The position numbers were made by a program, and so were the translations under genes. Positions 1-64,000 of a stretch of 64,000 nt of DNA are shown here, in pieces. Where the stretch lies: the NCBI GenBank assembly GCA_013791955.1, contig VMSW01000007.1, forward strand, positions 620,001-684,000, in the 5' to 3' direction. The first letter of the stretch is position 1. Every line of letters begins with the position of its first letter. The notes beneath the pieces were generated by a model. It saw only the letters and a program-made list of their open reading frames with translations. It was not told the DNA's origin and made no database searches. The DNA is from Propionicimonas sp. (GTDB lineage: Bacteria; Actinomycetota; Actinomycetes; Propionibacteriales; Propionibacteriaceae).

Positions 1-1
1 T

Positions 2-1273
2 GAGCTGCGCGAACTGCAGTTGCAGCGGCTCCAAGCCCTCGTGGCGCTGGTCTATGACCGGGTGCCGTTCTACCGCGACCGGCTGGATGAGGCTGGCGTG
101 GCTCCAACCGAGGTGACCAGCCTGGACGTGCTGGCGAAACTGCCGTTGACTAGCAAATACGACATGCGGGAGGTGTTCCCGTTCGGGCTGTTCGCCTCGC
201 CGCAGGCCGACATCGTCGAGGTGCACATGTCTTCGGGCACCACCGGAAAGCCGGTGGTTGGGGCCTACACCCGCGGCGATCTGGAGATCTGGGGCGAGGT
301 GATGGCCCGCACCCTCGACGCAGGCGGGGTGACCAGTGACGACATCGTCCAGGTGGCCTACGGCTATGGGCTGTTCACCGGCGGCTTGGGCGGCCACTAC
401 GGCGGCACCACGCTGGGCGCGATGACCCTGCCAATGAGTTCCGGCAACACCTTCCGCCAGCTCAACACGATGACCGACTTCGGCACCAGCGCCCTGCTGT
501 GCACGCCGTCCTATGCGCTGTTCATCGCCGAGTACGCCCGTGAGCAGGGCCTGGATGTGGCTGCCGGACCGCTGCGGATGGGTTTCTTCGGGGCTGAGCC
601 GTGGAGCGAAGAGATGCGCGCCGATATCGAGGCCAAACTCGGCATCAAGGCCTACGACATCTATGGCCTCACCGAACTGATCGGGCCGGGTGTGGCCGCC
701 GAATGCACCGAACAGAACGGTCTGCACGTCTTCGAAGATCACTTCTACCCCGAGATCATCGACTCCGAAACTGGTGAGGTGCTGCCGGCCGGGCAGGTGG
801 GGGAGTTGGTGCTGACCACGCTGACCCGCACCGGCACCCCGGTGTTGCGCTACCGCACCCGCGACATCACCTATCTGATCGATGAGCCCTGCGCCTGCGG
901 GCGCAGTTCGCGCCGGATTCACCGGTTGATGGGACGCAACGACGACATGTTGATCATTCGCGGCGTCAACGTCTTCCCCCAGCAGGTTGAAGAGGTCCTG
1001 TTGCGCGTTGAAGGCGTCGAGCCGTACTACCAAATCGTGGTCGACCGCGAAGGGGTGCTCGACACCCTCGAGGTGGAAGTCGAGATGGCCGAGGCCTTGT
1101 TCTCCGATGAGGTGAAGGTGATTCTGGCCCTGGAGCGCAAGATCGAGCACGAGTTGAAGCTCGCCCTCGGCATTGCGGCGGTGGTCAAACTGGTCAACCC
1201 CAAGACCATCGAACGCAGTGAAGGCAAGGCCAAACGGATCGTCGACCGGCGAACTGTAACCGCGGGCGCGTGA
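2..1273 (+). CDS. paaK: Phenylacetate-CoA ligase (AMP-forming), 5' end missing
   Basis: This adenylate-forming enzyme joins phenylacetate or a related aryl acid to CoA through an acyl-AMP intermediate in the cytoplasm. The frame is already open at base 2 and reads ELRELQ before the first TTG at 20, so the gene starts outside the window. The 423 visible residues include [10 protein letters not shown] near the start, the glycine-rich phosphate loop SSGTTGKP (about residues 78-85), the YGLTE motif, the YRTRD motif and a C-terminal domain containing [16 protein letters not shown] cysteine pair precedes that domain, as in many PaaK-like ligases. An ACT-domain gene follows 4 bases later, an arrangement common for PaaK-family ligases in anaerobes and actinobacteria. 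No paa oxygenase genes are visible, so the true acid substrate is uncertain. Confidence 0.9.
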
Positions 1274-1277
1274 GGAG

Positions 1278-1691
1278 ATGACGATGATCCTGAAGCAGGT
1301 TTCGGTGTTCCTGGAAAGCCGCAAGGGCAAGCTGGCCCCGGTGATTCGGCATCTCGGTGAGCGCGGCATCAACCTGCGGGCGCTGATGTTGGCCGAGACT
1401 GACCGGTTCGGCATTCTGCGGTTCATTCCCGATGATGCTGAGGCTGCCTTAGCTGCAGTTCATGAGCTCGGCAACACCGCCCGGATCTCTGAGGTGATCG
1501 GCATCGAGGTTGACGACCGTCCCGGTGGTTTGGCCGACATTCTGGCGATCTTCGACGACTCCGAGGTGAGCGTCCAGTACCTCTACGCCGAGTTGGCCTC
1601 TGGGGGTGGCCAAGCCCTACTCGTGCTCAAGCTTGACCCGATCGAGCGGGCCCAGGAACTGCTCGCCGCCGCCGGGTTGCCCCAGTCGTAA
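1278..1691 (+). CDS. Tandem ACT-domain protein
   Basis: This 137-residue cytoplasmic protein is made of two ACT modules, residues about 5-65 and 70-132. The second begins with the typical DRPGGLADIL loop. ACT modules bind small ligands, usually amino acids, and tune a partner enzyme. The gene lies directly after the PaaK-type ligase, and GGAG just after that gene's stop can serve as ribosome binding site for the ATG at 1278, so the two are almost certainly co-expressed. A role in sensing an aromatic amino acid or aryl acid for the ligase is inference. ATG at 1284 is an alternative start two codons in. Confidence 0.82.
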   Translation: MTMILKQVSVFLESRKGKLAPVIRHLGERGINLRALMLAETDRFGILRFIPDDAEAALAAVHELGNTARISEVIGIEVDDRPGGLADILAIFDDSEVSVQYLYAELASGGGQALLVLKLDPIERAQELLAAAGLPQS

Positions 1692-1915
1692 CTGGTTGGC
1701 TGAGCGACCCCAGTTGGCTGAGCGACCCCAGTTGGCTGAGCCCGTCGAAGCCCCGGTGAGCGACCCTTCGACAAGCTCAGGGATCTTCAAGAAGTTGGCT
1801 GAGCGACCCCAGTTGGCTGAGCTTGTCGAAGCCTGGCGAGCGACCCTTCGACAAGCTCAGGGATCTTCGACAAGCTCAGGGATCTTCGACAAGCTCAGGG
1901 ATCTTCGACAAGTCG
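1692..1915. repeat. Cluster of dispersed palindromic repeats
   Basis: About 220 bases are built from two related units. One is TTGGCTGAGCTTGTCGAAGC or its shorter form TTGGCTGAGCGACCCCAG. The other is CTTCGACAAGCTCAGGGAT, which occurs at 1846, 1865 and 1884 with a partial copy at 1903 (19-base period). CTGAGCTTGTCGAAG at 1817-1831 and CTTCGACAAGCTCAG at 1846-1860 form a perfect 15-base inverted repeat with a 14-base loop. The same element recurs at five other places in this window, some inside genes. No transposase is adjacent. Confidence 0.9.
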
Positions 1916-2018
1916 CGCGCTTTGGTGTTCGTATCGCCGCACCCAACCCCGGCGTCAGGCAAACCTGACATAGGATGGCGCTGCGCACCACCGGGAGCGC
2001 CAGCACAGGAGGCAGCAG

Positions 2019-2390
2019 ATGCGGATCGCAGTAACCGCCATGACCGACGAGGGCTTGGCCGCCCCCGTCGCCCAGCATTTCGGGCACGCCCCGTATTTCG
2101 TGGTGCTCGACGTTGATGCTGCTGAAGTGTCCAGCGTGGAAAGCCTGGCCAATCCCTTCCTGGAGGGGCATCAACCCGGCCAGATCCCGCAGTTCATCAG
2201 CGAACAGCGCGCCGAGGTGATGCTCAGTGGTGGCATGGGCGGCCGGGCGATCCAGTTCTTTGAGCAGTTCGGCATCGCGGCTGCCACTGGCGCGGCTGGC
2301 ACAGTAGCCCAGGCGGTGACCGACTACCTCGACGGTCGAGTGCTGGGGGCCAAGCCGTGTGCCGACAGCGAGGCCCACGGCCACGGCTGA
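2019..2390 (+). CDS. NifX/NifB-type dinitrogenase cofactor-binding fold protein
   Basis: This 123-residue protein has the RNase H-like fold of the NifX/NifY/VnfX/MTH1175 group. It opens with MRIAVTAMTDEG, followed by VAQHFGHAPYFVV, the conserved GGMGGRAI turn and TVAQAVTDYLDG. The family binds iron-molybdenum cofactor precursors or other Fe-S units. No nitrogenase gene is nearby, so a general metal-cluster chaperone role is more likely. The C-terminus CADSEAHGHG holds a Cys and two His that could bind a metal. AGGAGGCAGCAG precedes the ATG and fixes the start. The gene stands alone, downstream of a repeat cluster. Confidence 0.75.
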   Translation: MRIAVTAMTDEGLAAPVAQHFGHAPYFVVLDVDAAEVSSVESLANPFLEGHQPGQIPQFISEQRAEVMLSGGMGGRAIQFFEQFGIAAATGAAGTVAQAVTDYLDGRVLGAKPCADSEAHGHG

Positions 2391-2393
2391 GTC

Positions 2394-2672
2394 CTAGCCT
2401 GCGGTTCGCCCCTTGCCGGGGCCGTGCCCGCACGGACACTGGCTTGGGTTGTGGGACGGGCAATCGCAGTCGCGCCGCTGACACCCGCCACGGGCCAGAT
2501 GGCCCCAGCGTTCATGCGCCGACTGTCGGCTGACGCCCAATGCCGAGCCGATCTGGGCCCAGCTGAGGCCGGCCTCGCGCGCGCTGGTTACGGCGGCGTC
2601 CAAGTCGTTTTCGGCCTGACGTAGCGATGCCGAAGCGTTGGAGAGGCCACTGAGTGCCGCATCCTCGGTCAT
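2394..2672 (-). CDS. Small HTH protein with cysteine-rich tail
   Basis: The 92-residue product has an N-terminal helical part (about 1-40), then a helix-turn-helix containing GLSWAQIGSALGVSRQSAHERW. This resembles small actinobacterial HTH proteins of the same type. The tail CQRRDCDCPSHNPSQCPCGHG holds five Cys and two His in about 20 residues and could bind a metal. The start at 2672 is chosen because GGGAGGGGCGGAG lies just upstream; a longer reading frame to 2708 has no such site. It is convergent with the NifX-like gene, whose stop is 3 bases away. Function is unknown; DNA binding is inferred from the HTH. Confidence 0.6.
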   Translation of the reverse strand: MTEDAALSGLSNASASLRQAENDLDAAVTSAREAGLSWAQIGSALGVSRQSAHERWGHLARGGCQRRDCDCPSHNPSQCPCGHGPGKGRTAG

Positions 2673-2718
2673 CTCCGCCCCTCCCACAGTCGTCGCTGCG
2701 AAGATCATACGGCGGCGC

Positions 2719-3444
2719 TCAACGTCCGCTGAAGCGGGGGAGGCGCTTCTCCACCCAGGCGGCGGCGGCCTCTTTGGCGTCCTGACTGGCCCAGATGTCG
2801 GCGTAGCGCTGGTCGAGTTCGTCCGGCGCGGCCCAGCCGTTCAGCACCCGCTTGTTGTAGGCCAGCGTGAGCGGGGCGAAGGTGGCGATTTCGGCTGCCC
2901 AGGCCAAGGCGTCCGCCGAGTCTCCCTGGCGATCAGCCAGGCCAGCGGCCAGCGCTGCTTCGGCATCGAACGTCTCCGCAGCCAGCAACAGGCGCCGAGC
3001 CACCCCGTGCCCGGCGATATCGGCCAGGGTTCGGATCGTCCAGGCGTCGGTGGCCAGTGCATTGCGGGGTGTCGGCACCGCGAACTGAGCCGCCGCGGAC
3101 GCCACCCGAAGGTCGCAGGCGATGGCCAGTTGGGCACCGCCACCAATGGCCGGTCCGTTGACGGCAGCAATCAGCGGCACTGGTAACTGGGAGAGGCCGT
3201 GCAGCATGCCGTAGAGGGCGTCGATGAACGCCTGCCCGTACACACCGCTGAGGTCGGCTCCGGAGCAGAACGAACTGCCCTCGCCGGTGACCACGATGGC
3301 TCGCACACCTGCGTCGGCCGCATCGGTGGCGGCCTCGCGAATGGCGTTGCACAGCTCGATGTTGAGCGCGTTGCGGCGCTCGGGCCGATTCAGGGTGAGC
3401 AGGGCGACGTCCCCAGTGCGGGTGGAGTTCAGGCAGTCAGGCAT
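2719..3444 (-). CDS. Enoyl-CoA hydratase-family protein, EchA6-like, catalytic Glu absent
   Basis: This 241-residue crotonase-fold protein carries the acyl-CoA pocket motifs RPERRNALN (about 20-28), FCSGADLSG (about 59-67, oxyanion-hole side) and NGPAIGGGAQLA (about 95-106). Active hydratases have two Glu in the segments after this. Here the matching stretch reads FAVPTPRNALATDAWTIRTL, with no Glu. The same pattern (PTxxxLAxDxWxIRxL) is known in mycobacterial EchA6, which binds acyl-CoA without hydrating it. The C-terminus EKRLPRFSGR also matches that subgroup. An acyl-CoA-binding role is therefore inferred. It is divergent from the glutaredoxin-like gene. Confidence 0.8.
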   Translation of the reverse strand: MPDCLNSTRTGDVALLTLNRPERRNALNIELCNAIREAATDAADAGVRAIVVTGEGSSFCSGADLSGVYGQAFIDALYGMLHGLSQLPVPLIAAVNGPAIGGGAQLAIACDLRVASAAAQFAVPTPRNALATDAWTIRTLADIAGHGVARRLLLAAETFDAEAALAAGLADRQGDSADALAWAAEIATFAPLTLAYNKRVLNGWAAPDELDQRYADIWASQDAKEAAAAWVEKRLPRFSGR

Positions 3445-3497
3445 GTCCGGAACCTACCTGGGCGTCGGGCTCCTGGCCAGACGGGACTCGCCGAGTG

Positions 3498-3513
3498 ATG
3501 CCCCCGGGGGTAT
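3498..3513. promoter_or_regulatory. CsoR/CstR-type palindrome
   Basis: ATGCCCCCGGGGGTAT is a near-perfect 16-base palindrome, 25 bases before the GTG of the glutaredoxin-like gene. It fits the ATACCCC/GGGGTAT pattern bound by CsoR-family copper or persulfide sensors. No csoR gene is seen in the window, so the regulator is unknown. Confidence 0.5.
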
Positions 3514-3537
3514 ATGATCGGCGCCGAAAGGAGCAAC

Positions 3538-3798
3538 GTGTCAGCAACTCCCGCCAAGCCCCGCGTCCTGGTTTTCACCACCCCGACGTGTTCGTGGTGT
3601 CACCGACTCAAGGCCTACCTGCGTGAACGTCAGGTGCAGTTCCGTGAAGTCGACGTGAGCCGTGATCGCCATGCGGCCGCTGATCTGGTTCGCAAAACCG
3701 GACAGATGGGGGTGCCGGTGATCGAGATCAACGGCCGTGCCATCGTGGGCTTCGACAAGCCGCGCATCGATGCGATGCTGGGGCTTCGTTCGCGCTGA
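3538..3798 (+). CDS. Glutaredoxin-like (mycoredoxin/NrdH type) protein
   Basis: This 86-residue thioredoxin-fold protein has the redox motif TTPTCSWCHRLKAYL, a CxxC with Ser-Trp between the cysteines, and the cis-proline signature GVPVIEING. It probably reduces protein or metal-thiol disulfides in the cytoplasm. AAAGGAG at 3527-3533 sets the GTG at 3538 as start; the upstream in-frame ATG at 3514 would place this site inside the gene. The C(SW)C pair differs from the CPWC and CVQC of common mycoredoxins and NrdH. A GroES-like gene follows 24 bases on in the same direction, so co-transcription is likely. Confidence 0.82.
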   Translation: MSATPAKPRVLVFTTPTCSWCHRLKAYLRERQVQFREVDVSRDRHAAADLVRKTGQMGVPVIEINGRAIVGFDKPRIDAMLGLRSR

Positions 3799-3822
3799 CA
3801 GCTATCGAAAAGGAAGACTTCT

Positions 3823-4101
3823 ATGAGTGAAACCGTGCAACCCCTCGGCCCCCGAGTTCTGCTGGAGATCCCCGAGGAAGAAGGCGTCACCGCGAGTGGC
3901 CTGGTCATCCCCGACACTGCCAAGTCGCGCCAGCAGCGCGGCGTTGTGGTGGCCATCGGTGATGACGAAGAGCTGATCAAGGTCAAGGTGGGCGATTTGG
4001 TGCTCTTCCCGCAGTACTCGGGCACCGCGATCACCTTGGAGCGGCGCGATTACCTGCTGATCGACGCCACCGAACTGCTGGCCGTCATTCGTCCGGCCTG
4101 A
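3823..4101 (+). CDS. GroES-like co-chaperonin
   Basis: The 92-residue product is a Cpn10/GroES-fold protein. It reads PLGPRVLLEIPEEEGVTASG, where the mobile loop follows, then LVIPDTAKSRQQRGVVVAIG, and ends with the GDLVLFPQYSGTAI segment close to the typical KVGDRVLFGKYSGTEV. It is slightly short for GroES (usually about 95-100) and no groEL follows, so it is probably a second copy or a diverged paralogue. AAAGGAAG precedes the ATG. It sits between a glutaredoxin-like gene and a channel gene, all on the plus strand. Confidence 0.82.
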   Translation: MSETVQPLGPRVLLEIPEEEGVTASGLVIPDTAKSRQQRGVVVAIGDDEELIKVKVGDLVLFPQYSGTAITLERRDYLLIDATELLAVIRPA

Positions 4102-4132
4102 AACACCTTGCTGATCGCTCTTGAGGAGCACC

Positions 4133-5104
4133 ATGGCCACCTCTGAAACCGCCGAAGCCCGCAGCCTCGCCTTTCTGCCTATTGGTGCGTTCGCCATGGT
4201 GATGGGCCTTGCCGGGCTCGCCGTCGCTTGGCGGGCCGCTGGCAGCCTGTGGGGCTTCGGACCTGCGGTTGGCCAGGGCTTGGCCGTGCTCGCGGCTGTG
4301 GTGTTCGTGGCTGTGGCCATTGGCTACCTGCTCAAGGTGGTGCGGCACCCCACTCACGCTCGCTCCGATTGGGTTCACCCAGTCAAGGTGGCCTTCACCG
4401 CCACCATTTCGGTGTCGCTGCTGGTATTGGCTGTGGCCTTTCAGGGCTGGCTGCCCGGGCTGGCCGCAGCGATTTGGTGGAGCGGGGCAGTGGCTCAGTT
4501 CTTGATCACGCTTTGGGTGGTGCGCACCTGGATTGCTGATGCAGCCCTTGAGCAGATTCACATTCACCCGGCCTGGTTCATACCGGCGGTTGGCAACTTG
4601 ATCGCCCCAATAGCCGGTGTTGGCCTGGCCCCGTTGGCGGTGACCTGGTACTTCTTCGGGGTTGGCGCGATCTACTTCCTTGGGCTGTTCCCGATCGTGC
4701 TTTCCCGGCTGTTCACCGCCGGCACGTTGCCGCCCCGACTGGCGCCGACCCTGGCGATCCTGATTGCACCGCCATCGGTTGGCGCGCTGTCGTGGGTGAG
4801 CATGGGCGGCAGCTGGGACGATGCGCTGGTCAAGGTGCTGCTCGGGGTCGCGGTGTTCCAGGTGATCCTGCTACTGGTGCAAGCCCCAGCGTTGCGCTCG
4901 ATCCCATTCGCGATGAGCTCGTGGGCCTACTCATTCCCGCTGGCAGCAGTCACCGCTGCGCTGATCGCCTCTACTGCGGGCGGTGGCTTGCGCTATGACT
5001 GGCTGGCGATGGCGATGTTGGCGCTCACCACGGTGGCCGTCGCGGTGCTGTTTGGCCTTACCGTGCAGGCAGCAGTGCGCGGCCAGATCTGTCGTCCCGA
5101 GTAG
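4133..5104 (+). CDS. SLAC1/TehA-type anion channel family protein
   Basis: This 323-residue integral membrane protein has about ten hydrophobic segments and the family's central motif HIHPAWFIPAVGNLIAP (about residues 143-159). The family includes TehA and plant SLAC1, which pass anions such as nitrate, chloride or dicarboxylates; the substrate here cannot be told. ATG at 4133 follows TTGAGGAGCACC and is preferred over a TTG at 4121 that would start inside the ribosome binding site. It follows the GroES-like gene by 31 bases. Confidence 0.8.
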   Translation: MATSETAEARSLAFLPIGAFAMVMGLAGLAVAWRAAGSLWGFGPAVGQGLAVLAAVVFVAVAIGYLLKVVRHPTHARSDWVHPVKVAFTATISVSLLVLAVAFQGWLPGLAAAIWWSGAVAQFLITLWVVRTWIADAALEQIHIHPAWFIPAVGNLIAPIAGVGLAPLAVTWYFFGVGAIYFLGLFPIVLSRLFTAGTLPPRLAPTLAILIAPPSVGALSWVSMGGSWDDALVKVLLGVAVFQVILLLVQAPALRSIPFAMSSWAYSFPLAAVTAALIASTAGGGLRYDWLAMAMLALTTVAVAVLFGLTVQAAVRGQICRPE

Positions 5105-5126
5105 ATCCCTGGTGGGGAGGGGCGGA

Positions 5127-5699
5127 TCAGCGGCCCTGATTCTCGATGGCCAAGCGCGGCACGGTGGTCCGGTCAGGGTAGAAGCCGGACTTGTCGGCGT
5201 AGAAAGCCCGGATCACGTCCATGTCGGTCTTCGGGTCGCCGGTGATGTTGAAGGTGAGGCCCAACCCGGTAGTCATCGTGGTGCGGTCAACGTAGCCGAG
5301 GGTGATCGGCAGGCCGGATAGCTGGGCAATGCGGTAGAAGCCCGACTTCCATTGCTTCCGCGCACTGCGGGTGCCCTCCGGGGTGATCGCGATCGAGAAC
5401 GAGCCCTTCTTCTGCAGTTCGAGCACCTCATCGACGATGCGGCCGGGGTTGTCCCGGTTCACCGGAATCCCGCCAAGAGCCCGCATGATCGGCCCGCGCC
5501 AGCTGGTGAACAGCGTGTGCTTGCCAAGCCACTTGACCGAGACCCCCGACTGCCAGCAGATCGCCAACATGAGCACGAAATCCCAGTTGGACGTGTGGGG
5601 AGCGCCGATGAGGATTCGCGGAACATCTGGCTGCGGATCATTGCGCAGCGTCCAGCGACTGAAGCGCCAGAAGATGGCGGCTATGCCTTTTCGGATCAC
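5127..5699 (-). CDS. 1-acyl-glycerol-3-phosphate acyltransferase-like (PlsC domain)
   Basis: This 190-residue acyltransferase carries the catalytic HX4D box as HTSNWD (about 35-40) and the glycerophosphate-binding box TPEGTRSARKQWKSGF (about 108-123). Short single-domain members such as this (about 190 residues) transfer acyl groups to lysophospholipids or other acceptors at the cytoplasmic membrane. There is no clear transmembrane helix beyond a weak N-terminal hydrophobic stretch, AAIFWRF. It is convergent with the channel gene and lies downstream of, and in the same direction as, the large fusion gene. Confidence 0.83.
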   Translation of the reverse strand: MIRKGIAAIFWRFSRWTLRNDPQPDVPRILIGAPHTSNWDFVLMLAICWQSGVSVKWLGKHTLFTSWRGPIMRALGGIPVNRDNPGRIVDEVLELQKKGSFSIAITPEGTRSARKQWKSGFYRIAQLSGLPITLGYVDRTTMTTGLGLTFNITGDPKTDMDVIRAFYADKSGFYPDRTTVPRLAIENQGR

Positions 5700-5752
5700 G
5701 CGCTGAGCCTAGCTGGGTATTCGACTGGATTGGGACACCTGAAGAGCTGCTG

Positions 5753-7177
5753 CTACTTCAGGGTGACCTTCTGCACCTGATCAGTGCTGGGGTCGGCCAC
5801 ATAGGCCACGAACTTGCCCGGCTGAAGGCACAACGGGCCAGCCGCGCCGCCAAGACTGAAGGTCTGGCTGGTGCCCTTGGTGAAGTCCTTCACATAGACG
5901 CTGTTTGCCGAGGAGATGAAGAGTCGATGCTTGGACGAATCCACCGCGATGCTTTTGGCCAGGGAAGCCGGAATGCTCTGGGTTCGGGTGAGGGAGAACT
6001 CGTTGTAGGCGGTCACCTCGAGCTCGGTGAGCACGAAGACGGTGTGGCTCGCCGAATCAAGCGCGATCGAGGTGGGCGCGCCGTCGGTGGCGATCTGGCC
6101 GCGTCGGGTGAGGTTGGCCGTGTTGAAGATGGTCAGCGACTTGCCGGTGCTGCTCACCACGAAGAGGCGTTGCCGGCTGGCATCAAAGGCCAGGTCGCTC
6201 GGCTTGGCGAGGGTCTTGATCGTCGCGGTGGTCTTGGCCGTCGCAGTATCGACCACGTAGATCTTGTTTGCTGCACCGTCGGCCACGAATAGGCGGTGGT
6301 TGGCCGGATCGGCGGCCACCGCGATCGGCTTGCCAGCCACGTTGATGGTCTGGATCGGCTGGAGTGATTTGGAGTTCAGGACGGTGACGTCGCCGCTGCC
6401 AGCGTTGGCGGTATAGAGCCGACCCTGTTTGGCGTCGAAGGCGATGTCCATCGGCTGCTTGCCGAAACCTACGGTGGCTGCCTCGGCCGCAGCCGGTGCC
6501 GCGACGGTGTCGGTGACGGCCGGCTTTCCCATGCTGGCAGCTACAGCCGCCGCTATCCCGACCACGGTCAGGACCAATGCCAAGATGCCGAACCCGACCA
6601 CCACTGTCTTCAGCCAGCTGGGCCGTTGCCGAACCGTCTTAGCTGCGGCGATGGCCTGGAGGCTCGGTGCCGTCGGGCGGCTCGGGGGTGGCACTGGAGA
6701 GGGGTGATTGAGCGGTGGGCCTACGTTGGGCTGGCTCACCTGGCCAATCGCGATCAACTGGGCGACAGCGGGGCCGTCCAGCAGGGTGGTTCGAGTCTGT
6801 TTGGCGAGCTTCCTTGCTTCGGCGGTGAACTCACCAGAGCTGATCACCACGCCCCAGGTGGCCCGATGGGCGGCGACCAGGGCGGGCAGCTCACGCACTA
6901 CCTGGACGTCAACCTCGGCGGCGCGCCACTGCTGGCACAGGACGATGATTCGTTCGCCGGCGCGGGCGAGGATCAAGTCGTTGCTGTGGGGGATCGGCAG
7001 TACTTCATAGCCCTGCGCGCGGTAGGCCTGGGCGATCTGCTGCTCGAACTGACGCCAGTTGAGTTGGCGCAGCCAGTCGAGGCCGTCGGCGCTGGCCGGA
7101 TACGGCGGCGCCGGCGGTTCGATGGGGCTGGCCAATCCAGTGCCATTGGCCGATGCCCCGGTGAAGAAATCAGTCAT
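5753..7177 (-). CDS. Mrr-like nuclease-fold / TM helix / YVTN beta-propeller fusion protein
   Basis: The 474-residue product has three parts. Residues about 36-142 (WRQFEQQIAQAYRAQGYEV to VAQLI) match a restriction-endonuclease-like domain of the Mrr type. Residues about 190-215 form one transmembrane helix after a proline-rich linker. Residues about 235-474 are a YVTN/YncE-type beta-propeller with repeats such as GRLYTANAGSGDVTVLN and HRLFVADGAANKIYVVD. The nuclease domain keeps an Asp at 67, but the usual QxK on the next strand reads LCQ (80-82), so cleavage activity is doubtful. The nuclease part would be cytoplasmic and the propeller outside. The start at 7177 fits the start of conserved sequence but has no good ribosome binding site; GTG or TTG codons just upstream are possible. 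Confidence 0.65.
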   Translation of the reverse strand: MTDFFTGASANGTGLASPIEPPAPPYPASADGLDWLRQLNWRQFEQQIAQAYRAQGYEVLPIPHSNDLILARAGERIIVLCQQWRAAEVDVQVVRELPALVAAHRATWGVVISSGEFTAEARKLAKQTRTTLLDGPAVAQLIAIGQVSQPNVGPPLNHPSPVPPPSRPTAPSLQAIAAAKTVRQRPSWLKTVVVGFGILALVLTVVGIAAAVAASMGKPAVTDTVAAPAAAEAATVGFGKQPMDIAFDAKQGRLYTANAGSGDVTVLNSKSLQPIQTINVAGKPIAVAADPANHRLFVADGAANKIYVVDTATAKTTATIKTLAKPSDLAFDASRQRLFVVSSTGKSLTIFNTANLTRRGQIATDGAPTSIALDSASHTVFVLTELEVTAYNEFSLTRTQSIPASLAKSIAVDSSKHRLFISSANSVYVKDFTKGTSQTFSLGGAAGPLCLQPGKFVAYVADPSTDQVQKVTLK

Positions 7178-7268
7178 GGGGGGAATCACAATCAAGCGGG
7201 TGCTTGGACCATAACCAACTGGCGTCGGAGATATCAGTCCTCGTCCGGGGACATATTGGGCTCGGATC

Positions 7269-7688
7269 TCAGGCCAGCAGCCCATCGATTCGCTTAGCCA
7301 GCACCGGTTCGGTCTGGGCACCCACGATTCGCTCAACGGTCTTGCCGTTGCGCATCATCACCAGGGTCGGAATGCTCTGGGCGTCGAAGCGAGCCGAAGC
7401 GCCACGGTTGTTGTCCACGTTGATCTTGACCACCTTGATGCGACCGGCATAGCGAACGCTGAGCCGCTCCAACACTGGGGCGACCATGCGGCAGGGCGCG
7501 CACCACGGTGCCCAAAGATCGATCAGCACCAGTTGGGACGTGTTCAGCGCGGCATCGAGATCGGCGTCGGAGGCATTCACCAACCACGGCAGCGGCTGGT
7601 GGCAGGAGGCGCACTGCGGACGTCCCGCTGAGGCTACTGGGACGCGGTTCTTGGTGCCGCAGCTGGGGCAGGTGGCGATGGAGCTCAT
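7269..7688 (-). CDS. Thioredoxin with N-terminal zinc ribbon (TrxC-like)
   Basis: The 139-residue protein begins with a zinc ribbon, CPSC at about 8-11 and CASC at about 26-29. A thioredoxin domain follows, with the active site WAPWCAPCRMVAP (about 59-71) and the cis-proline SIPTLVMM. It reduces cytoplasmic disulfides. The zinc ribbon is typical of thioredoxin 2, where it tunes redox response. Length and domain order match the family. It lies downstream of the malic enzyme gene on the same strand with a 32-base gap. Confidence 0.9.
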   Translation of the reverse strand: MSSIATCPSCGTKNRVPVASAGRPQCASCHQPLPWLVNASDADLDAALNTSQLVLIDLWAPWCAPCRMVAPVLERLSVRYAGRIKVVKINVDNNRGASARFDAQSIPTLVMMRNGKTVERIVGAQTEPVLAKRIDGLLA

Positions 7689-7720
7689 GTGGAGATTTTA
7701 CGCCGTGAGGGTTACCGGGC

Positions 7721-9448
7721 TCAGGGCTGCCGGGGCGGCAGGATCTCCAGCTTCGGGTATCGCGGCTTCCACATGTGCTGGTAGATGTCGTTGATCGGAT
7801 TGGTCAGCGGACGTCGGGCCAAGCCCTGGGTCTGGGCTGTTTCGGCTACCGCCTTGGCAACGGTGGCCGCGACCAAGCGAAGGTCCGCCATCGACGGCAG
7901 CAGGGATGCGCCAGGGCGGTATTCGTTCATCAATCCGGCCAGGGCATCGGCGGCGGCGTAGATCATGCCGGGGCTGACCCTTTTTGCCTGCACAACGGAG
8001 ACGCCAAGCCCGAGGCCGGGGAAGATCAGCGCGTTGTTGGCTTGCGCGATCGTGTGATAAACCTCGCCGTGCTTGATCGTGCCGAAGGGACTGCCGGTGG
8101 CGATCAGGGCGAGCCCGTCGGTCCATTCAAGGATGTCGGCAGGGTGAGCCTCGCAGCGGCTGGTCGGATTCGACAGCGGCATGATGATCGGGCGCTCGCA
8201 GTGTTTGGCCATCTCGCGCACAACCTCTTCGGTGAAAGCGCCGTGCTGAGCGGAGGTGCCAATGAGGATCGTGGGCCGCACGTGCCGGACGGCCTCGATG
8301 AGGCTGATCCGCTTCGGATCGGCCACGTCCCAGTCGGCCATCTCCGCGCGGGAGCGAGCGTAGGGGAGCTGGAAGTCCCGGACGCCAGGGTTGTCGGCAA
8401 CGATCAGACCCTTTGAGTTGAAGGCCCAGAACTGCTGATAGGCCTGATCGGCCGGCAGCCCCATGCGGCCCATCGCCTCCCGAATCAGGTCGGCCACGCC
8501 AGCCCCGGCAGTACCGGCGCCATAGATCAGTACCCGGTGTTGGGGTAGCTGGGTGCCGGTGAGCCGGACGGCGGCCAGCACTGCGGCCAGCACCACCGCG
8601 GCGGTGCCTTGAATGTCGTCATTGAAGGTGGAGATCTGGTCGCTGTAGCGATTGAGGATGCGGTGGGCGTTGGCCGCGCCGAAGTCCTCCCAGTGAAGCA
8701 GGGCGTTGGGGAACAGCTTGTTGACCGTGTTGACGAACAACTCGATGAACTCGTCGTAGCGCTCGCCGCGTACCCGCGCATGCCGCTCGCCCAGGTAGAG
8801 GTCGCTGTTCAAAAGGCCGAGGTTGTCGGTACCCACGTCGAGCACGACCGGGATGGCCCTCCGGGGGTGGATTCCGGCGGCCGCGGTGTAGACGCTGAGC
8901 TTGCCGACCGCGATCTGGAACCCACCGACGCCTTGATCGCCGATGCCCAGAATGCCTTCGGAGTCAGTCACCACGACCAGATCGACGTCGTCGGCGTCGA
9001 GTTCGAAATCGCGAAGGGATTGCTCGACCAAGTCTGGGTGGTCGATGGAGAGGAAGACGCCCCGGGCGCCGGTGTACTCGTGGCTAAACCGCTCGATCGC
9101 CTCCCCGATGGTCGGGGTGTAGATGATCGGCAGCATTTCTTCCAGATGCTCGCTCAGCAGCCGGTAGAACAGCACTTCGTTGCGGTCACGCAGTTGGGCC
9201 AAGTAGATGAACTTCGACAGCGGCGAAGGGGAGCGGCTGTACTGGGCGTAGGTGCGCCGCAGCTGTTCTTCGATGGTGGTGACGCGGCTGGGCAGCAGGC
9301 CGGACAATCCAAGTGCTTCGCGCTCTTCGATGGTGAACGCAGTGCCGCGGTTCGCCATCGGATGGACCAGTATCAGCCGGCCCCGTGCGCTGATCTCCAG
9401 CACCCCATCTCGAACGGTGGTGTCCAGCCGGAAATCTGCTTGCTTCAT
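7721..9448 (-). CDS. NAD(P)-dependent malic enzyme
   Basis: This 575-residue enzyme oxidatively decarboxylates malate to pyruvate. It has the large eukaryote-like malic enzyme layout: YTPTIGEAIERFSH near the N-terminus, the catalytic region VVTDSEGILGIGDQGVGG, the metal site EDFGAANAHRIL, FNDDIQGTAAVVLA, and the nucleotide-binding GAGTAGAGVADL. Start 9448 follows AAGGAAGTGGAACT; the frame runs further upstream, but that part lacks family similarity and carries no such site. It is divergent from a padR gene across about 160 bases that contain an inverted repeat. Confidence 0.92.
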   Translation of the reverse strand: MKQADFRLDTTVRDGVLEISARGRLILVHPMANRGTAFTIEEREALGLSGLLPSRVTTIEEQLRRTYAQYSRSPSPLSKFIYLAQLRDRNEVLFYRLLSEHLEEMLPIIYTPTIGEAIERFSHEYTGARGVFLSIDHPDLVEQSLRDFELDADDVDLVVVTDSEGILGIGDQGVGGFQIAVGKLSVYTAAAGIHPRRAIPVVLDVGTDNLGLLNSDLYLGERHARVRGERYDEFIELFVNTVNKLFPNALLHWEDFGAANAHRILNRYSDQISTFNDDIQGTAAVVLAAVLAAVRLTGTQLPQHRVLIYGAGTAGAGVADLIREAMGRMGLPADQAYQQFWAFNSKGLIVADNPGVRDFQLPYARSRAEMADWDVADPKRISLIEAVRHVRPTILIGTSAQHGAFTEEVVREMAKHCERPIIMPLSNPTSRCEAHPADILEWTDGLALIATGSPFGTIKHGEVYHTIAQANNALIFPGLGLGVSVVQAKRVSPGMIYAAADALAGLMNEYRPGASLLPSMADLRLVAATVAKAVAETAQTQGLARRPLTNPINDIYQHMWKPRYPKLEILPPRQP

Positions 9449-9561
9449 AGTTCCACTTCCTTGTGTGCGGCTGGTGCTCGACCTGGGCGGTGTCGTTCGG
9501 TGCCGATGCCTTGACGCTACCACCGGGCAAACTTGCCGATGGCCGTTTGGTGCCTGAGCTA

Positions 9562-9581
9562 CGATAGTTAACGACATATCG
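9562..9581. promoter_or_regulatory. Inverted repeat between malic enzyme and padR
   Basis: CGATA and TATCG are separated by ten bases (GTTAACGACA). It lies 27 bases before the padR start in an AT-richer stretch of the divergent spacer. Binding by the adjacent PadR protein, which would give autoregulation and possibly control of the malic enzyme gene, is inference. Confidence 0.45.
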
Positions 9582-9608
9582 CAATATGACTCGTGAGAGA
9601 GGTTCGCA

Positions 9609-10163
9609 ATGTCACATACTCATGGAGCAGGGTTCATCGCAGACCCGACGGTGTTCCTGCGCAAGCTCGCCGACTGGGGCTTCAACGGCGCAGGGCCCGG
9701 CAGCTTTGGCCCGCAGACTCGCGTCCGGCGCGGTGATACCCGCGCGGCGATTCTGAAGGTGCTGGCCGAAAAGCCGATGCACGGCTACCAGATCATTCAG
9801 GAGCTCAGCCAGCGCAGTGGGGGAGCTTGGCGCCCCAGCGCCGGTTCGGTGTATCCGACCCTGCAGCTGCTGGCCGATGAAGGCCTGATCGAAGCCACCG
9901 AAACCGGCGGCAAGAAGGTGTTTGCCCTCACCGAGGCCGGCAAGGCCGCGGTTGAGGAGCTCGCTGAAGAGACCCCGCCGTGGGACGTGGCTGCAGCCGT
10001 GGGCGATTTCAATGGCCTATTCGCGTTGCGCGATTCCGGGGCCAGGCTTGCCTCTGCGGTGATGCAGGTGGGTCGCTCGGGGGAGAAGGAGCAGATCGAG
10101 GCGGCGGTGGAGATTCTGAACGCCACCCGCAAGCAGATCTATTCACTGCTCGCCCAGGACTGA
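9609..10163 (+). CDS. PadR-family transcriptional regulator
   Basis: The 184-residue protein has a PadR winged helix at about 40-110: RAAILKVLAEKPMHGYQII, then GSVYPTLQLLADEGLI and the wing GGKKVFALTEAGK. A helical C-terminal dimerisation part follows. The first 38 residues, rich in Gly and Phe, are an extension seen in some actinobacterial PadR proteins. Most PadR proteins repress genes beside them and respond to phenolics or drugs. An AarF-type kinase gene follows after 6 bases and the malic enzyme gene diverges upstream; either could be a target. Confidence 0.88.
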   Translation: MSHTHGAGFIADPTVFLRKLADWGFNGAGPGSFGPQTRVRRGDTRAAILKVLAEKPMHGYQIIQELSQRSGGAWRPSAGSVYPTLQLLADEGLIEATETGGKKVFALTEAGKAAVEELAEETPPWDVAAAVGDFNGLFALRDSGARLASAVMQVGRSGEKEQIEAAVEILNATRKQIYSLLAQD

Positions 10164-10169
10164 GCCTCG

Positions 10170-11846
10170 ATGAATCCTGCGAAACTGCAGGCCCGCTACC
10201 GACGCATCGTCACCTTCTTCGGCCTGGTCACCGCCAGCTTCATCTATTGGGAAATCGTGCTGCCCAAGCTGGGGTTGGTGGCCTGGTCGAACCGGACGCG
10301 GCTGGCGCGCAACCGGAAGGCCGCCACCCGTTTTCGGGCGATGGCGATCGGCATGGGCGGGCTGATGATCAAGGTCGGCCAGTTCCTTTCCGCGCGCCTG
10401 GACGTGTTGCCGGCCGAGATCACCGACGAGTTGGCCGGGCTGCAGGACGAAGTGCCGCCAGCCCGGTTCGCCGACGTCCGTGACAAGGCTGAAGCTGAGT
10501 TTGGCCGTCCGCTGAGCGAGGTGTTCGCCAGTTTTGAGGCCGAGCCGTTGGCCGCGGCCTCGCTCGGTCAGGCGCACCGGGCGGTGCTGCTGGCCGATGA
10601 TGCTGCCGATACTGGCTTCGCCGATGTGGTGGTGAAGGTGCAGCGTCCCTACATCGAAGAGATCGTGGCCACTGACCTGGCCGCGCTGCGCCGGGTGGGC
10701 CAATGGCTGACTCGCTACCGGCCGGTGAGTAGCCGGGCTGACGTGCCCGCGCTGGTGGAGGAGTTCGCGCACACCACGCTGGCCGAGATCGACTATGTGG
10801 CCGAGGCGGGCAACGCCGGGCATTTCGCCGAAGCCTTCGGTGAGGACGCCAGCATTCGGGTGCCTCAGGTGGCCTGGGAGCACACCACCCAGCGGGTGCT
10901 GACGCTGGAGGACGTAACCGCGATCAGGATCGGCGACTACGAAGCGATCACTGCGGCTGGCATCGATCGCGGCGAGGTGGCGCACAAGTTGGTGGCGACC
11001 TACCTGCAGCAGATTTTTGAAGACGGGGTCTTCCACGCTGATCCGCACCCGGGCAACCTGTTCGTGGCGCCGCTAGGCGAGCCGGGGGAGTTCCAGCTCA
11101 CCTTCATCGACTTCGGCATGGTGGGCCGGGTGGCCGACAACCTGCGCGACGGGTTGCGGGAGGCCATGTTGGCAATCGCGCTGCAGGACGCGTCCCGGCT
11201 GGTCGCGGCCTTCCAGGAACTGGACGTGCTGCTGCCCACGGCCGATGTGCGGCTGTTGGAGTTGGCCGCAGCTCAGGTCTTCGACCGCTTCGGTGGCATG
11301 ACCATGGGCGATCTGCGCGGCATCAGCCACGAAGAGATGATGAGCTTCGGGCTGCAGTTCCGCGACCTGATGGTGAGCATGCCGTTCCAACTGCCGGAGA
11401 ATCTGCTGCTGCTGGGCCGCAGTATCGCGATGCTCTCGGGCATGTGCACCGGGCTGGATCCGCAATTCAACTTGTGGGTGGCGCTGGCGCCGTATTCGGC
11501 GAAGCTGATCTCTGGTGAAGATGGCGGGACGAACTGGGACACCATCAAGACCGAAGGCACCAAAGTGGTGCAAACGCTGATTGCGCTCCCAGCTAGGGCT
11601 GATCGGGTGCTGACTTCCGCTGAGCGCGGCGAATTGTCCGTCCGGACGCCGCTGCTCGATTTGCGGGTGCGCCAACTGAATCGCACCATGAATCGACTTG
11701 CATATGCGGTGGTGTTCGTCGGTCTGGTGCTGGCCGGCGCGATGCTGTTTGCGACCTCGCCGGTGCTCGGACAGGTGTTGCTAGGGGTTTCGGTGCTGCC
11801 GCTGCTGGCGGTGCTGCTTGGTGGCCGGGGGCATGGGCCCGGCTGA
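10170..11846 (+). CDS. AarF/UbiB (ABC1) family atypical kinase
   Basis: This 558-residue member of the UbiB/ADCK family carries the signature KxGQ as LMIKVGQFLSAR (about 67-78), the alanine-rich loop AAASLGQAH that replaces the glycine loop, the VVVKVQRP lysine, HADPHPGNL and DFG (FIDFGMVGR). Two C-terminal transmembrane helices (about 510-550) anchor it. Family members are ATPases or kinases that aid isoprenoid quinone lipid metabolism at the membrane. It is probably co-transcribed with padR just upstream. Confidence 0.88.
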   Translation: MNPAKLQARYRRIVTFFGLVTASFIYWEIVLPKLGLVAWSNRTRLARNRKAATRFRAMAIGMGGLMIKVGQFLSARLDVLPAEITDELAGLQDEVPPARFADVRDKAEAEFGRPLSEVFASFEAEPLAAASLGQAHRAVLLADDAADTGFADVVVKVQRPYIEEIVATDLAALRRVGQWLTRYRPVSSRADVPALVEEFAHTTLAEIDYVAEAGNAGHFAEAFGEDASIRVPQVAWEHTTQRVLTLEDVTAIRIGDYEAITAAGIDRGEVAHKLVATYLQQIFEDGVFHADPHPGNLFVAPLGEPGEFQLTFIDFGMVGRVADNLRDGLREAMLAIALQDASRLVAAFQELDVLLPTADVRLLELAAAQVFDRFGGMTMGDLRGISHEEMMSFGLQFRDLMVSMPFQLPENLLLLGRSIAMLSGMCTGLDPQFNLWVALAPYSAKLISGEDGGTNWDTIKTEGTKVVQTLIALPARADRVLTSAERGELSVRTPLLDLRVRQLNRTMNRLAYAVVFVGLVLAGAMLFATSPVLGQVLLGVSVLPLLAVLLGGRGHGPG

Positions 11847-11848
11847 GC

Positions 11849-12451
11849 TCAGTCGGTGTGCAACGCGTCGGCAAGCACTGCCAACGCGTTAGCGCGCATG
11901 AACTCGCTGGCCCGATCGGGGCTCAGGTCGCCGACTCCGGTCAACCAGACGTAAGGCTCGATACCGGCCACTGAGCGCAGGCGGATGGCCACCTGGTGCA
12001 GATCGATCTCGGGTCGTTGGGCGGCCAGCGGTGCCAGGGCGGATTCGAACCAGGTGACCGCCCGACCGCCCCGCAGCGCTGGCTGGGTGGTGCCCGGCAC
12101 CAGCGAGGCGCGCAGCGCCGCGCGGAGCTGCGGCTCCCAACGAAGCAGGAAGGCCAGGTGGGTGTCCAAAACCTGCGCTAGCCGCGCCGCCGGGTCGTCC
12201 GGGGCGTCCTCGGGTAACAGGGTCGCCAAGCCGGTCTCGGGGAGGGCGGCATGCAGCAGGGCCTGCTGATCGGGGAAGTAGCGGTAGGCGGTCGTCCTCG
12301 AGATGCCAGCCGCCTCGGCCACCTGCGCGACCGATGGATCCGCCCCGCTCTGCAGCAGCGCCTGCAGCGCCTGGATCAAGGCCTCGCGGGTGCGGGCTTT
12401 CTGGCGGGTGCGTCCAGTGGAGTCGTTGTACCCATTGGCGGTGACATCCAT
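11849..12451 (-). CDS. TetR-family regulator
   Basis: This 200-residue one-component regulator has an N-terminal HTH at about 15-60 (TREALIQALQALLQ, then SVAQVAEAAGISRTTAYRYFPDQQALL). Its ligand domain shows no clear family. ATG 12451 is taken as start; a TTG two codons upstream is possible. It is divergent from a small cupin-like gene, and the 57-base spacer is largely filled by two palindromes that fit a TetR dimer. It is convergent with the AarF-type kinase gene, whose stop is 2 bases away. It most likely represses itself and the cupin gene. Confidence 0.87.
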   Translation of the reverse strand: MDVTANGYNDSTGRTRQKARTREALIQALQALLQSGADPSVAQVAEAAGISRTTAYRYFPDQQALLHAALPETGLATLLPEDAPDDPAARLAQVLDTHLAFLLRWEPQLRAALRASLVPGTTQPALRGGRAVTWFESALAPLAAQRPEIDLHQVAIRLRSVAGIEPYVWLTGVGDLSPDRASEFMRANALAVLADALHTD

Positions 12452-12458
12452 GGGCAAT

Positions 12459-12495
12459 ATGGTACTCCCATACCATCATGGTATTCACGTACCAC
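12459..12495. promoter_or_regulatory. Two TetR-type operators in tandem
   Basis: ATGGTA-N6-TACCAT at 12459-12476 is followed by ATGGTA-N6-TACCAC at 12478-12495. Their centres are 19 bases apart, roughly two helical turns, between the tetR and cupin starts. Occupation would cover both promoters. Confidence 0.75.
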
Positions 12496-12508
12496 AAGGA
12501 GGCTTGCT

Positions 12509-12850
12509 GTGACTGATCCGATCGTCAACAATGCCGAGCTCTACCGGGTGCTCTTCGAGAACGAACGCGTGCGGGTGTTGGAGTACCTCGACCAGCCCGG
12601 GGATCAGACCCAGCCGCACTCCCACCCTGACAGCGTCATGGTCACGCTGAGTGCCTTTAAGCGGCGTCTCCAGTCGGCCACCAATGCGGTCGAGGTCGAG
12701 CTGCCAGCCTTCCAAGCTCGGTGGCTCGACGCCCAGGAACACTCCGGCACCAATATCGGCCTCACCCCAACCCACTCAATCTTCGTCGAGCTGAAAGAAC
12801 CGCGCGTCGACGCCGTCGCGGCGGGCAGGCTTGGGCCGGTGGCCTCTTAG
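12509..12850 (+). CDS. Small cupin-like protein
   Basis: The 113-residue product matches short single-domain cupins. It reads YRVLFENERVRVLEY at the start and DQTQPHSHPDSVMVTL for the first cupin motif, with two His that would bind metal, then LTPTHSIFVELKE near the end. No enzyme activity can be assigned. GTG 12509 follows AAGGAGG at 12496-12502, which overlaps the end of the second palindromic operator. Repression by the divergent TetR protein, through the operator covering the promoter and start region, is therefore likely. Confidence 0.75.
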   Translation: MTDPIVNNAELYRVLFENERVRVLEYLDQPGDQTQPHSHPDSVMVTLSAFKRRLQSATNAVEVELPAFQARWLDAQEHSGTNIGLTPTHSIFVELKEPRVDAVAAGRLGPVAS

Positions 12851-12924
12851 CGCGGAACCGCACCGGTAGGAGAGCCTGCTGCCAGTAGGGTGTCGGCGGC
12901 ATCCGGACCGGGGGGAGGGGCAAC

Positions 12925-13440
12925 GTGTTGGAGTTTGAACTCACAGCCGACGATTTGGTGGCGTACAACCTCTACGGTTTCCGGACCAACCCAGCGATGA
13001 AACGGCAGGGCGAGATCTATCGCGTTGGGTCGAGTCTCCTCGTCCTTGCTGCGCTGGCCTTGCTGGCCGCGATGGTGGGGCTGGTGATGGAGGGCGTAGT
13101 CATCGGTGCGGTGATCGCGCTGATCCTTTGGCTCTTGTGGCCTGAGATTTGGCTCTGGGTGGCCAAACGAAGCGCGATGCACCTGGCCAAGTCCGGCGGG
13201 CTCGGCGTCCCGGGGCCATGTCGGTTGTGGTTCGACGAGGATGGCGTCCACGACGCGACGTCCACAGGCACTTCCAGCGTGGGATGGCATGGGATTGACC
13301 GCATTGAGCAGGACTCCGACCACGCCTTTATCTTCGTGGGGCCAGCTGAGGCCTACGTGATTCCCAAGCGGATCGGGGAAGCTCCGGTGCGCGAGTTCCT
13401 GGACGAGGTTCGCTTGCGAATTCCGCAGCTGGCTAGCTAA
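12925..13440 (+). CDS. YcxB-like membrane protein
   Basis: This 171-residue protein begins FELTADDLVAYNLYGFR and has two transmembrane helices at about 37-75. Its soluble C-terminal part contains FDEDGVHDATSTGTSSVGWHGI, typical of the YcxB family (PF14317-like). Function is unknown; the C-terminal part faces the cytoplasm in relatives. GTG 12925 follows GGGGGAGGGG. It stands alone between the cupin and LAL regulator genes. Confidence 0.65.
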   Translation: MLEFELTADDLVAYNLYGFRTNPAMKRQGEIYRVGSSLLVLAALALLAAMVGLVMEGVVIGAVIALILWLLWPEIWLWVAKRSAMHLAKSGGLGVPGPCRLWFDEDGVHDATSTGTSSVGWHGIDRIEQDSDHAFIFVGPAEAYVIPKRIGEAPVREFLDEVRLRIPQLAS

Positions 13441-13526
13441 CGAGAGTGCCCCGTTTGCTCATGGTGAGCACGCACTGGCTAACGTAGCTTGAGAGCGATC
13501 CCCACCGACAAGCCGGGGAGGCCCAG

Positions 13527-16067
13527 TTGGGAAGTGGGGAATCCGTGGCACGTCAACTGATGGCAACGAAGATGTATGTACCGCCGACCCGTCCGGGGCT
13601 GGTGGTGCGGGCGCGGCTGCTCGATCGGTTGAGTTCTGGGGCTGCAGCGAGGCTCACGCTGGTATCGGCCCCGCCGGGCTTCGGTAAGACCACCCTGCTC
13701 GCTGAGTGGGTGCGGACGGCGACAGCGGCCTCGCGACGCGTTTCCTGGTGTTCGTTCGATGCCGCTGAAAGTGATGCCAGCTCGTTTTGGTCCTACGTCA
13801 TGGCATCGCTGGCGGCAGTGGTGCCCGGCCTGGATGATGCTCGTAGGGAACTCACCGCTGGCGGCGCGGCTCCCAGCCCGCAGGCGATCACCTCGCTGCT
13901 CAATGAGCTCGCCGGGGCAGCAGAAGAGGTCTGGCTGGTTCTGGATGACTACCACGTGATCGAGGACCATGACGTTCATGACGGGGTGCGGTTCCTGCTG
14001 GAACACCTGCCGCCCTGGGTGCACGTCATCATCAGCACCCGGGTCGACCCGGACCTGCCGCTGTCGCGCTGGCGGGTGCGAGGTGAACTGGTCGAGATCC
14101 GCGCCGCAGACCTGCGTTTCACCCGTGAGGAGGCCGCCGATTATCTACAGTCGGCCCCGGGCCTGGAGCTGACCGCCACCGACATCGACGCCCTGAGTGA
14201 GCGCACCGAAGGCTGGATCGCTGCCCTCCAACTAGCGGCTCTTTCGCTGCGCGGACGCGAGGATGTCAGTGGTTTCATCGAGCGTTTCGCCGGCGATGAT
14301 CGCTACATCGTCGACTACCTAATGGATGAGGTTCTCGTCCACCAGCCCGCTGATGTACGCGAGTTCCTGCTGCTCACGGGGGTGCTTGATCGGCTCACGC
14401 CTGGCCTTTGCGACGAGGTCACCGGCCTCGGCAACGGTGCCCAGATGCTGATTGGCCTTGAGCGGGCGAACATGTTCGTCGTAGCACTGGACGATCAGCT
14501 GACCTGGTTTCGCTACCACCACCTGTTCGCCGATGTGCTGCGAGCGCGGCTGCTCGCCGAGCGACCAGCTGAAATGCCGCCGCTCCACCGACGAGCCAGC
14601 AACTGGTATGCCAACCAGGGCTTCACCGACGATGCGATCCGGCACGCCCTGGCTGCCAAGGACTACGAACGCGCTGGCGTCCTGATCGAGGACGCCCTGC
14701 CCCAAGCCCGCCGGGATCGCCGCGACGCCACGCTGATCGGCTGGCTGCGCGCGCTGCCCGCGGAGGTAGTGCGGCGCAATCCGGTGTTGACCACTTTGGA
14801 GGCGTGGACCTTCCTAGTGGCCGGTGACCTCGACGCGCTGGAGTCCCGGCTCGACCACGCCGAGGCCCTGTTGGCTGGGGCCGATTCGGCATCGCCGGGG
14901 GCCGAAACCGCTGAGTTGCGCACCCTGCCCGCGAGCATCGCCTTGTACCGAGCCTCCCTGGCCCAGGCCCGCGGCGACCTGGCCGGAGTCATGCTCCACG
15001 CCCGCCGGGTGCTCGAGGTCGCCGGGCCCGATGACCACTTCTGGCGCGGGGCCGCAGCTGGCTTCCTTGCGTTGGCGGCGTGGTCGCAGGGCAACGTCCA
15101 GCTGGCCTTGGAGACTTTCACCTCAGCCGTAGCGAGTCTGCATTCGGCCGGGGCGATCGTGGACGAGCTCAACAGCACCGCGCTGCTCGCCGAGATGTGG
15201 ACGGTGGCCGGGCGCCCCGGCAAGGCCCGCGCGCTTTGTGAGCGGGCGTTGGCGGCCGCAGATGCTCTCGGCTTGGGTGCGGCCCGGGCCAGCGCCGACC
15301 TGCAGGTCGAGCTGGCCGAACTCGACTTGGACGCCGCCGATCTGACCTCTGCGGAGCAGCGCCTTGCCGTGGCCCAGCCGCTGGGGGAGCGTGAACCAAA
15401 CAGCGAAAGCCGGTACCGCTGGTTCCTCGCTGCCGGACGGCTCGCCGAACTTCGCGGGGACCACGCCCAGGCGATCGCGCTGCTCGATGAGGCTGAGGTG
15501 CGTTACCGGCCCGGCTACTACCCGAACGTGCGGCCCATCGCGGCGATGCGGGCGCGGGTCTGGATCGCCGCCGCTGACTTCGCTCGAGCTGAGGACTGGG
15601 CGGCCGATTGCGGGGTGGGGGTCAACGATGAGGCCGATTACCTCAAGGAGTACCAGCACCTGACGCTGGTGCGCCTCCTCCTCGCCAAACATGCCGGGCA
15701 ACCCGACGTCCTCGACTCAGTGGTGGCGTTGTTGGGTCGGCTCGAGGTGGCCGCGCAGGAAACGGGCCGAGCAGGCAGCCTGGTGGACATTCGCGCGCTG
15801 CTCGCGCAGGCGCAGAACCCGGGCTCGGCTGATGAGGTCGCCAGGTCGCGTCCCGGTGCGCCAGGGCAGCTGGGCGAGGCGCTGACCGAGCGGGAGCTCG
15901 ACGTGTTGAGGCTGCTCGACACCGAACTGACCGGCCCCGAGATCGCCCGACGGCTGTTCGTCTCCCACAACACGCTGCGCACCCACACCAAGCACATCTT
16001 CACCAAGCTGGACGTCACCACTCGTCGAGGAGCGGTTGCTCGGGCCCGTGAGCGTGGCCTCGGGTAG
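13527..16067 (+). CDS. LAL-type (MalT-like) LuxR regulator
   Basis: This 846-residue regulator has an N-terminal STAND ATPase with Walker A APPGFGKTTL (about 49-58) and Walker B VWLVLDDYH (about 136-144). A long helical region of TPR-like repeats follows (about 400-750), then a C-terminal LuxR HTH (LTERELDVLRLLDTELTGPEIARRLFVSHNTLRTH split over about 787-821). Such proteins activate transcription on binding a ligand. TTG 13527 is preceded by GGGGAGG with good spacing; GTG 13545 is an alternative. The two membrane-protein genes downstream on the same strand are its likely targets. Confidence 0.88.
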   Translation: MGSGESVARQLMATKMYVPPTRPGLVVRARLLDRLSSGAAARLTLVSAPPGFGKTTLLAEWVRTATAASRRVSWCSFDAAESDASSFWSYVMASLAAVVPGLDDARRELTAGGAAPSPQAITSLLNELAGAAEEVWLVLDDYHVIEDHDVHDGVRFLLEHLPPWVHVIISTRVDPDLPLSRWRVRGELVEIRAADLRFTREEAADYLQSAPGLELTATDIDALSERTEGWIAALQLAALSLRGREDVSGFIERFAGDDRYIVDYLMDEVLVHQPADVREFLLLTGVLDRLTPGLCDEVTGLGNGAQMLIGLERANMFVVALDDQLTWFRYHHLFADVLRARLLAERPAEMPPLHRRASNWYANQGFTDDAIRHALAAKDYERAGVLIEDALPQARRDRRDATLIGWLRALPAEVVRRNPVLTTLEAWTFLVAGDLDALESRLDHAEALLAGADSASPGAETAELRTLPASIALYRASLAQARGDLAGVMLHARRVLEVAGPDDHFWRGAAAGFLALAAWSQGNVQLALETFTSAVASLHSAGAIVDELNSTALLAEMWTVAGRPGKARALCERALAAADALGLGAARASADLQVELAELDLDAADLTSAEQRLAVAQPLGEREPNSESRYRWFLAAGRLAELRGDHAQAIALLDEAEVRYRPGYYPNVRPIAAMRARVWIAAADFARAEDWAADCGVGVNDEADYLKEYQHLTLVRLLLAKHAGQPDVLDSVVALLGRLEVAAQETGRAGSLVDIRALLAQAQNPGSADEVARSRPGAPGQLGEALTERELDVLRLLDTELTGPEIARRLFVSHNTLRTHTKHIFTKLDVTTRRGAVARARERGLG

Positions 16068-16077
16068 CGACACGCAG

Positions 16078-16107
16078 ATCACCCTGTGGGTCACATCGCT
16101 GGGTGAT
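16078..16107. promoter_or_regulatory. Inverted repeat after the LAL regulator gene
   Basis: ATCACCC (16078-16084) and GGGTGAT (16101-16107) flank 16 bases, just past the LAL stop and about 80 bases before the next gene. It may be a terminator hairpin or an operator for the downstream pair. The sequence alone does not decide. Confidence 0.35.
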
Positions 16108-16185
16108 GCCGCCTCACCCATTCGGTTTCTAGGTTCAAGTCACTAGCCGCGGCGCCGCCGCAGACCTCGAACCAAGGAGCCCGAC

Positions 16186-16860
16186 ATGTCCATTTCGCCC
16201 ACAGCGCTCGCCCGGGTGGCCGGTCTTGGCGCGGTCGCAGCCGGCGCGTTGTTCATCGCCGTCCAGATCAACCATCCACCGCTGGACGTCGCGTTCGTTG
16301 GCACCACCGAATTCGCCATTCGCCAGAGCATGAAGATCGCCATGGCAGTGTTCGCCCTAGTGGGAATCACTGGAATGTACCTGTCGCAGGTGCGGAAGGC
16401 GGGCGTGCTTGGGCTGGTGGGTTACCTGGTTTTCGGCGCTGGCTACCTGGCCATGTTCAGCGTTGAAGTCATCGGACTCGTCGTCCTGCCGGCCATCGCG
16501 AGCACTTCACCCGGTTACGTCAGCGACATCGTCGCCGTCGCGACCGGCGGCTCTGCGACCGGCAGCATTGGCTTGCTGGGGTCACTCAACCTCGTCGCCG
16601 GATTCGGCTACCTGCTCGGCGGCCTCGTGTTCGGTATCGCGCTCGCCCGGGCTCACGTGCTGGCCCGTTGGGCCTCGATCCTGCTCGCCGTTGCCACCAC
16701 CATCACCATGGCAATCCCGCTGTTGCCGTGGATCAATCAGCGCCTCTTCGCCATCCCGACCGGCGTGGCCCTGATCGGTCTGGGCTACTCACTGTGGCGC
16801 CAGCGCACCCCGGTTGAGGTTGGTACCACGATTGACGCGCTCGCCACGGCCGTCCGATGA
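16186..16860 (+). CDS. Membrane protein of unknown function
   Basis: The 224-residue product has about six transmembrane helices, beginning with ARVAGLGAVAAGALFIAVQI. It lacks a motif I can tie to an enzyme or transporter. Proteins of this look often follow LAL or sigma-factor genes in actinobacteria. It overlaps the next membrane-protein gene by 4 bases (ATGA), so the two are translated together. CAAGGAGCCCGAC precedes the ATG. Confidence 0.7.
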   Translation: MSISPTALARVAGLGAVAAGALFIAVQINHPPLDVAFVGTTEFAIRQSMKIAMAVFALVGITGMYLSQVRKAGVLGLVGYLVFGAGYLAMFSVEVIGLVVLPAIASTSPGYVSDIVAVATGGSATGSIGLLGSLNLVAGFGYLLGGLVFGIALARAHVLARWASILLAVATTITMAIPLLPWINQRLFAIPTGVALIGLGYSLWRQRTPVEVGTTIDALATAVR

Positions 16861-17558
16861 CCACAAGCGCCAGCACCCACCGGGCCACCTCGGCCCGGTG
16901 GGTGCCCTACGCTCTGGTCGCCCTCACCGTGGTGCCGGCAATCTCGGGGGCCTTGAGGCTGGCCGGGTTGGCCGGCGGTCCGCAGTTGATGCCCGCCGAC
17001 GGCCGGATCGCGGCGTGGCCGCTGCCGGTGGTCGTGCACATTCTCAGCGTGATTCCGTACGCGATCCTTGGCGCTTTCCAGTTCTCCTCGCGACTGCGCC
17101 GACGCTGGCCCCGCTGGCACCGGCTGACCGGACGCGTCGTCGTCGCCTTGGCCTTGGTGGTGGCGTTCTCCGGGATCTGGATTGTGCTGGCCTACCCCTT
17201 GAAACCGGGGTCCGGAGTGCTGTTGCAGGGTTTCCGGCTGGCAGTGGGGACGGTCATGGCCGCGGCGGCAGTGCTCGGTTTCGCGGCTATTCGGCGTGGC
17301 CAAGTCGGTCGGCACCAAGCGTGGATGACTCGCGCCTATGCGCTCGCGCTCGGGGCGGGCACCCAGGTGTTCACCGGAGCCTTCGGGCCGATGCTGGTCG
17401 GCACCAGCGTGCTGGCCAACGATCTGACCATGGGCTCGGCGTGGGTGATCAACATCGCGGTGGCCGAGTTGGTGATCTGGCGCCGGAACACTCGATCGGC
17501 CCGGGTTGCAGTTCGGGTCGCGGCCATTAGCGGTGAGCCGAGATGGCAACCCCGTTGA
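16857..17558 (+). CDS. DUF2306-like membrane protein
   Basis: This 233-residue protein has about seven transmembrane helices. HILSVIPYAILGAFQFSSRLRRRWPRWHRLTGR (shown in part) and RGQVGRHQAWMTRAYAL are the histidine- and arginine-containing signatures of DUF2306. Family function is unknown; the conserved His residues suggest heme or quinone contact, which is speculation. It overlaps the membrane-protein gene before it by 4 bases and overlaps the small gene after it by 16 bases. Confidence 0.75.
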   Translation: MTTSASTHRATSARWVPYALVALTVVPAISGALRLAGLAGGPQLMPADGRIAAWPLPVVVHILSVIPYAILGAFQFSSRLRRRWPRWHRLTGRVVVALALVVAFSGIWIVLAYPLKPGSGVLLQGFRLAVGTVMAAAAVLGFAAIRRGQVGRHQAWMTRAYALALGAGTQVFTGAFGPMLVGTSVLANDLTMGSAWVINIAVAELVIWRRNTRSARVAVRVAAISGEPRWQPR

Positions 17559-17815
17559 GTTCAGACCAACCCGCCACCTACACGATTCGGGTGGCCGGAC
17601 GGGTGAGCCCCCGGTGGGCTGATTGGTTCGACGGGTTCACTCTCACCGGTGACTCGGAGGGGACGACAACTCTCACCGGTTTGGTCACCGATCAGGCCCA
17701 GTTGCATGGGCTGCTGGCCAAGTTCGGTGACCTCGGATTAGCCCTGGTCTCGGTGGAGGTTGGTCAGCCGTTAGGCACCACGACGATCAGCAGCACGCCG
17801 TCTTCGATGGTGTAG
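17543..17815 (+). CDS. Conserved small actinobacterial protein of unknown function
   Basis: The 90-residue product reads TYTIRVAGRVSPRWADWFDGFTLT and TTTLTGLVTDQAQLHGLLAKFGDLGLALVSVEV. This pattern occurs in a widespread family of about 70-80 residue proteins. The last roughly 18 residues (from GQPLGTTTISS) are unlike the family and are encoded opposite the end of the toxin gene. The natural stop therefore seems lost where the toxin-antitoxin module begins. It overlaps the DUF2306 gene by 16 bases. Confidence 0.65.
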   Translation: MATPLSSDQPATYTIRVAGRVSPRWADWFDGFTLTGDSEGTTTLTGLVTDQAQLHGLLAKFGDLGLALVSVEVGQPLGTTTISSTPSSMV

Positions 17816-17997
17816 ATAATGCGGTAATCGCCTACTCGGACGCGAAAGCCGGGACGGCCCCGCAGAGCCTTGGCGTTCGGTGGACGTGGGTCGTGGGCGA
17901 GCAGGGCGATGGCGCCCTGGATGCGTCCGCGCTCCTGAGGGTGGATCTTCTTCAACGCGCGGACGGCGGACGGTCGCAGTTCGACGCGGTAGCTCAT
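17764..17997 (-). CDS. RelE/ParE-family toxin, C-terminus shortened
   Basis: The 77-residue protein reads MSYRVELRPSAVRALKKI, then AKALRGRPGFRVRVGDYRIIYTI and VLLIVVVPNG. It matches RelE-type ribosome-dependent ribonucleases up to the last beta strand. The usual ending with HRxxVYR, which supplies a catalytic Arg and Tyr, is missing, so activity is in doubt. ATG at 17997 overlaps the antitoxin stop (ATGA), the normal translational coupling. The 3' end overlaps the convergent plus-strand small gene by 52 bases. Confidence 0.78.
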   Translation of the reverse strand: MSYRVELRPSAVRALKKIHPQERGRIQGAIALLAHDPRPPNAKALRGRPGFRVRVGDYRIIYTIEDGVLLIVVVPNG

Positions 17998-18245
17998 ACC
18001 CAGCCGAGGTCGGCCCGCACCTTGGCCCAAGGAATGTTCGGCCCTTCTTCGGCCATGGCCTCATCGAACGCCTCGACGTCTTCGGCTTCTTCGAGAGCAT
18101 CGAGCAGTCGCTCGTACTCTTCGGGGCTGATGAGCACCGCCGCCCGATGCCCACGGCGTTCGATGAACACCGGGCCTTCACCGGAGCGCTTGATTGCCTC
18201 GGCGAGGTTCTGGCGGGCGTCCGCGACGCTCATGCTGCTGGCCAT
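17994..18245 (-). CDS. Phd/YefM-family antitoxin
   Basis: This 83-residue protein opens with the YefM-type DNA-binding part (MSVADARQNLAEAIKRSGEGPVFIERRGHRAAVLISPEEYERL in pieces, about 5-47). An acidic tail (EEAEDVEAFDEAMAEEGPN) follows and would wrap the toxin. Start 18245 is chosen as the first ATG; ATG 18233 is possible. Two TGTACA sites lie just upstream, the core motif known for YefM-YoeB autoregulation. Confidence 0.85.
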   Translation of the reverse strand: MASSMSVADARQNLAEAIKRSGEGPVFIERRGHRAAVLISPEEYERLLDALEEAEDVEAFDEAMAEEGPNIPWAKVRADLGWV

Positions 18246-18253
18246 TGAGTAAA

Positions 18254-18280
18254 TGTACAACGAGTGTCATCTTGTGTACA
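18254..18280. promoter_or_regulatory. Two TGTACA operator cores for the YefM-type antitoxin
   Basis: TGTACA occurs at 18254-18259 and 18275-18280, 21 bases centre to centre, immediately before the antitoxin start. TGTACA is the established recognition core of YefM-YoeB in E. coli, where the spacing is shorter. Confidence 0.6.
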
Positions 18281-18390
18281 TCTGGCCCCGGGCGGCGCTC
18301 GGGACAGAGCGGTTGGATTCTCAGCGAAACTTCATTCCGAGAACACCGTTTCGGGATGGTTGGCGTTGCTGTCCGGTGTAACGATGTGGC

Positions 18391-19842
18391 GTGGCATTTC
18401 CGCGGACGGTCTGGCTGGTCACCCTGATGTTCCTGGTCGGCTGCGCAGCGCCCCCAGTGGCTACTCCGCCCACACCCACCAACAGCTCAGCGGTGCCGTC
18501 GGCATCTCCGACCGCGTCGGTGTTGGCCGCGATGCCCGCTGCCGATGGGCGGCCGATGCTGTGGCCGGCCCGCCTCGTCCTGGAGTCAGCGCCCGAGTTC
18601 GGCGGCAGTCCGGACGTCCGGTACGGCTTCGTGGATGTGCGCGGCAAGCTCGTGGTTCCGCAACGCTACGAGGACTACGTCTACTGCCCAGACGCCACCG
18701 GACGAACCGCCTTCCTGATCGCGTCCTTAGCGGGTCGGCGGGCGGAAGTGTTCGATCTGGGCGGCAAGCTGCTGACGCGCACCCCGACCGCCACGGCCGA
18801 GTGTGGTGGCGCCGATCACGTGGTCATTACTGAAGATGTCTGGGGGGAGACCGATAGGCACAACTCGGGGTTGGTGAACGTGACTACCGGCAAAGTGGTG
18901 GTGCCGGTCGCCAAAGACCGTCACGTCGACGTGGTGGACGCACGGACGGTGAATGTCTCAGACCCATCGAGGGAGTACTTTCTCGATCTCACTACCGGCA
19001 AGAAGACCTCACACAAGGGTTGGCTGGTCGAATACGCGGACCCCGGCGATGGCAAGCTGCTGGCGGCCCGCGCTCAGCGTCACCGCGACTCGTCACAAAG
19101 CGGCAAGGTCGGATTCATCGATCGATCCGGAGCCTGGGCGGTGCCAGCCGAGTTCAGCGACGCGACCGGCTTCGCTAACGGCTATTCGGTGGTCGGGCTT
19201 GGCCAGCAATCCACCTTCCTCAACACCGCATTTCAACACGTTGGCGGGGTCTGGGACGAGGTCAGGGCCATTGAGGAGCCGGGCGGTTCGGTACTGGGGT
19301 ACCGGGTAACACTGGCTTCCGATCAGGGTCTACTCGGGCCCGATCTGAGGGTGGTGGTGCCACCCGGGCCGGTTTCGATCACTTGTGACGGCGAGGCCTC
19401 GGGCGCTTGCTCGGTGGTGGCAGGCGCCAGCGCCACCTTGGTGGTATTGCCCGAGGGCACCACAACGGCGATGCCAGCCGGGTTCTCCCAGGCGCTCAGT
19501 CCCTTCTTCCTGGCCGACGAGGTGGACCCCGATTTCAGCGATTCGAACCGGGTCTATGCCATCAGTGCCGGGGTTACCGTCGAGTTGGCTGGAACTACCA
19601 GTTGCACCGGAGTGGGGACGGCTTGGGCAGCCTGCGATTCGGGTTCGGGCATGGCGCCACCGGTGGTGATCGACACCGCTGGCCGCGTGACCCCATTCGC
19701 TACGGCACAGGCGGTGCCCGATCCGTCCCCGGACAAGGGCGTGGCCTACTACTGGGTCACCGCCGGCACTTACCAAGGATTCGTGGACGCCAAAGGCACC
19801 TGGCGCTACCGCGAGAGTTGCTTCACCCAACTGGAGGATTGA
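18391..19842 (+). CDS. WG-repeat lipoprotein
   Basis: The 483-residue product starts with a lipoprotein signal whose lipobox is FLVGC, then a Pro/Ser/Thr linker to about 45. The rest shows WG-type repeats, for example VRYGFVDVRGKLVVPQRYEDY, KVGFIDRSGAWAVPAEFSDATGF and the closing TYQGFVDAKGTWRYRE. WG repeats form beta-rich scaffolds; ligand unknown. GTG 18391 is the start. The PstS-like lipoprotein gene begins one base after its stop, so the pair is co-expressed on the cell surface. Confidence 0.75.
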   Translation: MAFPRTVWLVTLMFLVGCAAPPVATPPTPTNSSAVPSASPTASVLAAMPAADGRPMLWPARLVLESAPEFGGSPDVRYGFVDVRGKLVVPQRYEDYVYCPDATGRTAFLIASLAGRRAEVFDLGGKLLTRTPTATAECGGADHVVITEDVWGETDRHNSGLVNVTTGKVVVPVAKDRHVDVVDARTVNVSDPSREYFLDLTTGKKTSHKGWLVEYADPGDGKLLAARAQRHRDSSQSGKVGFIDRSGAWAVPAEFSDATGFANGYSVVGLGQQSTFLNTAFQHVGGVWDEVRAIEEPGGSVLGYRVTLASDQGLLGPDLRVVVPPGPVSITCDGEASGACSVVAGASATLVVLPEGTTTAMPAGFSQALSPFFLADEVDPDFSDSNRVYAISAGVTVELAGTTSCTGVGTAWAACDSGSGMAPPVVIDTAGRVTPFATAQAVPDPSPDKGVAYYWVTAGTYQGFVDAKGTWRYRESCFTQLED

Positions 19843-19843
19843 G

Positions 19844-20758
19844 ATGCTGAAACGAATCGTCTTGGCGATCGCCGTCGCCGCGCTGTTGGCCGGCTGCGTG
19901 GCCACCCCACCCGCGTCCACACCGGCAGGTTCGAACACGCCGGCCGGCGAGACGTCCACGGCCAGCTTCCGGTTGGCAGATCTGCCGGTGATCGACGGCT
20001 CGACGGCGAACATTCCACTGATCTCGCTGATGATTCAGCGCCTCACTGGCGCCACCGCTACTGAGGCCGACAATGCCGTGCACACCACCGGCACGCCAAC
20101 GGCCTACCGCAATCTGGTGGACGGCTCCGCCGACCTCCTGGTGATCTACGAACCCGACCAGGACACCGTGAAGGCGATCGAGGAGTCGGGGGTGAAGCTG
20201 GAGTCGTACCCGATCGGGCGCGACGCGCTGGTGTTCTTCACCAACTCCACCAACCCGGTGAAATCGCTGACCACCAAGCAGTACAAGGACATCGACACCG
20301 GCAAGATCACGAACTGGAAGTCCGTGGGCGGCAAGGACGTCAAGATCGTGGCCTACCAGCGTCCGGAGGCCTCCGGCTCGCAGGCGTTGCTGCGTAAGTA
20401 CGTGATGGGCAAGACCAAGATGGCCAAGGCGCCCAGCGACATGATCACCGCCGAGATGGGCACGATCATCGACAAGGTGTCGAGCTACGAAAACACCGGC
20501 AACGCGATGGGTTACAGCGTCTACTACTACCTGGCGAATATGTATGCCGTGCCCGGCATCAAGATGCTCTCTGTCGGTGGCGTCGAGCCGACAACCGAGA
20601 CGATTGCCGCCGGCACCTACCCCTACGGCAATGACTTCTACGTCGTCGTTCGAGCGGATGCTCCCGCCGACAGCCCGGCGCGCAAGGTGCTCGCCTGGAT
20701 ACGCTCTGAGGCTGGTGCCAAGACGGTCACCGACGCGGGGTATGCGCCGACGAAGTGA
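19844..20758 (+). CDS. PstS-like periplasmic-binding-fold lipoprotein
   Basis: This 304-residue lipoprotein has the lipobox LLAGC (Cys at about 19) and a type II binding-protein fold. PVIDGSTANIPL and YQRPEASGSQALLRKYV match the phosphate-contacting loops of PstS-like proteins. It also contains SLTTKQYKDIDTGKITNWKSVGG, the segment before the hinge. No pstCAB genes are near, so it may be a stand-alone sensor or binding protein for phosphate or another oxyanion. GGAGGATTGAG precedes the ATG. Confidence 0.75.
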   Translation: MLKRIVLAIAVAALLAGCVATPPASTPAGSNTPAGETSTASFRLADLPVIDGSTANIPLISLMIQRLTGATATEADNAVHTTGTPTAYRNLVDGSADLLVIYEPDQDTVKAIEESGVKLESYPIGRDALVFFTNSTNPVKSLTTKQYKDIDTGKITNWKSVGGKDVKIVAYQRPEASGSQALLRKYVMGKTKMAKAPSDMITAEMGTIIDKVSSYENTGNAMGYSVYYYLANMYAVPGIKMLSVGGVEPTTETIAAGTYPYGNDFYVVVRADAPADSPARKVLAWIRSEAGAKTVTDAGYAPTK

Positions 20759-20813
20759 GGTTGGGCGCGACTCAATGGGGTACTGCTAGCATTGCTGTCA
20801 GGAGGTGGTCGCG

Positions 20814-21050
20814 GTGAGCACCCTGACGATTAGGCAACTCGACGAGCGCACTCATGCCGGGTTGCGCGGACGTGCGGCGAAGCACGGACGTTCGGTGGAG
20901 GCCGAGGTACGCGCGATTCTGCGAGCGGCGGTTGATACTCCCGAAGAGAACTTTCTGATGGCGCTGCGGGGCGCGGTGGCCGAGGTTGGCGGCGTAGATC
21001 TCGCCCTCCCCGAGCGCACGGATTTGTCGCGAGAAGTGGACCTGGGGTGA
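20814..21050 (+). CDS. FitA/VapB-type antitoxin (RHH)
   Basis: This 78-residue antitoxin has an Arc-like ribbon-helix-helix at the N-terminus: STLTIRQLDERTHAGLRGRAAKHGRSVEAEVRAILRAAV in pieces. The signature GRSVEAEVR is typical of FitA. The C-terminal tail would block the PIN toxin. AGGAGG at 20800-20805 sets GTG 20814 as start. Its stop overlaps the toxin start (GTGA). Confidence 0.85.
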   Translation: MSTLTIRQLDERTHAGLRGRAAKHGRSVEAEVRAILRAAVDTPEENFLMALRGAVAEVGGVDLALPERTDLSREVDLG

Positions 21051-21463
21051 TCATCGCTGACACGAACGTGGTGTCGGAGTTCATGAAAGACGCACCTGAC
21101 CCGCAGGTGCTCGCCTGGGCATCCGGGCTTGGCGCGGCCGAGCTCACGATCTGCGTGGTGACCGTTGAAGAGATCGAGCTTGGTCTTGGCAGATTGCCTG
21201 CGGGTAAGCGTAGGCGAGGCCTAGAGACTCGTTGGCGCAAGCTCGTGGAGGCGTTCGACGAAGCAATCGTCGTCTATGACGTGCCAGCCGCTCAGCAGGC
21301 CGCACGGGTCTTGGTCGAAGCTGCGGCTGGGGGCCGTCCGGTTGGACTGGCCGACGCTCAGATCGCCGGCATTTGCTTGGCCGGTGGGTACCAGTTGGCC
21401 ACCCGCAATGTGCGCGACTTCGAGGCAGTTGCAGGGCTAGAGCTGATCAACCCGTTCGCGTGA
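21047..21463 (+). CDS. VapC/FitB-type PIN-domain toxin
   Basis: The 138-residue PIN ribonuclease has its metal-binding acidic residues in IIADTNVVSEFMK (Asp 5), EEIELGLGRLP (Glu near 43), GLADAQIAGIC (Asp near 111) and TRNVRDFE (Asp near 129). All four positions look intact, so it should cut RNA when free of its antitoxin. It starts at GTG 21047 inside the antitoxin's last codons. The segment between acidic residues (GRLPAGKRRRGLE) fits the FitB subgroup. Confidence 0.88.
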   Translation: MIIADTNVVSEFMKDAPDPQVLAWASGLGAAELTICVVTVEEIELGLGRLPAGKRRRGLETRWRKLVEAFDEAIVVYDVPAAQQAARVLVEAAAGGRPVGLADAQIAGICLAGGYQLATRNVRDFEAVAGLELINPFA

Positions 21464-21538
21464 TCGAATCTGCCACTTTGGTACGCATGATCGCCCTGGG
21501 CCTTGCCGGTATGGCTGGACGGGTCTACACCTGAGAGC

Positions 21539-24500
21539 ATGCCAGCCCCGCGCGTTAGCCCCACCGTTCACCTCAACGTCGGGCGGCTGAGCGCTGAGCT
21601 GACGTCCACCGGTGGCCTGCGGCGCTTCGATGTTGATGGCCTCTCGCTCCTGCAATACCCAGCCAGCGAGCTGGAGCCCGGAGTTGGCGGGTTGTGGGTG
21701 CGCCGACTCCGACCAGACGGGACGGCCGCCGTCCAGCCGCTCATCGGGCCCAACTCGGGCTCGCGCGTCGTAGTCGATGCCGGCGGCGCCACAATCTTCG
21801 GGAGCGCTGATGGGCTGGAGTGGGCGCTGCGCTTGGCGCCATCGGTCACTGAGGCCGCCTGGTTCTGGCACCTCGCGGTGCGTAACCCCGGGCCTGATCC
21901 GGTCACCCTGGATGCCGTCTGGGCCGCCGACGTGGCGCTCAAGCCCTACGCGGGCGTCCGCATCAACGAGTACTACGTCTCCCAGTACCTCGATCTCACC
22001 CCGGTCGAGACGCCGCAAGGCGTCGCGGTGGCGATCCGACAGAACCTGCCGGGGGAGCGTCAACCCTGGGCGTTGCTGGGCTCAACCACGTCGGCGGTGG
22101 GCTGGTCGACCGATGCTCTCCAACTCCTTGGACGCAGCGCTGAGGGCCTGCCGTCGCTGGACGGGCTCGGCCGCCGTGACTTGCCCGGTGAGCGTCGCCA
22201 GCACGAGCACACCCTCGCCGCGCTCGCCTCAGCCCCGGCGCAGGTGGCACCCGGTGCGACCTGGACGACCGGCTTCTTTGGCATCCTGCGCGCCGACCAT
22301 CCTGAGGCGACCGGTCCCGCGGACGCGAGCCTGGCCGCGGTGGCGCTGGCACTGCCCGAGGCCGCCGCCCCGTACCCGTCACCCTCAGGCGACCAGGCGC
22401 ACGCAGCCTCGTTGTTCACGAGTGCCCCCGCCCTTGAGGTGAACGACCTCTCCCTGGCCGAACTCGCCCAGCTCGTCGGCGCTGGCGCGCGCCTGCTCGA
22501 GGAAGGCGAGGGTGGCTGGTGGTCCTTCGTCAACGACGCGGGGGAGGCCTTCACCTCCGGTCACAAGGAGCGGCACGTCCTGCGTCCGCACGGCCACGTC
22601 CTGCGGACCGGCGCTGCGCTCACCCCCAGCACTGACGCCCTGACCAGCACGGTCTACCTTGCTGGCCTGTTCGCCTCCCAGGTGACCCAGGGCCATGTGG
22701 CCCGGGTCAATCTGATCTCCGGGCGCCGCACCTATCTCGGCCTGCAACGCGCCCACGGGCTGCGGGTCTTCGTCGATGCTGGCAACGGCTGGCGGCTCCT
22801 CGACGTACCCAGCGCTTGGGGCCTGCTGCCCAGCCGCGCGCGCTGGCTCTACGCGACCGGGGGTTCGCTGCTTCAGGTCATCGCCCACGCCGATGCCACC
22901 AATGCGCTCACCATCGAGTTCCGCACGCTGCGCGGTGAGCGTCCACGCCTGCTGGTCGCCGCCCACCTCGCCACCGGGGGCGACGACGGCGCAGCCGCCG
23001 AATGCCCGCAGATCACCCTTACCTCCGGCTCCGCTACCGTGCACGCCGAGAGCGGCACTGCGCTGTTCTGCTGGGACGGCGCCGCGACGGCGGGCGACGA
23101 CAGCCCGCTGTTCGCCGACGGCAACTCCCGCGGCCTGCCCTGGCTCACCCTGGACGCTCCCGGTGACCTGACGCTCACCCTGACCGCCGACCTGGTGCCG
23201 GCTGCCGAGACCGTCGTCGCCGCTGAGACCCGACCCGTGGTCGGTTTGCCTCGGCTGAGGGTCGCAGGGCCGCTGGCCTCAGCGATCGAGGCTCTCGATG
23301 CGACCCTGCCGTGGGTCGCGCAGAATGCGCTGATCCACTACCTCTCCCCGCGGGGGCTGGAGCAGTACACCGGCGGCGCCTGGGGCACGCGGGACGTCTC
23401 GCAGGGGCCAGTTGGCCTGCTCACTGCCCTCGATGCCACCGACGCCCTGCGCGAGGTGATCGTGGCGATCATGGCTGGCCAGAACGATCGCGGCGACTGG
23501 CCGCAGGCGTTCGACTTCCTGCCCCCAAAGCGCTACTGGGAGCAGCTCACTTCACATGGTGACGTCGTGCTGTGGCCGCTGCTTGCTGTCGGCGATTACC
23601 TGCTGACAACCGGTGATGCTTCCCTGCTGGCAGAGTCGGTGACCTTCGTTGCCGCCGACGGGACGGCCGGGCCGGCGGCGTCCGTGCTCGATCATCTCGC
23701 CCGGGCGCTGAGGTTCATCGAGGCTCAGACGGTGCCGGGTAGTGCGCTGCCCAAATATGGCGACGGGGATTGGAACGACTCCCTCCAGCCGGCTGACTCC
23801 CGATTGGCCGAGCGGATGACGTCCACGTGGACGGCAGTGCTGGCGACCCAGGCCCTGCCCGCGCTCGCCGAAGGACTGGCCGCCGTCGCGCCCGCCGATG
23901 AGCAGGCGGTGGCGCTCGCGGCCCAGTGCCGGGCGCATGCGGACGCCGTCGCGGCGGCGATCCGCGAACACCTGCTCGTCGACGGCCTGCTCGCTGGCTA
24001 CGGCGTCTTCGATGACGCCTCCGGGGTGCCGACCGCCCTACTCGTCCATCCGCGCGACACCACGACCGGCCTGACCTACGGCGTCTTGCCGTGGATTCAT
24101 GCGATCACCGGTGACCTGCTCACCCCGGCCGAAGCCAAGGCCCACTTGGACGCCCTCGACGAGCACCTGCTCGGCCCCGACGGTGCCCACCTGTTTGATC
24201 GCCCCACCGCCTATCGCGGGGGACCGCTACGGATGTTCAAGCGGGCCGAGGCCGCCACCTTCTGGGGCCGTGAGATCGGACTCATGTACACCCACGCCCA
24301 CCTGCGCTACGCCGAGGCGCTGGCCCGCTATGGGGACGCCACCGGGCTCCTGGACGCGCTGCTGCTGGCCTGCCCGTTCGGGCTGACTGAGCGGGTCGCC
24401 GCGGCCCGACCCCGGCAAACCACCTGTTACCACTCCTCCTCCGACGGCGACTTCCTCGACCGGTACGACGCTGCTCAGCGCTACCCAGACCTGATGGCCG

Positions 24501-24844
24501 GTCGCGTCCCACTGGAGGGCGGGTGGCGGGTGTATTCGTCAGGGCCTGGCCTGTTCCTACGAATCGTCGTCGGTTGCCTGCTGGGGCTGCGGCGGCGCGG
24601 GGAGCGGCTTGAGGTTGATCCGGTGCTCGACTTGAGACTGGACGGGCTCACCGCGTCCGTCCCGCTGGGTGGGCGCCTGGTCGAGTTCCGGTTCCGGGTT
24701 CGCGCCGACGGCGGCGGTGTGCGGGTGATGACCGGTGATCGCCTGCTCCCAGCAGTCGCCCTGACGAACCCGTACCGGACGCCGGGGGTCTCAGTGGCGC
24801 TGGCCGATGTCGGGTCCGGACCGGTTGAGGTCGTCCTGGGCTGA
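21539..24844 (+). CDS. GH94-family glycoside phosphorylase, long form
   Basis: This 1101-residue cytoplasmic enzyme has an N-terminal beta-sandwich and a C-terminal (alpha/alpha)6 barrel. It contains the GH94 acid motif GDGDWNDSL (about 741-749), AEAATFWGREIGLMY, PRQTTCYHSSSDGDF and GGWRVYSSGPGLF. GH94 enzymes split beta-glucosides with phosphate to release glucose 1-phosphate. The length is far above cellobiose phosphorylase (about 800) and close to 1,2-beta-oligoglucan phosphorylase, so sophoro-oligosaccharides are a plausible substrate; this is inference. A sugar ABC importer lacking its own ATPase follows. Start 21539 is the first ATG next to conserved sequence; a start at 21503 is possible. 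Confidence 0.8.
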   Translation: MPAPRVSPTVHLNVGRLSAELTSTGGLRRFDVDGLSLLQYPASELEPGVGGLWVRRLRPDGTAAVQPLIGPNSGSRVVVDAGGATIFGSADGLEWALRLAPSVTEAAWFWHLAVRNPGPDPVTLDAVWAADVALKPYAGVRINEYYVSQYLDLTPVETPQGVAVAIRQNLPGERQPWALLGSTTSAVGWSTDALQLLGRSAEGLPSLDGLGRRDLPGERRQHEHTLAALASAPAQVAPGATWTTGFFGILRADHPEATGPADASLAAVALALPEAAAPYPSPSGDQAHAASLFTSAPALEVNDLSLAELAQLVGAGARLLEEGEGGWWSFVNDAGEAFTSGHKERHVLRPHGHVLRTGAALTPSTDALTSTVYLAGLFASQVTQGHVARVNLISGRRTYLGLQRAHGLRVFVDAGNGWRLLDVPSAWGLLPSRARWLYATGGSLLQVIAHADATNALTIEFRTLRGERPRLLVAAHLATGGDDGAAAECPQITLTSGSATVHAESGTALFCWDGAATAGDDSPLFADGNSRGLPWLTLDAPGDLTLTLTADLVPAAETVVAAETRPVVGLPRLRVAGPLASAIEALDATLPWVAQNALIHYLSPRGLEQYTGGAWGTRDVSQGPVGLLTALDATDALREVIVAIMAGQNDRGDWPQAFDFLPPKRYWEQLTSHGDVVLWPLLAVGDYLLTTGDASLLAESVTFVAADGTAGPAASVLDHLARALRFIEAQTVPGSALPKYGDGDWNDSLQPADSRLAERMTSTWTAVLATQALPALAEGLAAVAPADEQAVALAAQCRAHADAVAAAIREHLLVDGLLAGYGVFDDASGVPTALLVHPRDTTTGLTYGVLPWIHAITGDLLTPAEAKAHLDALDEHLLGPDGAHLFDRPTAYRGGPLRMFKRAEAATFWGREIGLMYTHAHLRYAEALARYGDATGLLDALLLACPFGLTERVAAARPRQTTCYHSSSDGDFLDRYDAAQRYPDLMAGRVPLEGGWRVYSSGPGLFLRIVVGCLLGLRRRGERLEVDPVLDLRLDGLTASVPLGGRLVEFRFRVRADGGGVRVMTGDRLLPAVALTNPYRTPGVSVALADVGSGPVEVVLG

Positions 24845-25266
24845 CTCGCAGTTCAGTCGTTGTAGGTATTGCTTACCCATCGGGTGTGCCGGATAGTCGT
24901 TGTTGACGGATGTAGTGGCTTCGCGCCTCGGCCGGGTGTTCGCCCGGTCGGATGGACCCCACACGCACTCCCGTGGACCGAACCAACGAAGGAGGTCCCA
25001 GTGCCCATCTCCCGCGCGACTGCTTCCAGTGCTTTCCAACATGTTTCAAACGCGGTCGCACCGGGCATTGGTGACCGTGTCTTCGCGCGAATTCAAGGCG
25101 GCGCTTCCGCCGCCATCCCCACCTAGCTACTGCCCTCGACGCAAGTCGTCCCCGGGTCGAACGGCTGGCGCCGTTGGACCCGTCGGTTGGCATCGACTAA
25201 CACGCCTCCCCGGCGTCCCTCGCAGTTCCCGGGCTGCATTTTCATCCCCACGAACAGGAGTACGAC
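24845..25266. other. 422-base spacer before the sugar importer
   Basis: This spacer separates the phosphorylase and the binding-protein gene. It holds a GC hairpin at 24931-24950 (CCGGG-TGTTCG-CCCGG core, extendable to 7 base pairs), the direct repeat AGTCGTTGT near 24852 and 24893, and a short ORF with a strong ribosome binding site at 25001-25126. I see no LacI-type palindrome. The importer promoter probably lies here. Confidence 0.6.
25001..25126 (+). CDS. Short ORF with strong ribosome binding site, possible leader peptide
   Basis: GAAGGAGGTCCCA precedes GTG 25001, one of the best ribosome binding sites in the window. It opens a 41-codon frame (VPISRATASSAFQHV start, ending IPT). The product has no recognisable family. 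It lies 140 bases before the sugar-binding protein gene. It could be a regulatory leader, a small protein or the remnant of a larger gene. Confidence 0.35.
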   Translation: MPISRATASSAFQHVSNAVAPGIGDRVFARIQGGASAAIPT

Positions 25267-26532
25267 ATGAAGAAGCGATACGCCGTTATAGCGGGCGCCG
25301 CTGCGCTGGCCTTGACTATTACCGGTTGCGGTCGAGCTGAAACCCCCACTGGGCAGGGCTCCGCTGCTGGCAACCCCGTGAACACCGGGGCGGCCGCGAG
25401 CGGCACCCTCGAGGTCTGGGCGATGGGCGCCGAAGGTGACGAACTCAAGGCGGTTACCGACAAGTTCATGACTGCCAACCCGGGCGTCAAGGTCAACGTG
25501 ACCTCGATCCCGTGGTCCTCAGCCCATGACAAGTTCGTCAGCGCGGCGGCCGCCAATGTGCTGCCAGACGTCGCTCAGGTGGGCACAACGTGGGTGGCCG
25601 AGCTCGCCCAACAGATCGACCCCACCCCGTCGAACTTCGACACCACCAAGTTCCTGGAAGGCGCCCAGAAGACCACCGTCGTCAACGGCACCTCGCTCGG
25701 GGTGCCCTGGTACGTCGAAACCCGCGTCGTCTACTACAACAAGGCAGTGGCCGCGAAGGCCGGCGTTACTGCCGATCCGAAGACCTGGGACGAGTTCTTC
25801 GCCATGGTCAAGGCGATGAAGGAAAAGGGCGGCGCCAAATACGGCATCAGCATGCTGCCGGGCGGCGAAGGCTCCTGGCAGACGGTGCTGCCGTTGATGT
25901 GGAGCGCTGGCGGCAAGATCAACACCGATGACGCCAAGACCTGGACCTTCGACGACCCCAAGAACGTTGAGGGGCTGAAGTTCTACCAGGACTTCTTCAG
26001 CCAGGGCCTGGCGAACAAGGCACCCGTGGGCGACACCCTCGTTGCTGATTTCGCCTCAGGCAAGGTGCCCATGTTCATCTCGGGCCCGTGGATGATGTCC
26101 GGCGTAGAGACGACCGGCAAGATGAAGAAGGACGACTACGGCGTCTTCGCGATGCCCACGAAGGTGTCTGGCGCATCATTCATCGGCGGCTCGAACCTGG
26201 CCGTCTTCAAGTCGACCAAGAATCGGGACACCGCCTGGAAGCTCGTGGACTACCTAACCCAGTCCCAAACCCAGGTTGAGTGGTTCAAGACGATCGGCGA
26301 TCTCCCCAGCGTCAAGACCGCGCTGGCCGATCCGGCAGTCACTGGTGACGCGAAGTTTGCCGTGTTCGCCGAACAGCTCAAGACCGCCTACGCCCCACCG
26401 TCGGTGGCCACCTGGGAGCAGGTAGCCAAGCAGTTCGACTCGACTGTGGAGAAGGTGACCAGAACCGGAGCTGACCCGGATGCTTCACTGAAGGCGCTCC
26501 AGCAACAGGCCACATCGGTGGGTATGGGCTGA
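25267..26532 (+). CDS. Sugar ABC transporter substrate-binding lipoprotein
   Basis: This 421-residue solute-binding protein (family 1, MalE-like) has a lipoprotein signal with lipobox TITGC (Cys at about 22). Its ligand-binding segments include GTLEVWAMGAEGDELKAV, DVAQVGTTWVAELA, PWYVETRVVYYNK and FISGPWMM. AACAGGAGTACGAC precedes the ATG. Two permease genes follow at once, and the GH94 phosphorylase upstream suggests it captures beta-linked gluco-oligosaccharides. That substrate is inferred from context only. Confidence 0.9.
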   Translation: MKKRYAVIAGAAALALTITGCGRAETPTGQGSAAGNPVNTGAAASGTLEVWAMGAEGDELKAVTDKFMTANPGVKVNVTSIPWSSAHDKFVSAAAANVLPDVAQVGTTWVAELAQQIDPTPSNFDTTKFLEGAQKTTVVNGTSLGVPWYVETRVVYYNKAVAAKAGVTADPKTWDEFFAMVKAMKEKGGAKYGISMLPGGEGSWQTVLPLMWSAGGKINTDDAKTWTFDDPKNVEGLKFYQDFFSQGLANKAPVGDTLVADFASGKVPMFISGPWMMSGVETTGKMKKDDYGVFAMPTKVSGASFIGGSNLAVFKSTKNRDTAWKLVDYLTQSQTQVEWFKTIGDLPSVKTALADPAVTGDAKFAVFAEQLKTAYAPPSVATWEQVAKQFDSTVEKVTRTGADPDASLKALQQQATSVGMG

Positions 26533-26535
26533 GCA

Positions 26536-27483
26536 ATGACCGCCAACTCCAACCCGGTTGACACCGGGCGGAAGCTGGCCTCCAAGCGTTCCGGGCGGGC
26601 AACCACCCGGAACGCTGCGGAGGCCCGCGCGGGGCTGCTGCTCTCCACGCCGTTCATCGTCCTGTTCCTGGTCTTCACGGCCTGGCCGGTTATTCAGTCG
26701 ATGTACATGTCGTTCACCGACATGAGCCGCAATGACGTCCAAACCCCGTTCGCGGTGGATTTCGTGGCTTTGGACAACTATGTGCGGGCCGTGAGCGACC
26801 CCATCTTCCGCAAGGCTGCGCTCAACACGGTGATCTTCGTGGTCGTCGGCGTGCCCGCGACGATCGTGGCGGGCCTGGCGGTGGCGGTGGCGCTCGACAA
26901 GGGCATCAACAAGGCGCGCGGCTTCTTCCGGCTGGGCTTCTACACCCCGGTGATCACCTCGATCGTTGCGGTGGCGGTGGTGTGGCGCTTCCTGCTGCAG
27001 CCCGATTTCGGCGTCGTTAACCAGATGCTGGCCGTGGTTGGTATCAAGGGTCCGAACTGGATCGGGGACGAAAATACCGCCCTGTTTTCGCTGATCATCA
27101 TGTCGGTCTGGCGGAACTTCGGTAACGCGATGATCATCTTGTTGGCCGGTCTGCAGAGCGTGTCGTGGGAACTGCACGAGGCGGCCGCTCTCGACGGAGC
27201 GGGCACCTGGCAGCGGTTTATGAACGTGACCCTGCCAGCGCTACGGCCGACGCTGCTGTTCGTCCTGGTCACTACTTCGATCGGCTACCTGCAGTTCTTC
27301 GAGGAGCCGTTCGTCATGACCCAAGGCGGCCCGCTCAACGCGACGCTTTCGGCGTCGATGTACACCTACCAGCAGTTCGGCTTCGGCAACTGGGGCTACT
27401 CCGGCGCGATGGCGTACCTCACCTTCCTGGTCATCCTGATCGTGACCATAATTCAGTTCCGAGTCACGAGGGAGAAGGGCTGA
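26536..27483 (+). CDS. Sugar ABC transporter permease (MalF type)
   Basis: This 315-residue permease has six core transmembrane helices after a cytoplasmic N-terminal tail of about 30 residues. The EAA loop that contacts the ATPase reads EAAALDGAGTWQRFMNVTLP (about 215-234). It starts 3 bases after the binding-protein stop, and its stop overlaps the start of the second permease. No ATPase gene is present, so a shared MsiK-type ATPase encoded elsewhere would power the importer. Confidence 0.92.
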   Translation: MTANSNPVDTGRKLASKRSGRATTRNAAEARAGLLLSTPFIVLFLVFTAWPVIQSMYMSFTDMSRNDVQTPFAVDFVALDNYVRAVSDPIFRKAALNTVIFVVVGVPATIVAGLAVAVALDKGINKARGFFRLGFYTPVITSIVAVAVVWRFLLQPDFGVVNQMLAVVGIKGPNWIGDENTALFSLIIMSVWRNFGNAMIILLAGLQSVSWELHEAAALDGAGTWQRFMNVTLPALRPTLLFVLVTTSIGYLQFFEEPFVMTQGGPLNATLSASMYTYQQFGFGNWGYSGAMAYLTFLVILIVTIIQFRVTREKG

Positions 27484-28307
27484 TGTTTAGCAAACCCAAG
27501 ACCCGCTGGTGGCTCTACATCCTGTTGACGGTGCTGCTTTCAATGGTGATGCTGCCCTTCGTCTGGATGCTGCTGGGCTCGGTGAAGCCAAACTCCGAGC
27601 TGATGGCGTCCCCGCCTAGTTGGCTGCCACAGAACCCCAGCCTGGCCAACTTCCAACTGCTGTTCGAGAAGGCATCTTTCGGGACCTATTTCGTGAACTC
27701 GGTTGTGGTGGCTGTGGTCGTCGTGGCGGCCAACCTGATGTTCAGCGCGATGCTTGGCTACGCCCTGGCCCGCCTGGACTTCCCCGGCAAGCGGATCGTC
27801 TTCGGCGCGGTGATGGGCTCGCTGATGATTCCCGGGCTCGTGCTGTTCATCCCGCAGTTCATCCTGGCGGCGAACCTGCACCTGATCGGCAACCTGTCAG
27901 CGTTGATGCTGCCGTTCCTGGTGCAGCCGTTCGGGGTGTTCCTGATGCGGCAGTTCTTCATCGGCCTGCCAAAGGATCTCGCTGAGGCGGCCCGCATCGA
28001 CGGGGCCGGCGAGCTCGGGGTCTTCTTCCGGATCTACCTGCCGCTGGCCGTGCCGGCCTTCGCGACGCTCGGCATCTTGACGTTCCTAGGGTCGTGGAAC
28101 AACTTCCTGTGGCCGCTGGTCGTCAGTGTGAACGAGTCGACCTACACGCTGCCCGTCGGGCTGGCGCTGGTGGCCAATGGTCAGCACCAGGCCGATTACG
28201 GTCTGCTGCTTGCCGGCGCGACCGTCGTCGTGGCGCCGATTCTGGTGGTGTTCCTCTTCCTGCAGCGCTTCTTCATCGAGGGGATTGCCACCTCTGGCAT
28301 CAAGTGA
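27483..28307 (+). CDS. Sugar ABC transporter permease (MalG type)
   Basis: The 274-residue partner permease has six transmembrane helices and the EAA loop EAARIDGAGELGVFFRIYLP (about 168-187). ATG 27483 overlaps the stop of the first permease (TGATG), giving translational coupling; a longer reading frame from 27165 is only an artefact. It ends 9 bases before the convergent SDR gene, so the importer operon stops here without an ATPase. Confidence 0.92.
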   Translation: MFSKPKTRWWLYILLTVLLSMVMLPFVWMLLGSVKPNSELMASPPSWLPQNPSLANFQLLFEKASFGTYFVNSVVVAVVVVAANLMFSAMLGYALARLDFPGKRIVFGAVMGSLMIPGLVLFIPQFILAANLHLIGNLSALMLPFLVQPFGVFLMRQFFIGLPKDLAEAARIDGAGELGVFFRIYLPLAVPAFATLGILTFLGSWNNFLWPLVVSVNESTYTLPVGLALVANGQHQADYGLLLAGATVVVAPILVVFLFLQRFFIEGIATSGIK

Positions 28308-28316
28308 GTTCGGACG

Positions 28317-29003
28317 TCAGGGGCCCGGTCGCAGCGTGATCTCGGGCATGGTGGCGTCGCGGGGCAGGTCGATGGCCTGCATGATCGCGGCTGCCACCGT
28401 GGCCGGGTCGATGTAGATCGACGCGTCGTAGCTGCCGCCCTCTTGCTGACGGACGGCCTGCTGCATCGGGGTGGCAGTGCGTCCAGGGAAGATAGTGGTG
28501 ACCCGGACGCCGTTGGCAGCTTCCTCGGCGCGAAGGGCGTCGGCGGCGGAGCGGAGCCCAGCTTTCGAGGCGGCATAGGAAGCCCAGTTTGGGTTGGCGT
28601 TCAAGCCTGCGGTCGAGTTCACGAAGACGACGCTGCCTCGGGCGGCGCGCAGCGCTGGCAAGGCCCAGCGAGTGAGCGCGATGGGGGAGACCAGATTGAC
28701 CAGCAACGTGTCGAGGAACTCGGTCGTTGGCAGGTTCGCCACCGGGTTGAGCGCCACGACTCCGGCGGCATGGATCACCGAGTCGAGCCGCTCGGGAGCC
28801 CGGTGTTCGAGCAGGGTGGCTTCGAGTTGTGGGCTGGCCAGATCGGCCACGACGATCTCGGCGCCGCCGAAGGTGTTTCGTAGCTGGTCGGCACGTTCTT
28901 CATTGCGGGCGATGAGCAGCAGATCATCGCCGCGGGCGGCGAGCCGCTGGGCGAGCGCTGCGCCAATTCCCGAGCCAGCTCCGGTGATCAGGTGGATTGC
29001 CAT
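28317..29003 (-). CDS. Short-chain dehydrogenase/reductase
   Basis: This 228-residue classical SDR has the cofactor motif TGAGSGIGAALA (about 7-18), AAGVV (the NAG-like motif), the catalytic Ser in FVNSTAG and YAASK (Tyr and Lys). The residues after beta strand 2 read LIARNEERADQL, so NADP(H) is likely. Substrate unknown. It is convergent with the sugar importer. Confidence 0.88.
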   Translation of the reverse strand: MAIHLITGAGSGIGAALAQRLAARGDDLLLIARNEERADQLRNTFGGAEIVVADLASPQLEATLLEHRAPERLDSVIHAAGVVALNPVANLPTTEFLDTLLVNLVSPIALTRWALPALRAARGSVVFVNSTAGLNANPNWASYAASKAGLRSAADALRAEEAANGVRVTTIFPGRTATPMQQAVRQQEGGSYDASIYIDPATVAAAIMQAIDLPRDATMPEITLRPGP

Positions 29004-29144
29004 GCGTGCAGGCTATGGCTGGTGGGGGAGAGGTCACAATCGGCTCTTTGGTCGGGCGCCGATAGGGGTGGCGGACGGCAGCCAACACCACCAGGCTCAC
29101 CACGCAGACGCCCAGGCGTGGTGACGGTCGGCCGGTTGCGGCTT

Positions 29145-29187
29145 GAGCCCGCGACCCATGGGCTAGGAGCCGCCGGGTCGCGGGCTC
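29145..29187 (-). terminator. Strong 13-base-pair hairpin
   Basis: GAGCCCGCGACCC (29145-29157) and GGGTCGCGGGCTC (29175-29187) pair perfectly around a 17-base loop. It lies just past the 3' end of the minus-strand DUF2188 gene and fits a terminator without a T tract. Part of the arm (CCCGCGACCCA) also occurs in the tRNA-Ile at 45251. Confidence 0.6.
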
Positions 29188-29205
29188 GGCGTTGGAGGTT
29201 GTCGC

Positions 29206-29433
29206 TCAGCCGGGAATATTCCGCGGATCGTTGCCTGGGTCAATAGTGTCCTTGGCTCGGATAGATCCGTCGCGACCATGGATGTTTAGTTCGCCGCCGC
29301 CTTGATTGGTCAGGTAGCCGCGTGACGCATCGACGGCCTCGGCCTGGGTGCGGTGCACCGAGGAGGCGCGGGACGCGCCAGCCTTTTTGGCCGCCCATCC
29401 ATCCTCGCTGGGTGTGACGTGGTATTCGGACAT
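29206..29433 (-). CDS. DUF2188-type small protein
   Basis: The 75-residue protein reads SEYHVTPSEDGWAAKKAGASRASSVHRTQAEAVDASRGYL, then GGGELNIHGRDGSIRAKDTI. This is the DUF2188 pattern: one alpha/beta unit of unknown function, often near stress or defence genes. GAGAGGAGGTGAAC is an excellent ribosome binding site for ATG 29433. The perfect hairpin at 29145-29187 follows it. Confidence 0.8.
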   Translation of the reverse strand: MSEYHVTPSEDGWAAKKAGASRASSVHRTQAEAVDASRGYLTNQGGGELNIHGRDGSIRAKDTIDPGNDPRNIPG

Positions 29434-29486
29434 GTTCACCTCCTCTCGTGTGTGCTCGTTGTCGGGTGGTTCGGCCAGGAGGGCTC

Positions 29487-30200
29487 TCATGAGGTGCTGC
29501 CATAGACGGAGACAGAGTCGACCTGGAAGAGCGGGACTGTTGTGTTGCCGCCAGCCTGGGTGTCGTAGGAGTAGGAGCCGAGCACGGTCACCTTCGCCTT
29601 GAAACAGTCACCTTCTACGAGCTTCTTCAGCTGAGAATCCGTCCCGCTCAGGAAGGAGTTCTGCGGGTAGTCGACATACCCGTAGGAGATGCGCAGCTTC
29701 TTGGGGCCGGTGTCAGCGCGGAACGTGTCTGTGCCGGTGGCGGCGTCGAACTGAGTGATCTCGCCGTAGACGACGTAGGTCTTGCCGATATAGGAGTCGG
29801 GGTCCTTGACCAGCAGCTTGAACGTGCGGCTGGAGAGGCTCTTGTACTCCTTCTTGACTGGGGTCGAAGGCGGGGCCGGAGTTTCGGCGGGCTCCTCGGT
29901 GGCTGCTTCCGATCCGGTCGGCGCGAGCGTTTCCCCGACGCTGGGGACCGTCACGGTCACAGTTGCCGTGGGCATGGCTATTGGCTGCGTCTTGTTGTCA
30001 CCGCTGGTCGCGACTCCGCCAAGCACCATGCCGGCAACTAGTGCCGCCACGCCGATGAACGGCTTGGACGTGAGCAGTCTCACCTGCTTGCTGGTGACAG
30101 TTGGCCTTTTTGGTCCGGTGGGGGCGCCTGGGAAGGGCGGCGGCGGGGGCTGGAGCCCCTCTGGTCCGTTCTGGCTCGCGGGTGGCTGGGGTGTGGTCAT
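29487..30200 (-). CDS. Membrane-anchored protein with OB-fold-like exported domain
   Basis: The 237-residue product has a Pro-rich cytoplasmic head (about 1-40), one transmembrane helix (PFIGVAALVAGMVLGGVATSG), a Thr/Pro/Glu-rich linker and an exported domain (about 120-237). That domain contains DPDSYIGKTYVVYGEITQFD and GDCFKAKVTVLGSYSYD, similar to OB-fold tRNA_anti-like or nuclease-like lipoprotein domains. Function unknown. AAGGGCACACC precedes ATG 30200. It is divergent from the restriction-modification operon. Confidence 0.6.
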   Translation of the reverse strand: MTTPQPPASQNGPEGLQPPPPPFPGAPTGPKRPTVTSKQVRLLTSKPFIGVAALVAGMVLGGVATSGDNKTQPIAMPTATVTVTVPSVGETLAPTGSEAATEEPAETPAPPSTPVKKEYKSLSSRTFKLLVKDPDSYIGKTYVVYGEITQFDAATGTDTFRADTGPKKLRISYGYVDYPQNSFLSGTDSQLKKLVEGDCFKAKVTVLGSYSYDTQAGGNTTVPLFQVDSVSVYGSTS

Positions 30201-30353
30201 GGTGTGCCCTTCTGTGGGGTTGCCTCCTTGTGGGTCAACCATCTACGTCCTCAGGCACCTTATGCATTCGCGATAGTGATAAGGGGTGTTATCAGCCGAT
30301 GGGGATTGCAACACCGGTGCACCGGTGGTGTGATGTACCGGAGGAGGTTTGCC

Positions 30354-32288
30354 GTGACCCAGCTGATGACAATGCGTGACATCGCCGGTTTGGCGCGCGT
30401 GCAGCGTCCGGTCGTATCGGTGTGGCGGCGCCGTTCGCGGGCCACCGCCCATCCCTTCCCGCCAGCCCGCCAGAAGCGCGATGGCCAGGAGTTCTTCCTG
30501 CGCGACGACGTAGTGGCGTGGCTGGAAGACACTCAGCGGGGGAACAATCCCGAGGCCCGGGCGGACGCTGCCGCGCACTCGCTGCTTGCTGGCGGGAGCA
30601 CCAAGGACGCTGAAACCATCAGCGCCCTCGTCACGTTGCGGCAACTGATCGGCGAACCGCTGGCACCGCTCCAACCAGACGACCTGCTCGATCTGGCTGA
30701 CGAACACGACCCAGACGATCGATACTTCCGGCGCGAAATGGAACGCTGCGCCGATCTCGCCCGGTTTGCCCGCGATGCCGACGATCTAGTCGAGGCTTCC
30801 TGGGGTGAGCTGACCGCCCACCAGCACCTCGTCGAAACCCGGCTGCGAACACCGGGAAGCGCGCTGAGCCGTACCGTGCTCTCCGACGCCGGTCGTCGTT
30901 TCCTGTTGGGCCTGATCGGCCCGCTCGCCGCCGAGTTGGGGCATCCCGGTCTGATGGATCCGACCGGGGCCGCGGTAGACCTGCTGGCCGAGTGCGCGAC
31001 GTCCCTGGAGTTGCCGGTACGTGTGATGGACGGCGATACCGGCGCGCAGCGGTTGACTCGCCGTCAGTTGCTGCTTGCTGGTGTTCGTCCACGCTTGGTA
31101 GAGCGGGGGCGCGGCGAATGGTCGATGACCGACCCGACCGCTCACTTGGTGGTGCTACCCAGTGCCGCCGAACCGCAGCTTGACGAACTCGGGCAGTTGG
31201 AGTTTCTCGATGAGATCGTTCTGCAGTTGACCGCCGACCAGTTGGTGCTTTGCCTGGCGCCGGCGGCCACCTTGACCGACCCTCTCACCGGGACGGCGCT
31301 CGCCAAGCGTGACCAGTTGCTTCGCGGCGGGCATGTGCGGGCCATCGTCCGGCTGCCTGCTGGGCTGCGTCCGGCCCAAGCCAGGGAGCATTCGGCGTTG
31401 TGGCTGCTGGGCAGCCCCGACCCGACACCGGTAGGTGAGCGGCGCACTCTGGTGGCCGATCTGGGCGGGGTTCAGTTACGGCAGTGCGAAGGTCTGGCCG
31501 ATGATTTGTTGGCCGCCTGGCAAGGCAGCCGGGGTGCTCGGCGACGTGCCTGGGCGCAGCTGCATCCGGTGTTCACCGCTTTGCTGGTTTCGGCCAGTGA
31601 CACCTTGGTTCCGCCGCGACCTCAGCGGGCGGTTGGCCGCTCTCGGGCAGGTGCGGACTGGGCCGTGGAGTTGCGTGCCGCCGATACTGCCGAGCGGCTG
31701 AAGCCCTATCGATTTGACGTTCTTGATCAGGTTGCCGAAGGGCTGAGCGTGGCTCAGGCGATAGCGCGCGGATGGCTGCGGGTGCTGTCGGGGCGAAAGG
31801 TCGACGTCTCCGGGCTGGCTGCGGGCACGGTGCCGGTCGTTTCCGATCCGGCCGCCCCGGGCGCCATGCGGCGAGTTGATCGGCTGGCACTGCTGGCGCG
31901 CGTCGGGGGTGAGCTGACCGAGCCGGGCGACATCATCTTTTCAGTGCGCCCCAAGCCGTCCGCTGTGATCGACGAAGAGGGCGGCACCTTGGTGTTGGCC
32001 CCGGCCCGCATCTTGCGGGTGCGCTCGTCCGCCCCGCTGGTTGCGCGCGCGGTTGCCGCTCGGATCAATGCGGCCACGTCCAGCACGTGGCGCACCTGGC
32101 CGCTGGCCGTCGTACCCGAACCCACTCGCGACGTCCTCGGCGAGGCACTCACCGACCTGGCCGCCCAGCGGGCACGGTTGGTGGCGGAACTGGCCGGGTT
32201 GGACGCCCTCACCACCGACCTCACCACGGCTGTCGAATCACGACAGCTCAGCATCAGCAAGGAGAATCATGGCCCGACGTCGCACTGA
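30354..32288 (+). CDS. HTH / pseudo-N6-methyltransferase / recognition-domain protein of the type I locus
   Basis: The 644-residue protein begins with an HTH (MRDIAGLARVQRPVVSVWRR, about 7-26). A region colinear with HsdM follows. Motif I reads DPTGAAVDLL (Asp at about 202) instead of DPxCGSGG, and the NPPF position reads VVLPSAAEP (about 266-274). Both SAM binding and catalysis therefore look lost, while flanking helices such as RRQLLLAGV remain. The C-terminal third (about 475-640) resembles an HsdS target-recognition domain plus coiled coil (EALTDLAAQRARLVAELAGLDALT in pieces). GAGGAGG precedes GTG 30354. It overlaps hsdM by 20 bases, so it belongs to the operon. A regulatory or DNA-guiding role is inferred. 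Confidence 0.65.
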   Translation: MTQLMTMRDIAGLARVQRPVVSVWRRRSRATAHPFPPARQKRDGQEFFLRDDVVAWLEDTQRGNNPEARADAAAHSLLAGGSTKDAETISALVTLRQLIGEPLAPLQPDDLLDLADEHDPDDRYFRREMERCADLARFARDADDLVEASWGELTAHQHLVETRLRTPGSALSRTVLSDAGRRFLLGLIGPLAAELGHPGLMDPTGAAVDLLAECATSLELPVRVMDGDTGAQRLTRRQLLLAGVRPRLVERGRGEWSMTDPTAHLVVLPSAAEPQLDELGQLEFLDEIVLQLTADQLVLCLAPAATLTDPLTGTALAKRDQLLRGGHVRAIVRLPAGLRPAQAREHSALWLLGSPDPTPVGERRTLVADLGGVQLRQCEGLADDLLAAWQGSRGARRRAWAQLHPVFTALLVSASDTLVPPRPQRAVGRSRAGADWAVELRAADTAERLKPYRFDVLDQVAEGLSVAQAIARGWLRVLSGRKVDVSGLAAGTVPVVSDPAAPGAMRRVDRLALLARVGGELTEPGDIIFSVRPKPSAVIDEEGGTLVLAPARILRVRSSAPLVARAVAARINAATSSTWRTWPLAVVPEPTRDVLGEALTDLAAQRARLVAELAGLDALTTDLTTAVESRQLSISKENHGPTSH

Positions 32289-33924
32289 CGCAGCCCCGCA
32301 AGCACCGACCACGATGAAGGAACTCAAAGACACGTTGTGGAAGGCCGCTGACAAGCTGCGCGGTTCGCTGGAGGCCTCCGATTACAAGGATGTGATCTTG
32401 GGTCTGGTGTTTCTGAAGTACGTCTCGGATTCGTTCGAGGAACGTCGAGCTCAGATTCGTGCCGAGTTGGAGGCCGACGGTGGCTACGTCGAAGGCGACA
32501 TCGATGAATCGCTGGAAGACAAGGACGAATACTCCGGCGCCGGGGTGTTCTGGGTGCCGGTGAATGCGCGCTGGCAGTTTCTGGCCGAGCGGGCCAAGGG
32601 CACCGAGACAAAGACCATCGGCGAGCTCATCAACGAGGCGATGGGTTGGTTGATGGAAGCCAACCCGCCACTGAACGGCACTCTGCCGCGCATCTACAAC
32701 CGCGAAGGCGTCGATCAGCGGCGGCTGGGGGAGTTGCTCGACTTGTTCAACTCGGCTCGGTTCACCGGCGAGGGGGCGAGTAAGGCCCGCGACCTGCTGG
32801 GTGAGGTGTACGAGTATTTCCTGGGCAAGTTCGCTGCCGCCGAGGGCAAGCGGGGTGGCGAGTTCTACACCCCGCCCAGCGTGGTACGGGTGTTGGTGGA
32901 AGTGATGGAGCCGAGCGCGGGACGCATCTACGACCCGTGCTGCGGCTCGGGGGGCATGTTCGTCCAGGCCGAGAAGTTCCTGGAGGCACACCACCGCAAC
33001 CCCGCCGAGTTGAGCGTCTACGGCCAGGAGAACATGGAGCGCACTTGGCGAATGGCCAAGATGAACCTGGCCATTCACGGACTGATCGGCAATCTCGGCC
33101 CGAGTTGGGGTGACACCTTCGCCCGCGATCTGCACCCCGACCTGCAGGCCGACTACGTGTTGGCCAACCCGCCGTTCAACATCAAAGACTGGGCGCGCAA
33201 CGAGGACGATGCTCGCTGGCGCTACGGCGTCCCACCGGCTGGCAATGCGAACTACGCCTGGTTGCAGCACATCGTTAGCAAGCTGGGCCCGAAGGGTCAG
33301 GCCGGAGTGGTGCTGGCCAACGGTTCGATGAACACCAATTCCGGCGGCGAGGGCCAAATTCGGGCCAACCTCGTCGAGGCCGACTTGGTGAGTGTGATGG
33401 TGGCGCTGCCCACCCAGCTGTTCCGCTCCACCGGCATTCCGGTTTGCCTGTGGTTCTTCGCGAAGGACAAGAAGTGGACGGCCGACCGTCGCGGCCAAGT
33501 GCTGTTCGTCAACGCCCAAAACCTTGGCTACATGGTTGATCGTGCCGAACGCGCCCTATCCGAGGAAGACATCGCCAAGATCGCCGACACCTACCGCGCT
33601 TGGCGAGGCGAGCCTCAGTTGCCTGAGCCCGTCGAAGTCCCCAGCCAGTTGGCTGAGCTTGTCGAAGCCTCTGTCGACCCTTCGACAAGCTCAGGGGTCT
33701 ATGCCGACATCCCCGGCTTCTGCTACTCCGCAACCCTGGCCGAGATCAAGGACGCCGAATATGCCCTCACTCCCGGACGATACGTCGGCACTGCCGAAAT
33801 CGCCGATGACGGCGAACCAATCGACGACAAAGTGAAGCGCCTTACCGAGGAGTTGCTAGCTGCTTTGGATGAGTCGGCCCGGCTGGACGCGGTGGTGCGC
33901 GAGCAGTTGGGGCGGTTGGCGTGA
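32269..33924 (+). CDS. hsdM: Type I restriction-modification methyltransferase subunit HsdM with repeat insertion
   Basis: This 551-residue adenine-N6 methyltransferase subunit has an N-terminal helical domain (LWKAADKLRGSLEASDYKDV start). The SAM motif is YDPCCGSGGMF (about 222-232) and the catalytic motif ANPPFN (about 301-306), both intact. Near the C-terminus, bases 33616-33696 are an 81-base copy of the dispersed repeat. It is read in frame and adds 27 residues between AWRGE and YADIPGFC, where relatives run straight on. ATG 32269 follows AAGGAGAATC. The stop overlaps the hsdS start by 4 bases. Confidence 0.93.
   Translation: MARRRTDAAPQAPTTMKELKDTLWKAADKLRGSLEASDYKDVILGLVFLKYVSDSFEERRAQIRAELEADGGYVEGDIDESLEDKDEYSGAGVFWVPVNARWQFLAERAKGTETKTIGELINEAMGWLMEANPPLNGTLPRIYNREGVDQRRLGELLDLFNSARFTGEGASKARDLLGEVYEYFLGKFAAAEGKRGGEFYTPPSVVRVLVEVMEPSAGRIYDPCCGSGGMFVQAEKFLEAHHRNPAELSVYGQENMERTWRMAKMNLAIHGLIGNLGPSWGDTFARDLHPDLQADYVLANPPFNIKDWARNEDDARWRYGVPPAGNANYAWLQHIVSKLGPKGQAGVVLANGSMNTNSGGEGQIRANLVEADLVSVMVALPTQLFRSTGIPVCLWFFAKDKKWTADRRGQVLFVNAQNLGYMVDRAERALSEEDIAKIADTYRAWRGEPQLPEPVEVPSQLAELVEASVDPSTSSGVYADIPGFCYSATLAEIKDAEYALTPGRYVGTAEIADDGEPIDDKVKRLTEELLAALDESARLDAVVREQLGRLA
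33616..33696. repeat. Dispersed palindromic repeat inside hsdM
   Basis: These 81 bases match the repeat family. CTGAGCTTGTCGAAG at 33653-33667 and CTTCGACAAGCTCAG at 33680-33694 form a perfect 15-base inverted repeat with a 12-base loop. The length is a multiple of three and the frame stays open. Confidence 0.9.
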
Positions 33925-35129
33925 ACACTTTGCAGCAAATTCTCCTTGACACTCGGGACGGCGATTGGGGGGCTGACGTAGGTGAAGAGGCGCAGCGCTT
34001 TCGTGTTGTACGAGGGACGGACTTTGAGTCGCTCTCCTGCGGCGATGCGGCTAGCGTTCCAACACGGTTCCTGACGGAGGCGTCTAGCGGCCGGCGGACG
34101 CTCAAGCTGGGAGATGTACTCATTGAGACCGCCGGAGGGTCCCGCGGCAGGCCAACCGGGCGAACCATGCTGATCACGAAGCGAGTGCTGGACGCTCTTC
34201 AGGAGCAGGCCACTTGCGCCAGCTTTGCCCGATTCCTACGGCCAGACCCTGACCAGGTCGATTCTGGATACCTCTACTACCGCCTCCAGAGTGCCTATCG
34301 AGCCGGTGTCATGGAGAGCTTCCAGGTTCAGCACACAGGGGTCGCTCGCTTCCAATACACGACCTTCGCTTCGACCTATCAGATCGACCTGCCACCCCTC
34401 CCCACCCAACGCGCCATCGCCGAAGTCCTCGGCGCCCTCGACGACAAGATCGCCGCGAACGTGAGGCTCCAGGATTCGTCTCGCGCCCTGCGAGCTGCCT
34501 CGCTTGGGTGGGCCCTGGGTCGGGGCTCGGTGAGCGTACCCATCGGCGAGGCGACGGCTCTTCTAGGCCGCGGCAAGGCTCCGAAGTACACCGAAACGTA
34601 CGGTGGTGTGTGGGCCATCAACCAGAAGTGCGTTCGTGGCGGAGTAGTTTCTGTCGAACAAGCTCGCCTTGCCGAGGCGATGAAAGAGCCTCAACTGCAG
34701 GTGGGTGACACTCTCGTGAACTCCACCGGCCAAGGGACCCTTGGCCGGGTTGGCGTCTGGCGTGAAGATGTGGGCGCGTTCCCGGATTCACATGTAACGC
34801 TTGTTCGTTTTGATCCTGGAAAGGTGGATCCGTGGGTGGGCGCCGAGGCGGTGCTCGCGGCGGAGTCGGCCATTGAAGCGCTCGGTGAAGGGAGCACGGG
34901 CCAGACCGAGCTCAGTCGAAAGGCGCTGACGGAACTGCAAATCGAATTGCCCGCCGCTGGCCTTCATGGTGGCCTCGGCGAGCGGTTGCGGCAGCTGCAC
35001 CTCCGCGAACACCAAGCCGCAAACGAGTCCCGCCACCTCGTCACCCTCCGCGACACGCTGCTGCCGCACCTGATGAGCGGTCGCCTGACCGTCCGCGAAG
35101 CCGAGAAGCAGGTTGAGGCGGCATTGTGA
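33921..35129 (+). CDS. hsdS: Type I restriction-modification specificity subunit HsdS
   Basis: The 402-residue protein has two target-recognition domains, about 1-155 and 200-345. Each is followed by a conserved coiled-coil spacer: LPPLPTQRAIAEVLGALDDK (about 156-175) and RHLVTLRDTLLPHLMSGRL (about 371-389). It reads the two halves of the recognition site for both methylation and cleavage. GTG 33921 overlaps hsdM (GTGA), and its own stop overlaps the next gene the same way. Base composition is a little lower in GC than hsdM, usual for HsdS. Confidence 0.9.
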   Translation: MNTLQQILLDTRDGDWGADVGEEAQRFRVVRGTDFESLSCGDAASVPTRFLTEASSGRRTLKLGDVLIETAGGSRGRPTGRTMLITKRVLDALQEQATCASFARFLRPDPDQVDSGYLYYRLQSAYRAGVMESFQVQHTGVARFQYTTFASTYQIDLPPLPTQRAIAEVLGALDDKIAANVRLQDSSRALRAASLGWALGRGSVSVPIGEATALLGRGKAPKYTETYGGVWAINQKCVRGGVVSVEQARLAEAMKEPQLQVGDTLVNSTGQGTLGRVGVWREDVGAFPDSHVTLVRFDPGKVDPWVGAEAVLAAESAIEALGEGSTGQTELSRKALTELQIELPAAGLHGGLGERLRQLHLREHQAANESRHLVTLRDTLLPHLMSGRLTVREAEKQVEAAL

Positions 35130-36172
35130 ATTTCCTTGACCAGATCGCACTCGCCTCTCTCGGAGTGGCTGTGCTGTCTGTGGTCGTCACGGTGGTTCTC
35201 ACCGCCGTCGTGGCGCGGTCGGGAAGTCGTTCGCAGGAAAAGGCGCAGCAGATCCTTGAGGCGCTGCAGGGGCTAGTGACGGCGAATCGTCTGGATCGGC
35301 TCGCCGGGCAAGCGGCGGAGTTGAGCAACCACGACGATCTATTGGCCGTAGTCGCCGAGGCCCGGAGTGTCGGCGAGGGCCGGGCGGTGCGTCGAGTGGA
35401 AGAGAGTTACTGGGCGAACTCGGCGGTGCGGGCGGGGTCGGTCGACGCCAACCTTGCTGAATCCGTACGGATCACTCAAGAAAACCTTGCTGACAAGCTC
35501 GATCGATGTGGAGGCGACCGGGTCTTCGAGCTGGGCAAGTTCGTGTCTGTTGCGAAGGATTCGTCGGAATTCATGCCAGAAGTCGTTGCGCTCTGGCTCC
35601 TCAGCCAGTCCTCCGCGCCCACCCCGTTCAGGGAGTCCGAGATTCAGTATGTGCTTGAGCGAGGCCCAGATGAGTTGCTTGGTGTCCTTCTTCGTGAGCT
35701 GGGGTCTTTTCGCATGGGTTGGTCCGATGAGGTCAAGGCCGGGGCAATCGGCGCCGCCGCTGCGGTCTATCTAGGCCGAATCGGCTACGACTTCAACAAC
35801 CCCGATGGGCACACGGGGGCGACCCATGAACGTGCCACGCGCAATGCTGCCCTTGCAGGCAGCGTGTTGACCGGTCTTGCGTTGGCGCTCAAATCCGGTC
35901 ATCTGAAGGGTCTTGCCCGGTCCGCAGATCCTGCCCGGACGAGAGTGGGAGCTCTGTTGGTGGCGATGGCTGGCGCCGCGAGCTACTCAGACAAACATGG
36001 GGCGATGCGGGTTCTACAGTCGATTGGTGGCGTGGGTGTCGAGCCTTCGAGGTTGGGCGGTTACGGCAGCGAATACCGTTTTGGGATCAGCAAGTTCGCG
36101 GAGTACCAGCCGGGGCTGCTCACTGAGTTCTGGCCAGAGGGTGCGGCCTATCTGGCAGAGGTGGCCTCGTGA
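35126..36172 (+). CDS. Membrane-anchored protein of unknown function inside the type I operon
   Basis: The 348-residue product has one N-terminal transmembrane helix (about 8-30, LASLGVAVLSVVVTVVLTAVV) and a largely helical soluble part without a motif I know. Short helical stretches (FMPEVVALWLLSQSS, ELLGVLLRELGSF, GLALALKSGHLKGLARS) suggest an alpha-solenoid. It starts at GTG 35126 within the hsdS stop and its own stop overlaps the next frame, so it is translated as part of the operon. It may add membrane attachment or an immunity function, which is inference. Confidence 0.6.
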   Translation: MNFLDQIALASLGVAVLSVVVTVVLTAVVARSGSRSQEKAQQILEALQGLVTANRLDRLAGQAAELSNHDDLLAVVAEARSVGEGRAVRRVEESYWANSAVRAGSVDANLAESVRITQENLADKLDRCGGDRVFELGKFVSVAKDSSEFMPEVVALWLLSQSSAPTPFRESEIQYVLERGPDELLGVLLRELGSFRMGWSDEVKAGAIGAAAAVYLGRIGYDFNNPDGHTGATHERATRNAALAGSVLTGLALALKSGHLKGLARSADPARTRVGALLVAMAGAASYSDKHGAMRVLQSIGGVGVEPSRLGGYGSEYRFGISKFAEYQPGLLTEFWPEGAAYLAEVAS

Positions 36173-36312
36173 CCCACGAGTTCACCCGGTACATCCAGCG
36201 CCGCCACCACGGCATCAGCGGATTTTCGCCGCAGAACTTCTGGCAGATGCGGCAGCTTCACCAGACCCATGCTGATGCCAAGGCTCTCTCACCACAGGCG
36301 AGAGAAACGACC
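36169..36312 (+). pseudogene. Remnant of a DUF1016 (YhcG-type) nuclease gene
   Basis: The frame from GTG 36169 encodes HHGISGFSPQNFWQMRQLHQ and following residues. These match the N-terminal domain of DUF1016/PDDEXK proteins, typically RGFSRRNLxRMRQFY. Similarity stops near residue 48. The frame runs on to 36585 as unrelated sequence, overlapping the hsdR start. Full proteins are about 350 residues with a C-terminal nuclease, which is absent. The overlap with the previous gene shows it was once part of the operon. Confidence 0.6.
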
Positions 36313-36575
36313 TGGACAGGATGTCGTGAGTTCGTTTGTGGGGGTGATGCGTCGCTCGACTTACGCGTTCAAGTTAGTTATGAGGCCGCGGAGAGCGACA
36401 CCAAATCCATACTTAAGCCCATTGTTAGTTGTGAGACTCGGACGAGATGCATCCGTGGCCCGCGAGCGGCATTGACTTACCCGTCGGTCGCTGGTCGTCA
36501 GATTGCGCATCCTCACCCTCAGGGTGATGTTCGGTCATCTAATGATCGGCCGCTCAACGAAAGGAAGCCCGGCAG
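36313..36575. other. Spacer before hsdR
   Basis: This stretch carries no supported gene and is visibly richer in A and T than its surroundings. It may be decayed coding DNA from the nuclease remnant. It could now hold a separate hsdR promoter. GAAAGGAAG near 36560 is the hsdR ribosome binding site. Confidence 0.4.
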
Positions 36576-39500
36576 ATGGCACTAATCAGTGAAGCCGAAT
36601 GGGAGGCCACCGCGATCGAGGTATTGGGCGAGCAGGCGTGGGTGCCAGCCACCGGCACCCAGATCGCCCACGAGCGCCTCTCGGCGTCCGACATCTTCCT
36701 GCACGAACGGTTCCGCGAAGCTCTGGTGCGGCTGAACCCGGCCGTGCCCGAGACCTATCTGCGCCAGGCCGCGACCGAGATTCTCACCCCGTCCAGCCAG
36801 GACGCGATCACCGAAAACCGGCGACTACACGAGTTCCTGGTGCACGGCTACCGCGGCATCACCTATCTCGACAACGACGGCCTTGAGCAGAACCCCACCC
36901 TTCAGCTGATCGGGCGCGACCCGGGCGACAACGACTGGCTGGCGGTGCAGCAACTCACCATCAGTAACGCCGAACACCACCGCCGCTTCGACGTGGTCTG
37001 TTACCTCAACGGCTTGCCGGTGATCATTTGCGAACTCAAGCAGGCCGGGCTTGCCACCGCCGATCTGGCTGCTGCGCACAGCCAGCTAGGCACCTACCTT
37101 GCGGAGTTCCCGCTGGCTTTCCGCGGCTGCGTGCTGAGCGTGATTTCAGACGGCGTGACCGCTGGCTACGGCACCCCTTTCACTCCGCTGCACCACTACG
37201 CGTCCTGGAATGTCGACGACGACGGCTTGCCGCTGCAACTAGGGGAGTCGATCGAGGACACCGACTACAACACGGCTCTCGAGGTCACCTTCTACGGTTT
37301 GGGCAACCAGACGCGCTTCCTCGATCTGCTGCGAAACTTCACCGCCTTCGACGCCGGCGAGTTCGGGCTGGCCAAGCGCATCGCCAAGCCGCACCAATAC
37401 TTCGCCGTCAACAAAGCCCTCGGTCGCACAGTGACCGCAGTGAAGTCCGACGGGCGAGCCGGAGTCGTGTGGCACACCCAAGGCTCGGGCAAGTCGATGG
37501 AGATGGAGCTGTTCGCCAACCTGGTGATGCGCTCGGCCCACCTACTCAACCCGACCATCGTGGTGATCACCGATCGGCGCGAACTCGACGGACAGCTTTA
37601 CCAAGGATTTGCCGCCTCAACCCTGCTGCCGGAAAAGCCCATTCAGATCACCACCCGCTCGCAGTTGCGCACAGAGCTGACCCAGCGTTCCAGCGGGGGC
37701 ATCTTGTTCACCACCTTGCAGAAGTTCGGCCGCACCCTCGAGGAGCGCGAGTCGGGCGCCGATCATCCGCTGCTAAGCGAGCGCCGCAACATCGTGGTGA
37801 TCGTGGACGAAGCCCACCGCTCGCACTACGACAACCTGGACGGCTACGCGCGCTTCTTGCGCGACGCGCTGCCGCACGCCACCCTGATCGCTTTCACGGG
37901 CACCCCGGTCAGCACCGTCGACCACAACACCCAAGAGGTCTTCGGCACCTACATCGACATCTACGACCTGACCAGAGCGGTGAGTGATGGCGCCACGGTG
38001 TCGGTCATGGTGGAACCGCGGTTGGTGAAGGTTGCCTTTGCCGACGACGTCTCCCCCGAAGACCTCGACCGGGCCGCCGATGAGGCCACCATTGGGCTGG
38101 ACGAGGTGGAGCGCGAGCGGCTGGAGAAATCGGTGGCGGTGATCAACGCCGTGTACGGCGCGCCAGCCCGGCTGGCCACCTTGGCTGCCGACATCGTGGC
38201 GCACTGGGAGACGCGCCGGGAGCGGATGCGTCCGCTGATCGACGGGCCGGGCAAAGCAATGATCGTGGGCGCTACCCGGCAGATCTGTGCCGACCTGTAC
38301 GCCCAGCTGATCGAGCTGCGGCCCGACTGGCACTCCGACGCCCTCGAAGGTGGCGTGCTCAAAGTGGTGTATTCGGGCAGCGCCGCCGACGACGGTGAAA
38401 TTGGCAAGCACGTCCGCCGGGATTCCGAGAACCAGGTGATCAAGAAGCGGCTGAAAGACGCCGAGGACTGCCTGGAGCTGGTGATCGTCAAAGACATGAT
38501 GCTCACCGGCTACGACTCGCCACCGCTGCACACCCTCTACCTGGATCGTCCGATGAAGGGCGCCCTCCTCATGCAGACCCTGGCTCGGGTGAACCGCACC
38601 TTCCGCGGCAAGGATTCCGGCCTGCTGGTGGGCTACGCCCCTCTGCTGGAAAGCCTCAGCGCGGCGCTGGCTGAATACAGCGACAGCGATCAGGAGCATC
38701 GTCCGGTGGGGCGCCTGGCCTCCGAAGCTGTTGATCTTGCTCGCACGCTGCTCGAACAGTTGCGGGAGCTGGCTGCTGGCTACGACTGGCGGGCAAAGGT
38801 GGTGGGGCCGAAGGGTTGGCTGAAAGCGACCACGGGTCTGACTGCGTGGCTGCGCAACCCGCAGATGCCGGGCAATCAGGTGCCAGAAGGCGAGATTGGG
38901 CTGGCTGGACGGTTCCGGCAGCTTTCCGGGCAGCTGGGACGGGCCTGGGCGCTGGCGGCTGGTTACACGAACCTCTCCGACGTGCGTGACGAAGTGCGCT
39001 TCTATGAGGAAGTGCGGGTCTGGATGGCCAAGTTCGACGCGGCCGAGCGAGTAGCGCGCGGCGAGCCCGTCCCCGAAGAAGTCGCCAGGCTGCTGCGGCA
39101 ACTGGCCTACCAAGCTACGGATTCCGGCGAGGTCATCGACATCTATGCCGCCGCCGAGATTACCCGGCCAGACTTCAACGACCTGACCCCGGCGGCGTTG
39201 GCCCGAGCTCAGCAGTCGAGCAACCCCCATCTGGCGATCGAGGCGCTGCGCGACGCGATTCTGGCCGAGGCGGCGCGTTCAACCGGGGCAAGCCTGGTGC
39301 GGCAGCGCGCTTTCAGCGAACGTCTTTCCGATGTGATGATCCGCTACACCAACAGCCAACTCAGTGCTGCCGAGGTGCTGATCGAACTGTTCGAGATGGC
39401 CAAAGATCTCGCCGCTGAAGCCAAGCGAGGCGAGCAGTTCGACCCGCCACTGGGCGTCGACGAACTGGCCACCTATGACGCCATTTCCGACAACGCCTCC

Positions 39501-39734
39501 GCGCTCGACGTGCTTGGCCAGGACATTTTGGCCGATATCGCCCGGCAGTTGGTGGCCATGATGCGCGCCGACGTAAAGACTGACTGGACCGTGCGCGACG
39601 ACGTCCGAGCGTCGCTGCGGGCCAAGATCAGGCGCCTATTGCGGAAATACAAGTACCCACCCGACCAAGCCGAAGGTGCGGTCAAGCAAGTCATCGAGCA
39701 GATGGAACTGCTCGCGCCGGGCGTGGCGGCGTAA
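36576..39734 (+). CDS. hsdR: Type I restriction endonuclease subunit HsdR
   Basis: The 1052-residue motor and nuclease subunit has an N-terminal PD-ExK nuclease (RRFDVVCYLNGLPVIICELKQ, about 134-154, split here). A superfamily 2 translocase follows, with Walker A HTQGSGKSMEM (about 301-311), DEAH (VIVDEAHRSHYD, about 410), FTGTP and the late motif RVNRT. A C-terminal helical domain binds the methylase core. All key motifs look intact, so the system should cut. It sits about 260 bases after the nuclease remnant rather than overlapping its neighbour. Confidence 0.93.
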   Translation: MALISEAEWEATAIEVLGEQAWVPATGTQIAHERLSASDIFLHERFREALVRLNPAVPETYLRQAATEILTPSSQDAITENRRLHEFLVHGYRGITYLDNDGLEQNPTLQLIGRDPGDNDWLAVQQLTISNAEHHRRFDVVCYLNGLPVIICELKQAGLATADLAAAHSQLGTYLAEFPLAFRGCVLSVISDGVTAGYGTPFTPLHHYASWNVDDDGLPLQLGESIEDTDYNTALEVTFYGLGNQTRFLDLLRNFTAFDAGEFGLAKRIAKPHQYFAVNKALGRTVTAVKSDGRAGVVWHTQGSGKSMEMELFANLVMRSAHLLNPTIVVITDRRELDGQLYQGFAASTLLPEKPIQITTRSQLRTELTQRSSGGILFTTLQKFGRTLEERESGADHPLLSERRNIVVIVDEAHRSHYDNLDGYARFLRDALPHATLIAFTGTPVSTVDHNTQEVFGTYIDIYDLTRAVSDGATVSVMVEPRLVKVAFADDVSPEDLDRAADEATIGLDEVERERLEKSVAVINAVYGAPARLATLAADIVAHWETRRERMRPLIDGPGKAMIVGATRQICADLYAQLIELRPDWHSDALEGGVLKVVYSGSAADDGEIGKHVRRDSENQVIKKRLKDAEDCLELVIVKDMMLTGYDSPPLHTLYLDRPMKGALLMQTLARVNRTFRGKDSGLLVGYAPLLESLSAALAEYSDSDQEHRPVGRLASEAVDLARTLLEQLRELAAGYDWRAKVVGPKGWLKATTGLTAWLRNPQMPGNQVPEGEIGLAGRFRQLSGQLGRAWALAAGYTNLSDVRDEVRFYEEVRVWMAKFDAAERVARGEPVPEEVARLLRQLAYQATDSGEVIDIYAAAEITRPDFNDLTPAALARAQQSSNPHLAIEALRDAILAEAARSTGASLVRQRAFSERLSDVMIRYTNSQLSAAEVLIELFEMAKDLAAEAKRGEQFDPPLGVDELATYDAISDNASALDVLGQDILADIARQLVAMMRADVKTDWTVRDDVRASLRAKIRRLLRKYKYPPDQAEGAVKQVIEQMELLAPGVAA

Positions 39735-39775
39735 ATGGCAAGAGTTGGTCGAGCGGATCAGAAGGAGTAACTGGG

Positions 39776-40387
39776 ATGAAAGCGGTACGAGCATGGCTCA
39801 TTGGGCTGTTGGCCGTGGGTCTGGTTGGTGGGGGAGCCGCCGCCGCGCTTGGAGTGGTACAGGCGTTTCCGGGTTTTCAACTGTTCGGTGTGAGCTCGGA
39901 GACTCGCACCACCCAGATCATCAACTCGGTGACCCGCAAGGAGCAGGTTGTGCTGCTGAGCTTGGGGATCCAGGGCATCACGAAGAAGGAGCAGGGGTGC
40001 ACAAAGGTGCTTGGCGTCGAGGTGCCGGGCAGCGAGCGGGCCGTCTTCATGCAATATGGCTTCAATGCCAAGGTCGGCATTGACGGCAAAGACGTCACCA
40101 TCGTGCACAAGGGCGAGAAGCAGTACCTCGTGTCGGTGCCGAAGTTCATGTTCATTGGACACAGTGACGAGCATTTCGAACTCGCGGTGGAGAACAACGG
40201 CGTGCTGAGCTGGACGTCCCCAGAGATCGACAAGCTCGCGATGATCAACGCCATCCTCAACGACGAGGCGCAACGGGGCTACGTCGACCAGAACCAGGAG
40301 ATATTGAAGGACCAGGCCAAGGCGTTCTATACCGGGGTGATATCGGGCATCGATCAGACAATTTCCCTGAGCTTCGAGTTCCGCTGA
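39776..40387 (+). CDS. DUF4230-like membrane-anchored protein
   Basis: The 203-residue protein has an N-terminal transmembrane helix (about 5-30) and an exported or cytoplasmic domain. That domain contains TRTTQIINSVTRKEQVVLL, YGFNAKVGID and YLVSVPKFMFIG, a layout like DUF4230 proteins (band-like domain followed by a helix). Function unknown. GAAGGAGTAACTGG precedes the ATG. Its stop overlaps the start of the large hydrolase gene (TGATG), which ties the two together. Confidence 0.6.
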   Translation: MKAVRAWLIGLLAVGLVGGGAAAALGVVQAFPGFQLFGVSSETRTTQIINSVTRKEQVVLLSLGIQGITKKEQGCTKVLGVEVPGSERAVFMQYGFNAKVGIDGKDVTIVHKGEKQYLVSVPKFMFIGHSDEHFELAVENNGVLSWTSPEIDKLAMINAILNDEAQRGYVDQNQEILKDQAKAFYTGVISGIDQTISLSFEFR

Positions 40388-42255
40388 TGACCGCGGCTAC
40401 GGGGGAGAAGCCGACGATGTCGGAGAAGCCGATTCTGCTGTTGCTTCATGGTGTGGGTGCCGGCCCCAACCGTGAGGAGTGGGTCGGCGCCCTCGAAAGT
40501 GCACTCAACGAACTCGGCTACCCAGACTTGGCGGGCGCAACCGTGATCGCGCCGAAGTATGCCCACGCTCTACGTGATACCGACGATGACGACGAGAAGA
40601 TTCCTGGCTTCACGGCGAAGGCGCCATTCGGTGAGGACCCTCGAAAGAACCGCAGAGAGTTCGAGCGACACATGGGAGCCGTTGAGCAGAGGCTCGGGCG
40701 TCATAACCGAGGCGCTGGTTGGGCGGGGGGAGACACCATCGCTGAAGCGGCTCTAGCCCAGCCGTTCTTCGCCCAGGCTTCGAACTACCTGACCAAGCCA
40801 CAGATACGCGCTCAGGTCTTGGGCCGGGTGTTGAAGGCCCTGCCATCGTCTGGGCGCCTGGTCATTGTCGGCCATAGCCTCGGATCAGTGATTGCTGCAG
40901 ACCTGGTGCGGCGGCTGCCGTCGGGACTCACGGTGGTCGGCATGGTGACCGTGGGGAGTCCGCTGGCCCATCCGAAGTTCGCTGACGGTTGGCTCAGGGA
41001 CACCCTCAAGGAGCCCCCGGTCGGCCTCGGCTGGTGGGTCAACTTCTGGAATGCTGCTGACCCCGTGACGACGCGCCAAGGCATCTCGTCGGTCTTTCCA
41101 TGGATGGTCGATTTTCGCGTGCCGACCGTGGTGGGAAGCAAGTGTCACAACGCGGAGATGTACCTTTCGTGTCCGGCCGTAGCGGAGGCGATCGGCTTCG
41201 CCCTCTTCGGCTCGCTGTCGAAGGAACTCGTCCTGGCTTCGAGAGATGTGGACGTCCCGCTCGACTACCCCGAGACAGTCGCCGTGATGGCGTTGCGCTA
41301 TGCACACCTCATTGCTTCCAGGCTGAAGGCCGAAGATCGGGATCGCTATCTAGGCGCCTTGCGGCAGGTGCAAGCAGAGACGGTCGAACGTCTGACGGGG
41401 CGCAACGAGCGCGAGAATCGCCCGATTCCGACAGAGGTCGCCAGGCTCCTTTGTGACCTGTCCGACTCGGAATCGCTGGTTCCGGAACCGCGCCCGATCA
41501 GTCACCTGTCCAAAGACGACGCGGTCGTGCCCCTGTTGAGCATCGTCGCGGCGAACGTGGTGTTTCCGTTCGAGATCACTGTGCCGAAGGGCGTGCTCGA
41601 AGAGGCCGTGGAGGAGTTGACTGCCGAGATGTGGTTGGGCGGGCAAATGGGCACCGACGTGTTCGCGGCCGCCGGTGAAGCCCAGCGGGTGCTGGCCGGC
41701 CCGAGCCAACTGAGCTGGATCAAGTGGGTTGCCGTCGGTGTAGGGGCGGCCGCCATTGTCGTGGCAACTGCTGGTCTCGCTCTGGCGGCAGCGCCCGGCG
41801 TGGCGGGCGCCGCCGCCATTACTAGTGCGTTGGCAGCCTTCGGCCCCGGCGGAATGATTGGGGGACTGCTCACCGCAGGCACGCTCGTTACTGCCGGTGG
41901 CGGCGGTGTCGCATTCGGCTTGGCCAGCCCTGCGGCAACCGTAGAGGCCGTCGAAGCAGTTGTCTGGGGGCAACTGGCGGCGGCGATTCTTCGACATCGT
42001 CAGGGTCTCGCTCAGGACCCGATGCTCTGGTTTAGCCTGACGGAATCGGCCGCCGAGGTTCGCCGGGAACGTGCGCGCCTGGAGGCGTTCTCTGAGCGCT
42101 CGGCGCCGACGCTGAAGGCCCTGCAACGGAAGCTCCAGATGATCGATCGCGCGCTGGCATATCTACGTGAACAAGGACTCGTGCCTTCTGCGGCTCTTCT
42201 TGGCGCTGCGAAGCCGGGCGATGATCCCTCCTACGCGTCAGCCAACGAGCGTTAG
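40387..42255 (+). CDS. Large alpha/beta-hydrolase with membrane-inserting segment
   Basis: The 622-residue protein has an alpha/beta-hydrolase domain at about 10-270: the oxyanion loop LLHGVGAGPN, the nucleophile elbow VIVGHSLGSVIAADL (Ser at about 163), NAADPV (acid candidate) and KCHNAEMY (His candidate). Residues about 440-520 hold two long Ala/Gly-rich hydrophobic segments (WVAVGVGAAAIVVATAG and GGMIGGLLTAGTLVTAGGGG) of glycine-zipper look, then a coiled tail. A lipase acting at a membrane is plausible. Its place right after a type I system, coupled to the DUF4230-like gene, suggests a defence effector; this is inference. Confidence 0.6.
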   Translation: MTAATGEKPTMSEKPILLLLHGVGAGPNREEWVGALESALNELGYPDLAGATVIAPKYAHALRDTDDDDEKIPGFTAKAPFGEDPRKNRREFERHMGAVEQRLGRHNRGAGWAGGDTIAEAALAQPFFAQASNYLTKPQIRAQVLGRVLKALPSSGRLVIVGHSLGSVIAADLVRRLPSGLTVVGMVTVGSPLAHPKFADGWLRDTLKEPPVGLGWWVNFWNAADPVTTRQGISSVFPWMVDFRVPTVVGSKCHNAEMYLSCPAVAEAIGFALFGSLSKELVLASRDVDVPLDYPETVAVMALRYAHLIASRLKAEDRDRYLGALRQVQAETVERLTGRNERENRPIPTEVARLLCDLSDSESLVPEPRPISHLSKDDAVVPLLSIVAANVVFPFEITVPKGVLEEAVEELTAEMWLGGQMGTDVFAAAGEAQRVLAGPSQLSWIKWVAVGVGAAAIVVATAGLALAAAPGVAGAAAITSALAAFGPGGMIGGLLTAGTLVTAGGGGVAFGLASPAATVEAVEAVVWGQLAAAILRHRQGLAQDPMLWFSLTESAAEVRRERARLEAFSERSAPTLKALQRKLQMIDRALAYLREQGLVPSAALLGAAKPGDDPSYASANER

Positions 42256-42265
42256 CGACGCTCGG

Positions 42266-42295
42266 TAGCACACCTTAGGCCGCTAACGTGTGCTA
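42266..42295. promoter_or_regulatory. Palindrome upstream of the Fic gene
   Basis: TAGCACAC (42266-42273) and GTGTGCTA (42288-42295) form an 8-base inverted repeat with a 14-base loop. GCTAACGT also occurs twice (42282 and 42292). The site ends 11 bases before the Fic ATG. The Fic protein's own C-terminal winged helix is a candidate binder. Confidence 0.5.
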
Positions 42296-42305
42296 ACGTC
42301 GATTC

Positions 42306-43544
42306 ATGGCGAAGCTTACGCAGCAACATGCGGCGGGTTCTGAATCGACCCTGCGCAAGTTCGGGCCGATCACCACCGAGATGCGCCCGTGGCACCCCAA
42401 CTACGACGTTGAGGCGCTGTCCAGGCGCAAGCGGGATGCGCTGCCGTCGGCCTACAAGGCGGCGATCCCGGTTGAGATTGCCGAGGTCGACTTCGACATC
42501 CCTAGCGGGCTAGCCGCCGAAGCCGAAGATGCGGCAGCCACCATCATCAAGCTCGACGCGTACGTGTCGGCGAAGTTTGGCAGCGAAGACATCGCCCCGA
42601 TGCAGTCGGTCTTGTTGCGCTCTGAGTCGGCAGCCTCATCGCAGATCGAGAACCTCACCGTCGGGGCGCGGCAGTTGGCCATCGCCGAACTCGGTGGCAC
42701 CGCCAGCAAGAATGCCGAACTGGTCTCCCGCAACGTGCGGGCGATGGCAGCTGCCATCCGGCTGTCTGACGAGCTCGACGCCGATTCCATCCTCGCCATG
42801 CACTCCGCGCTGCTGGGTGGACGCGACCCGCAGGCCGGCCGGTGGCGCGAAGTGCAGGTGTGGATCGGAGCGTCCGGCTTGAGTCCGAACGGCGCCACGT
42901 TCATCCCGCCGCACGCAGACCGACTGGCGCACTACCTGGACGACCTGACCCGCTTCCTGCGGCGTGATGACCTGCCCGTGCTCGTCCAGGCAGCAGTGGC
43001 GCACGCCCAGTTCGAAACCATCCACCCGTTCACTGATGGAAATGGCCGGACCGGACGGGCTCTGCTGCACGCCATGCTGCGACACAGCGAACTCACGAGC
43101 CGGGTGACCGTCCCGATCTCGGCGGGGCTGTTGGCGGACACCGAGTCCTACTTCGATGCGCTCACCGCTTACCGAGCAGGCGATTTCGCCCAGATAGTGC
43201 GACAGCTGTGCGAGGCGAGTGCCCGTGCTGCGGCTGACGGCAGGTGGTTGGTCGACACCCTCGCTGAGGTTCGCACCGGGTGGCTTGAGGTGATGCAAGT
43301 GCGCGCCGGGTCTGCTGGTCGGCGGCTGTTGAACCTGTTGATCGGGCAGCCAGCGGTCAGTGTTGCCTTCATCGAGCAGCAGCTTCAGGTGTCTGGCACC
43401 GCTGCCCGGCGTGCGGTCGAGCAAGCCGTTGGTGCTGGAGTGCTCACTGAATCGAGCGACCGGAAGCGCGACCGGGTGTTCATCGCTCAGGACGCAATCG
43501 ACGTGCTGGACAAGTTTTCCGAGCGGGCTGGGCGCAGGGGCTGA
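42306..43544 (+). CDS. Fic-family AMP transferase with C-terminal winged helix
   Basis: The 412-residue protein carries the catalytic Fic motif HPFTDGNGRTGR (about 239-250), which moves AMP from ATP onto target proteins. SSQIENL near 112-118 is the N-terminal inhibitory helix of the (S/T)xxxE(G/N) type, so the protein can inhibit itself. The C-terminal part (VAFIEQQLQVSGTAARRAVEQAV, split) looks like a winged helix that could bind DNA. A palindrome lies just before the gene. Such proteins are frequent in defence and toxin-antitoxin neighbourhoods. Confidence 0.88.
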   Translation: MAKLTQQHAAGSESTLRKFGPITTEMRPWHPNYDVEALSRRKRDALPSAYKAAIPVEIAEVDFDIPSGLAAEAEDAAATIIKLDAYVSAKFGSEDIAPMQSVLLRSESAASSQIENLTVGARQLAIAELGGTASKNAELVSRNVRAMAAAIRLSDELDADSILAMHSALLGGRDPQAGRWREVQVWIGASGLSPNGATFIPPHADRLAHYLDDLTRFLRRDDLPVLVQAAVAHAQFETIHPFTDGNGRTGRALLHAMLRHSELTSRVTVPISAGLLADTESYFDALTAYRAGDFAQIVRQLCEASARAAADGRWLVDTLAEVRTGWLEVMQVRAGSAGRRLLNLLIGQPAVSVAFIEQQLQVSGTAARRAVEQAVGAGVLTESSDRKRDRVFIAQDAIDVLDKFSERAGRRG

Positions 43545-43642
43545 GCGGCCGGGCGGACCGCGACCCAGGGGCATGGGCGAACCTACGCAGTGGAGGCCGG
43601 CGGCGGCGGGAAGCCTGTTTGGACACCGGTAGGGTCAGCCCC

Positions 43643-44095
43643 ATGTCAGGTGCGTCAGTAAGTGAGATCAAGGCCGCCTACGCGGCACAACTGAGCGGCC
43701 TGGCGGTGGAGAACTGGGACGAACTGCGGGCGGCGTTAGCTGAGGTTGAGGTCAGCGATTCGTTTGGCCAGTGGCGCCCTGCGGTGAAGCGAGCCGACGG
43801 TACCTCCCGCATGGCGTTTCCTGCACTCTCGGCTCCGGCCGAGGCGCTGATTCGTGCCTTCACCCGGTGTGGCGTGCAAACCCTGTTCGAGGGAACGTCC
43901 TGGCCTCGGGGGAAGGCGCTGGCCGCTGACCCGGGGTCACTGGCGAAAGCCACACCCGCTGAAGCGGCGATGGTGATCGCGGCGCAGCTTCGCCTGGACC
44001 GTTTCGTGGACGGGCATCTGCTCACCTGTTTTGACTCGGGCCTGATGCAGAAGGCCGTCCGGCGAATGCTGGATGCGGCACCGCTCGCGGCCTAA
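43643..44095 (+). CDS. Hypothetical protein, possibly DUF6508-like
   Basis: The 150-residue product is helical, with VSEIKAAYAAQLSGLAVENWDELRAALAEVE (split) at the start and HLLTCFDSGLMQKAVRRML at the end. I recognise no catalytic motif. The look is that of DUF6508 proteins, but this is a weak call. ATG 43643 is preferred over the frame's earlier start because of its position after a weak purine stretch. It lies between two fragments that resemble the tRNA-Ile 3' end. Confidence 0.5.
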   Translation: MSGASVSEIKAAYAAQLSGLAVENWDELRAALAEVEVSDSFGQWRPAVKRADGTSRMAFPALSAPAEALIRAFTRCGVQTLFEGTSWPRGKALAADPGSLAKATPAEAAMVIAAQLRLDRFVDGHLLTCFDSGLMQKAVRRMLDAAPLAA

Positions 44096-44228
44096 GTGGG
44101 GCGGGTGGCATGGCCGCGCCGATGGGAGTCGGTCGGGCGGAGGCCGGAGCGCTCCGCAAACTCTGAGGTGGTCGGGGGTTCCGGGCGGTCGATCGGCTGG
44201 GGGGTGAGCGAGCCGGCACTGGTGTTGT

Positions 44229-44244
44229 GGGCGGGGCTCGAACC
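44229..44244 (+). repeat. Copy of tRNA-Ile 3' segment, attachment-site-like
   Basis: GGGCGGGGCTCGAACC is identical to 45236-45251, the part of the tRNA-Ile that covers the acceptor and T arm, in the same orientation. The pair brackets the endonuclease VII-like gene. A 13-base match (CCGCGACCCAGGG) to the neighbouring tRNA part also occurs at 43558-43570. Confidence 0.45.
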
Positions 44245-44369
44245 TGACCGGCGGGTCGAAGAAGCAAAGTCGCGCATCGGATCATGATTGACGAAGCCGA
44301 GGCCAAAGGTACTTCGCTGGTTCCAGCCACGGCCAATCCCGGCATGGTTCGACTGGATTGGAGTCGATT

Positions 44370-45044
44370 GTGAGGAGTGTGAGCACAAAGCCGGCCTGCG
44401 CGCGGTGGCGCCGGCCGGTCAAGGAAGACCCCTTCGGCTGGGGGCCAGGGAGGTGGAGCTGGCTGGACGTAATGCTCGAGTGGCAGCGGGGGCAGTGTGC
44501 TCTTTGTGGGCATAGTCCTTACGGTTCCCGGATGGCGCTCGACCACAGCCACGCAACAGGCTTAGTTCGCGGGTATCTCTGTACCGCATGCAATTGCCAC
44601 TACGCCGACTACAACGATTCCTACGTGGGGGGATCGAATCCCGCAGCGATCCTGGGCCTCGTGGGGATCTACCGCGATCCCCTCGGCTGGCCAGTCATGC
44701 GAGGAGACCCAGCCACTGTGGGTGCTTGTTTCACGCTTGCGGGGCTTGCCTTTGACGCGCTTCCCAGTCGGCAGCGAACCGACTTCACCGAGGATGAACT
44801 CACGGGTGCGCGTGATCTTCTCTGGGCAGTGGAGGGTTGGCCCATTCCCGCCGAGTGGCGATGGGAGAAGCCTGCGCTGACTGGTCAACGATGGAGCCCG
44901 CCACCTCCGACTGAACCGGGGTTCTGGGACTCGCTCTTGTCAAGGCTTTCCGCCACCGCGCCGCGCCAGGTTGAGCCTGGGAGCGTGGCGGGCCTGAGCG
45001 GCGATTCGCAAAGTCCCCTACCCGATGATCCTCGTCCTGAGTAG
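44370..45044 (+). CDS. Endonuclease VII-like HNH protein
   Basis: The 224-residue protein contains CALCGHSPYGSRMALDHSHA (about 44-63, split) followed by TGLVRGYLCTACNCHY. This is the zinc-bound HNH core of recombination endonuclease VII, with both CxxC pairs and the DHxH motif present. Phage enzymes of this kind cut branched DNA. The C-terminal 100 residues have no known match. GTG 44370 with GGAG upstream is the chosen start. Its position between tRNA-like sequences suggests it came in with a small mobile element. Confidence 0.7.
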   Translation: MRSVSTKPACARWRRPVKEDPFGWGPGRWSWLDVMLEWQRGQCALCGHSPYGSRMALDHSHATGLVRGYLCTACNCHYADYNDSYVGGSNPAAILGLVGIYRDPLGWPVMRGDPATVGACFTLAGLAFDALPSRQRTDFTEDELTGARDLLWAVEGWPIPAEWRWEKPALTGQRWSPPPPTEPGFWDSLLSRLSATAPRQVEPGSVAGLSGDSQSPLPDDPRPE

Positions 45045-45229
45045 CGTCGACCCCAGCGGTCGTGGCGTGAAATAGCCCTGAGGTAGCGCTGTGCCCATTC
45101 GCCAGTCGCGTCGGCTTGGACAGGCCCTTGTCCGAGGTTTGGGCTTCCGCTCGAGCGGGGTCCGGATTTCGGGCGCGCCATCCGGGCCCTCAACAGCTCA
45201 GTCGTCCGAAGGGGAAAATTCGGCTTAAG

Positions 45230-45303
45230 TGGGGCGGGCGGGGCTCGAACCCGCGACCCAGGGATTATGAGTCCCCTGCTCTGACCGGCTGAGCTACCGC
45301 CCC
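45230..45303 (-). tRNA. tRNA-Ile (CAU anticodon)
   Basis: The minus strand folds as a 74-base cloverleaf. The acceptor is GGGGCGG/CCGCCCC, the D stem GCTC/GAGC, the anticodon stem GGGGA/TCCCT with loop CTCATAA, and the T stem GCGGG/CCCGC. The discriminator is A, with no encoded CCA. Anticodon CAU with this loop fits the minor Ile tRNA whose C34 becomes lysidine, rather than a Met tRNA. Confidence 0.88.
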
Positions 45304-45390
45304 CAAGGTGCCGTCCGCGCCAAGTTATCCCGCGGGGCGGCGTGCGGCAAAACCCGGCGAACCGCGGCTGCTGCTCGCTAGGGTGAACGC

Positions 45391-46971
45391 GTGACCGACA
45401 CCCCAACGGACGCCGCCCCCCGAACTGATGTGCCTTCCCGGGCTGGCCTGGTGCTTACCGCGCTCACTCTTGGTGCGCTGGTGTGCAATATCAATCTCGC
45501 GGCAGCCAATGTCGCCCTGCCTGAAGTGGGTGACGCTTTCGGCGCCTCGCAAACGGCCCTCAACATTGTCGCGGTCGGCACTTCACTGGGCCTGGCGATG
45601 TCGGTGCTCTACTTCGGCGCCATCGCCGACCGGTACGGACGCAAACAGCTGCTCCTGGCTGGCCTCGCCCTGACGGTCCTGGCCAGCTTCCTGTCGGCCT
45701 ACTCCGCCTCAATCGAGATGCTGATGGCCGCGCGCCTCTTCACCGGCATCGCCGCGGGCATGGCCTTCCCGACCACCTTGTCGCTCATCACCGCCCTATG
45801 GCACACCGGCCCGGCCCGTACCAAGGCCATCGCCTTGTGGTCTGGGGTGAGTGCGATGGCCTCAGTTGCCGGGTCGGTGCTCGCCGGGCTCGTCCTCACC
45901 ATTTGGTGGTGGGGTTCGGCCTTCCTCATCGCCGCCCCCATTGCCGTGATCGCCCTGGTGCTGGTGGCGTTGTACGTCCCGGCGCACGTGGAGGAATCCA
46001 CCGAGCCGGTTGATCACGTTGGGGGAGTGCTGTCGACGTTGGCCGTCGCCGGTCTCGTCCTGGGCATCAGCATGGTGTTCGCGCCGGGCCAGACGATGTT
46101 TGGCGTATCGCTCCTAGTTGCCGGGACGCTGCTGCTGGCCGCCTTCGCCTGGCGGCAGCTGCGCGCGAAATATCCGCTCTACGACCTGCAGGTCGCCGGC
46201 CGACGCATGTTCTGGGTGCCAGCGGTCGGCGGCACGATCGTGTTCGGATCGCTGATGGGTGCCCTGTTCGTCGGTCAGCAGTACATGCAAAACATCCTCG
46301 GCTACTCCACGCTGCAGGCGGGCCTGGCGATCGTCCCCTCGGCAGTCGGCATTCTGGTGTGTTCGCCGCTGTCAGCCCGGCTGTTGGAAGCCCGCGGCTC
46401 GCGCACCACCATGCTCGTCGGCTACAGCCTCGTCCTGCTCGGCTTCTTGACCACCCTGCTGTGGAACCCGACCACCCCGTATGCCCTGGTCGGGTTCGGC
46501 TTCCTGGCCATCGGCAGTGGGGCGGCCTTCGCCATGACGCCAGCCTCACGCGGACTCACCGAAAGCACCCCGGTGCGGAAAGTGGGCATGGCCTCGGCCA
46601 CCTCCGATCTGCAACGCGATCTTGGCGGCTCGATCATGCAGGCAATCTTGGGTGCCATCTTGGCCGCCGGTTTCGCCGAATCCTTCCGCCGCCAGATCGA
46701 GGCCACCGGCGAAGCCGCCAACATCAGCGATTCGGTAACCCACGCACTGCAGGCCTCCTACGCCTCCGCGCTGCGCGTGGCCGAGCAATACCCGCAGTAC
46801 CACGACCAAATCGTGACCGCCGCCACTCGCAGCATGGTCACCGGGGCCTGGGCCGCCTACCTAATCGGCGCCATCGCCATCGTGATCGGAACGATCGTCG
46901 TCGCCGTCTTCCTGCCCAACTACGAGCAGGAGAAGGAGCTCGTGGCGTCCTACGCCCGCGAGGACGCCTGA
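45391..46971 (+). CDS. MFS transporter, DHA2 (14-helix) type
   Basis: The 526-residue exporter has about 14 transmembrane helices. The loop 2-3 motif is GAIADRYGRKQLLLAG (about 76-91) and the proton/antiport motif C region is ARLFTGIAAGMAFPTTLSL. DHA2 members pump drugs, dyes or metabolites out using protons. GTG 45391 has no clear ribosome binding site and the spacer to the tRNA is 87 bases, so leaderless expression is possible. The last 22 bases overlap the convergent histidine kinase gene. Confidence 0.88.
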   Translation: MTDTPTDAAPRTDVPSRAGLVLTALTLGALVCNINLAAANVALPEVGDAFGASQTALNIVAVGTSLGLAMSVLYFGAIADRYGRKQLLLAGLALTVLASFLSAYSASIEMLMAARLFTGIAAGMAFPTTLSLITALWHTGPARTKAIALWSGVSAMASVAGSVLAGLVLTIWWWGSAFLIAAPIAVIALVLVALYVPAHVEESTEPVDHVGGVLSTLAVAGLVLGISMVFAPGQTMFGVSLLVAGTLLLAAFAWRQLRAKYPLYDLQVAGRRMFWVPAVGGTIVFGSLMGALFVGQQYMQNILGYSTLQAGLAIVPSAVGILVCSPLSARLLEARGSRTTMLVGYSLVLLGFLTTLLWNPTTPYALVGFGFLAIGSGAAFAMTPASRGLTESTPVRKVGMASATSDLQRDLGGSIMQAILGAILAAGFAESFRRQIEATGEAANISDSVTHALQASYASALRVAEQYPQYHDQIVTAATRSMVTGAWAAYLIGAIAIVIGTIVVAVFLPNYEQEKELVASYAREDA

Positions 46972-48151
46972 GCCAGCGGCAAGCGAAGCGTGAAGGTTGC
47001 ACCGCGACCAAGCCCAGCCGACGAAGCCGTCAGTTCGCCACCATGCGCGCGGACGATGCCGCGGGAAATGGTGAGTCCAATGCCGGAGCCGGTTTGACCC
47101 TTCGACAAGCTCAGGGAACTGGGGTTGGGGCTCAGGGAACTGGGGTTGGGGTGTGATTCAGTTCCCTGAGCCTGTCGAAGGATCCCAGTCACGCGATAGA
47201 AGCGTTCGAAGATCTTCTCCAGCTGATCTGGGGCCAAACCAACGCCAGTGTCGGTGACCTCGATCAACACCTGGCTGGCTTCGGCCCGAGCCGTGACGGT
47301 GATCGTCCCGCCGGCATCAGTGGCGCCGAGCGCATTGCCCACCAGATTGGTTACTACCTGGGCGATTCGGTCGGCATCAACTGAGGCGATCAGCCCGGCC
47401 GCGGAGGAGTGCACCTCGAGCTTCACGCCAGCATCCACAGCTTGCGGACGCAACCGCTCCGCCGCCGCCACCGCGAGCGCGCCAACATCGGCCGAGGCCA
47501 ACTGCAAACCCAGCCGACCTTCTTCGGCCCTGCTGAGTGAGGACAAATCTTCGCCCAAGCGACGAAGTCGCCGGGTCTCATCGCTGATCTGCTCCAGATT
47601 CTCCGGGCTGGTCGGCAGTACGCCGTCGATCATCGCCTCCACATAGCCATCGATCACCGTCAGCGGCGTCCGCAACTCATGAGCCACCTCGCCCAACAGC
47701 CGCATCCGGGTGGTCTCGGTCTGCGCCAGGGCTGCGCCGAGCTGATTCACATCAGCAGCCAACTCAGCCAGCTCAGCCTCCTTGGGCTCCGGGACGGCCA
47801 AGTCGTAACGGCCCTTTGCCAGCTCGCGGGTGGCCGCCCGCACCGTCCCCAGAGAACGAATCACTCGCCGGGCCGCGAACACCCCGAAGATCGCCGCAGC
47901 AGCAACACCAACCACCGCACCAATCAGCAGCGCCTGGTCAATCGCGGCCGCGAACTGGTCGCGCAACACCCCGCCAGACCCCTGGCCCTGGCCAGTTCCC
48001 GGGCCACGCCCAGAGCCACCGGCCGGCCCCAGCCGCAGACTCTCATCGAACAGTGCCGGCGCCAACCAGCGCACCACCGCGAAGGTCGCCGCGCCACCAA
48101 TGAGGGCCACCAGCACGTGAGAGATCACCAAGCGCACACTGAGCCGGTTCA

Positions 48152-48152
<1 letters not shown>
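46950..48152 (-). CDS. Sensor histidine kinase with repeat insertion in the ATP lid
   Basis: This 400-residue kinase has two transmembrane helices (about 8-30 and 75-100) around a short outer loop with GGSGRGPGTGQGQGSGG. A HAMP region, the H box EVAHELRTPLTV (about 160-171), the N box VVTNLVGNALGATD and the G1 box DTGVGLAPDQL follow. The lid is interrupted by about 28 residues from the dispersed repeat (RQAQGTESHPNPSSLSPNPS and on), before TGSGIGLTISRG resumes. ATG 48152 overlaps the regulator stop (TGATG). It should phosphorylate the OmpR-type regulator encoded just upstream. Confidence 0.88.
47096..47184. repeat. Dispersed repeat inside the histidine kinase gene
   Basis: CCCTTCGACAAGCTCAGGGAACT and, in reverse, AGTTCCCTGAGCCTGTCGAAGG flank two copies of GGGGTTGGGGCTCAGGGAACT-like sequence. 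The arms pair as a long imperfect hairpin. The kinase frame stays open through it. Confidence 0.88.
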
Positions 48153-48865
<713 letters not shown>

Positions 48866-48950
48866 GCCAGCCCCTATCAATGGATCCGAAATCAGCCTAG
48901 ACACCCCACTGGTGGAGTGCCCGCAGGCACCCCACCAATCGAGTGGTTAA

Positions 48951-49718
48951 TCAAGCGACCGGGCAGTCAGCCGGACGGGTCTGGCTGCCACCCCGTCCTG
49001 CTCCCTGACCGGCGCCGTTACCTGGGCCGCGGCCCATGCCCTGGCCAGCGGTCGGAGCGGTGGTCGAGCCAGGAGTGGCCTGGGGGCTGTTCCAGCCGCG
49101 TCCATTCTGCATTCCGGTGCCGTTGCCGACCCCGACGGTCTTGCCGTCACGCAGGGCGGTGAAGCTGGCCAAGTGGTTGTTCGAGCCAGCCTGCAGGTTG
49201 GTGTAGACGGCCTTCACATCAGCCGGGACGTTGCCAGCAAGCGCGGTCTTCAGGTCGGCCAGATCGGTCTCTTCGACAGCCACCCCAACCTTGTAGGCCT
49301 CAGTCAAGGAAACCTTGGCCTGGGTCATCAGGGTGTTGTAGAGCTGGGTCAGCGCCGGATCGGAGTAGGTGCCAGCAGCCAGACCCGCTGAGGGATCGGC
49401 CAGGGCGTAGCGGCTCAGCAGCAGGCCCATCGATTCGAAGTGGCGCTGCTCGGAGAGGGCGATCCGGGTGAACTGGGTCGCATTGTCGGGGTAGAGCTTG
49501 GCGATCGCGGTGTAGACGTCGCGGGCCAGCCGCTCCTCTTCCCGCATGAAGGCCAGCTGCTTGGCTACGGCGGCGTCCACAGTGGTGGTCGCGGTGCTCG
49601 TGCTCGGAGTGGGGGTCGGTTCGGGGGCTGGGGCTGCGGTTGCGACCGCGGTCACTCCCAGGCCCAGGCCGATCAGGATTGCCGTGGCTGCGGCCGTCCG
49701 GGTCTTCCAGGTGTTCAT
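48951..49718 (-). CDS. Exported DUF2202 ferritin-like protein
   Basis: The 255-residue protein has a signal peptide (about 1-30), a Thr/Pro linker and a four-helix ferritin-like domain (about 50-190). FMREEERLARDVYTAIAKLY and ALSEQRHFESMGLLLSRY carry the Glu and His residues of a di-metal site. The Gly-rich tail GQGMGRGPGNGAGQGAGRGG echoes the outer loop of the kinase encoded downstream. Metal storage or redox at the cell surface is likely but not shown. GGAGGATCC precedes ATG 49718. Confidence 0.85.
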   Translation of the reverse strand: MNTWKTRTAAATAILIGLGLGVTAVATAAPAPEPTPTPSTSTATTTVDAAVAKQLAFMREEERLARDVYTAIAKLYPDNATQFTRIALSEQRHFESMGLLLSRYALADPSAGLAAGTYSDPALTQLYNTLMTQAKVSLTEAYKVGVAVEETDLADLKTALAGNVPADVKAVYTNLQAGSNNHLASFTALRDGKTVGVGNGTGMQNGRGWNSPQATPGSTTAPTAGQGMGRGPGNGAGQGAGRGGSQTRPADCPVA

Positions 49719-49867
49719 GGGATCCTCCTTGGATCGTTGTTGGTGACGATCCAAAAGTTACGCAGCTGCGATGAAGCCCCCATGCGGTGAATGTGAAGAT
49801 AGTGTGATGCGCCGAATGTGCCCCTGACTAGGACGGATGCCGCCGCACCCAGCGTCGAAGACGGCAA

Positions 49868-49909
49868 CGAGGGGCCGAGTGCCGGCAGCGACCGGCACCC
49901 GACCCCTCG
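49868..49909 (-). terminator. Long hairpin after the RCC1-repeat gene
   Basis: The arms at 49868-49885 and 49892-49909 pair over 18 positions with two mismatches around the loop CAGCGA. It begins 8 bases past the stop of the minus-strand RCC1 gene. There is no T tract, as is common in actinobacteria. Confidence 0.75.
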
Positions 49910-49916
49910 CTCGAGG

Positions 49917-51119
49917 TCAGGGCAGACTGACTACCGAAACCGGCATCTTTGCGTCGGTGTTCGTGCCGTTGCCTACCGCGCCGATCCCGTTGTAGCCCCA
50001 GCACTTCACCTTGCTGGAGGTAGTGAGCGCACAACTTGTGTAGAGCCCGGTGCCGAGATCCTTCGACTTGGCCAACCCGGAAACCGTCACCGGAACCTTG
50101 GAGTCGGTCAGGGTGTTGTTACCCAACCCGCCGTAGGAGTTGTCGCCCCAGCACTTGGCCTTCCCGCTGGTGGTCAGCGCGCAGGTGTGCAGGTAGCCAG
50201 GAGCGATCAGCTTCACCTTCTTGCTCAGGCCAGTTACCCCGGTGGGAGCTTTGGCATGAGTGAGGGTGTTGTTGCCCAACTGGCCATTGGCGTTGTAGCC
50301 CCAGCACTTGGCCGCACCCTTGGTGGTGATGGCGCAGGTGCTGAAAGCGCCAGCCTTCATCGACTTCGACTTGGCCAGGTTATAAACCGCAGCCGGGGTG
50401 TTGACGTTGGTGTTGTTGTTGGTGCCCAACTGACCGTAGAAGTTGTCGCCCCAGCACTTCACCTTGCCAGCCGTGGTCAGCGCACAAGTGTGTCCGTAGC
50501 CTGCATTGGTGCTCTTCACCTTTTTGGTAAGCCCGCTCACCTGCACCGGCAGGGGGGCGTTCACGGTTGCGCCATTGCCGAGTTGACCCGAGGAGTTGTA
50601 GCCCCAGCACTTGGCCGCACCCTTAGTGGTCACCGCGCAGCTGTGATACCATCCGGTGGAAAGTGACTTCACCTTCGCGATTCCCAGCACCTGCACCGGC
50701 ACCTTGGAGTCCACCAAGGTGTTGTTACCAAGCTGGCCTTGGGCGTTGTAGCCCCAGCAGTAAACCTTGCCCGAGGTGGTGAGCGCGCAGGTGTGCCCGT
50801 AGCCAGCCGAGACTGCTTTCACCTTGCTGAGTCCGACCACTTCCACCGGCACATTGGAGTTGGTCATCGTGTTGTTGCCCAGCTGGCCGACCGAGTTGAG
50901 GCCCCAACATCGCACCTTGCCTTTGGTGGTCACCGCACAGTTGTGGTTCTCGCCGGCGGTGAGATCTTTGGCCTTTGCTCCGGCCAATGCTTGTGGAGCT
51001 ACTACGGCTGGAGCTACTACCGGATGAGCGGCCGCCGCCGTGACCCCTTGGGCCACCACCAGGGAACCGCTCAACATCATCAACGCGGCCAGGCCGCGCG
51101 TAAGCGCAGTAATTCGCAT
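49917..51119 (-). CDS. Secreted RCC1-repeat beta-propeller protein
   Basis: The 400-residue product has a signal peptide (about 1-30, ending AAAA) and seven RCC1 repeats of about 50 residues. Each follows the pattern HTCALTTSGKVKCWGxNxxGQLGNN. The paired Cys in every repeat could form disulfides outside the cell. Seven repeats make a complete propeller. Such exported actinobacterial propellers probably bind a ligand or partner; no enzyme motif is present. ACAAGGAGGTCAAAG precedes the ATG, and a strong hairpin follows the stop. Confidence 0.85.
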   Translation of the reverse strand: MRITALTRGLAALMMLSGSLVVAQGVTAAAAHPVVAPAVVAPQALAGAKAKDLTAGENHNCAVTTKGKVRCWGLNSVGQLGNNTMTNSNVPVEVVGLSKVKAVSAGYGHTCALTTSGKVYCWGYNAQGQLGNNTLVDSKVPVQVLGIAKVKSLSTGWYHSCAVTTKGAAKCWGYNSSGQLGNGATVNAPLPVQVSGLTKKVKSTNAGYGHTCALTTAGKVKCWGDNFYGQLGTNNNTNVNTPAAVYNLAKSKSMKAGAFSTCAITTKGAAKCWGYNANGQLGNNTLTHAKAPTGVTGLSKKVKLIAPGYLHTCALTTSGKAKCWGDNSYGGLGNNTLTDSKVPVTVSGLAKSKDLGTGLYTSCALTTSSKVKCWGYNGIGAVGNGTNTDAKMPVSVVSLP

Positions 51120-51309
51120 CTTTGACCTCCTTGTCGCACCCGAATTTCGATCATCCTCCTTGTGAGGCCTCTGTGAACAGAGTTTCCGGGGAGGCCGTGG
51201 CGAAGATTTGCCAGTAGACGCCTGGCGGAGTGGGGGAGTACACGCGAACGTGGCCAGACGGCGGCATTAGAGGCGGTGGCCCTTGACGCCGCGGTTCGCC
51301 GGGTGAATG

Positions 51310-51328
51310 ATGACTGAATGTCAGTCAT
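51310..51328. promoter_or_regulatory. TetR operator palindrome
   Basis: ATGACTGA-ATG-TCAGTCAT is a perfect 8-base inverted repeat with a 3-base centre, ending 18 bases before the tetR start. It fits autoregulation of the tetR-ABC operon by its own first gene product. Confidence 0.72.
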
Positions 51329-51346
51329 AGTTCTCTGGAGGGTGAG

Positions 51347-51946
51347 ATGAGTCCTCGTCCACGGGTAGATCGGGCCGCCCGGCGAGCTGAAGTGGCGGGT
51401 GCGGCCGCGCGGGTCTTCAGCGAGCGCGGGGTCACTGGCACCGCGGTCTCAGACATCGTCAAAGCCGCCGGCATCGCCCAGGGCACCTTCTACTTGTACT
51501 TCGATTCCAAGGACGATGTGCTGCTCGCCGTCGCCGAACAGTTCGTCGCCGAGGTCGGGACGGCGCTGGAGTCCGCCATTTCCGGTGCGGAGGTCTCGGC
51601 CCCACAGCGTCTGCGAAGCCTGGTCGCCGCGTTGAGCAACCTGGCCGCTGATCCGGCCAACTCCTCGTTGGCCGAGCTCCTGCATCGCCGGGAGAATCAG
51701 GCATTGCATGACCGGCTAACCGAGCCCCTGGCCCAGCGCCTGCACGTGTTGGTCGCAGAGATCGTCGCCCAAGGCGTCGCTGAAGGCTCCATGGCGGTCG
51801 CTGATGCCAACGCGGCGGCGTGGTTCGTGCTGGGTGGGCTGCAAAGCGTCGAGCGAGCCGACACTCCGATGGCCGAGATGCCGGAAGCCCTGGAGAGTGC
51901 CCTGTCGTTGGCCTACCGCGCCCTGGGCGTGGCGGTGACGCCATGA
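51347..51946 (+). CDS. TetR-family regulator of the ABC exporter operon
   Basis: The 199-residue regulator has an N-terminal HTH (AARVFSERGVTGTAVSDIVKAAGIAQGTFYLYFDSKDDVL in pieces, about 20-60) and a helical ligand domain. TCTGGAGGGTGAG precedes the ATG. A perfect palindrome lies just upstream. The stop overlaps the ATPase gene start (ATGA), so it heads an operon of regulator, ATPase and permease and should repress it until the transported compound binds. Confidence 0.9.
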   Translation: MSPRPRVDRAARRAEVAGAAARVFSERGVTGTAVSDIVKAAGIAQGTFYLYFDSKDDVLLAVAEQFVAEVGTALESAISGAEVSAPQRLRSLVAALSNLAADPANSSLAELLHRRENQALHDRLTEPLAQRLHVLVAEIVAQGVAEGSMAVADANAAAWFVLGGLQSVERADTPMAEMPEALESALSLAYRALGVAVTP

Positions 51947-52725
51947 GCGCAGCCGCGGTGGTCACCACCGCAGGCCTGACGAAGCGGTACGGCAACGTGA
52001 CTGCCGTGGCCGACCTCGACCTGGAAGTGCGGCCGGGCGAGATCTACGCCTTCCTCGGCCGCAACGGTGCTGGCAAGACCACCACCATCAGGATGCTGCT
52101 GGGGCTGATCCGGCCGGACGCGGGGGAGGTGCGGGTCTTCGGTCACCAGGTTCGCCTCGATCAGCCGTCCTGGTTGGGTCGGGTTGGGTCGCTGGTTGAA
52201 ACCGCCACTGCCTACCCAAACCTGACTGTGCGGGAAAACCTCGAACTGCAGCGTCGGCTCACCGGCGCACCGGCGGTGGCAGTGGGCCAGGTGATCGAAC
52301 AACTCGGCCTCGGCGCCGCAGCTGACCGTCGGGCTGGGCAGCTCTCGTTGGGCAACAAGCAGCGCCTCGCGCTGGCCCGGGCGCTGGTGCACTCCCCAGA
52401 GCTGTTGGTGCTGGACGAGCCGGCGAACGGTCTTGATCCGGCCGGGATCGTGGAGATTCGCGAGCTGTTGCGCTCGCTGGCCGACGACCAGGGCACCACC
52501 GTCTTCATCTCCTCCCACATTCTGGTCGAGGTGGCGCACTTGGCCGATCGCATCGGCATCGTGCACAACGGGCGGCTCGTGGAGGAACTCGACCGGGCGG
52601 CCCTGGTGGCCGCGGCGCGGGCGTTCAGCGCCGAGCAACTCACCGAGCAGCAACGCGCGGACGCCCTGCTGACCCTGGAGTTGGAGCGCTACTTCCTAGC
52701 CCGCACCGACGGGAGCGTTCAGTGA
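51943..52725 (+). CDS. ABC exporter ATP-binding protein
   Basis: The 260-residue ATPase has Walker A GRNGAGKTTT (about 39-48), the signature loop LSLGNKQRLALARAL (about 136-150) and Walker B LLVLDEPANGLDPAG (about 157-171), followed by the switch His in ISSHIL. The signature reads LSLGN rather than LSGGQ, as in some CcmA-like exporters. It pairs with the permease encoded next. Substrate unknown, probably a drug or peptide given the TetR control. Confidence 0.92.
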   Translation: MSAAAVVTTAGLTKRYGNVTAVADLDLEVRPGEIYAFLGRNGAGKTTTIRMLLGLIRPDAGEVRVFGHQVRLDQPSWLGRVGSLVETATAYPNLTVRENLELQRRLTGAPAVAVGQVIEQLGLGAAADRRAGQLSLGNKQRLALARALVHSPELLVLDEPANGLDPAGIVEIRELLRSLADDQGTTVFISSHILVEVAHLADRIGIVHNGRLVEELDRAALVAAARAFSAEQLTEQQRADALLTLELERYFLARTDGSVQ

Positions 52726-53507
52726 TGTTCATCGCAGTGTTCGCCGGCGAGCTAGTCAAGCTTCGCCGCACCCTGGCGCCGTGGGTCACCCTCGGCTCCT
52801 TGATGACCGGGCCGCTCTTCCTGGCCCTTTTCATGTGGATCGTCAGCGATCCAGGGCGGGCCGCCCAGTTCGGTCTGCTGGGCACCAAGGCCAGCCTCAG
52901 CGGCATCGAGGCCAACTGGGTCTCCTACGCCTCCTACCTGACCCTGATCGTCGGGCTGGGCGGCACGCTGCTGCTGGCCTTTGTCGCCGCCTACGTGTTC
53001 GGTCGCGAATACAGCGAAGGCACCGCGAAGGTCATGTTGACCCTGCCGGTGCCGCGGCGAGTGTTTGTCGCCGCCAAACTGCTGGTCGTCGCCTTGTGGT
53101 GGCTGGTTATCGTGCTGGCTGTCTATGCAGAGGCGGTGGCGGTTGGCCTTGGGTTGGGGCTGCCAGGGATCACCTGGACGGCCGCCGGGGCTCTGCTCGG
53201 CAACCTGCTGCTGGTGGCCGGTATCTCTTACCTCTTGGCGCCGATGGTGTCGCTGGTCACGGTGTGGTCGCGTGGCTACCTGGCCCCGGTTGGTTTCGCA
53301 CTCGGCATGCTCCTGCTCGGCAACGTCATTGGGCACACCGGCTGGGCGGCCTGGTTCCCGTGGTCGATCGTGCCGATCTTGGTCGGCTCGGTGAGCGCCC
53401 CGGCTGACGCCCTGCCGGTCGGCAGCCTGATCGTGTTGGCCGCCACCTTCGCCGGTGGGGTCGCCGCCACGATGTGGCGGCTCCAAACCGCTGACGTCAA
53501 TCAGTAG
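52725..53507 (+). CDS. ABC exporter permease (ABC-2 type)
   Basis: The 260-residue permease has six transmembrane helices. The cytoplasmic coupling segment FGREYSEGTAKVMLTLPVPRR (split, about 89-109) is typical of ABC-2 permeases. It overlaps the ATPase stop by one base (GTGATG, start at ATG 52725). It is the last gene of the TetR-controlled operon. Confidence 0.88.
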   Translation: MFIAVFAGELVKLRRTLAPWVTLGSLMTGPLFLALFMWIVSDPGRAAQFGLLGTKASLSGIEANWVSYASYLTLIVGLGGTLLLAFVAAYVFGREYSEGTAKVMLTLPVPRRVFVAAKLLVVALWWLVIVLAVYAEAVAVGLGLGLPGITWTAAGALLGNLLLVAGISYLLAPMVSLVTVWSRGYLAPVGFALGMLLLGNVIGHTGWAAWFPWSIVPILVGSVSAPADALPVGSLIVLAATFAGGVAATMWRLQTADVNQ

Positions 53508-53533
53508 CGCGTCCGGATTTGGTGGCGCCAGCT

Positions 53534-54301
53534 TCAGCGGGTTCGCACTTCCCGTGGTTTGGGCAGGGGCCGCAGCGACCATTGACTGGCGAGCAGCAGA
53601 GCCACCCGGAGAGCGTCTCGGCTAGGTCGGACGTCGGCAGAGGTGGTGATCCGGAAGTAGCCAACCTCGGCGCCGCGCTCGACTACCGGAATAGTGGTGT
53701 AGCCGTCAGGACCGATGGGCAGACCGGTGCGGGCGACGTCAATGGTCTTGGCCTGGACGCGAATGGAGCCGTCCCGTTGGATCACCGCAGCACCGGCGTC
53801 GTGGTCGCCGTACTCGTAGGTGACCCTCTCGACGCCGAGCACCCTCTTGATGGACTCAGCTACTCGCTCCAGGCCGTCGAGAGCATTGGTGCTGCCGGCG
53901 GCAAGGTCGGCGGCTTCGAGCACACCCTGGACGAACCCGGCCTGTTCGGTGGCGGCAGCACTCTGCCGGATACCCCAGGAGGCGAGCTCGCTGACTGCCA
54001 GTCCGACGAGGAGCAGCAGGATCGCCAGCTCGATGTCTTCGACATTATCGATTCGCAGCTGGAAGTAGGGCTGAGTAAGGAAGAAGTCGAAGCCGACCGC
54101 TGCTGAAGCAGCCGCGAGGACGCCCGCTAGCCGGTCGCCGGTGGCGGCTGCCGCCACCACGAACAGCACCAAGACCAGCGCCGCCGCGCTCTGGGGGACG
54201 AGGTCCAAGATGGGGTTCAACGCCGCGCTCACGAGCAGTGGCAACAGCACAGCCAGCACCCGGAGGATCCCAGGGTGACGCCGGTAGGTCGACAGTTCCA
54301 T
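53534..54301 (-). CDS. Orphan DUF4118 (KdpD-like) membrane sensor module
   Basis: The 255-residue protein has four transmembrane helices (about 10-120) with the FDFFLTQPYFQLRI motif of the DUF4118 segment of KdpD. A GAF-like soluble part (about 125-245) follows. The kinase core of KdpD (H and N boxes) is absent and the gene ends normally. It may sense ions or membrane state and act through a partner not seen here. A tRNA-Asn lies upstream. Confidence 0.75.
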   Translation of the reverse strand: MELSTYRRHPGILRVLAVLLPLLVSAALNPILDLVPQSAAALVLVLFVVAAAATGDRLAGVLAAASAAVGFDFFLTQPYFQLRIDNVEDIELAILLLLVGLAVSELASWGIRQSAAATEQAGFVQGVLEAADLAAGSTNALDGLERVAESIKRVLGVERVTYEYGDHDAGAAVIQRDGSIRVQAKTIDVARTGLPIGPDGYTTIPVVERGAEVGYFRITTSADVRPSRDALRVALLLASQWSLRPLPKPREVRTR

Positions 54302-54424
54302 ACCTCCACGAAACCACCTCGGCGGTGCTCACAGAAGGGCTGCCCAGGTCAAGGTTGCGTCAAGATGAGTGGTGGCGCCTCAGCCTGCGGTGTCGCCGCT
54401 GGTCACCGGGCCAGAAATGAAAAG

Positions 54425-54497
54425 CTCCCCCGCCTGGACTCGAACCAGGAACCTACGGATTAACAGTCCGACGCTCTGCCAATTGAGCTACAGGGGA
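54425..54497 (-). tRNA. tRNA-Asn (GUU anticodon)
   Basis: The minus strand gives a 73-base cloverleaf. The acceptor is TCCCCTG/CGGGGGA, the D stem GCTC/GAGC, the anticodon stem TCGGA/TCCGT with loop CTGTTAA, and the T stem CCTGG/CCAGG. The discriminator is G and CCA is not encoded. Confidence 0.93.
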
Positions 54498-54530
54498 TCG
54501 CGTGTCGCGGTGCGAAACGTTACCAGAACT

Positions 54531-55037
54531 TCAGCGCTGGTCGTATTCGGCGCGGAGCCGCGCCAGCTCGTTGGCTACCGACGGATCAGCAGCGACCTGC
54601 TCGACCTCGGTTGAATCCCCGGGGGATGCGCGCCAAACCAGCGGTGCATCCGGGTGGGCCAGATCGCGACGGGCGCTGATCACCGCGCTGCCCACACCGG
54701 CCAGCGGCATCGACTTGGTATAGACGACGCTCGCGTTCACCCGCTCCTTGAAAAGCTGGGGCAGCCGTCCGGGATTCACCAGCTCGAGTTCGGCTGCCGA
54801 CCCGTCGATGCCCACCCAGGAGAGGTGTTGGGTGTTGCGATCCCAACCGCCGCGCTCAATCTCGTGCCAGGACAACTGCACCCAGCCGTCAGCGGTTCGG
54901 TAGACCAGCTGGTCAGTCAGGCCAACGACGGCACCCTCAGCGCTACGAGCTGAGGCCAGCGGGCGTACCCGTCCGCCAAACAACGTCCGCAGCTCAGCCT
55001 TCGCCTGGGCGTCCAAGCCCGTTCGAAACAATCCCAT
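54531..55037 (-). CDS. Conserved hypothetical protein
   Basis: This 168-residue soluble protein contains LASARSAEGAVVGLTDQLVYRTADGWVQLSWHEIERGGWDR (split), which looks like a small PH-like beta domain. It ends with a short helix (SVANELARLRAEYDQR). Similar proteins of this length occur widely in actinobacteria without assigned function. It starts at ATG 55037 and stands alone between tRNA-Asn and ligD. Confidence 0.65.
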   Translation of the reverse strand: MGLFRTGLDAQAKAELRTLFGGRVRPLASARSAEGAVVGLTDQLVYRTADGWVQLSWHEIERGGWDRNTQHLSWVGIDGSAAELELVNPGRLPQLFKERVNASVVYTKSMPLAGVGSAVISARRDLAHPDAPLVWRASPGDSTEVEQVAADPSVANELARLRAEYDQR

Positions 55038-55074
55038 GGGCCCATTCTCCCTGACTTAGAAAGCCACAGCTCTC

Positions 55075-55118
55075 CGAGCCTGTCGACACAGTTCCCTGAG
55101 CCTGTCGAAGGGTCGAAG
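55075..55118. repeat. Dispersed repeat after ligD
   Basis: GAGCCTGTCGACACAGTTCCCTGAGCCTGTCGAAGGG is a copy of the dispersed element with a second partial arm, placed just past the ligD stop at 55122. Confidence 0.75.
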
Positions 55119-55121
55119 GGT

Positions 55122-57599
55122 TCACTCGTCGTGAACGTCGGCTGGTTTCAGTTCGGGACGCCAGCCCAACCAGACCGGGTGTCGCAGCCGCCGACTGGCG
55201 CTGAGGCCACTGAACTGCACCTCGCCGACCAGCACTGGACGCGTCCAGTGCACGCCTTTGGCATCGGCGGCTGGCACCTCGGCGAACGGGGAAACCTCAG
55301 CACTCAGCGGGGCCAATAGTGCCTCGGCCTCAATCAGGCCAGCATCGCTGAACCCGGAGCCGACCCGGCCGAGGTAGCGCAGCTGGTCACCGTCAGGCAC
55401 CCCGACCAGCAGTGACCCAACCCGGCCGTCACGATTGCCCTCGCCGGGCCACCAGCCGCCAATCACCACTGATTGGGAGCGGCGGTGTTTGATCTTCAGC
55501 CAAGCCTCGCTGCGGCGCCCCGGTAGATAGGTCGAGCCCAGCCGTTTGGCCACCACGCCCTCCAAACCGAAGGCCGAGCTGGCATCAAGGGCTGCGGCCA
55601 GATCGCCGTCAAAGACCGGTGGGACGTGTAGCCGTCCCAGCTCGGCGGGCACTAGCTGCTCCAGCAACTCCCGGCGCTGCTCGTAGGCCAGCCCCAGCTG
55701 CGCGGTGCCGTCGAGTTCGAGCAGGTCGAACAGCATCAGTTGGGCCGGAGCGAGCTTGGCTGCCGCGGCGATGTTGGCCTGGCCGGTGAGGTTGATTCGC
55801 GGCTGCAGCAGCCCGAAGTCGGGCGCCCCATTGGCATCGAGCACCACGATTTCGCCGTCCAGGGTTGCGCTGGCACAACCCAGGCCAGCCAAGTCGGGCA
55901 GCAGATCGGGATACCGCAGAGTCTCCTCGCGGCCATTGCGACTGGTCAGTGTCACCGCGCCGTCGGCGATGGTGACGATGGCGCGCACCCCGTCCCACTT
56001 CATCTCGAAGGCCCACTGCGACTCCTGCGGCACCGAAGTGGGGGAGGCCGACACGGCGAGCATGGGGGCGATCGGTTTGCCCTTCGCCGGGCTCAGGGAA
56101 CCCTTCGACGGGCTCAGGGAACTGGATGGCGGGCTCAAGGAACCCTTCGACGGGCTCAGGGAACTGGATGGCGGGCTCAAGGGACCCTTCGACGGGCTCA
56201 GGGAACTGGATGGCGGGCTCAAGGGACCCTTCGACGGGCTCAGGGAACTTTGCATTCGGTGAATCAGCCAGTCGTTGGCGCCGGTGTGAATCAGGGCGAA
56301 CTTGGCTGGTTCGCCGCCCAGCCCACCATCGGGGCGGCCGTGCAGGGTGATGATCACCTCTTTGCCCTCACGCCACTTCTCCAGCTCATAGACCCCGGCA
56401 TCCCAGATGCGGACGCTGCCAGCGCCGTATTCGCCCTTGGGAATGGTGCCCTCGAAGCCGCCATAGGCCAGCGGATGATCCTCAACGTGCACAGCCAGAT
56501 GGTTGGTGCGCGGATCGGACGGTGGTCCTTTCGGCACGGCCCAACTCACCAGCACCCCCTCGCGTTCCAGCCGGAAGTCGTAGTGCAATCGACGGGCGTG
56601 GTGCTCCTGAATCACGAAGGAGCGGCCAGCGCTGGCCGCCGGGGCCGCCGCTGGCACCGGCTCGGGAGTCTTGGCCGCATCGCGCAACCCACGGTAAGCC
56701 GCGAGCCGATCCGGCCCGTCCGCCGCCAGCAGGGGAGCGAGCAGATCACCGAGCTCGGCCAGGCGCGCCACCATCTCGCTGAACTCCAACTGGCGCAATG
56801 TGGTCGAACCCAGCTCGTCCCAGGTACGTGGCGCGGCCACCCACGGCCGCTCCCGGCCCCGCAGGGAGTAGGGCGAGACGGTGGTCTTGTTGCCGTTGTT
56901 CTGGCTCCAATCCAGAAAGACCTTGCCGGCCCGATCGGCGCGCCGCATCACCGCGGTGACCCGCTCGGGATGGCTAGCCTGCAGCGTTTGGGCCACCTGC
57001 TTGGCCACCTCGCTGGCGCCCTCGGCATCCAAGCTGCCGTCGAGGTGGGCGTACAGGTGAATGCCCTTGCTGCCACTGGTAACGCCGAAGGCGGTCAGCC
57101 CGGCGCCGTCGAGCAACTCCCGCACCCAGTGGGCCACTTCGGCGCATTGGGCCAACCCGACCCCCTCGCCGGGATCCAGGTCAAATACCAGCCGGTCCGG
57201 TGGCAGCGCGGTGCCGTCGGCGGCGAAGCGCCACTGCGGCACGTGCAGTTCCAGGGCGGCCAGCTGGGCCAACCAGGTGAGGGTGGCCGCGTCGTCGGCT
57301 ACGGGATAGTCATGCGAGCCGTCGCGATGCTTGATCGGGTAGCGCCGCACCCAATCGGGGGTGCCCGCCGGCAGATTCTTGGCGAAGAAGACGTTCGGCG
57401 CCTCGCCGCCAACTCCATCGGGGTAGCGCTTGCGAGTGATTGGACGTTGCCGCAGGTGCGGCAGCAGCACCGGCGCTACCGCCGTGTAGTAGGCAATCAC
57501 TTCGCCTTTGGTGGTGCCGGTGGCGGGGTAGAGCACCTTGTCGAGGTTAGTGAGGGCGAGGCGGTGCCCGTCCACGACTACCTGCTCGGCGCTCACCAC
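55122..57599 (-). CDS. ligD: Multifunctional DNA repair ligase LigD
   Basis: This 825-residue protein is the end-processing and sealing enzyme of bacterial non-homologous end joining. It has a primase-polymerase domain (about 1-290, with FDLDPGEG for metal binding) and a 3'-phosphoesterase domain (about 325-445, FVIQEHHARRLHYDFRLERE). The ATP-dependent ligase domain (about 510-825) has its nucleophile Lys in FEMKWDGVRA. Residues about 450-507 are a low-complexity linker (LSPSKGPLSPPSSS repeats) encoded by a 42-base tandem repeat. The domain order matches mycobacterial LigD. No Ku gene is in the window. Confidence 0.93.
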   Translation of the reverse strand: MVSAEQVVVDGHRLALTNLDKVLYPATGTTKGEVIAYYTAVAPVLLPHLRQRPITRKRYPDGVGGEAPNVFFAKNLPAGTPDWVRRYPIKHRDGSHDYPVADDAATLTWLAQLAALELHVPQWRFAADGTALPPDRLVFDLDPGEGVGLAQCAEVAHWVRELLDGAGLTAFGVTSGSKGIHLYAHLDGSLDAEGASEVAKQVAQTLQASHPERVTAVMRRADRAGKVFLDWSQNNGNKTTVSPYSLRGRERPWVAAPRTWDELGSTTLRQLEFSEMVARLAELGDLLAPLLAADGPDRLAAYRGLRDAAKTPEPVPAAAPAASAGRSFVIQEHHARRLHYDFRLEREGVLVSWAVPKGPPSDPRTNHLAVHVEDHPLAYGGFEGTIPKGEYGAGSVRIWDAGVYELEKWREGKEVIITLHGRPDGGLGGEPAKFALIHTGANDWLIHRMQSSLSPSKGPLSPPSSSLSPSKGPLSPPSSSLSPSKGSLSPPSSSLSPSKGSLSPAKGKPIAPMLAVSASPTSVPQESQWAFEMKWDGVRAIVTIADGAVTLTSRNGREETLRYPDLLPDLAGLGCASATLDGEIVVLDANGAPDFGLLQPRINLTGQANIAAAAKLAPAQLMLFDLLELDGTAQLGLAYEQRRELLEQLVPAELGRLHVPPVFDGDLAAALDASSAFGLEGVVAKRLGSTYLPGRRSEAWLKIKHRRSQSVVIGGWWPGEGNRDGRVGSLLVGVPDGDQLRYLGRVGSGFSDAGLIEAEALLAPLSAEVSPFAEVPAADAKGVHWTRPVLVGEVQFSGLSASRRLRHPVWLGWRPELKPADVHDE
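56080..56249. repeat. 42-base tandem repeat in the LigD linker
   Basis: Units begin at 56101, 56143, 56185 and 56227, exactly 42 bases (14 codons) apart, with a partial unit before them. Each contains CCCTTCGACGGGCTCAGG from the dispersed repeat family. The minus strand encodes LSPSKG[P/S]LSPPSSS repeated. Confidence 0.93.
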
Positions 57600-57653
57600 T
57601 TCATCTTGGCCGCTGGCCGGGCAATCTGGGGTGGAAGTCGGTAGAAGCCGTCC

Positions 57654-58388
57654 TCAGCCGACGGCTGCGCCCAGGGCTTGGCCAATCGGGGCCTGCACGA
57701 CCAGCGAAGCCAGGTGATCCATCGGCGTTGGCTGGGTGTTGATCAGCACCAACTGATCACCGCGAAAGGCCTGCACCAGGCTGGCGGCCGGATAGACCAC
57801 CAGCGAGGTGCCGCCAACTATGAGCAGGTCGGCTTCACCAAGGTGATAGCTGGCCGCGGCCCAGACCGTTGAATCCAGCGGCTCCTCGTACAACACGACA
57901 TCGGGTTTGATGGTGCCGCCGCAGGAGCAAAGCGGCACGCCCTCGGCGGCCAGGATGGTGGCCAGGTAGTAGTGCTGTCCGCAGCGCAGGCAGGAGTTGC
58001 GGTGCACACTGCCGTGCAACTCCAACACCGTCTTCGAGCCAGCCGCCTGATGCAGCCCGTCGATGTTTTGGGTGATCACCGCGGTCAACTTGCCGGCCGC
58101 CTCCAGCCGGGCCAGGGCCAGATGGGCCGGGTTCGGTTTGGCGTCGGGATAGATCAGGTTTCGCCGGTAGTAATCGAAGAACTCGGCGGTGTGGCGGTTG
58201 AAGAAGGTGTGGCTGAGCACCTCTTCGGGGGCCAAGTTAGTGTGAGTCTGCTGGCTGTAGAGGCCGTTGCCAGAGCGGAAGTCGGGGATGCCCGATTCGG
58301 TCGAGACGCCAGCGCCGCCGAAGAAGACGATCCGCTTGGCGGCCGCGATCACCTGGCTGAGGTCGCTCACCGGACTGGGTTTGGTCAC
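57654..58388 (-). CDS. Sirtuin-family NAD-dependent protein deacetylase
   Basis: This 244-residue sirtuin removes acyl groups from lysines using NAD. It shows GGAGVSTESGIPDFRS (NAD pocket, about 20-35), TQNIDGLHQAAG with the conserved QNID, and the catalytic His in LELHGSVH. The zinc site is CLRCG followed by CSCGG. GTG 58388 is chosen because conserved sequence starts there; the frame extends to 58502 but would overlap the start of the divergent peptidase gene. Confidence 0.9.
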   Translation of the reverse strand: MTKPSPVSDLSQVIAAAKRIVFFGGAGVSTESGIPDFRSGNGLYSQQTHTNLAPEEVLSHTFFNRHTAEFFDYYRRNLIYPDAKPNPAHLALARLEAAGKLTAVITQNIDGLHQAAGSKTVLELHGSVHRNSCLRCGQHYYLATILAAEGVPLCSCGGTIKPDVVLYEEPLDSTVWAAASYHLGEADLLIVGGTSLVVYPAASLVQAFRGDQLVLINTQPTPMDHLASLVVQAPIGQALGAAVG

Positions 58389-58483
58389 TCCTCGACCATA
58401 ACCGCATCTGCCTCGCGGACGCCGCCGATGGCCGCCTTTCGGGCCCGCAAACACCGTGCCACTTCCGGGTTTAGGCTGCGCGC

Positions 58484-59872
58484 ATGCAAGCTTCCTGGCC
58501 ACCGTCCACGGACGCCACCCAAGCCCGTCCAGGGATCGGGGAACGGCTAGCGGCGATGATCGCCATCCCCACCATTTCGGCCAGCAGAGCTGAGACCGGG
58601 CTGGCCGTTTTTGAGGAATTCATTGCCCTGCTCGCCGAGCAGTACCCGCTGCTGCATCGTCACCTCAATCTGGAGCGAATTGGTGATTTGGGTTTGGTGT
58701 TCAGCTGGGCGCCAGCCGAACCGAGCCCAGTCGCGCCAGTGGTGCTGATGGCCCACTTCGACGTGGTGCCGGTGGCCGGCCAGGAGGCCGAATGGCGTGT
58801 GCCCGCCTTTGAAGGCCGCATCATCGACGACCAGGTGTGGGGCCGCGGAGCCCTAGACGACAAGGGGGCGCTGTGCACCCTGCTGGAAGCGGTGGAGAAC
58901 CTGCTCGCGCAAGGCTGGACACCACCGCGCGAGGTGCTGCTCTGCCTGGGCGGTGATGAGGAAGACCACGGCCACGCGGCCCGGCTGATCGCCGAGACCC
59001 TAATCGAAAGGGGTATTGCCCCGGAGTTCGTCCTGGATGAAGGCGGCGCGATCACCGAGATCCCGTTCCCAGGGGTCAACGGCTGGTTCGCCATGGTCGG
59101 GTTGGCCGAAAAGGGTGTGATGGCGGTGCGCCTGAGCACCACCGGTGAAGGCGGTCACGCTTCGGCGCCGTCCGGGCTGACCGCGGTTGGCCGCGTCGCT
59201 CGCGCAGTGGCCCGGTTGAACCGCAACCCGTTCGGCGTGCGAATGCCCAAAACCGTGCGCGAACTGTTCACCCAAATCGCCGAACATGCCGAGCCCAAAT
59301 ACGCCAAGATCTACCGCGCCGCAGCCAAAGTGCCGGCGCTCACTGCCCGGCTACTGCCACTGATCGGTGCTGAAGGGGCGGTGATGGTGCGCACCAGCCT
59401 GGCCGCGACCATGTTGGCCGGTGGCAGCAGCGCCAACGTCCTGCCCTCGGAAGCCTCGGCGATGCTGAACATTCGAGTGAACGTCGGCGAAACCAGCGCC
59501 AGCGTGCTCACCCGGCTGCGGCGGGCAATCGCCGACCCATTGGTGGCCGTCGAACTCGTCGAGGCCGATGAGCCCACCAGTGAATCGGCCACCGACAATG
59601 CCGCCTGGTCGATGATCGGCTCAGCGGTGGCCCAGGCCTACCCCGGCGTCGCCGCGCTGCCCTACCTCACCACCGCAGCCACCGATGGACGGCATTGGCA
59701 TCGCCACACCCCCAACGTTTACCGCTTCGCCCCCTTGGCCATGGACGCCGGCCAGCGCGCTGCCGTCCATGGAACCAACGAGTGGGTGAGCATCGACAGC
59801 CTGCGCCGCGGCGAGCGGTTCTATCGGGCACTGTTACGCGGCCTGGAGGCCGGAGGGGGAAAAGATGAGTGA
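58484..59872 (+). CDS. M20-family metallopeptidase
   Basis: The 462-residue enzyme has the M20 zinc site: HFDVVPV (about 91-97), GRGALDDKGA (about 121-130), the catalytic GGDEEDHGH (about 155-163), the DEGGAITE segment and a C-terminal His (RFAPLAMD region). Length and motifs fit the carboxypeptidase S/PM20D1-like branch, which cleaves or forms N-acyl amino acids and dipeptides. Its end overlaps the MFS gene by 8 bases, so the transporter may move its substrate or product. Confidence 0.88.
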   Translation: MQASWPPSTDATQARPGIGERLAAMIAIPTISASRAETGLAVFEEFIALLAEQYPLLHRHLNLERIGDLGLVFSWAPAEPSPVAPVVLMAHFDVVPVAGQEAEWRVPAFEGRIIDDQVWGRGALDDKGALCTLLEAVENLLAQGWTPPREVLLCLGGDEEDHGHAARLIAETLIERGIAPEFVLDEGGAITEIPFPGVNGWFAMVGLAEKGVMAVRLSTTGEGGHASAPSGLTAVGRVARAVARLNRNPFGVRMPKTVRELFTQIAEHAEPKYAKIYRAAAKVPALTARLLPLIGAEGAVMVRTSLAATMLAGGSSANVLPSEASAMLNIRVNVGETSASVLTRLRRAIADPLVAVELVEADEPTSESATDNAAWSMIGSAVAQAYPGVAALPYLTTAATDGRHWHRHTPNVYRFAPLAMDAGQRAAVHGTNEWVSIDSLRRGERFYRALLRGLEAGGGKDE

Positions 59873-61331
59873 GTCGCGGGTCACTGACGCGCCCAAGGTC
59901 GGCTTCGGCCCACTGGGAATGGTGGTCGGCTTCCTGGTGATCGTCGAGCTGACCAGCGGCGTCATTCAAGGGTTCTACACCCCGCTGTTAACCGACATCG
60001 CGCGCCATTTCGGGGTGCCGGACGCCGACGTCAACTGGCTCGAAGGCGCCCAGCTGATGGTGGCCGCGATCGTGATTCCGGCCTTCGCCAAGCTCGGCGA
60101 CATGGTGGGCCATCGGCGAATGCTGCTGGTCTCCACCGCGATCACCGCGTTGGCGAGCGTGCTCATGCCGCTCGCCGGCAACTTCTGGCTGTTCCTGGTG
60201 GCCTGGGCCTTGCAGGGCTTCTACATCGTCTGGCTGCCGCTGGAAACCGCGCTGATCTACTCCCGGGCCCGCGCCACCGGCCACCCCGCAGTGCTCACCC
60301 GCCGCGCCGCCGGACTGCTGGTCGGTGCGCTGGAGTTTGGGGTGATCGCGGCCGCCCTGGCCGCTGGGCAGCTGATCGAAGTAATGCCGTTGCCTTACCT
60401 GCTTTGGCTTCCGGCCATCGCGGTGGTGATCTGCTTCTTCGTGATCCTGTTCGGGGTCAAGGAGTCACCTGACCTGCACGGTGGACGTTTCGACGTCGTC
60501 GGCCTGGTGCTGGTGGCCGTCGCGCTGCTCGGCTTCACCGGTGGCCTGTTCCTGCTGCGCGTTCAAGGCCCAGGTAGTGCCCTGGTGTGGGCTGTGCTGC
60601 TGGTCGGCCTGGCCCTGTTCGTGCCGTTCATCGGTTGGGAACTTCGCCACGACGACCCGGTAATCGACGTGCGCATGTTCGCCAATCCGGCGCTGTGGCC
60701 GGTCTTCCTGACTGCCGGACTGTTCGGCGTCAGCGTGCTGGGCGCCCAGGCACCACTGTCGACCTACGCCCGTACCGATCCGGCGCTGGGCTACGGCCTG
60801 GGTGCCACCAGCGGCCAGACCTCGATCCTGATCGGGGCCTACGTGCTGACCCTGGCCATCGGTGCGCTGCTGCTGCCGGTAGTCACCAAGTTCATCACCC
60901 CCCGCTGGGCTCTGGTTGGGGCCAGTGCCATGGTTGGGGTGGGCTATCTGCTGTTCGTGCCCTTCCACGCCACCTACGCCCAGACGCTGACCAATATGGT
61001 CATCGCCGGGCTCGGCTCGGGCGCCCTGGTGGCCGCCCTGCCAGCCGCAGCCGCGTCGGCGGCGCCGTACGGTCAGACTGGCGTGGCCACCGGCCTGACC
61101 AACTCAGTGAAGACTGTCGGTGGGGCCATCGCCTCGGCGGTATTCGGGATTGCGCTGGCCACTCATGCCGACGGGACGGCGGCGCACACCGCCGGCTCCT
61201 TCAGCGGTTACCTCACCGTGTGGATCGTCTGTGGGGCCACCGGTTTGGCCGCAGCAGTGGCGCTGTTGTTCGTGCCGAAGACCGCGTTCAGCGACGCCCA
61301 GGTTGACCCTTCGACGGGCTCAGGGAACTGA
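59865..61331 (+). CDS. MFS transporter
   Basis: The 488-residue transporter has about 14 transmembrane helices. The loop motif is AKLGDMVGHRRMLLVS (about 77-92) and the C-terminal half carries the GQTGVATGLTNSVKTVGGAI segment, split here. It belongs to the DHA2-like drug exporter group. ATG 59865 lies in the end of the peptidase gene. The last nine codons (VDPSTGSGN) are a copy of the dispersed repeat, so the original C-terminus has been replaced or extended. Confidence 0.87.
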   Translation: MSESRVTDAPKVGFGPLGMVVGFLVIVELTSGVIQGFYTPLLTDIARHFGVPDADVNWLEGAQLMVAAIVIPAFAKLGDMVGHRRMLLVSTAITALASVLMPLAGNFWLFLVAWALQGFYIVWLPLETALIYSRARATGHPAVLTRRAAGLLVGALEFGVIAAALAAGQLIEVMPLPYLLWLPAIAVVICFFVILFGVKESPDLHGGRFDVVGLVLVAVALLGFTGGLFLLRVQGPGSALVWAVLLVGLALFVPFIGWELRHDDPVIDVRMFANPALWPVFLTAGLFGVSVLGAQAPLSTYARTDPALGYGLGATSGQTSILIGAYVLTLAIGALLLPVVTKFITPRWALVGASAMVGVGYLLFVPFHATYAQTLTNMVIAGLGSGALVAALPAAAASAAPYGQTGVATGLTNSVKTVGGAIASAVFGIALATHADGTAAHTAGSFSGYLTVWIVCGATGLAAAVALLFVPKTAFSDAQVDPSTGSGN

Positions 61332-61442
61332 GTTTTGGTGGCTCAGGGAACTTTTCTCAAGCTGCTGGGCCACCCTCAAGTTGGCTGAGCTTGTCGAAGC
61401 CTCGGCGCGGGAGTGTGACCCTTCGACGGGCTCAGGGATCTG
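61302..61442. repeat. Dispersed repeat cluster at the MFS gene 3' end
   Basis: Three repeat arms are present: CCCTTCGACGGGCTCAGGGAACT at 61308, TTGGCTGAGCTTGTCGAAGC at 61380 and CCCTTCGACGGGCTCAGGGATCT at 61419. The first supplies the final codons of the MFS gene. The cluster fills the gap to the convergent HAD gene. Confidence 0.88.
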
Positions 61443-61447
61443 AACGG

Positions 61448-62254
61448 TCAGCTGAGCAGTTCGAGAATGGTGAGACCGACGCCGTCCTCGGCGTTGCTGG
61501 GCACCTCGGTGAAGCCGCAGACCTTCATTGAGTGGTGCCCATTAGCCACCACGAAACCCTGACCGGCCCAGGTGAGCATCTCGGCGTCATTGGGCATGTC
61601 ACCAAAGGCGACCACCTCGGCAGCCGCGATGCCCAACTCCGCACATACCAGCGCCAAAGTGCTGGCCTTGGAGACGCCGGGGGCGGTGAGTTCGATCATG
61701 CCGTAGGGCTGGCTGACCGAGGCGTGAGTGAGGTTCAGCTGATCACCGATTACTGCGGCGGCCAAGGTAGTCAGCTGCTCTGAAGGAATTTCAGGGTGAA
61801 AGCCCAGCAGCTTGATCACCGCGCCCAGCGATTCGCTCAGTTCGGTGAGCGTGCCGGTGTGATGGCCCGGCTCGCTGCGCTGGCGCGACGGCGAATCTGG
61901 TTCGCAGCCAAACCCGACGCCAGTTTCAAAACCAAAGGTGATGCCTGGGATCGCCGCCCGCAGGGCATCAGCCACCGCGAAGGCCGTGGCCGAGTCCAGC
62001 GGGAACTGATGCACTGGGCGACCGGTGGCCAGTTCAACCACGGCGCCACCATTACTGACGATCACCTGCGGATGGGCGGTAGCCAACTCCGCCAACACTC
62101 CCAACCAGCGGGTGGGGCGCCCGGTGGCGATCACGAACGGCACGCCGAGTTCGTTGGCCCGGGCCGCAGCTTCAGCGTTGATCGCCGAGACGGTGCCGTC
62201 CGGACGTAAGAAGGTGCCGTCCAGATCGGTAGCGATCAGCCTGGGTCGGGTCAC
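61448..62254 (-). CDS. HAD-superfamily (Cof type) phosphatase
   Basis: The 268-residue hydrolase has motif I ATDLDGTF (two catalytic Asp, about 8-15), motif II VIATGRP, the Lys in GVSKASTL and motif IV FGDMPNDAEML. A C2-type cap lies between motifs II and III. Cof-type enzymes act on sugar phosphates, FMN or similar small phosphates. Its start overlaps the stop of the upstream membrane-protein gene (ATGA). Confidence 0.88.
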   Translation of the reverse strand: MTRPRLIATDLDGTFLRPDGTVSAINAEAAARANELGVPFVIATGRPTRWLGVLAELATAHPQVIVSNGGAVVELATGRPVHQFPLDSATAFAVADALRAAIPGITFGFETGVGFGCEPDSPSRQRSEPGHHTGTLTELSESLGAVIKLLGFHPEIPSEQLTTLAAAVIGDQLNLTHASVSQPYGMIELTAPGVSKASTLALVCAELGIAAAEVVAFGDMPNDAEMLTWAGQGFVVANGHHSMKVCGFTEVPSNAEDGVGLTILELLS

Positions 62255-63105
62255 AGCTTGGAGTTCGGAGTGGGGGAGCCGCCGCCACTGGGTGAGGCCG
62301 TCTGCGGGGACGGGGTCACCGACTGCTTCGACGGGGACGCTGCTGAACCGCTGGGCGAGGGTGAGGCCGACGCTGGCGATGGCGAGGCCGATTCCGGGGA
62401 CGGTGAGGCCGATTCCGGTTCCGTTGGGCTGGCGCTGGTGGGCACCGGTGGCGGCGGCTCTTCAGTGGCCGAATCCTGGAAGATCAAAATCGTGATCAGG
62501 ATCGCCAGCGCACACAGCAGCAGCATCAACAACCAGGAGGCCAGAATCGACAGCCATCCCGATCGATCATGACGGCCCGGCCACGGTAGCGGCCAAACCT
62601 TGGCAATGCCCGGCTTTGACCAGTCGATCCAATGCAGCCGGTAGTCGGGGCCGGCCGCCTGCCCCTTCTGGCCGAGCAGGGACAGATCCACTTCGGCCAG
62701 TATCCGGCTGGCCTCGGTGAAGGACGCCGGGGAGGCGTCATAGGCCAGCGCCACCCAGGGCGTGGCCGGAGCGTCCTCACCGATTCGCGGATCGTCAGGC
62801 TCGTCGCGGAAGCGGTTTCCCAGGCGGCCGCCGTCCTGACCGTGACCGCCGCGGGCCACGACAGTGTCGATGTGGAGTTCGTTGACCGCACCGGCGAAGC
62901 GGTCCCGGGCGCCGGCATCACCGGCAGCACCCTCAGAAAGCAGGATCACCATCGTCGAGGTGTTCACGTCATCGTGGGCGATGAAGGCGACGCCAGAAGG
63001 GGAGGCAGCGAGCCGGGCGTCCAGCCAGAAGTCACCAACCTTCGGCGGATCAGCGGGCAGCAGCGGCGACAGGAGCGGCGGCTCGCCGGGTGTCGATTCG
63101 CTCAT
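62251..63105 (-). CDS. Single-pass membrane protein with Ser/Pro-rich exported tail
   Basis: The 284-residue protein has a soluble N-terminal region (about 1-175) containing DFWLDARLAASPSGVAFIAHD and a DRFAGAVNELHIDTVVARGG segment. One transmembrane helix (about 185-210, ILASWLLMLLLCALAILITI) and a tail of about 60 residues made of ESASPSP-type repeats follow. The N-terminal part is cytoplasmic and of unknown function. ATG 63105 is chosen; the frame runs to 63252 without conserved sequence. It overlaps the HAD gene by 4 bases and is divergent from the MoxR gene. Confidence 0.65.
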   Translation of the reverse strand: MSESTPGEPPLLSPLLPADPPKVGDFWLDARLAASPSGVAFIAHDDVNTSTMVILLSEGAAGDAGARDRFAGAVNELHIDTVVARGGHGQDGGRLGNRFRDEPDDPRIGEDAPATPWVALAYDASPASFTEASRILAEVDLSLLGQKGQAAGPDYRLHWIDWSKPGIAKVWPLPWPGRHDRSGWLSILASWLLMLLLCALAILITILIFQDSATEEPPPPVPTSASPTEPESASPSPESASPSPASASPSPSGSAASPSKQSVTPSPQTASPSGGGSPTPNSKL

Positions 63106-63273
63106 TTCGTCCCATCGTTGATGCCTCAAAGCTGCGCGCCCCATTGTGCCGTACCAGCCAAGTCGGCGCGCTGGTGAGAATTTGCCGTCGGGCAGGTCCT
63201 GGAGGTTTCGGTGTACCCGGTATCGTGGGCGGAGCCTGGGCAGCAAGTCCACTCGTGATTATCAGGAGTCCAC

Positions 63274-64000
63274 GTGACCAATTTGAGCAACGACCCGTCA
63301 GCATCGCTGACGCCCGCTGCCATGCCCGTCACCCAAGCCGACACCGCCTCAGCGGCGAAACTGCTGGGGAAGGCGATCGAGCAGGTTCAGCGGGTCATCG
63401 TCGGCCAGGAGCATATGGTCGAGCGATTGATGGTGTCATTGCTTGCCAAGGGCCATTGTTTGCTCGAAGGCGTGCCTGGGGTGGCCAAGACTCTGGCGGT
63501 GCGCAGTTTCGCCACGGTGGTCGGGGGCAAGTTCTCCCGCATTCAGTTCACCCCTGACCTGGTGCCCTCCGACATCGTCGGTACCCGCATCTACTCCGCG
63601 CGCAGCGAAAAGTTCGACATCGCCCTCGGTCCGGTGTTCGTCAACTTCGTGCTAGCCGACGAAATCAACCGCGCCCCAGCCAAGGTGCAGTCGGCCATGC
63701 TGGAGCTGATGGCAGAGCAGCAGGTCTCCATCGGTGGCCAGACCTACCCGGTGCCGCAGCCGTTCATCGTGATCGCCACCCAGAACCCGATCGAATCCGA
63801 GGGCGTCTACCCGCTGCCCGAAGCCCAGCGTGACCGCTTCCTGCTCAAGGTGGACGTTTCCTACCCGCGCGGCAATGAGGAGTTCGAGATCCTGCGCCGG
63901 ATGAGCGTGAAGCCGCCGAACGCCGAGCCAGTGCTGAACCCGGAAGTGGTTCGCCAGTTGCAGGATCTGGCCAGCAACGTCTTCGTACACAACCTGGTGG
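63274..64000 (+). CDS. MoxR-family AAA ATPase, 3' end outside the window
   Basis: The visible 242 residues contain Walker A LEGVPGVAKTLAV (about 64-76), the Walker B VLADEINRAP (about 127-136) and sensor 1 IVIATQNPIE, in the order usual for MoxR ATPases. These chaperone-like proteins help assemble metal enzymes or cell-surface complexes together with DUF58 and von Willebrand factor-type proteins. CAGGAGTCCAC precedes GTG 63274. The frame stays open to the window end, so the gene and its operon continue to the right. Confidence 0.92.
   Translation, partial: MTNLSNDPSASLTPAAMPVTQADTASAAKLLGKAIEQVQRVIVGQEHMVERLMVSLLAKGHCLLEGVPGVAKTLAVRSFATVVGGKFSRIQFTPDLVPSDIVGTRIYSARSEKFDIALGPVFVNFVLADEINRAPAKVQSAMLELMAEQQVSIGGQTYPVPQPFIVIATQNPIESEGVYPLPEAQRDRFLLKVDVSYPRGNEEFEILRRMSVKPPNAEPVLNPEVVRQLQDLASNVFVHNLV

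Follow-up and report, generated by a model that had tools for sequence, protein, structure and literature searches.

The first gene of the type I restriction-modification operon in the 64,000-nucleotide stretch analysed here, hereafter the window, encodes a 644-residue protein, PM, that is probably (at odds of roughly 0.8) a dedicated transcriptional controller, and probably an activator, of the restriction system, derived from a dead M-S fusion. PM-type proteins form a family that is widespread among actinobacteria, and in it the enzyme itself seems to have given rise to the controller. The original prediction had suggested that PM could regulate its operon, and sequence comparison lends this strong support, through a conserved operator, covariation of that operator with the helix-turn-helix (HTH) and additional operator copies before separated hsdR genes. 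PM may also compete for or redirect the HsdM/HsdR complex, or sense unmodified DNA, the other two roles raised in that prediction.

PM heads an intact type I operon

The entire operon lies on the + strand and constitutes a type I restriction-modification system in which hsdM, hsdS and hsdR are all intact, with two small genes placed between hsdS and hsdR (Table 1). PM has a GTG start codon, preceded by GGAGGAGG, and its end runs 20 nt into hsdM, as had been claimed; the intactness of this hsdM, also claimed, is seen in its strong family match, and motif I and NPPF are invariant in a six-row alignment containing the window's HsdM. The upstream region 30201-30353, singled out earlier for DNA binding, contains the predicted operator. 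Elsewhere in the same genome, a second hsdM-like gene (L002, C1:109117-110112) is followed by an hsdS-like open reading frame.

Table 1 Features of the PM operon and its upstream region in the window
Feature	Position	Strand	Basis
Extended operator palindrome (predicted), GTGATAAGGGGTGTTATCAG	30276-30295	.	surrounds the 30278-30293 core
Palindromic operator (predicted), GATAAGGGGTGTTATC	30278-30293	.	exact GATAA-N6-TTATC
PM, putative pseudo-methyltransferase controller, 644 aa	30354-32288	+	ORF list, homologues, model fold
Winged HTH, residues 5-60, strongly conserved	30366-30533	+	alignment and AlphaFold2 model
Predicted dead N6-MTase-like domain, ~residues 178-420	30885-31613	+	limits taken from model; Foldseek; motifs
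Motif I, DPTGAAVDLL, from residue 202	30957-30986	+	motif scan
Motif IV place, LPSA	~31155-31166	+	region VVLPSAAEP from residue 266
Single HsdS-like recognition-domain fold, ~residues 446-590	31689-32123	+	model and Foldseek, limits from model
Long C-terminal helix, residues 591-628, resembling HsdS spacer helix	32124-32237	+	AlphaFold2 model
hsdM, intact	32269-33924	+	PF02384, 352 bits, E 3e-105; HsdM_N
hsdS	33921-35129	+	PF01420; PADLOC Specificity_I
348-aa operon protein, hydrophobic N terminus	35126-36172	+	no family above cut-off (Pfam, NCBIfam, PADLOC)
138-aa protein, weak DUF1016_N similarity below cut-off	36169-36585	+	Pfam
hsdR	36576-39734	+	HSDR_N, SWI2_SNF2, T1RH-like_C; TIGR00348

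PM keeps a methyltransferase fold and has lost the catalytic motifs

The AlphaFold2 model of PM, computed from a 95-row alignment (pLDDT 92.6, pTM 0.80), runs from a winged HTH with helices at residues 7-14, 18-27 and 50-60 through a helical segment and a Rossmann-like middle to a beta-rich C-terminal domain and a final helix of 38 residues. Among PDB structures, Foldseek ranks type I M proteins and M-S-like enzymes highest, including 7eew (E 3e-16), BpuSI (3s1s), HsdM (2okc, 5ybb) and PacII (7vs4), and PM shares the HsdM/N6-methyltransferase fold of 2okc, 5ybb and 3lkd with Foldseek probability 1.00; whole-chain TM-scores are modest, 0.23-0.53 among the 50 matches listed. The proposed N-terminal HTH and HsdM-like middle are thereby recovered, and PM has an N6-methyltransferase-type fold. 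An HsdS-like C-terminal domain with a coiled coil had been proposed as well: the recognition-domain fold is present, and the remainder is corrected to one domain and one long helix. HsdS is defined by two recognition domains and two spacers, of which the model has one each, and the C-terminal part of PM would thus correspond to about half an HsdS.

Motif I reads as originally noted, and the LPSA said to replace NPPF lies in the stretch VVLPSAAEP, which hhalign pairs with ANPPFN of HsdM, with poor statistics (probability 2%). From its sequence, PM is an N6-methyltransferase fold stripped of catalytic residues and is predicted to be inactive. Sequence profiles detect this ancestry weakly: PM matches no Pfam, NCBIfam or PADLOC model at E<=1, and a profile search of solved structures reaches HsdM 2okc at E 0.009, with two aminopeptidases at similar E. 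Among ten relatives scanned, only L108 reaches the Pfam N6_Mtase cut-off, and L013 and L112 have HTH_17 matches below cut-off.

A conserved family in front of hsdM

PM matches seven of the 96 relatives' genomes, counting the window's own, one of them (G053) over 41 residues only. In a genome-contig collection, 181 stretches encode a relative; of the best 80 of these, which were retained, all but one carry labels of genera that we take to be Actinobacteria, the exception being Sporosarcina. The contig of that operon (L073) has 63.5% G+C and bears the label Sporosarcina beigongshangi; mislabelling, contamination or transfer is possible. A scan of the class with the family alignment gave some match in 101 of 394 genomes; about 16 of these have a listed match that covers the greater part of the model, as a single piece or as two, and the majority of the rest match over the HTH only. 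Loci were read for the HTH-only matches L116-L126, which proved to be N6-methyltransferase-like proteins carrying an HTH (Pfam on four). Three plasmid records contain PM, each annotated 'hypothetical protein', for which the family now supplies an annotation; a phage search for relatives found none.

Whether PM always precedes hsdM had been posed as a check: hsdM follows directly in 93 of 98 loci, in many cases overlapping or abutting, and five are without an adjacent hsdM: L096 and L045 (both cut off by a contig end), L103 (no hsdM within the 1,452 nt available after PM), L097 (3 kb between the genes) and L114 (partial hsdM 0.8 kb away). The motif loss is conserved across the family, and none of the homologues is intact at the catalytic motif: [ND]PP[FYW] occurs in 0/95 PMs, anywhere in the protein, with SPPW within a few residues of the catalytic-motif place in L057 and L079. 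A loose motif I is found in 7/95, and the sole strict-pattern match (L073) falls outside the aligned motif. Both motif I and NPPF are kept in 93/93 HsdMs scoring above 600 bits in the same loci. The 95-row alignment omits L061, L102, L112 and L114 of the 99 sequences; the counts contain one identical pair (L034/L102), and L012, which is the same contig stretch as L018, was dropped.

Nearest to an intact-motif ancestor in the same context is L112 (DLSAGAGAGLL, YPPF), followed by hsdM, and a search with it matched 4/296 genomes, its own among them. A search of 296 genomes gave 26 HsdM matches at E<=1e-130, counting the window. Upstream of these, the PM signal exceeds 100 bits in 12, is weak (27 bits) in one and is missing from the ~0.9-1.5 kb covered in 13; this HsdM group therefore does not depend on having PM. 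In L217 (G173), an HsdM 70% identical to the window's is preceded by what seems to be only a broken PM remnant.

A conserved palindrome precedes PM genes

When the last 200 nt upstream of the 99 PM genes were scanned for dyads, GATAA-N6-TTATC ranked first (83/99), and the best dyad in one shuffled set reached only 4. Within 250 nt upstream, the exact site is found in 86/99; if sites that run past the called start are counted too, 86/98 loci other than the window have it, one extra. Most of the 13 genes without an exact site carry close variants, and L061 (with a poor start call) and L097 have no convincing site upstream of PM.

The copy before PM is the only one in the window's 3.10-Mb genome. 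A total of 93 copies was counted in the 1.61 Mb of the 98 other PM loci: 86 within 250 nt upstream of a PM start, four before hsdR and three elsewhere in L062. The latter, in Nocardia donostiensis, lie at 8418, 17849 and 19505, not before hsdR, one with TANNNT at 32 nt. Across 25 PM genomes there are 48 copies versus one of a reversed control pattern: 19 at PM, 11 at hsdR, the three in L062 and 15 in other places, such that 18/48 adjoin neither PM nor hsdR. In 117 other genomes of the class, not selected for PM, 26 copies occur in 19 genomes, and the reversed pattern occurs 14 times in 118. The 15 copies away from PM and hsdR come from G474, G475, G476, G477, G479, G480, G481, G484, G487 and G495 (loci L154-L156, L160, L161, L163-L167, L169 and L171-L174); several, from different Rhodococcus genomes, have a GGATAACGGTGATTATCC-like form in common, perhaps another element.

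Fixed spacing to a -10-like element

Downstream of the site, a TANNNT hexamer begins at 32-34 nt in 70/85 distinct PM promoters (85 distinct sequences out of 86), at 35 nt in 5/85, at 43-45 nt in 5/85 and at 36-42 nt in 0/85; shuffled controls gave at most five at any one offset. From this spacing we infer that TANNNT is the -10-like element of PM promoters. Taken as the -10, it places the centre of the site near -53 or roughly one turn of the helix beyond that, and the operator upstream of the inferred -35 position, ending ~45 bp before the inferred transcription start. A helically phased site just upstream of the -35 is a usual location of an activator, and the fixed helical phase upstream of the -10 suggests activation by contact with RNA polymerase. 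At L085 and L162 the ATG of hsdR comes 6 nt after the hexamer, a spacing consistent with leaderless mRNAs and with the -10 assignment. The window, its two nearest relatives (L018 and L019), L103 and L076 are without TANNNT at the usual offset; because the window, L018 and L019 have no clear hexamer there, activation is least certain in the window itself.

Separate hsdR genes usually carry a predicted operator of their own

The position of hsdR was determined in the same 25 PM genomes. In six, hsdR is contiguous, directly after hsdS or within about 200 nt, with no convincing site before it. In the other 19, hsdR lies at a distance of over 4 kb or on a different contig, and 17 of these 19 have their own operator copy, which is not a random-sample rate, because the 25 genomes were picked partly since hsdR was unseen in the first loci. 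The 19 distant or unlinked genes comprise 11 with an exact site within 170 nt upstream, one with a one-mismatch site, five with a half-degenerate site (one half-site kept, two mismatches in the other) and two with none. Of the 17 hsdR sites, 14 are followed by TANNNT at 32-35 nt and two at 43 nt, and one has no TANNNT. In L046 and L081 the 43-44-nt spacing occurs at both PM and hsdR, and in L063 a GATAG variant is common to both sites. Among 30 loci with a gap of 360-4125 nt before hsdR, three have a one-mismatch site and 27 have none within one mismatch; here we assume that hsdR is reached by read-through. The defined operator predicts targets of PM, unlinked hsdR genes among them.

At L113 (G112:C46:20275-20671), a 143-residue PM fragment comprising the HTH end has an exact operator upstream and stands directly before hsdR-like sequence, as if the PM body, hsdM and hsdS had been deleted.

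The HTH is the likely reader of the operator

Operator differences were compared with residue differences for 92 proteins with a usable site, phylogeny being handled by partial correlation on overall protein distance only. Covariation with the operator is found for residues 16-27 of the HTH (partial r 0.21, 0/500 permutations) and, less sharply, for the whole HTH (19/500), as opposed to the recognition domain, which shows none (310/500). R25 and V20 are among the top four covarying columns, and R25 against the exact site gives 80/6 and 5/8 (p 1.7e-5, phylogeny uncorrected). In L099 and L104, RQAV replaces RPVV and the half-sites are GTTAA; TANNNT in these variant-operator loci lies at offsets 26 and 36, outside the 32-35 rule. 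Since operator variation tracks the recognition helix and not the recognition domain, these comparisons favour the HTH as the reader of the operator over the recognition domain or some other protein.

Alternative readings and a proposed mechanism

Binding of the palindrome by PM as a repressor is an unlikely reading, although it has precedents: reviews (PMC3874152, PMC12707154) report that type II regulatory methyltransferases autorepress via an N-terminal HTH, and RptR is reported to repress a type I system. The type II operators described there overlap the promoter or sit between overlapping promoters, whereas the PM site keeps a fixed phase and ends ~45 bp before the inferred start; five PM and two hsdR promoters have it displaced by about one turn of the helix. 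We also consider it doubtful that PM acts chiefly as a structural component of the HsdM/S/R complex, in which it would be an asymmetric M-S partner tethered by its HTH, with regulation secondary. Such a role would suit the M-S fold, the many loci where the PM stop overlaps the hsdM start, and the existence of M1M2S enzymes, PacII (from its PDB title) among them. It leaves unexplained the operator copies before unlinked hsdR and the HTH-operator covariation; moreover, 13/26 related HsdMs occur without a PM signal upstream.

Type I targets have a bipartite geometry, which the N6 palindrome resembles, and it might instead be a recognition or methylation site for the PM recognition domain or HsdS. 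This seems very improbable, given that the HsdS proteins of five other loci are only 28-35% identical to the window's in the aligned part, yet the site is constant, that covariation falls on the HTH and that the site is located at promoters. A decaying pseudogene ahead of a normal type I system would account for the lost catalytic motifs, and the remnant in G173 might be seen in that light. We give this reading almost no credence: the window's PM and L018 differ by dN 0.28 and dS 1.11, five closer pairs have dN/dS of about 0.15-0.24, and 17 columns are invariant in 95 sequences, which indicates that PM is under purifying selection. A recent pseudogene is ruled out by dN/dS, conservation and hsdM context. 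As the motif loss is family-wide, the hsdM context kept and selection purifying, the catalytic losses are ancestral and PM has been retained.

Under the preferred reading of PM as an activating controller, its winged HTH, presumably as a two-fold dimer, would bind GATAA-N6-TTATC ~45-60 bp upstream of the transcription start. The targets would be its own operon, PM-hsdM-hsdS(-hsdR), plus hsdR where this is a separate unit. Contact with RNA polymerase would result in positive autoregulation and couple hsdR expression to PM. The family's conservation, the operator with its position, the covariation and the hsdR copies are established from sequence, and DNA binding, the dimer and activation are deduced. 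The dead M-S body would probably contribute to dimerisation and to feedback, for which it might dock HsdM or HsdS, and sensing by this body and delayed restriction are speculative. A delay like that from type II C proteins, as reviews describe it, would agree with the weaker hsdR operators of five genomes. We tentatively extend this to an assembly checkpoint, less likely than not, in which the dead body docks HsdM or HsdS so that PM activity would report a complete modification complex, and a strong operator at PM, set against weaker ones at hsdR, would delay the nuclease until the methylase is ready. If true, a type I system would be under temporal control by a fossil of its own enzyme. With this family and its operator, the long-standing problem of how restriction by type I systems is delayed upon entry into a new host becomes directly testable.

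Relation to known controllers

Type II systems have well-known transcriptional controllers. Among these, C (controller) proteins are small stand-alone HTH proteins, as opposed to PM with its 644 residues and several domains. As proposed for PM, they are dedicated autogenous controllers of restriction-modification, with a conserved operator before their own gene (86/99 for PM). In type II systems, C proteins are known to activate, and HTH-fused methyltransferases to autorepress. The latter (SsoII, Ecl18kI, EcoRII) resemble PM in having a methyltransferase fold and an N-terminal HTH, which acts at their own operon's promoter as is predicted for PM; according to reviews they are active autorepressing enzymes, whereas PM is without the catalytic motif and predicted inactive. 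PM further differs from them in that it is an M-S fusion of the N6 type, belongs to a type I system and has its site upstream of the inferred promoter elements.

For type I loci, the texts consulted name two regulators. A C-family protein of a Mycoplasma gallisepticum locus appears to repress its operon. RptR shares with the proposed role of PM that it is a conserved regulator of type I systems and has a conserved operator; it is described as a small repressor homodimer on TAGCTA conserved across Gammaproteobacteria, and PM differs in operator and size. HsdM-HsdS and PacII M1M2S share the M-S body fold, but PM is without the catalytic motif, has one recognition domain and adds an HTH. PM belongs to none of these kinds: its catalytic motif is lost, it is large and its operator is another. 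The titles and opening abstract lines of a mostly open-access literature contained no description of a dead controller derived from HsdM.

Closest in architecture are the actinobacterial HTH-N6_Mtase proteins (L116-L126), which combine an HTH with an N6-methyltransferase and, unlike PM, retain motif I; they are probably the ancestral type. Upstream of ten of their genes, no palindromic dyad was found in common. Several of them read DPPP or similar at the catalytic motif, and partial decay may be common in the wider family.
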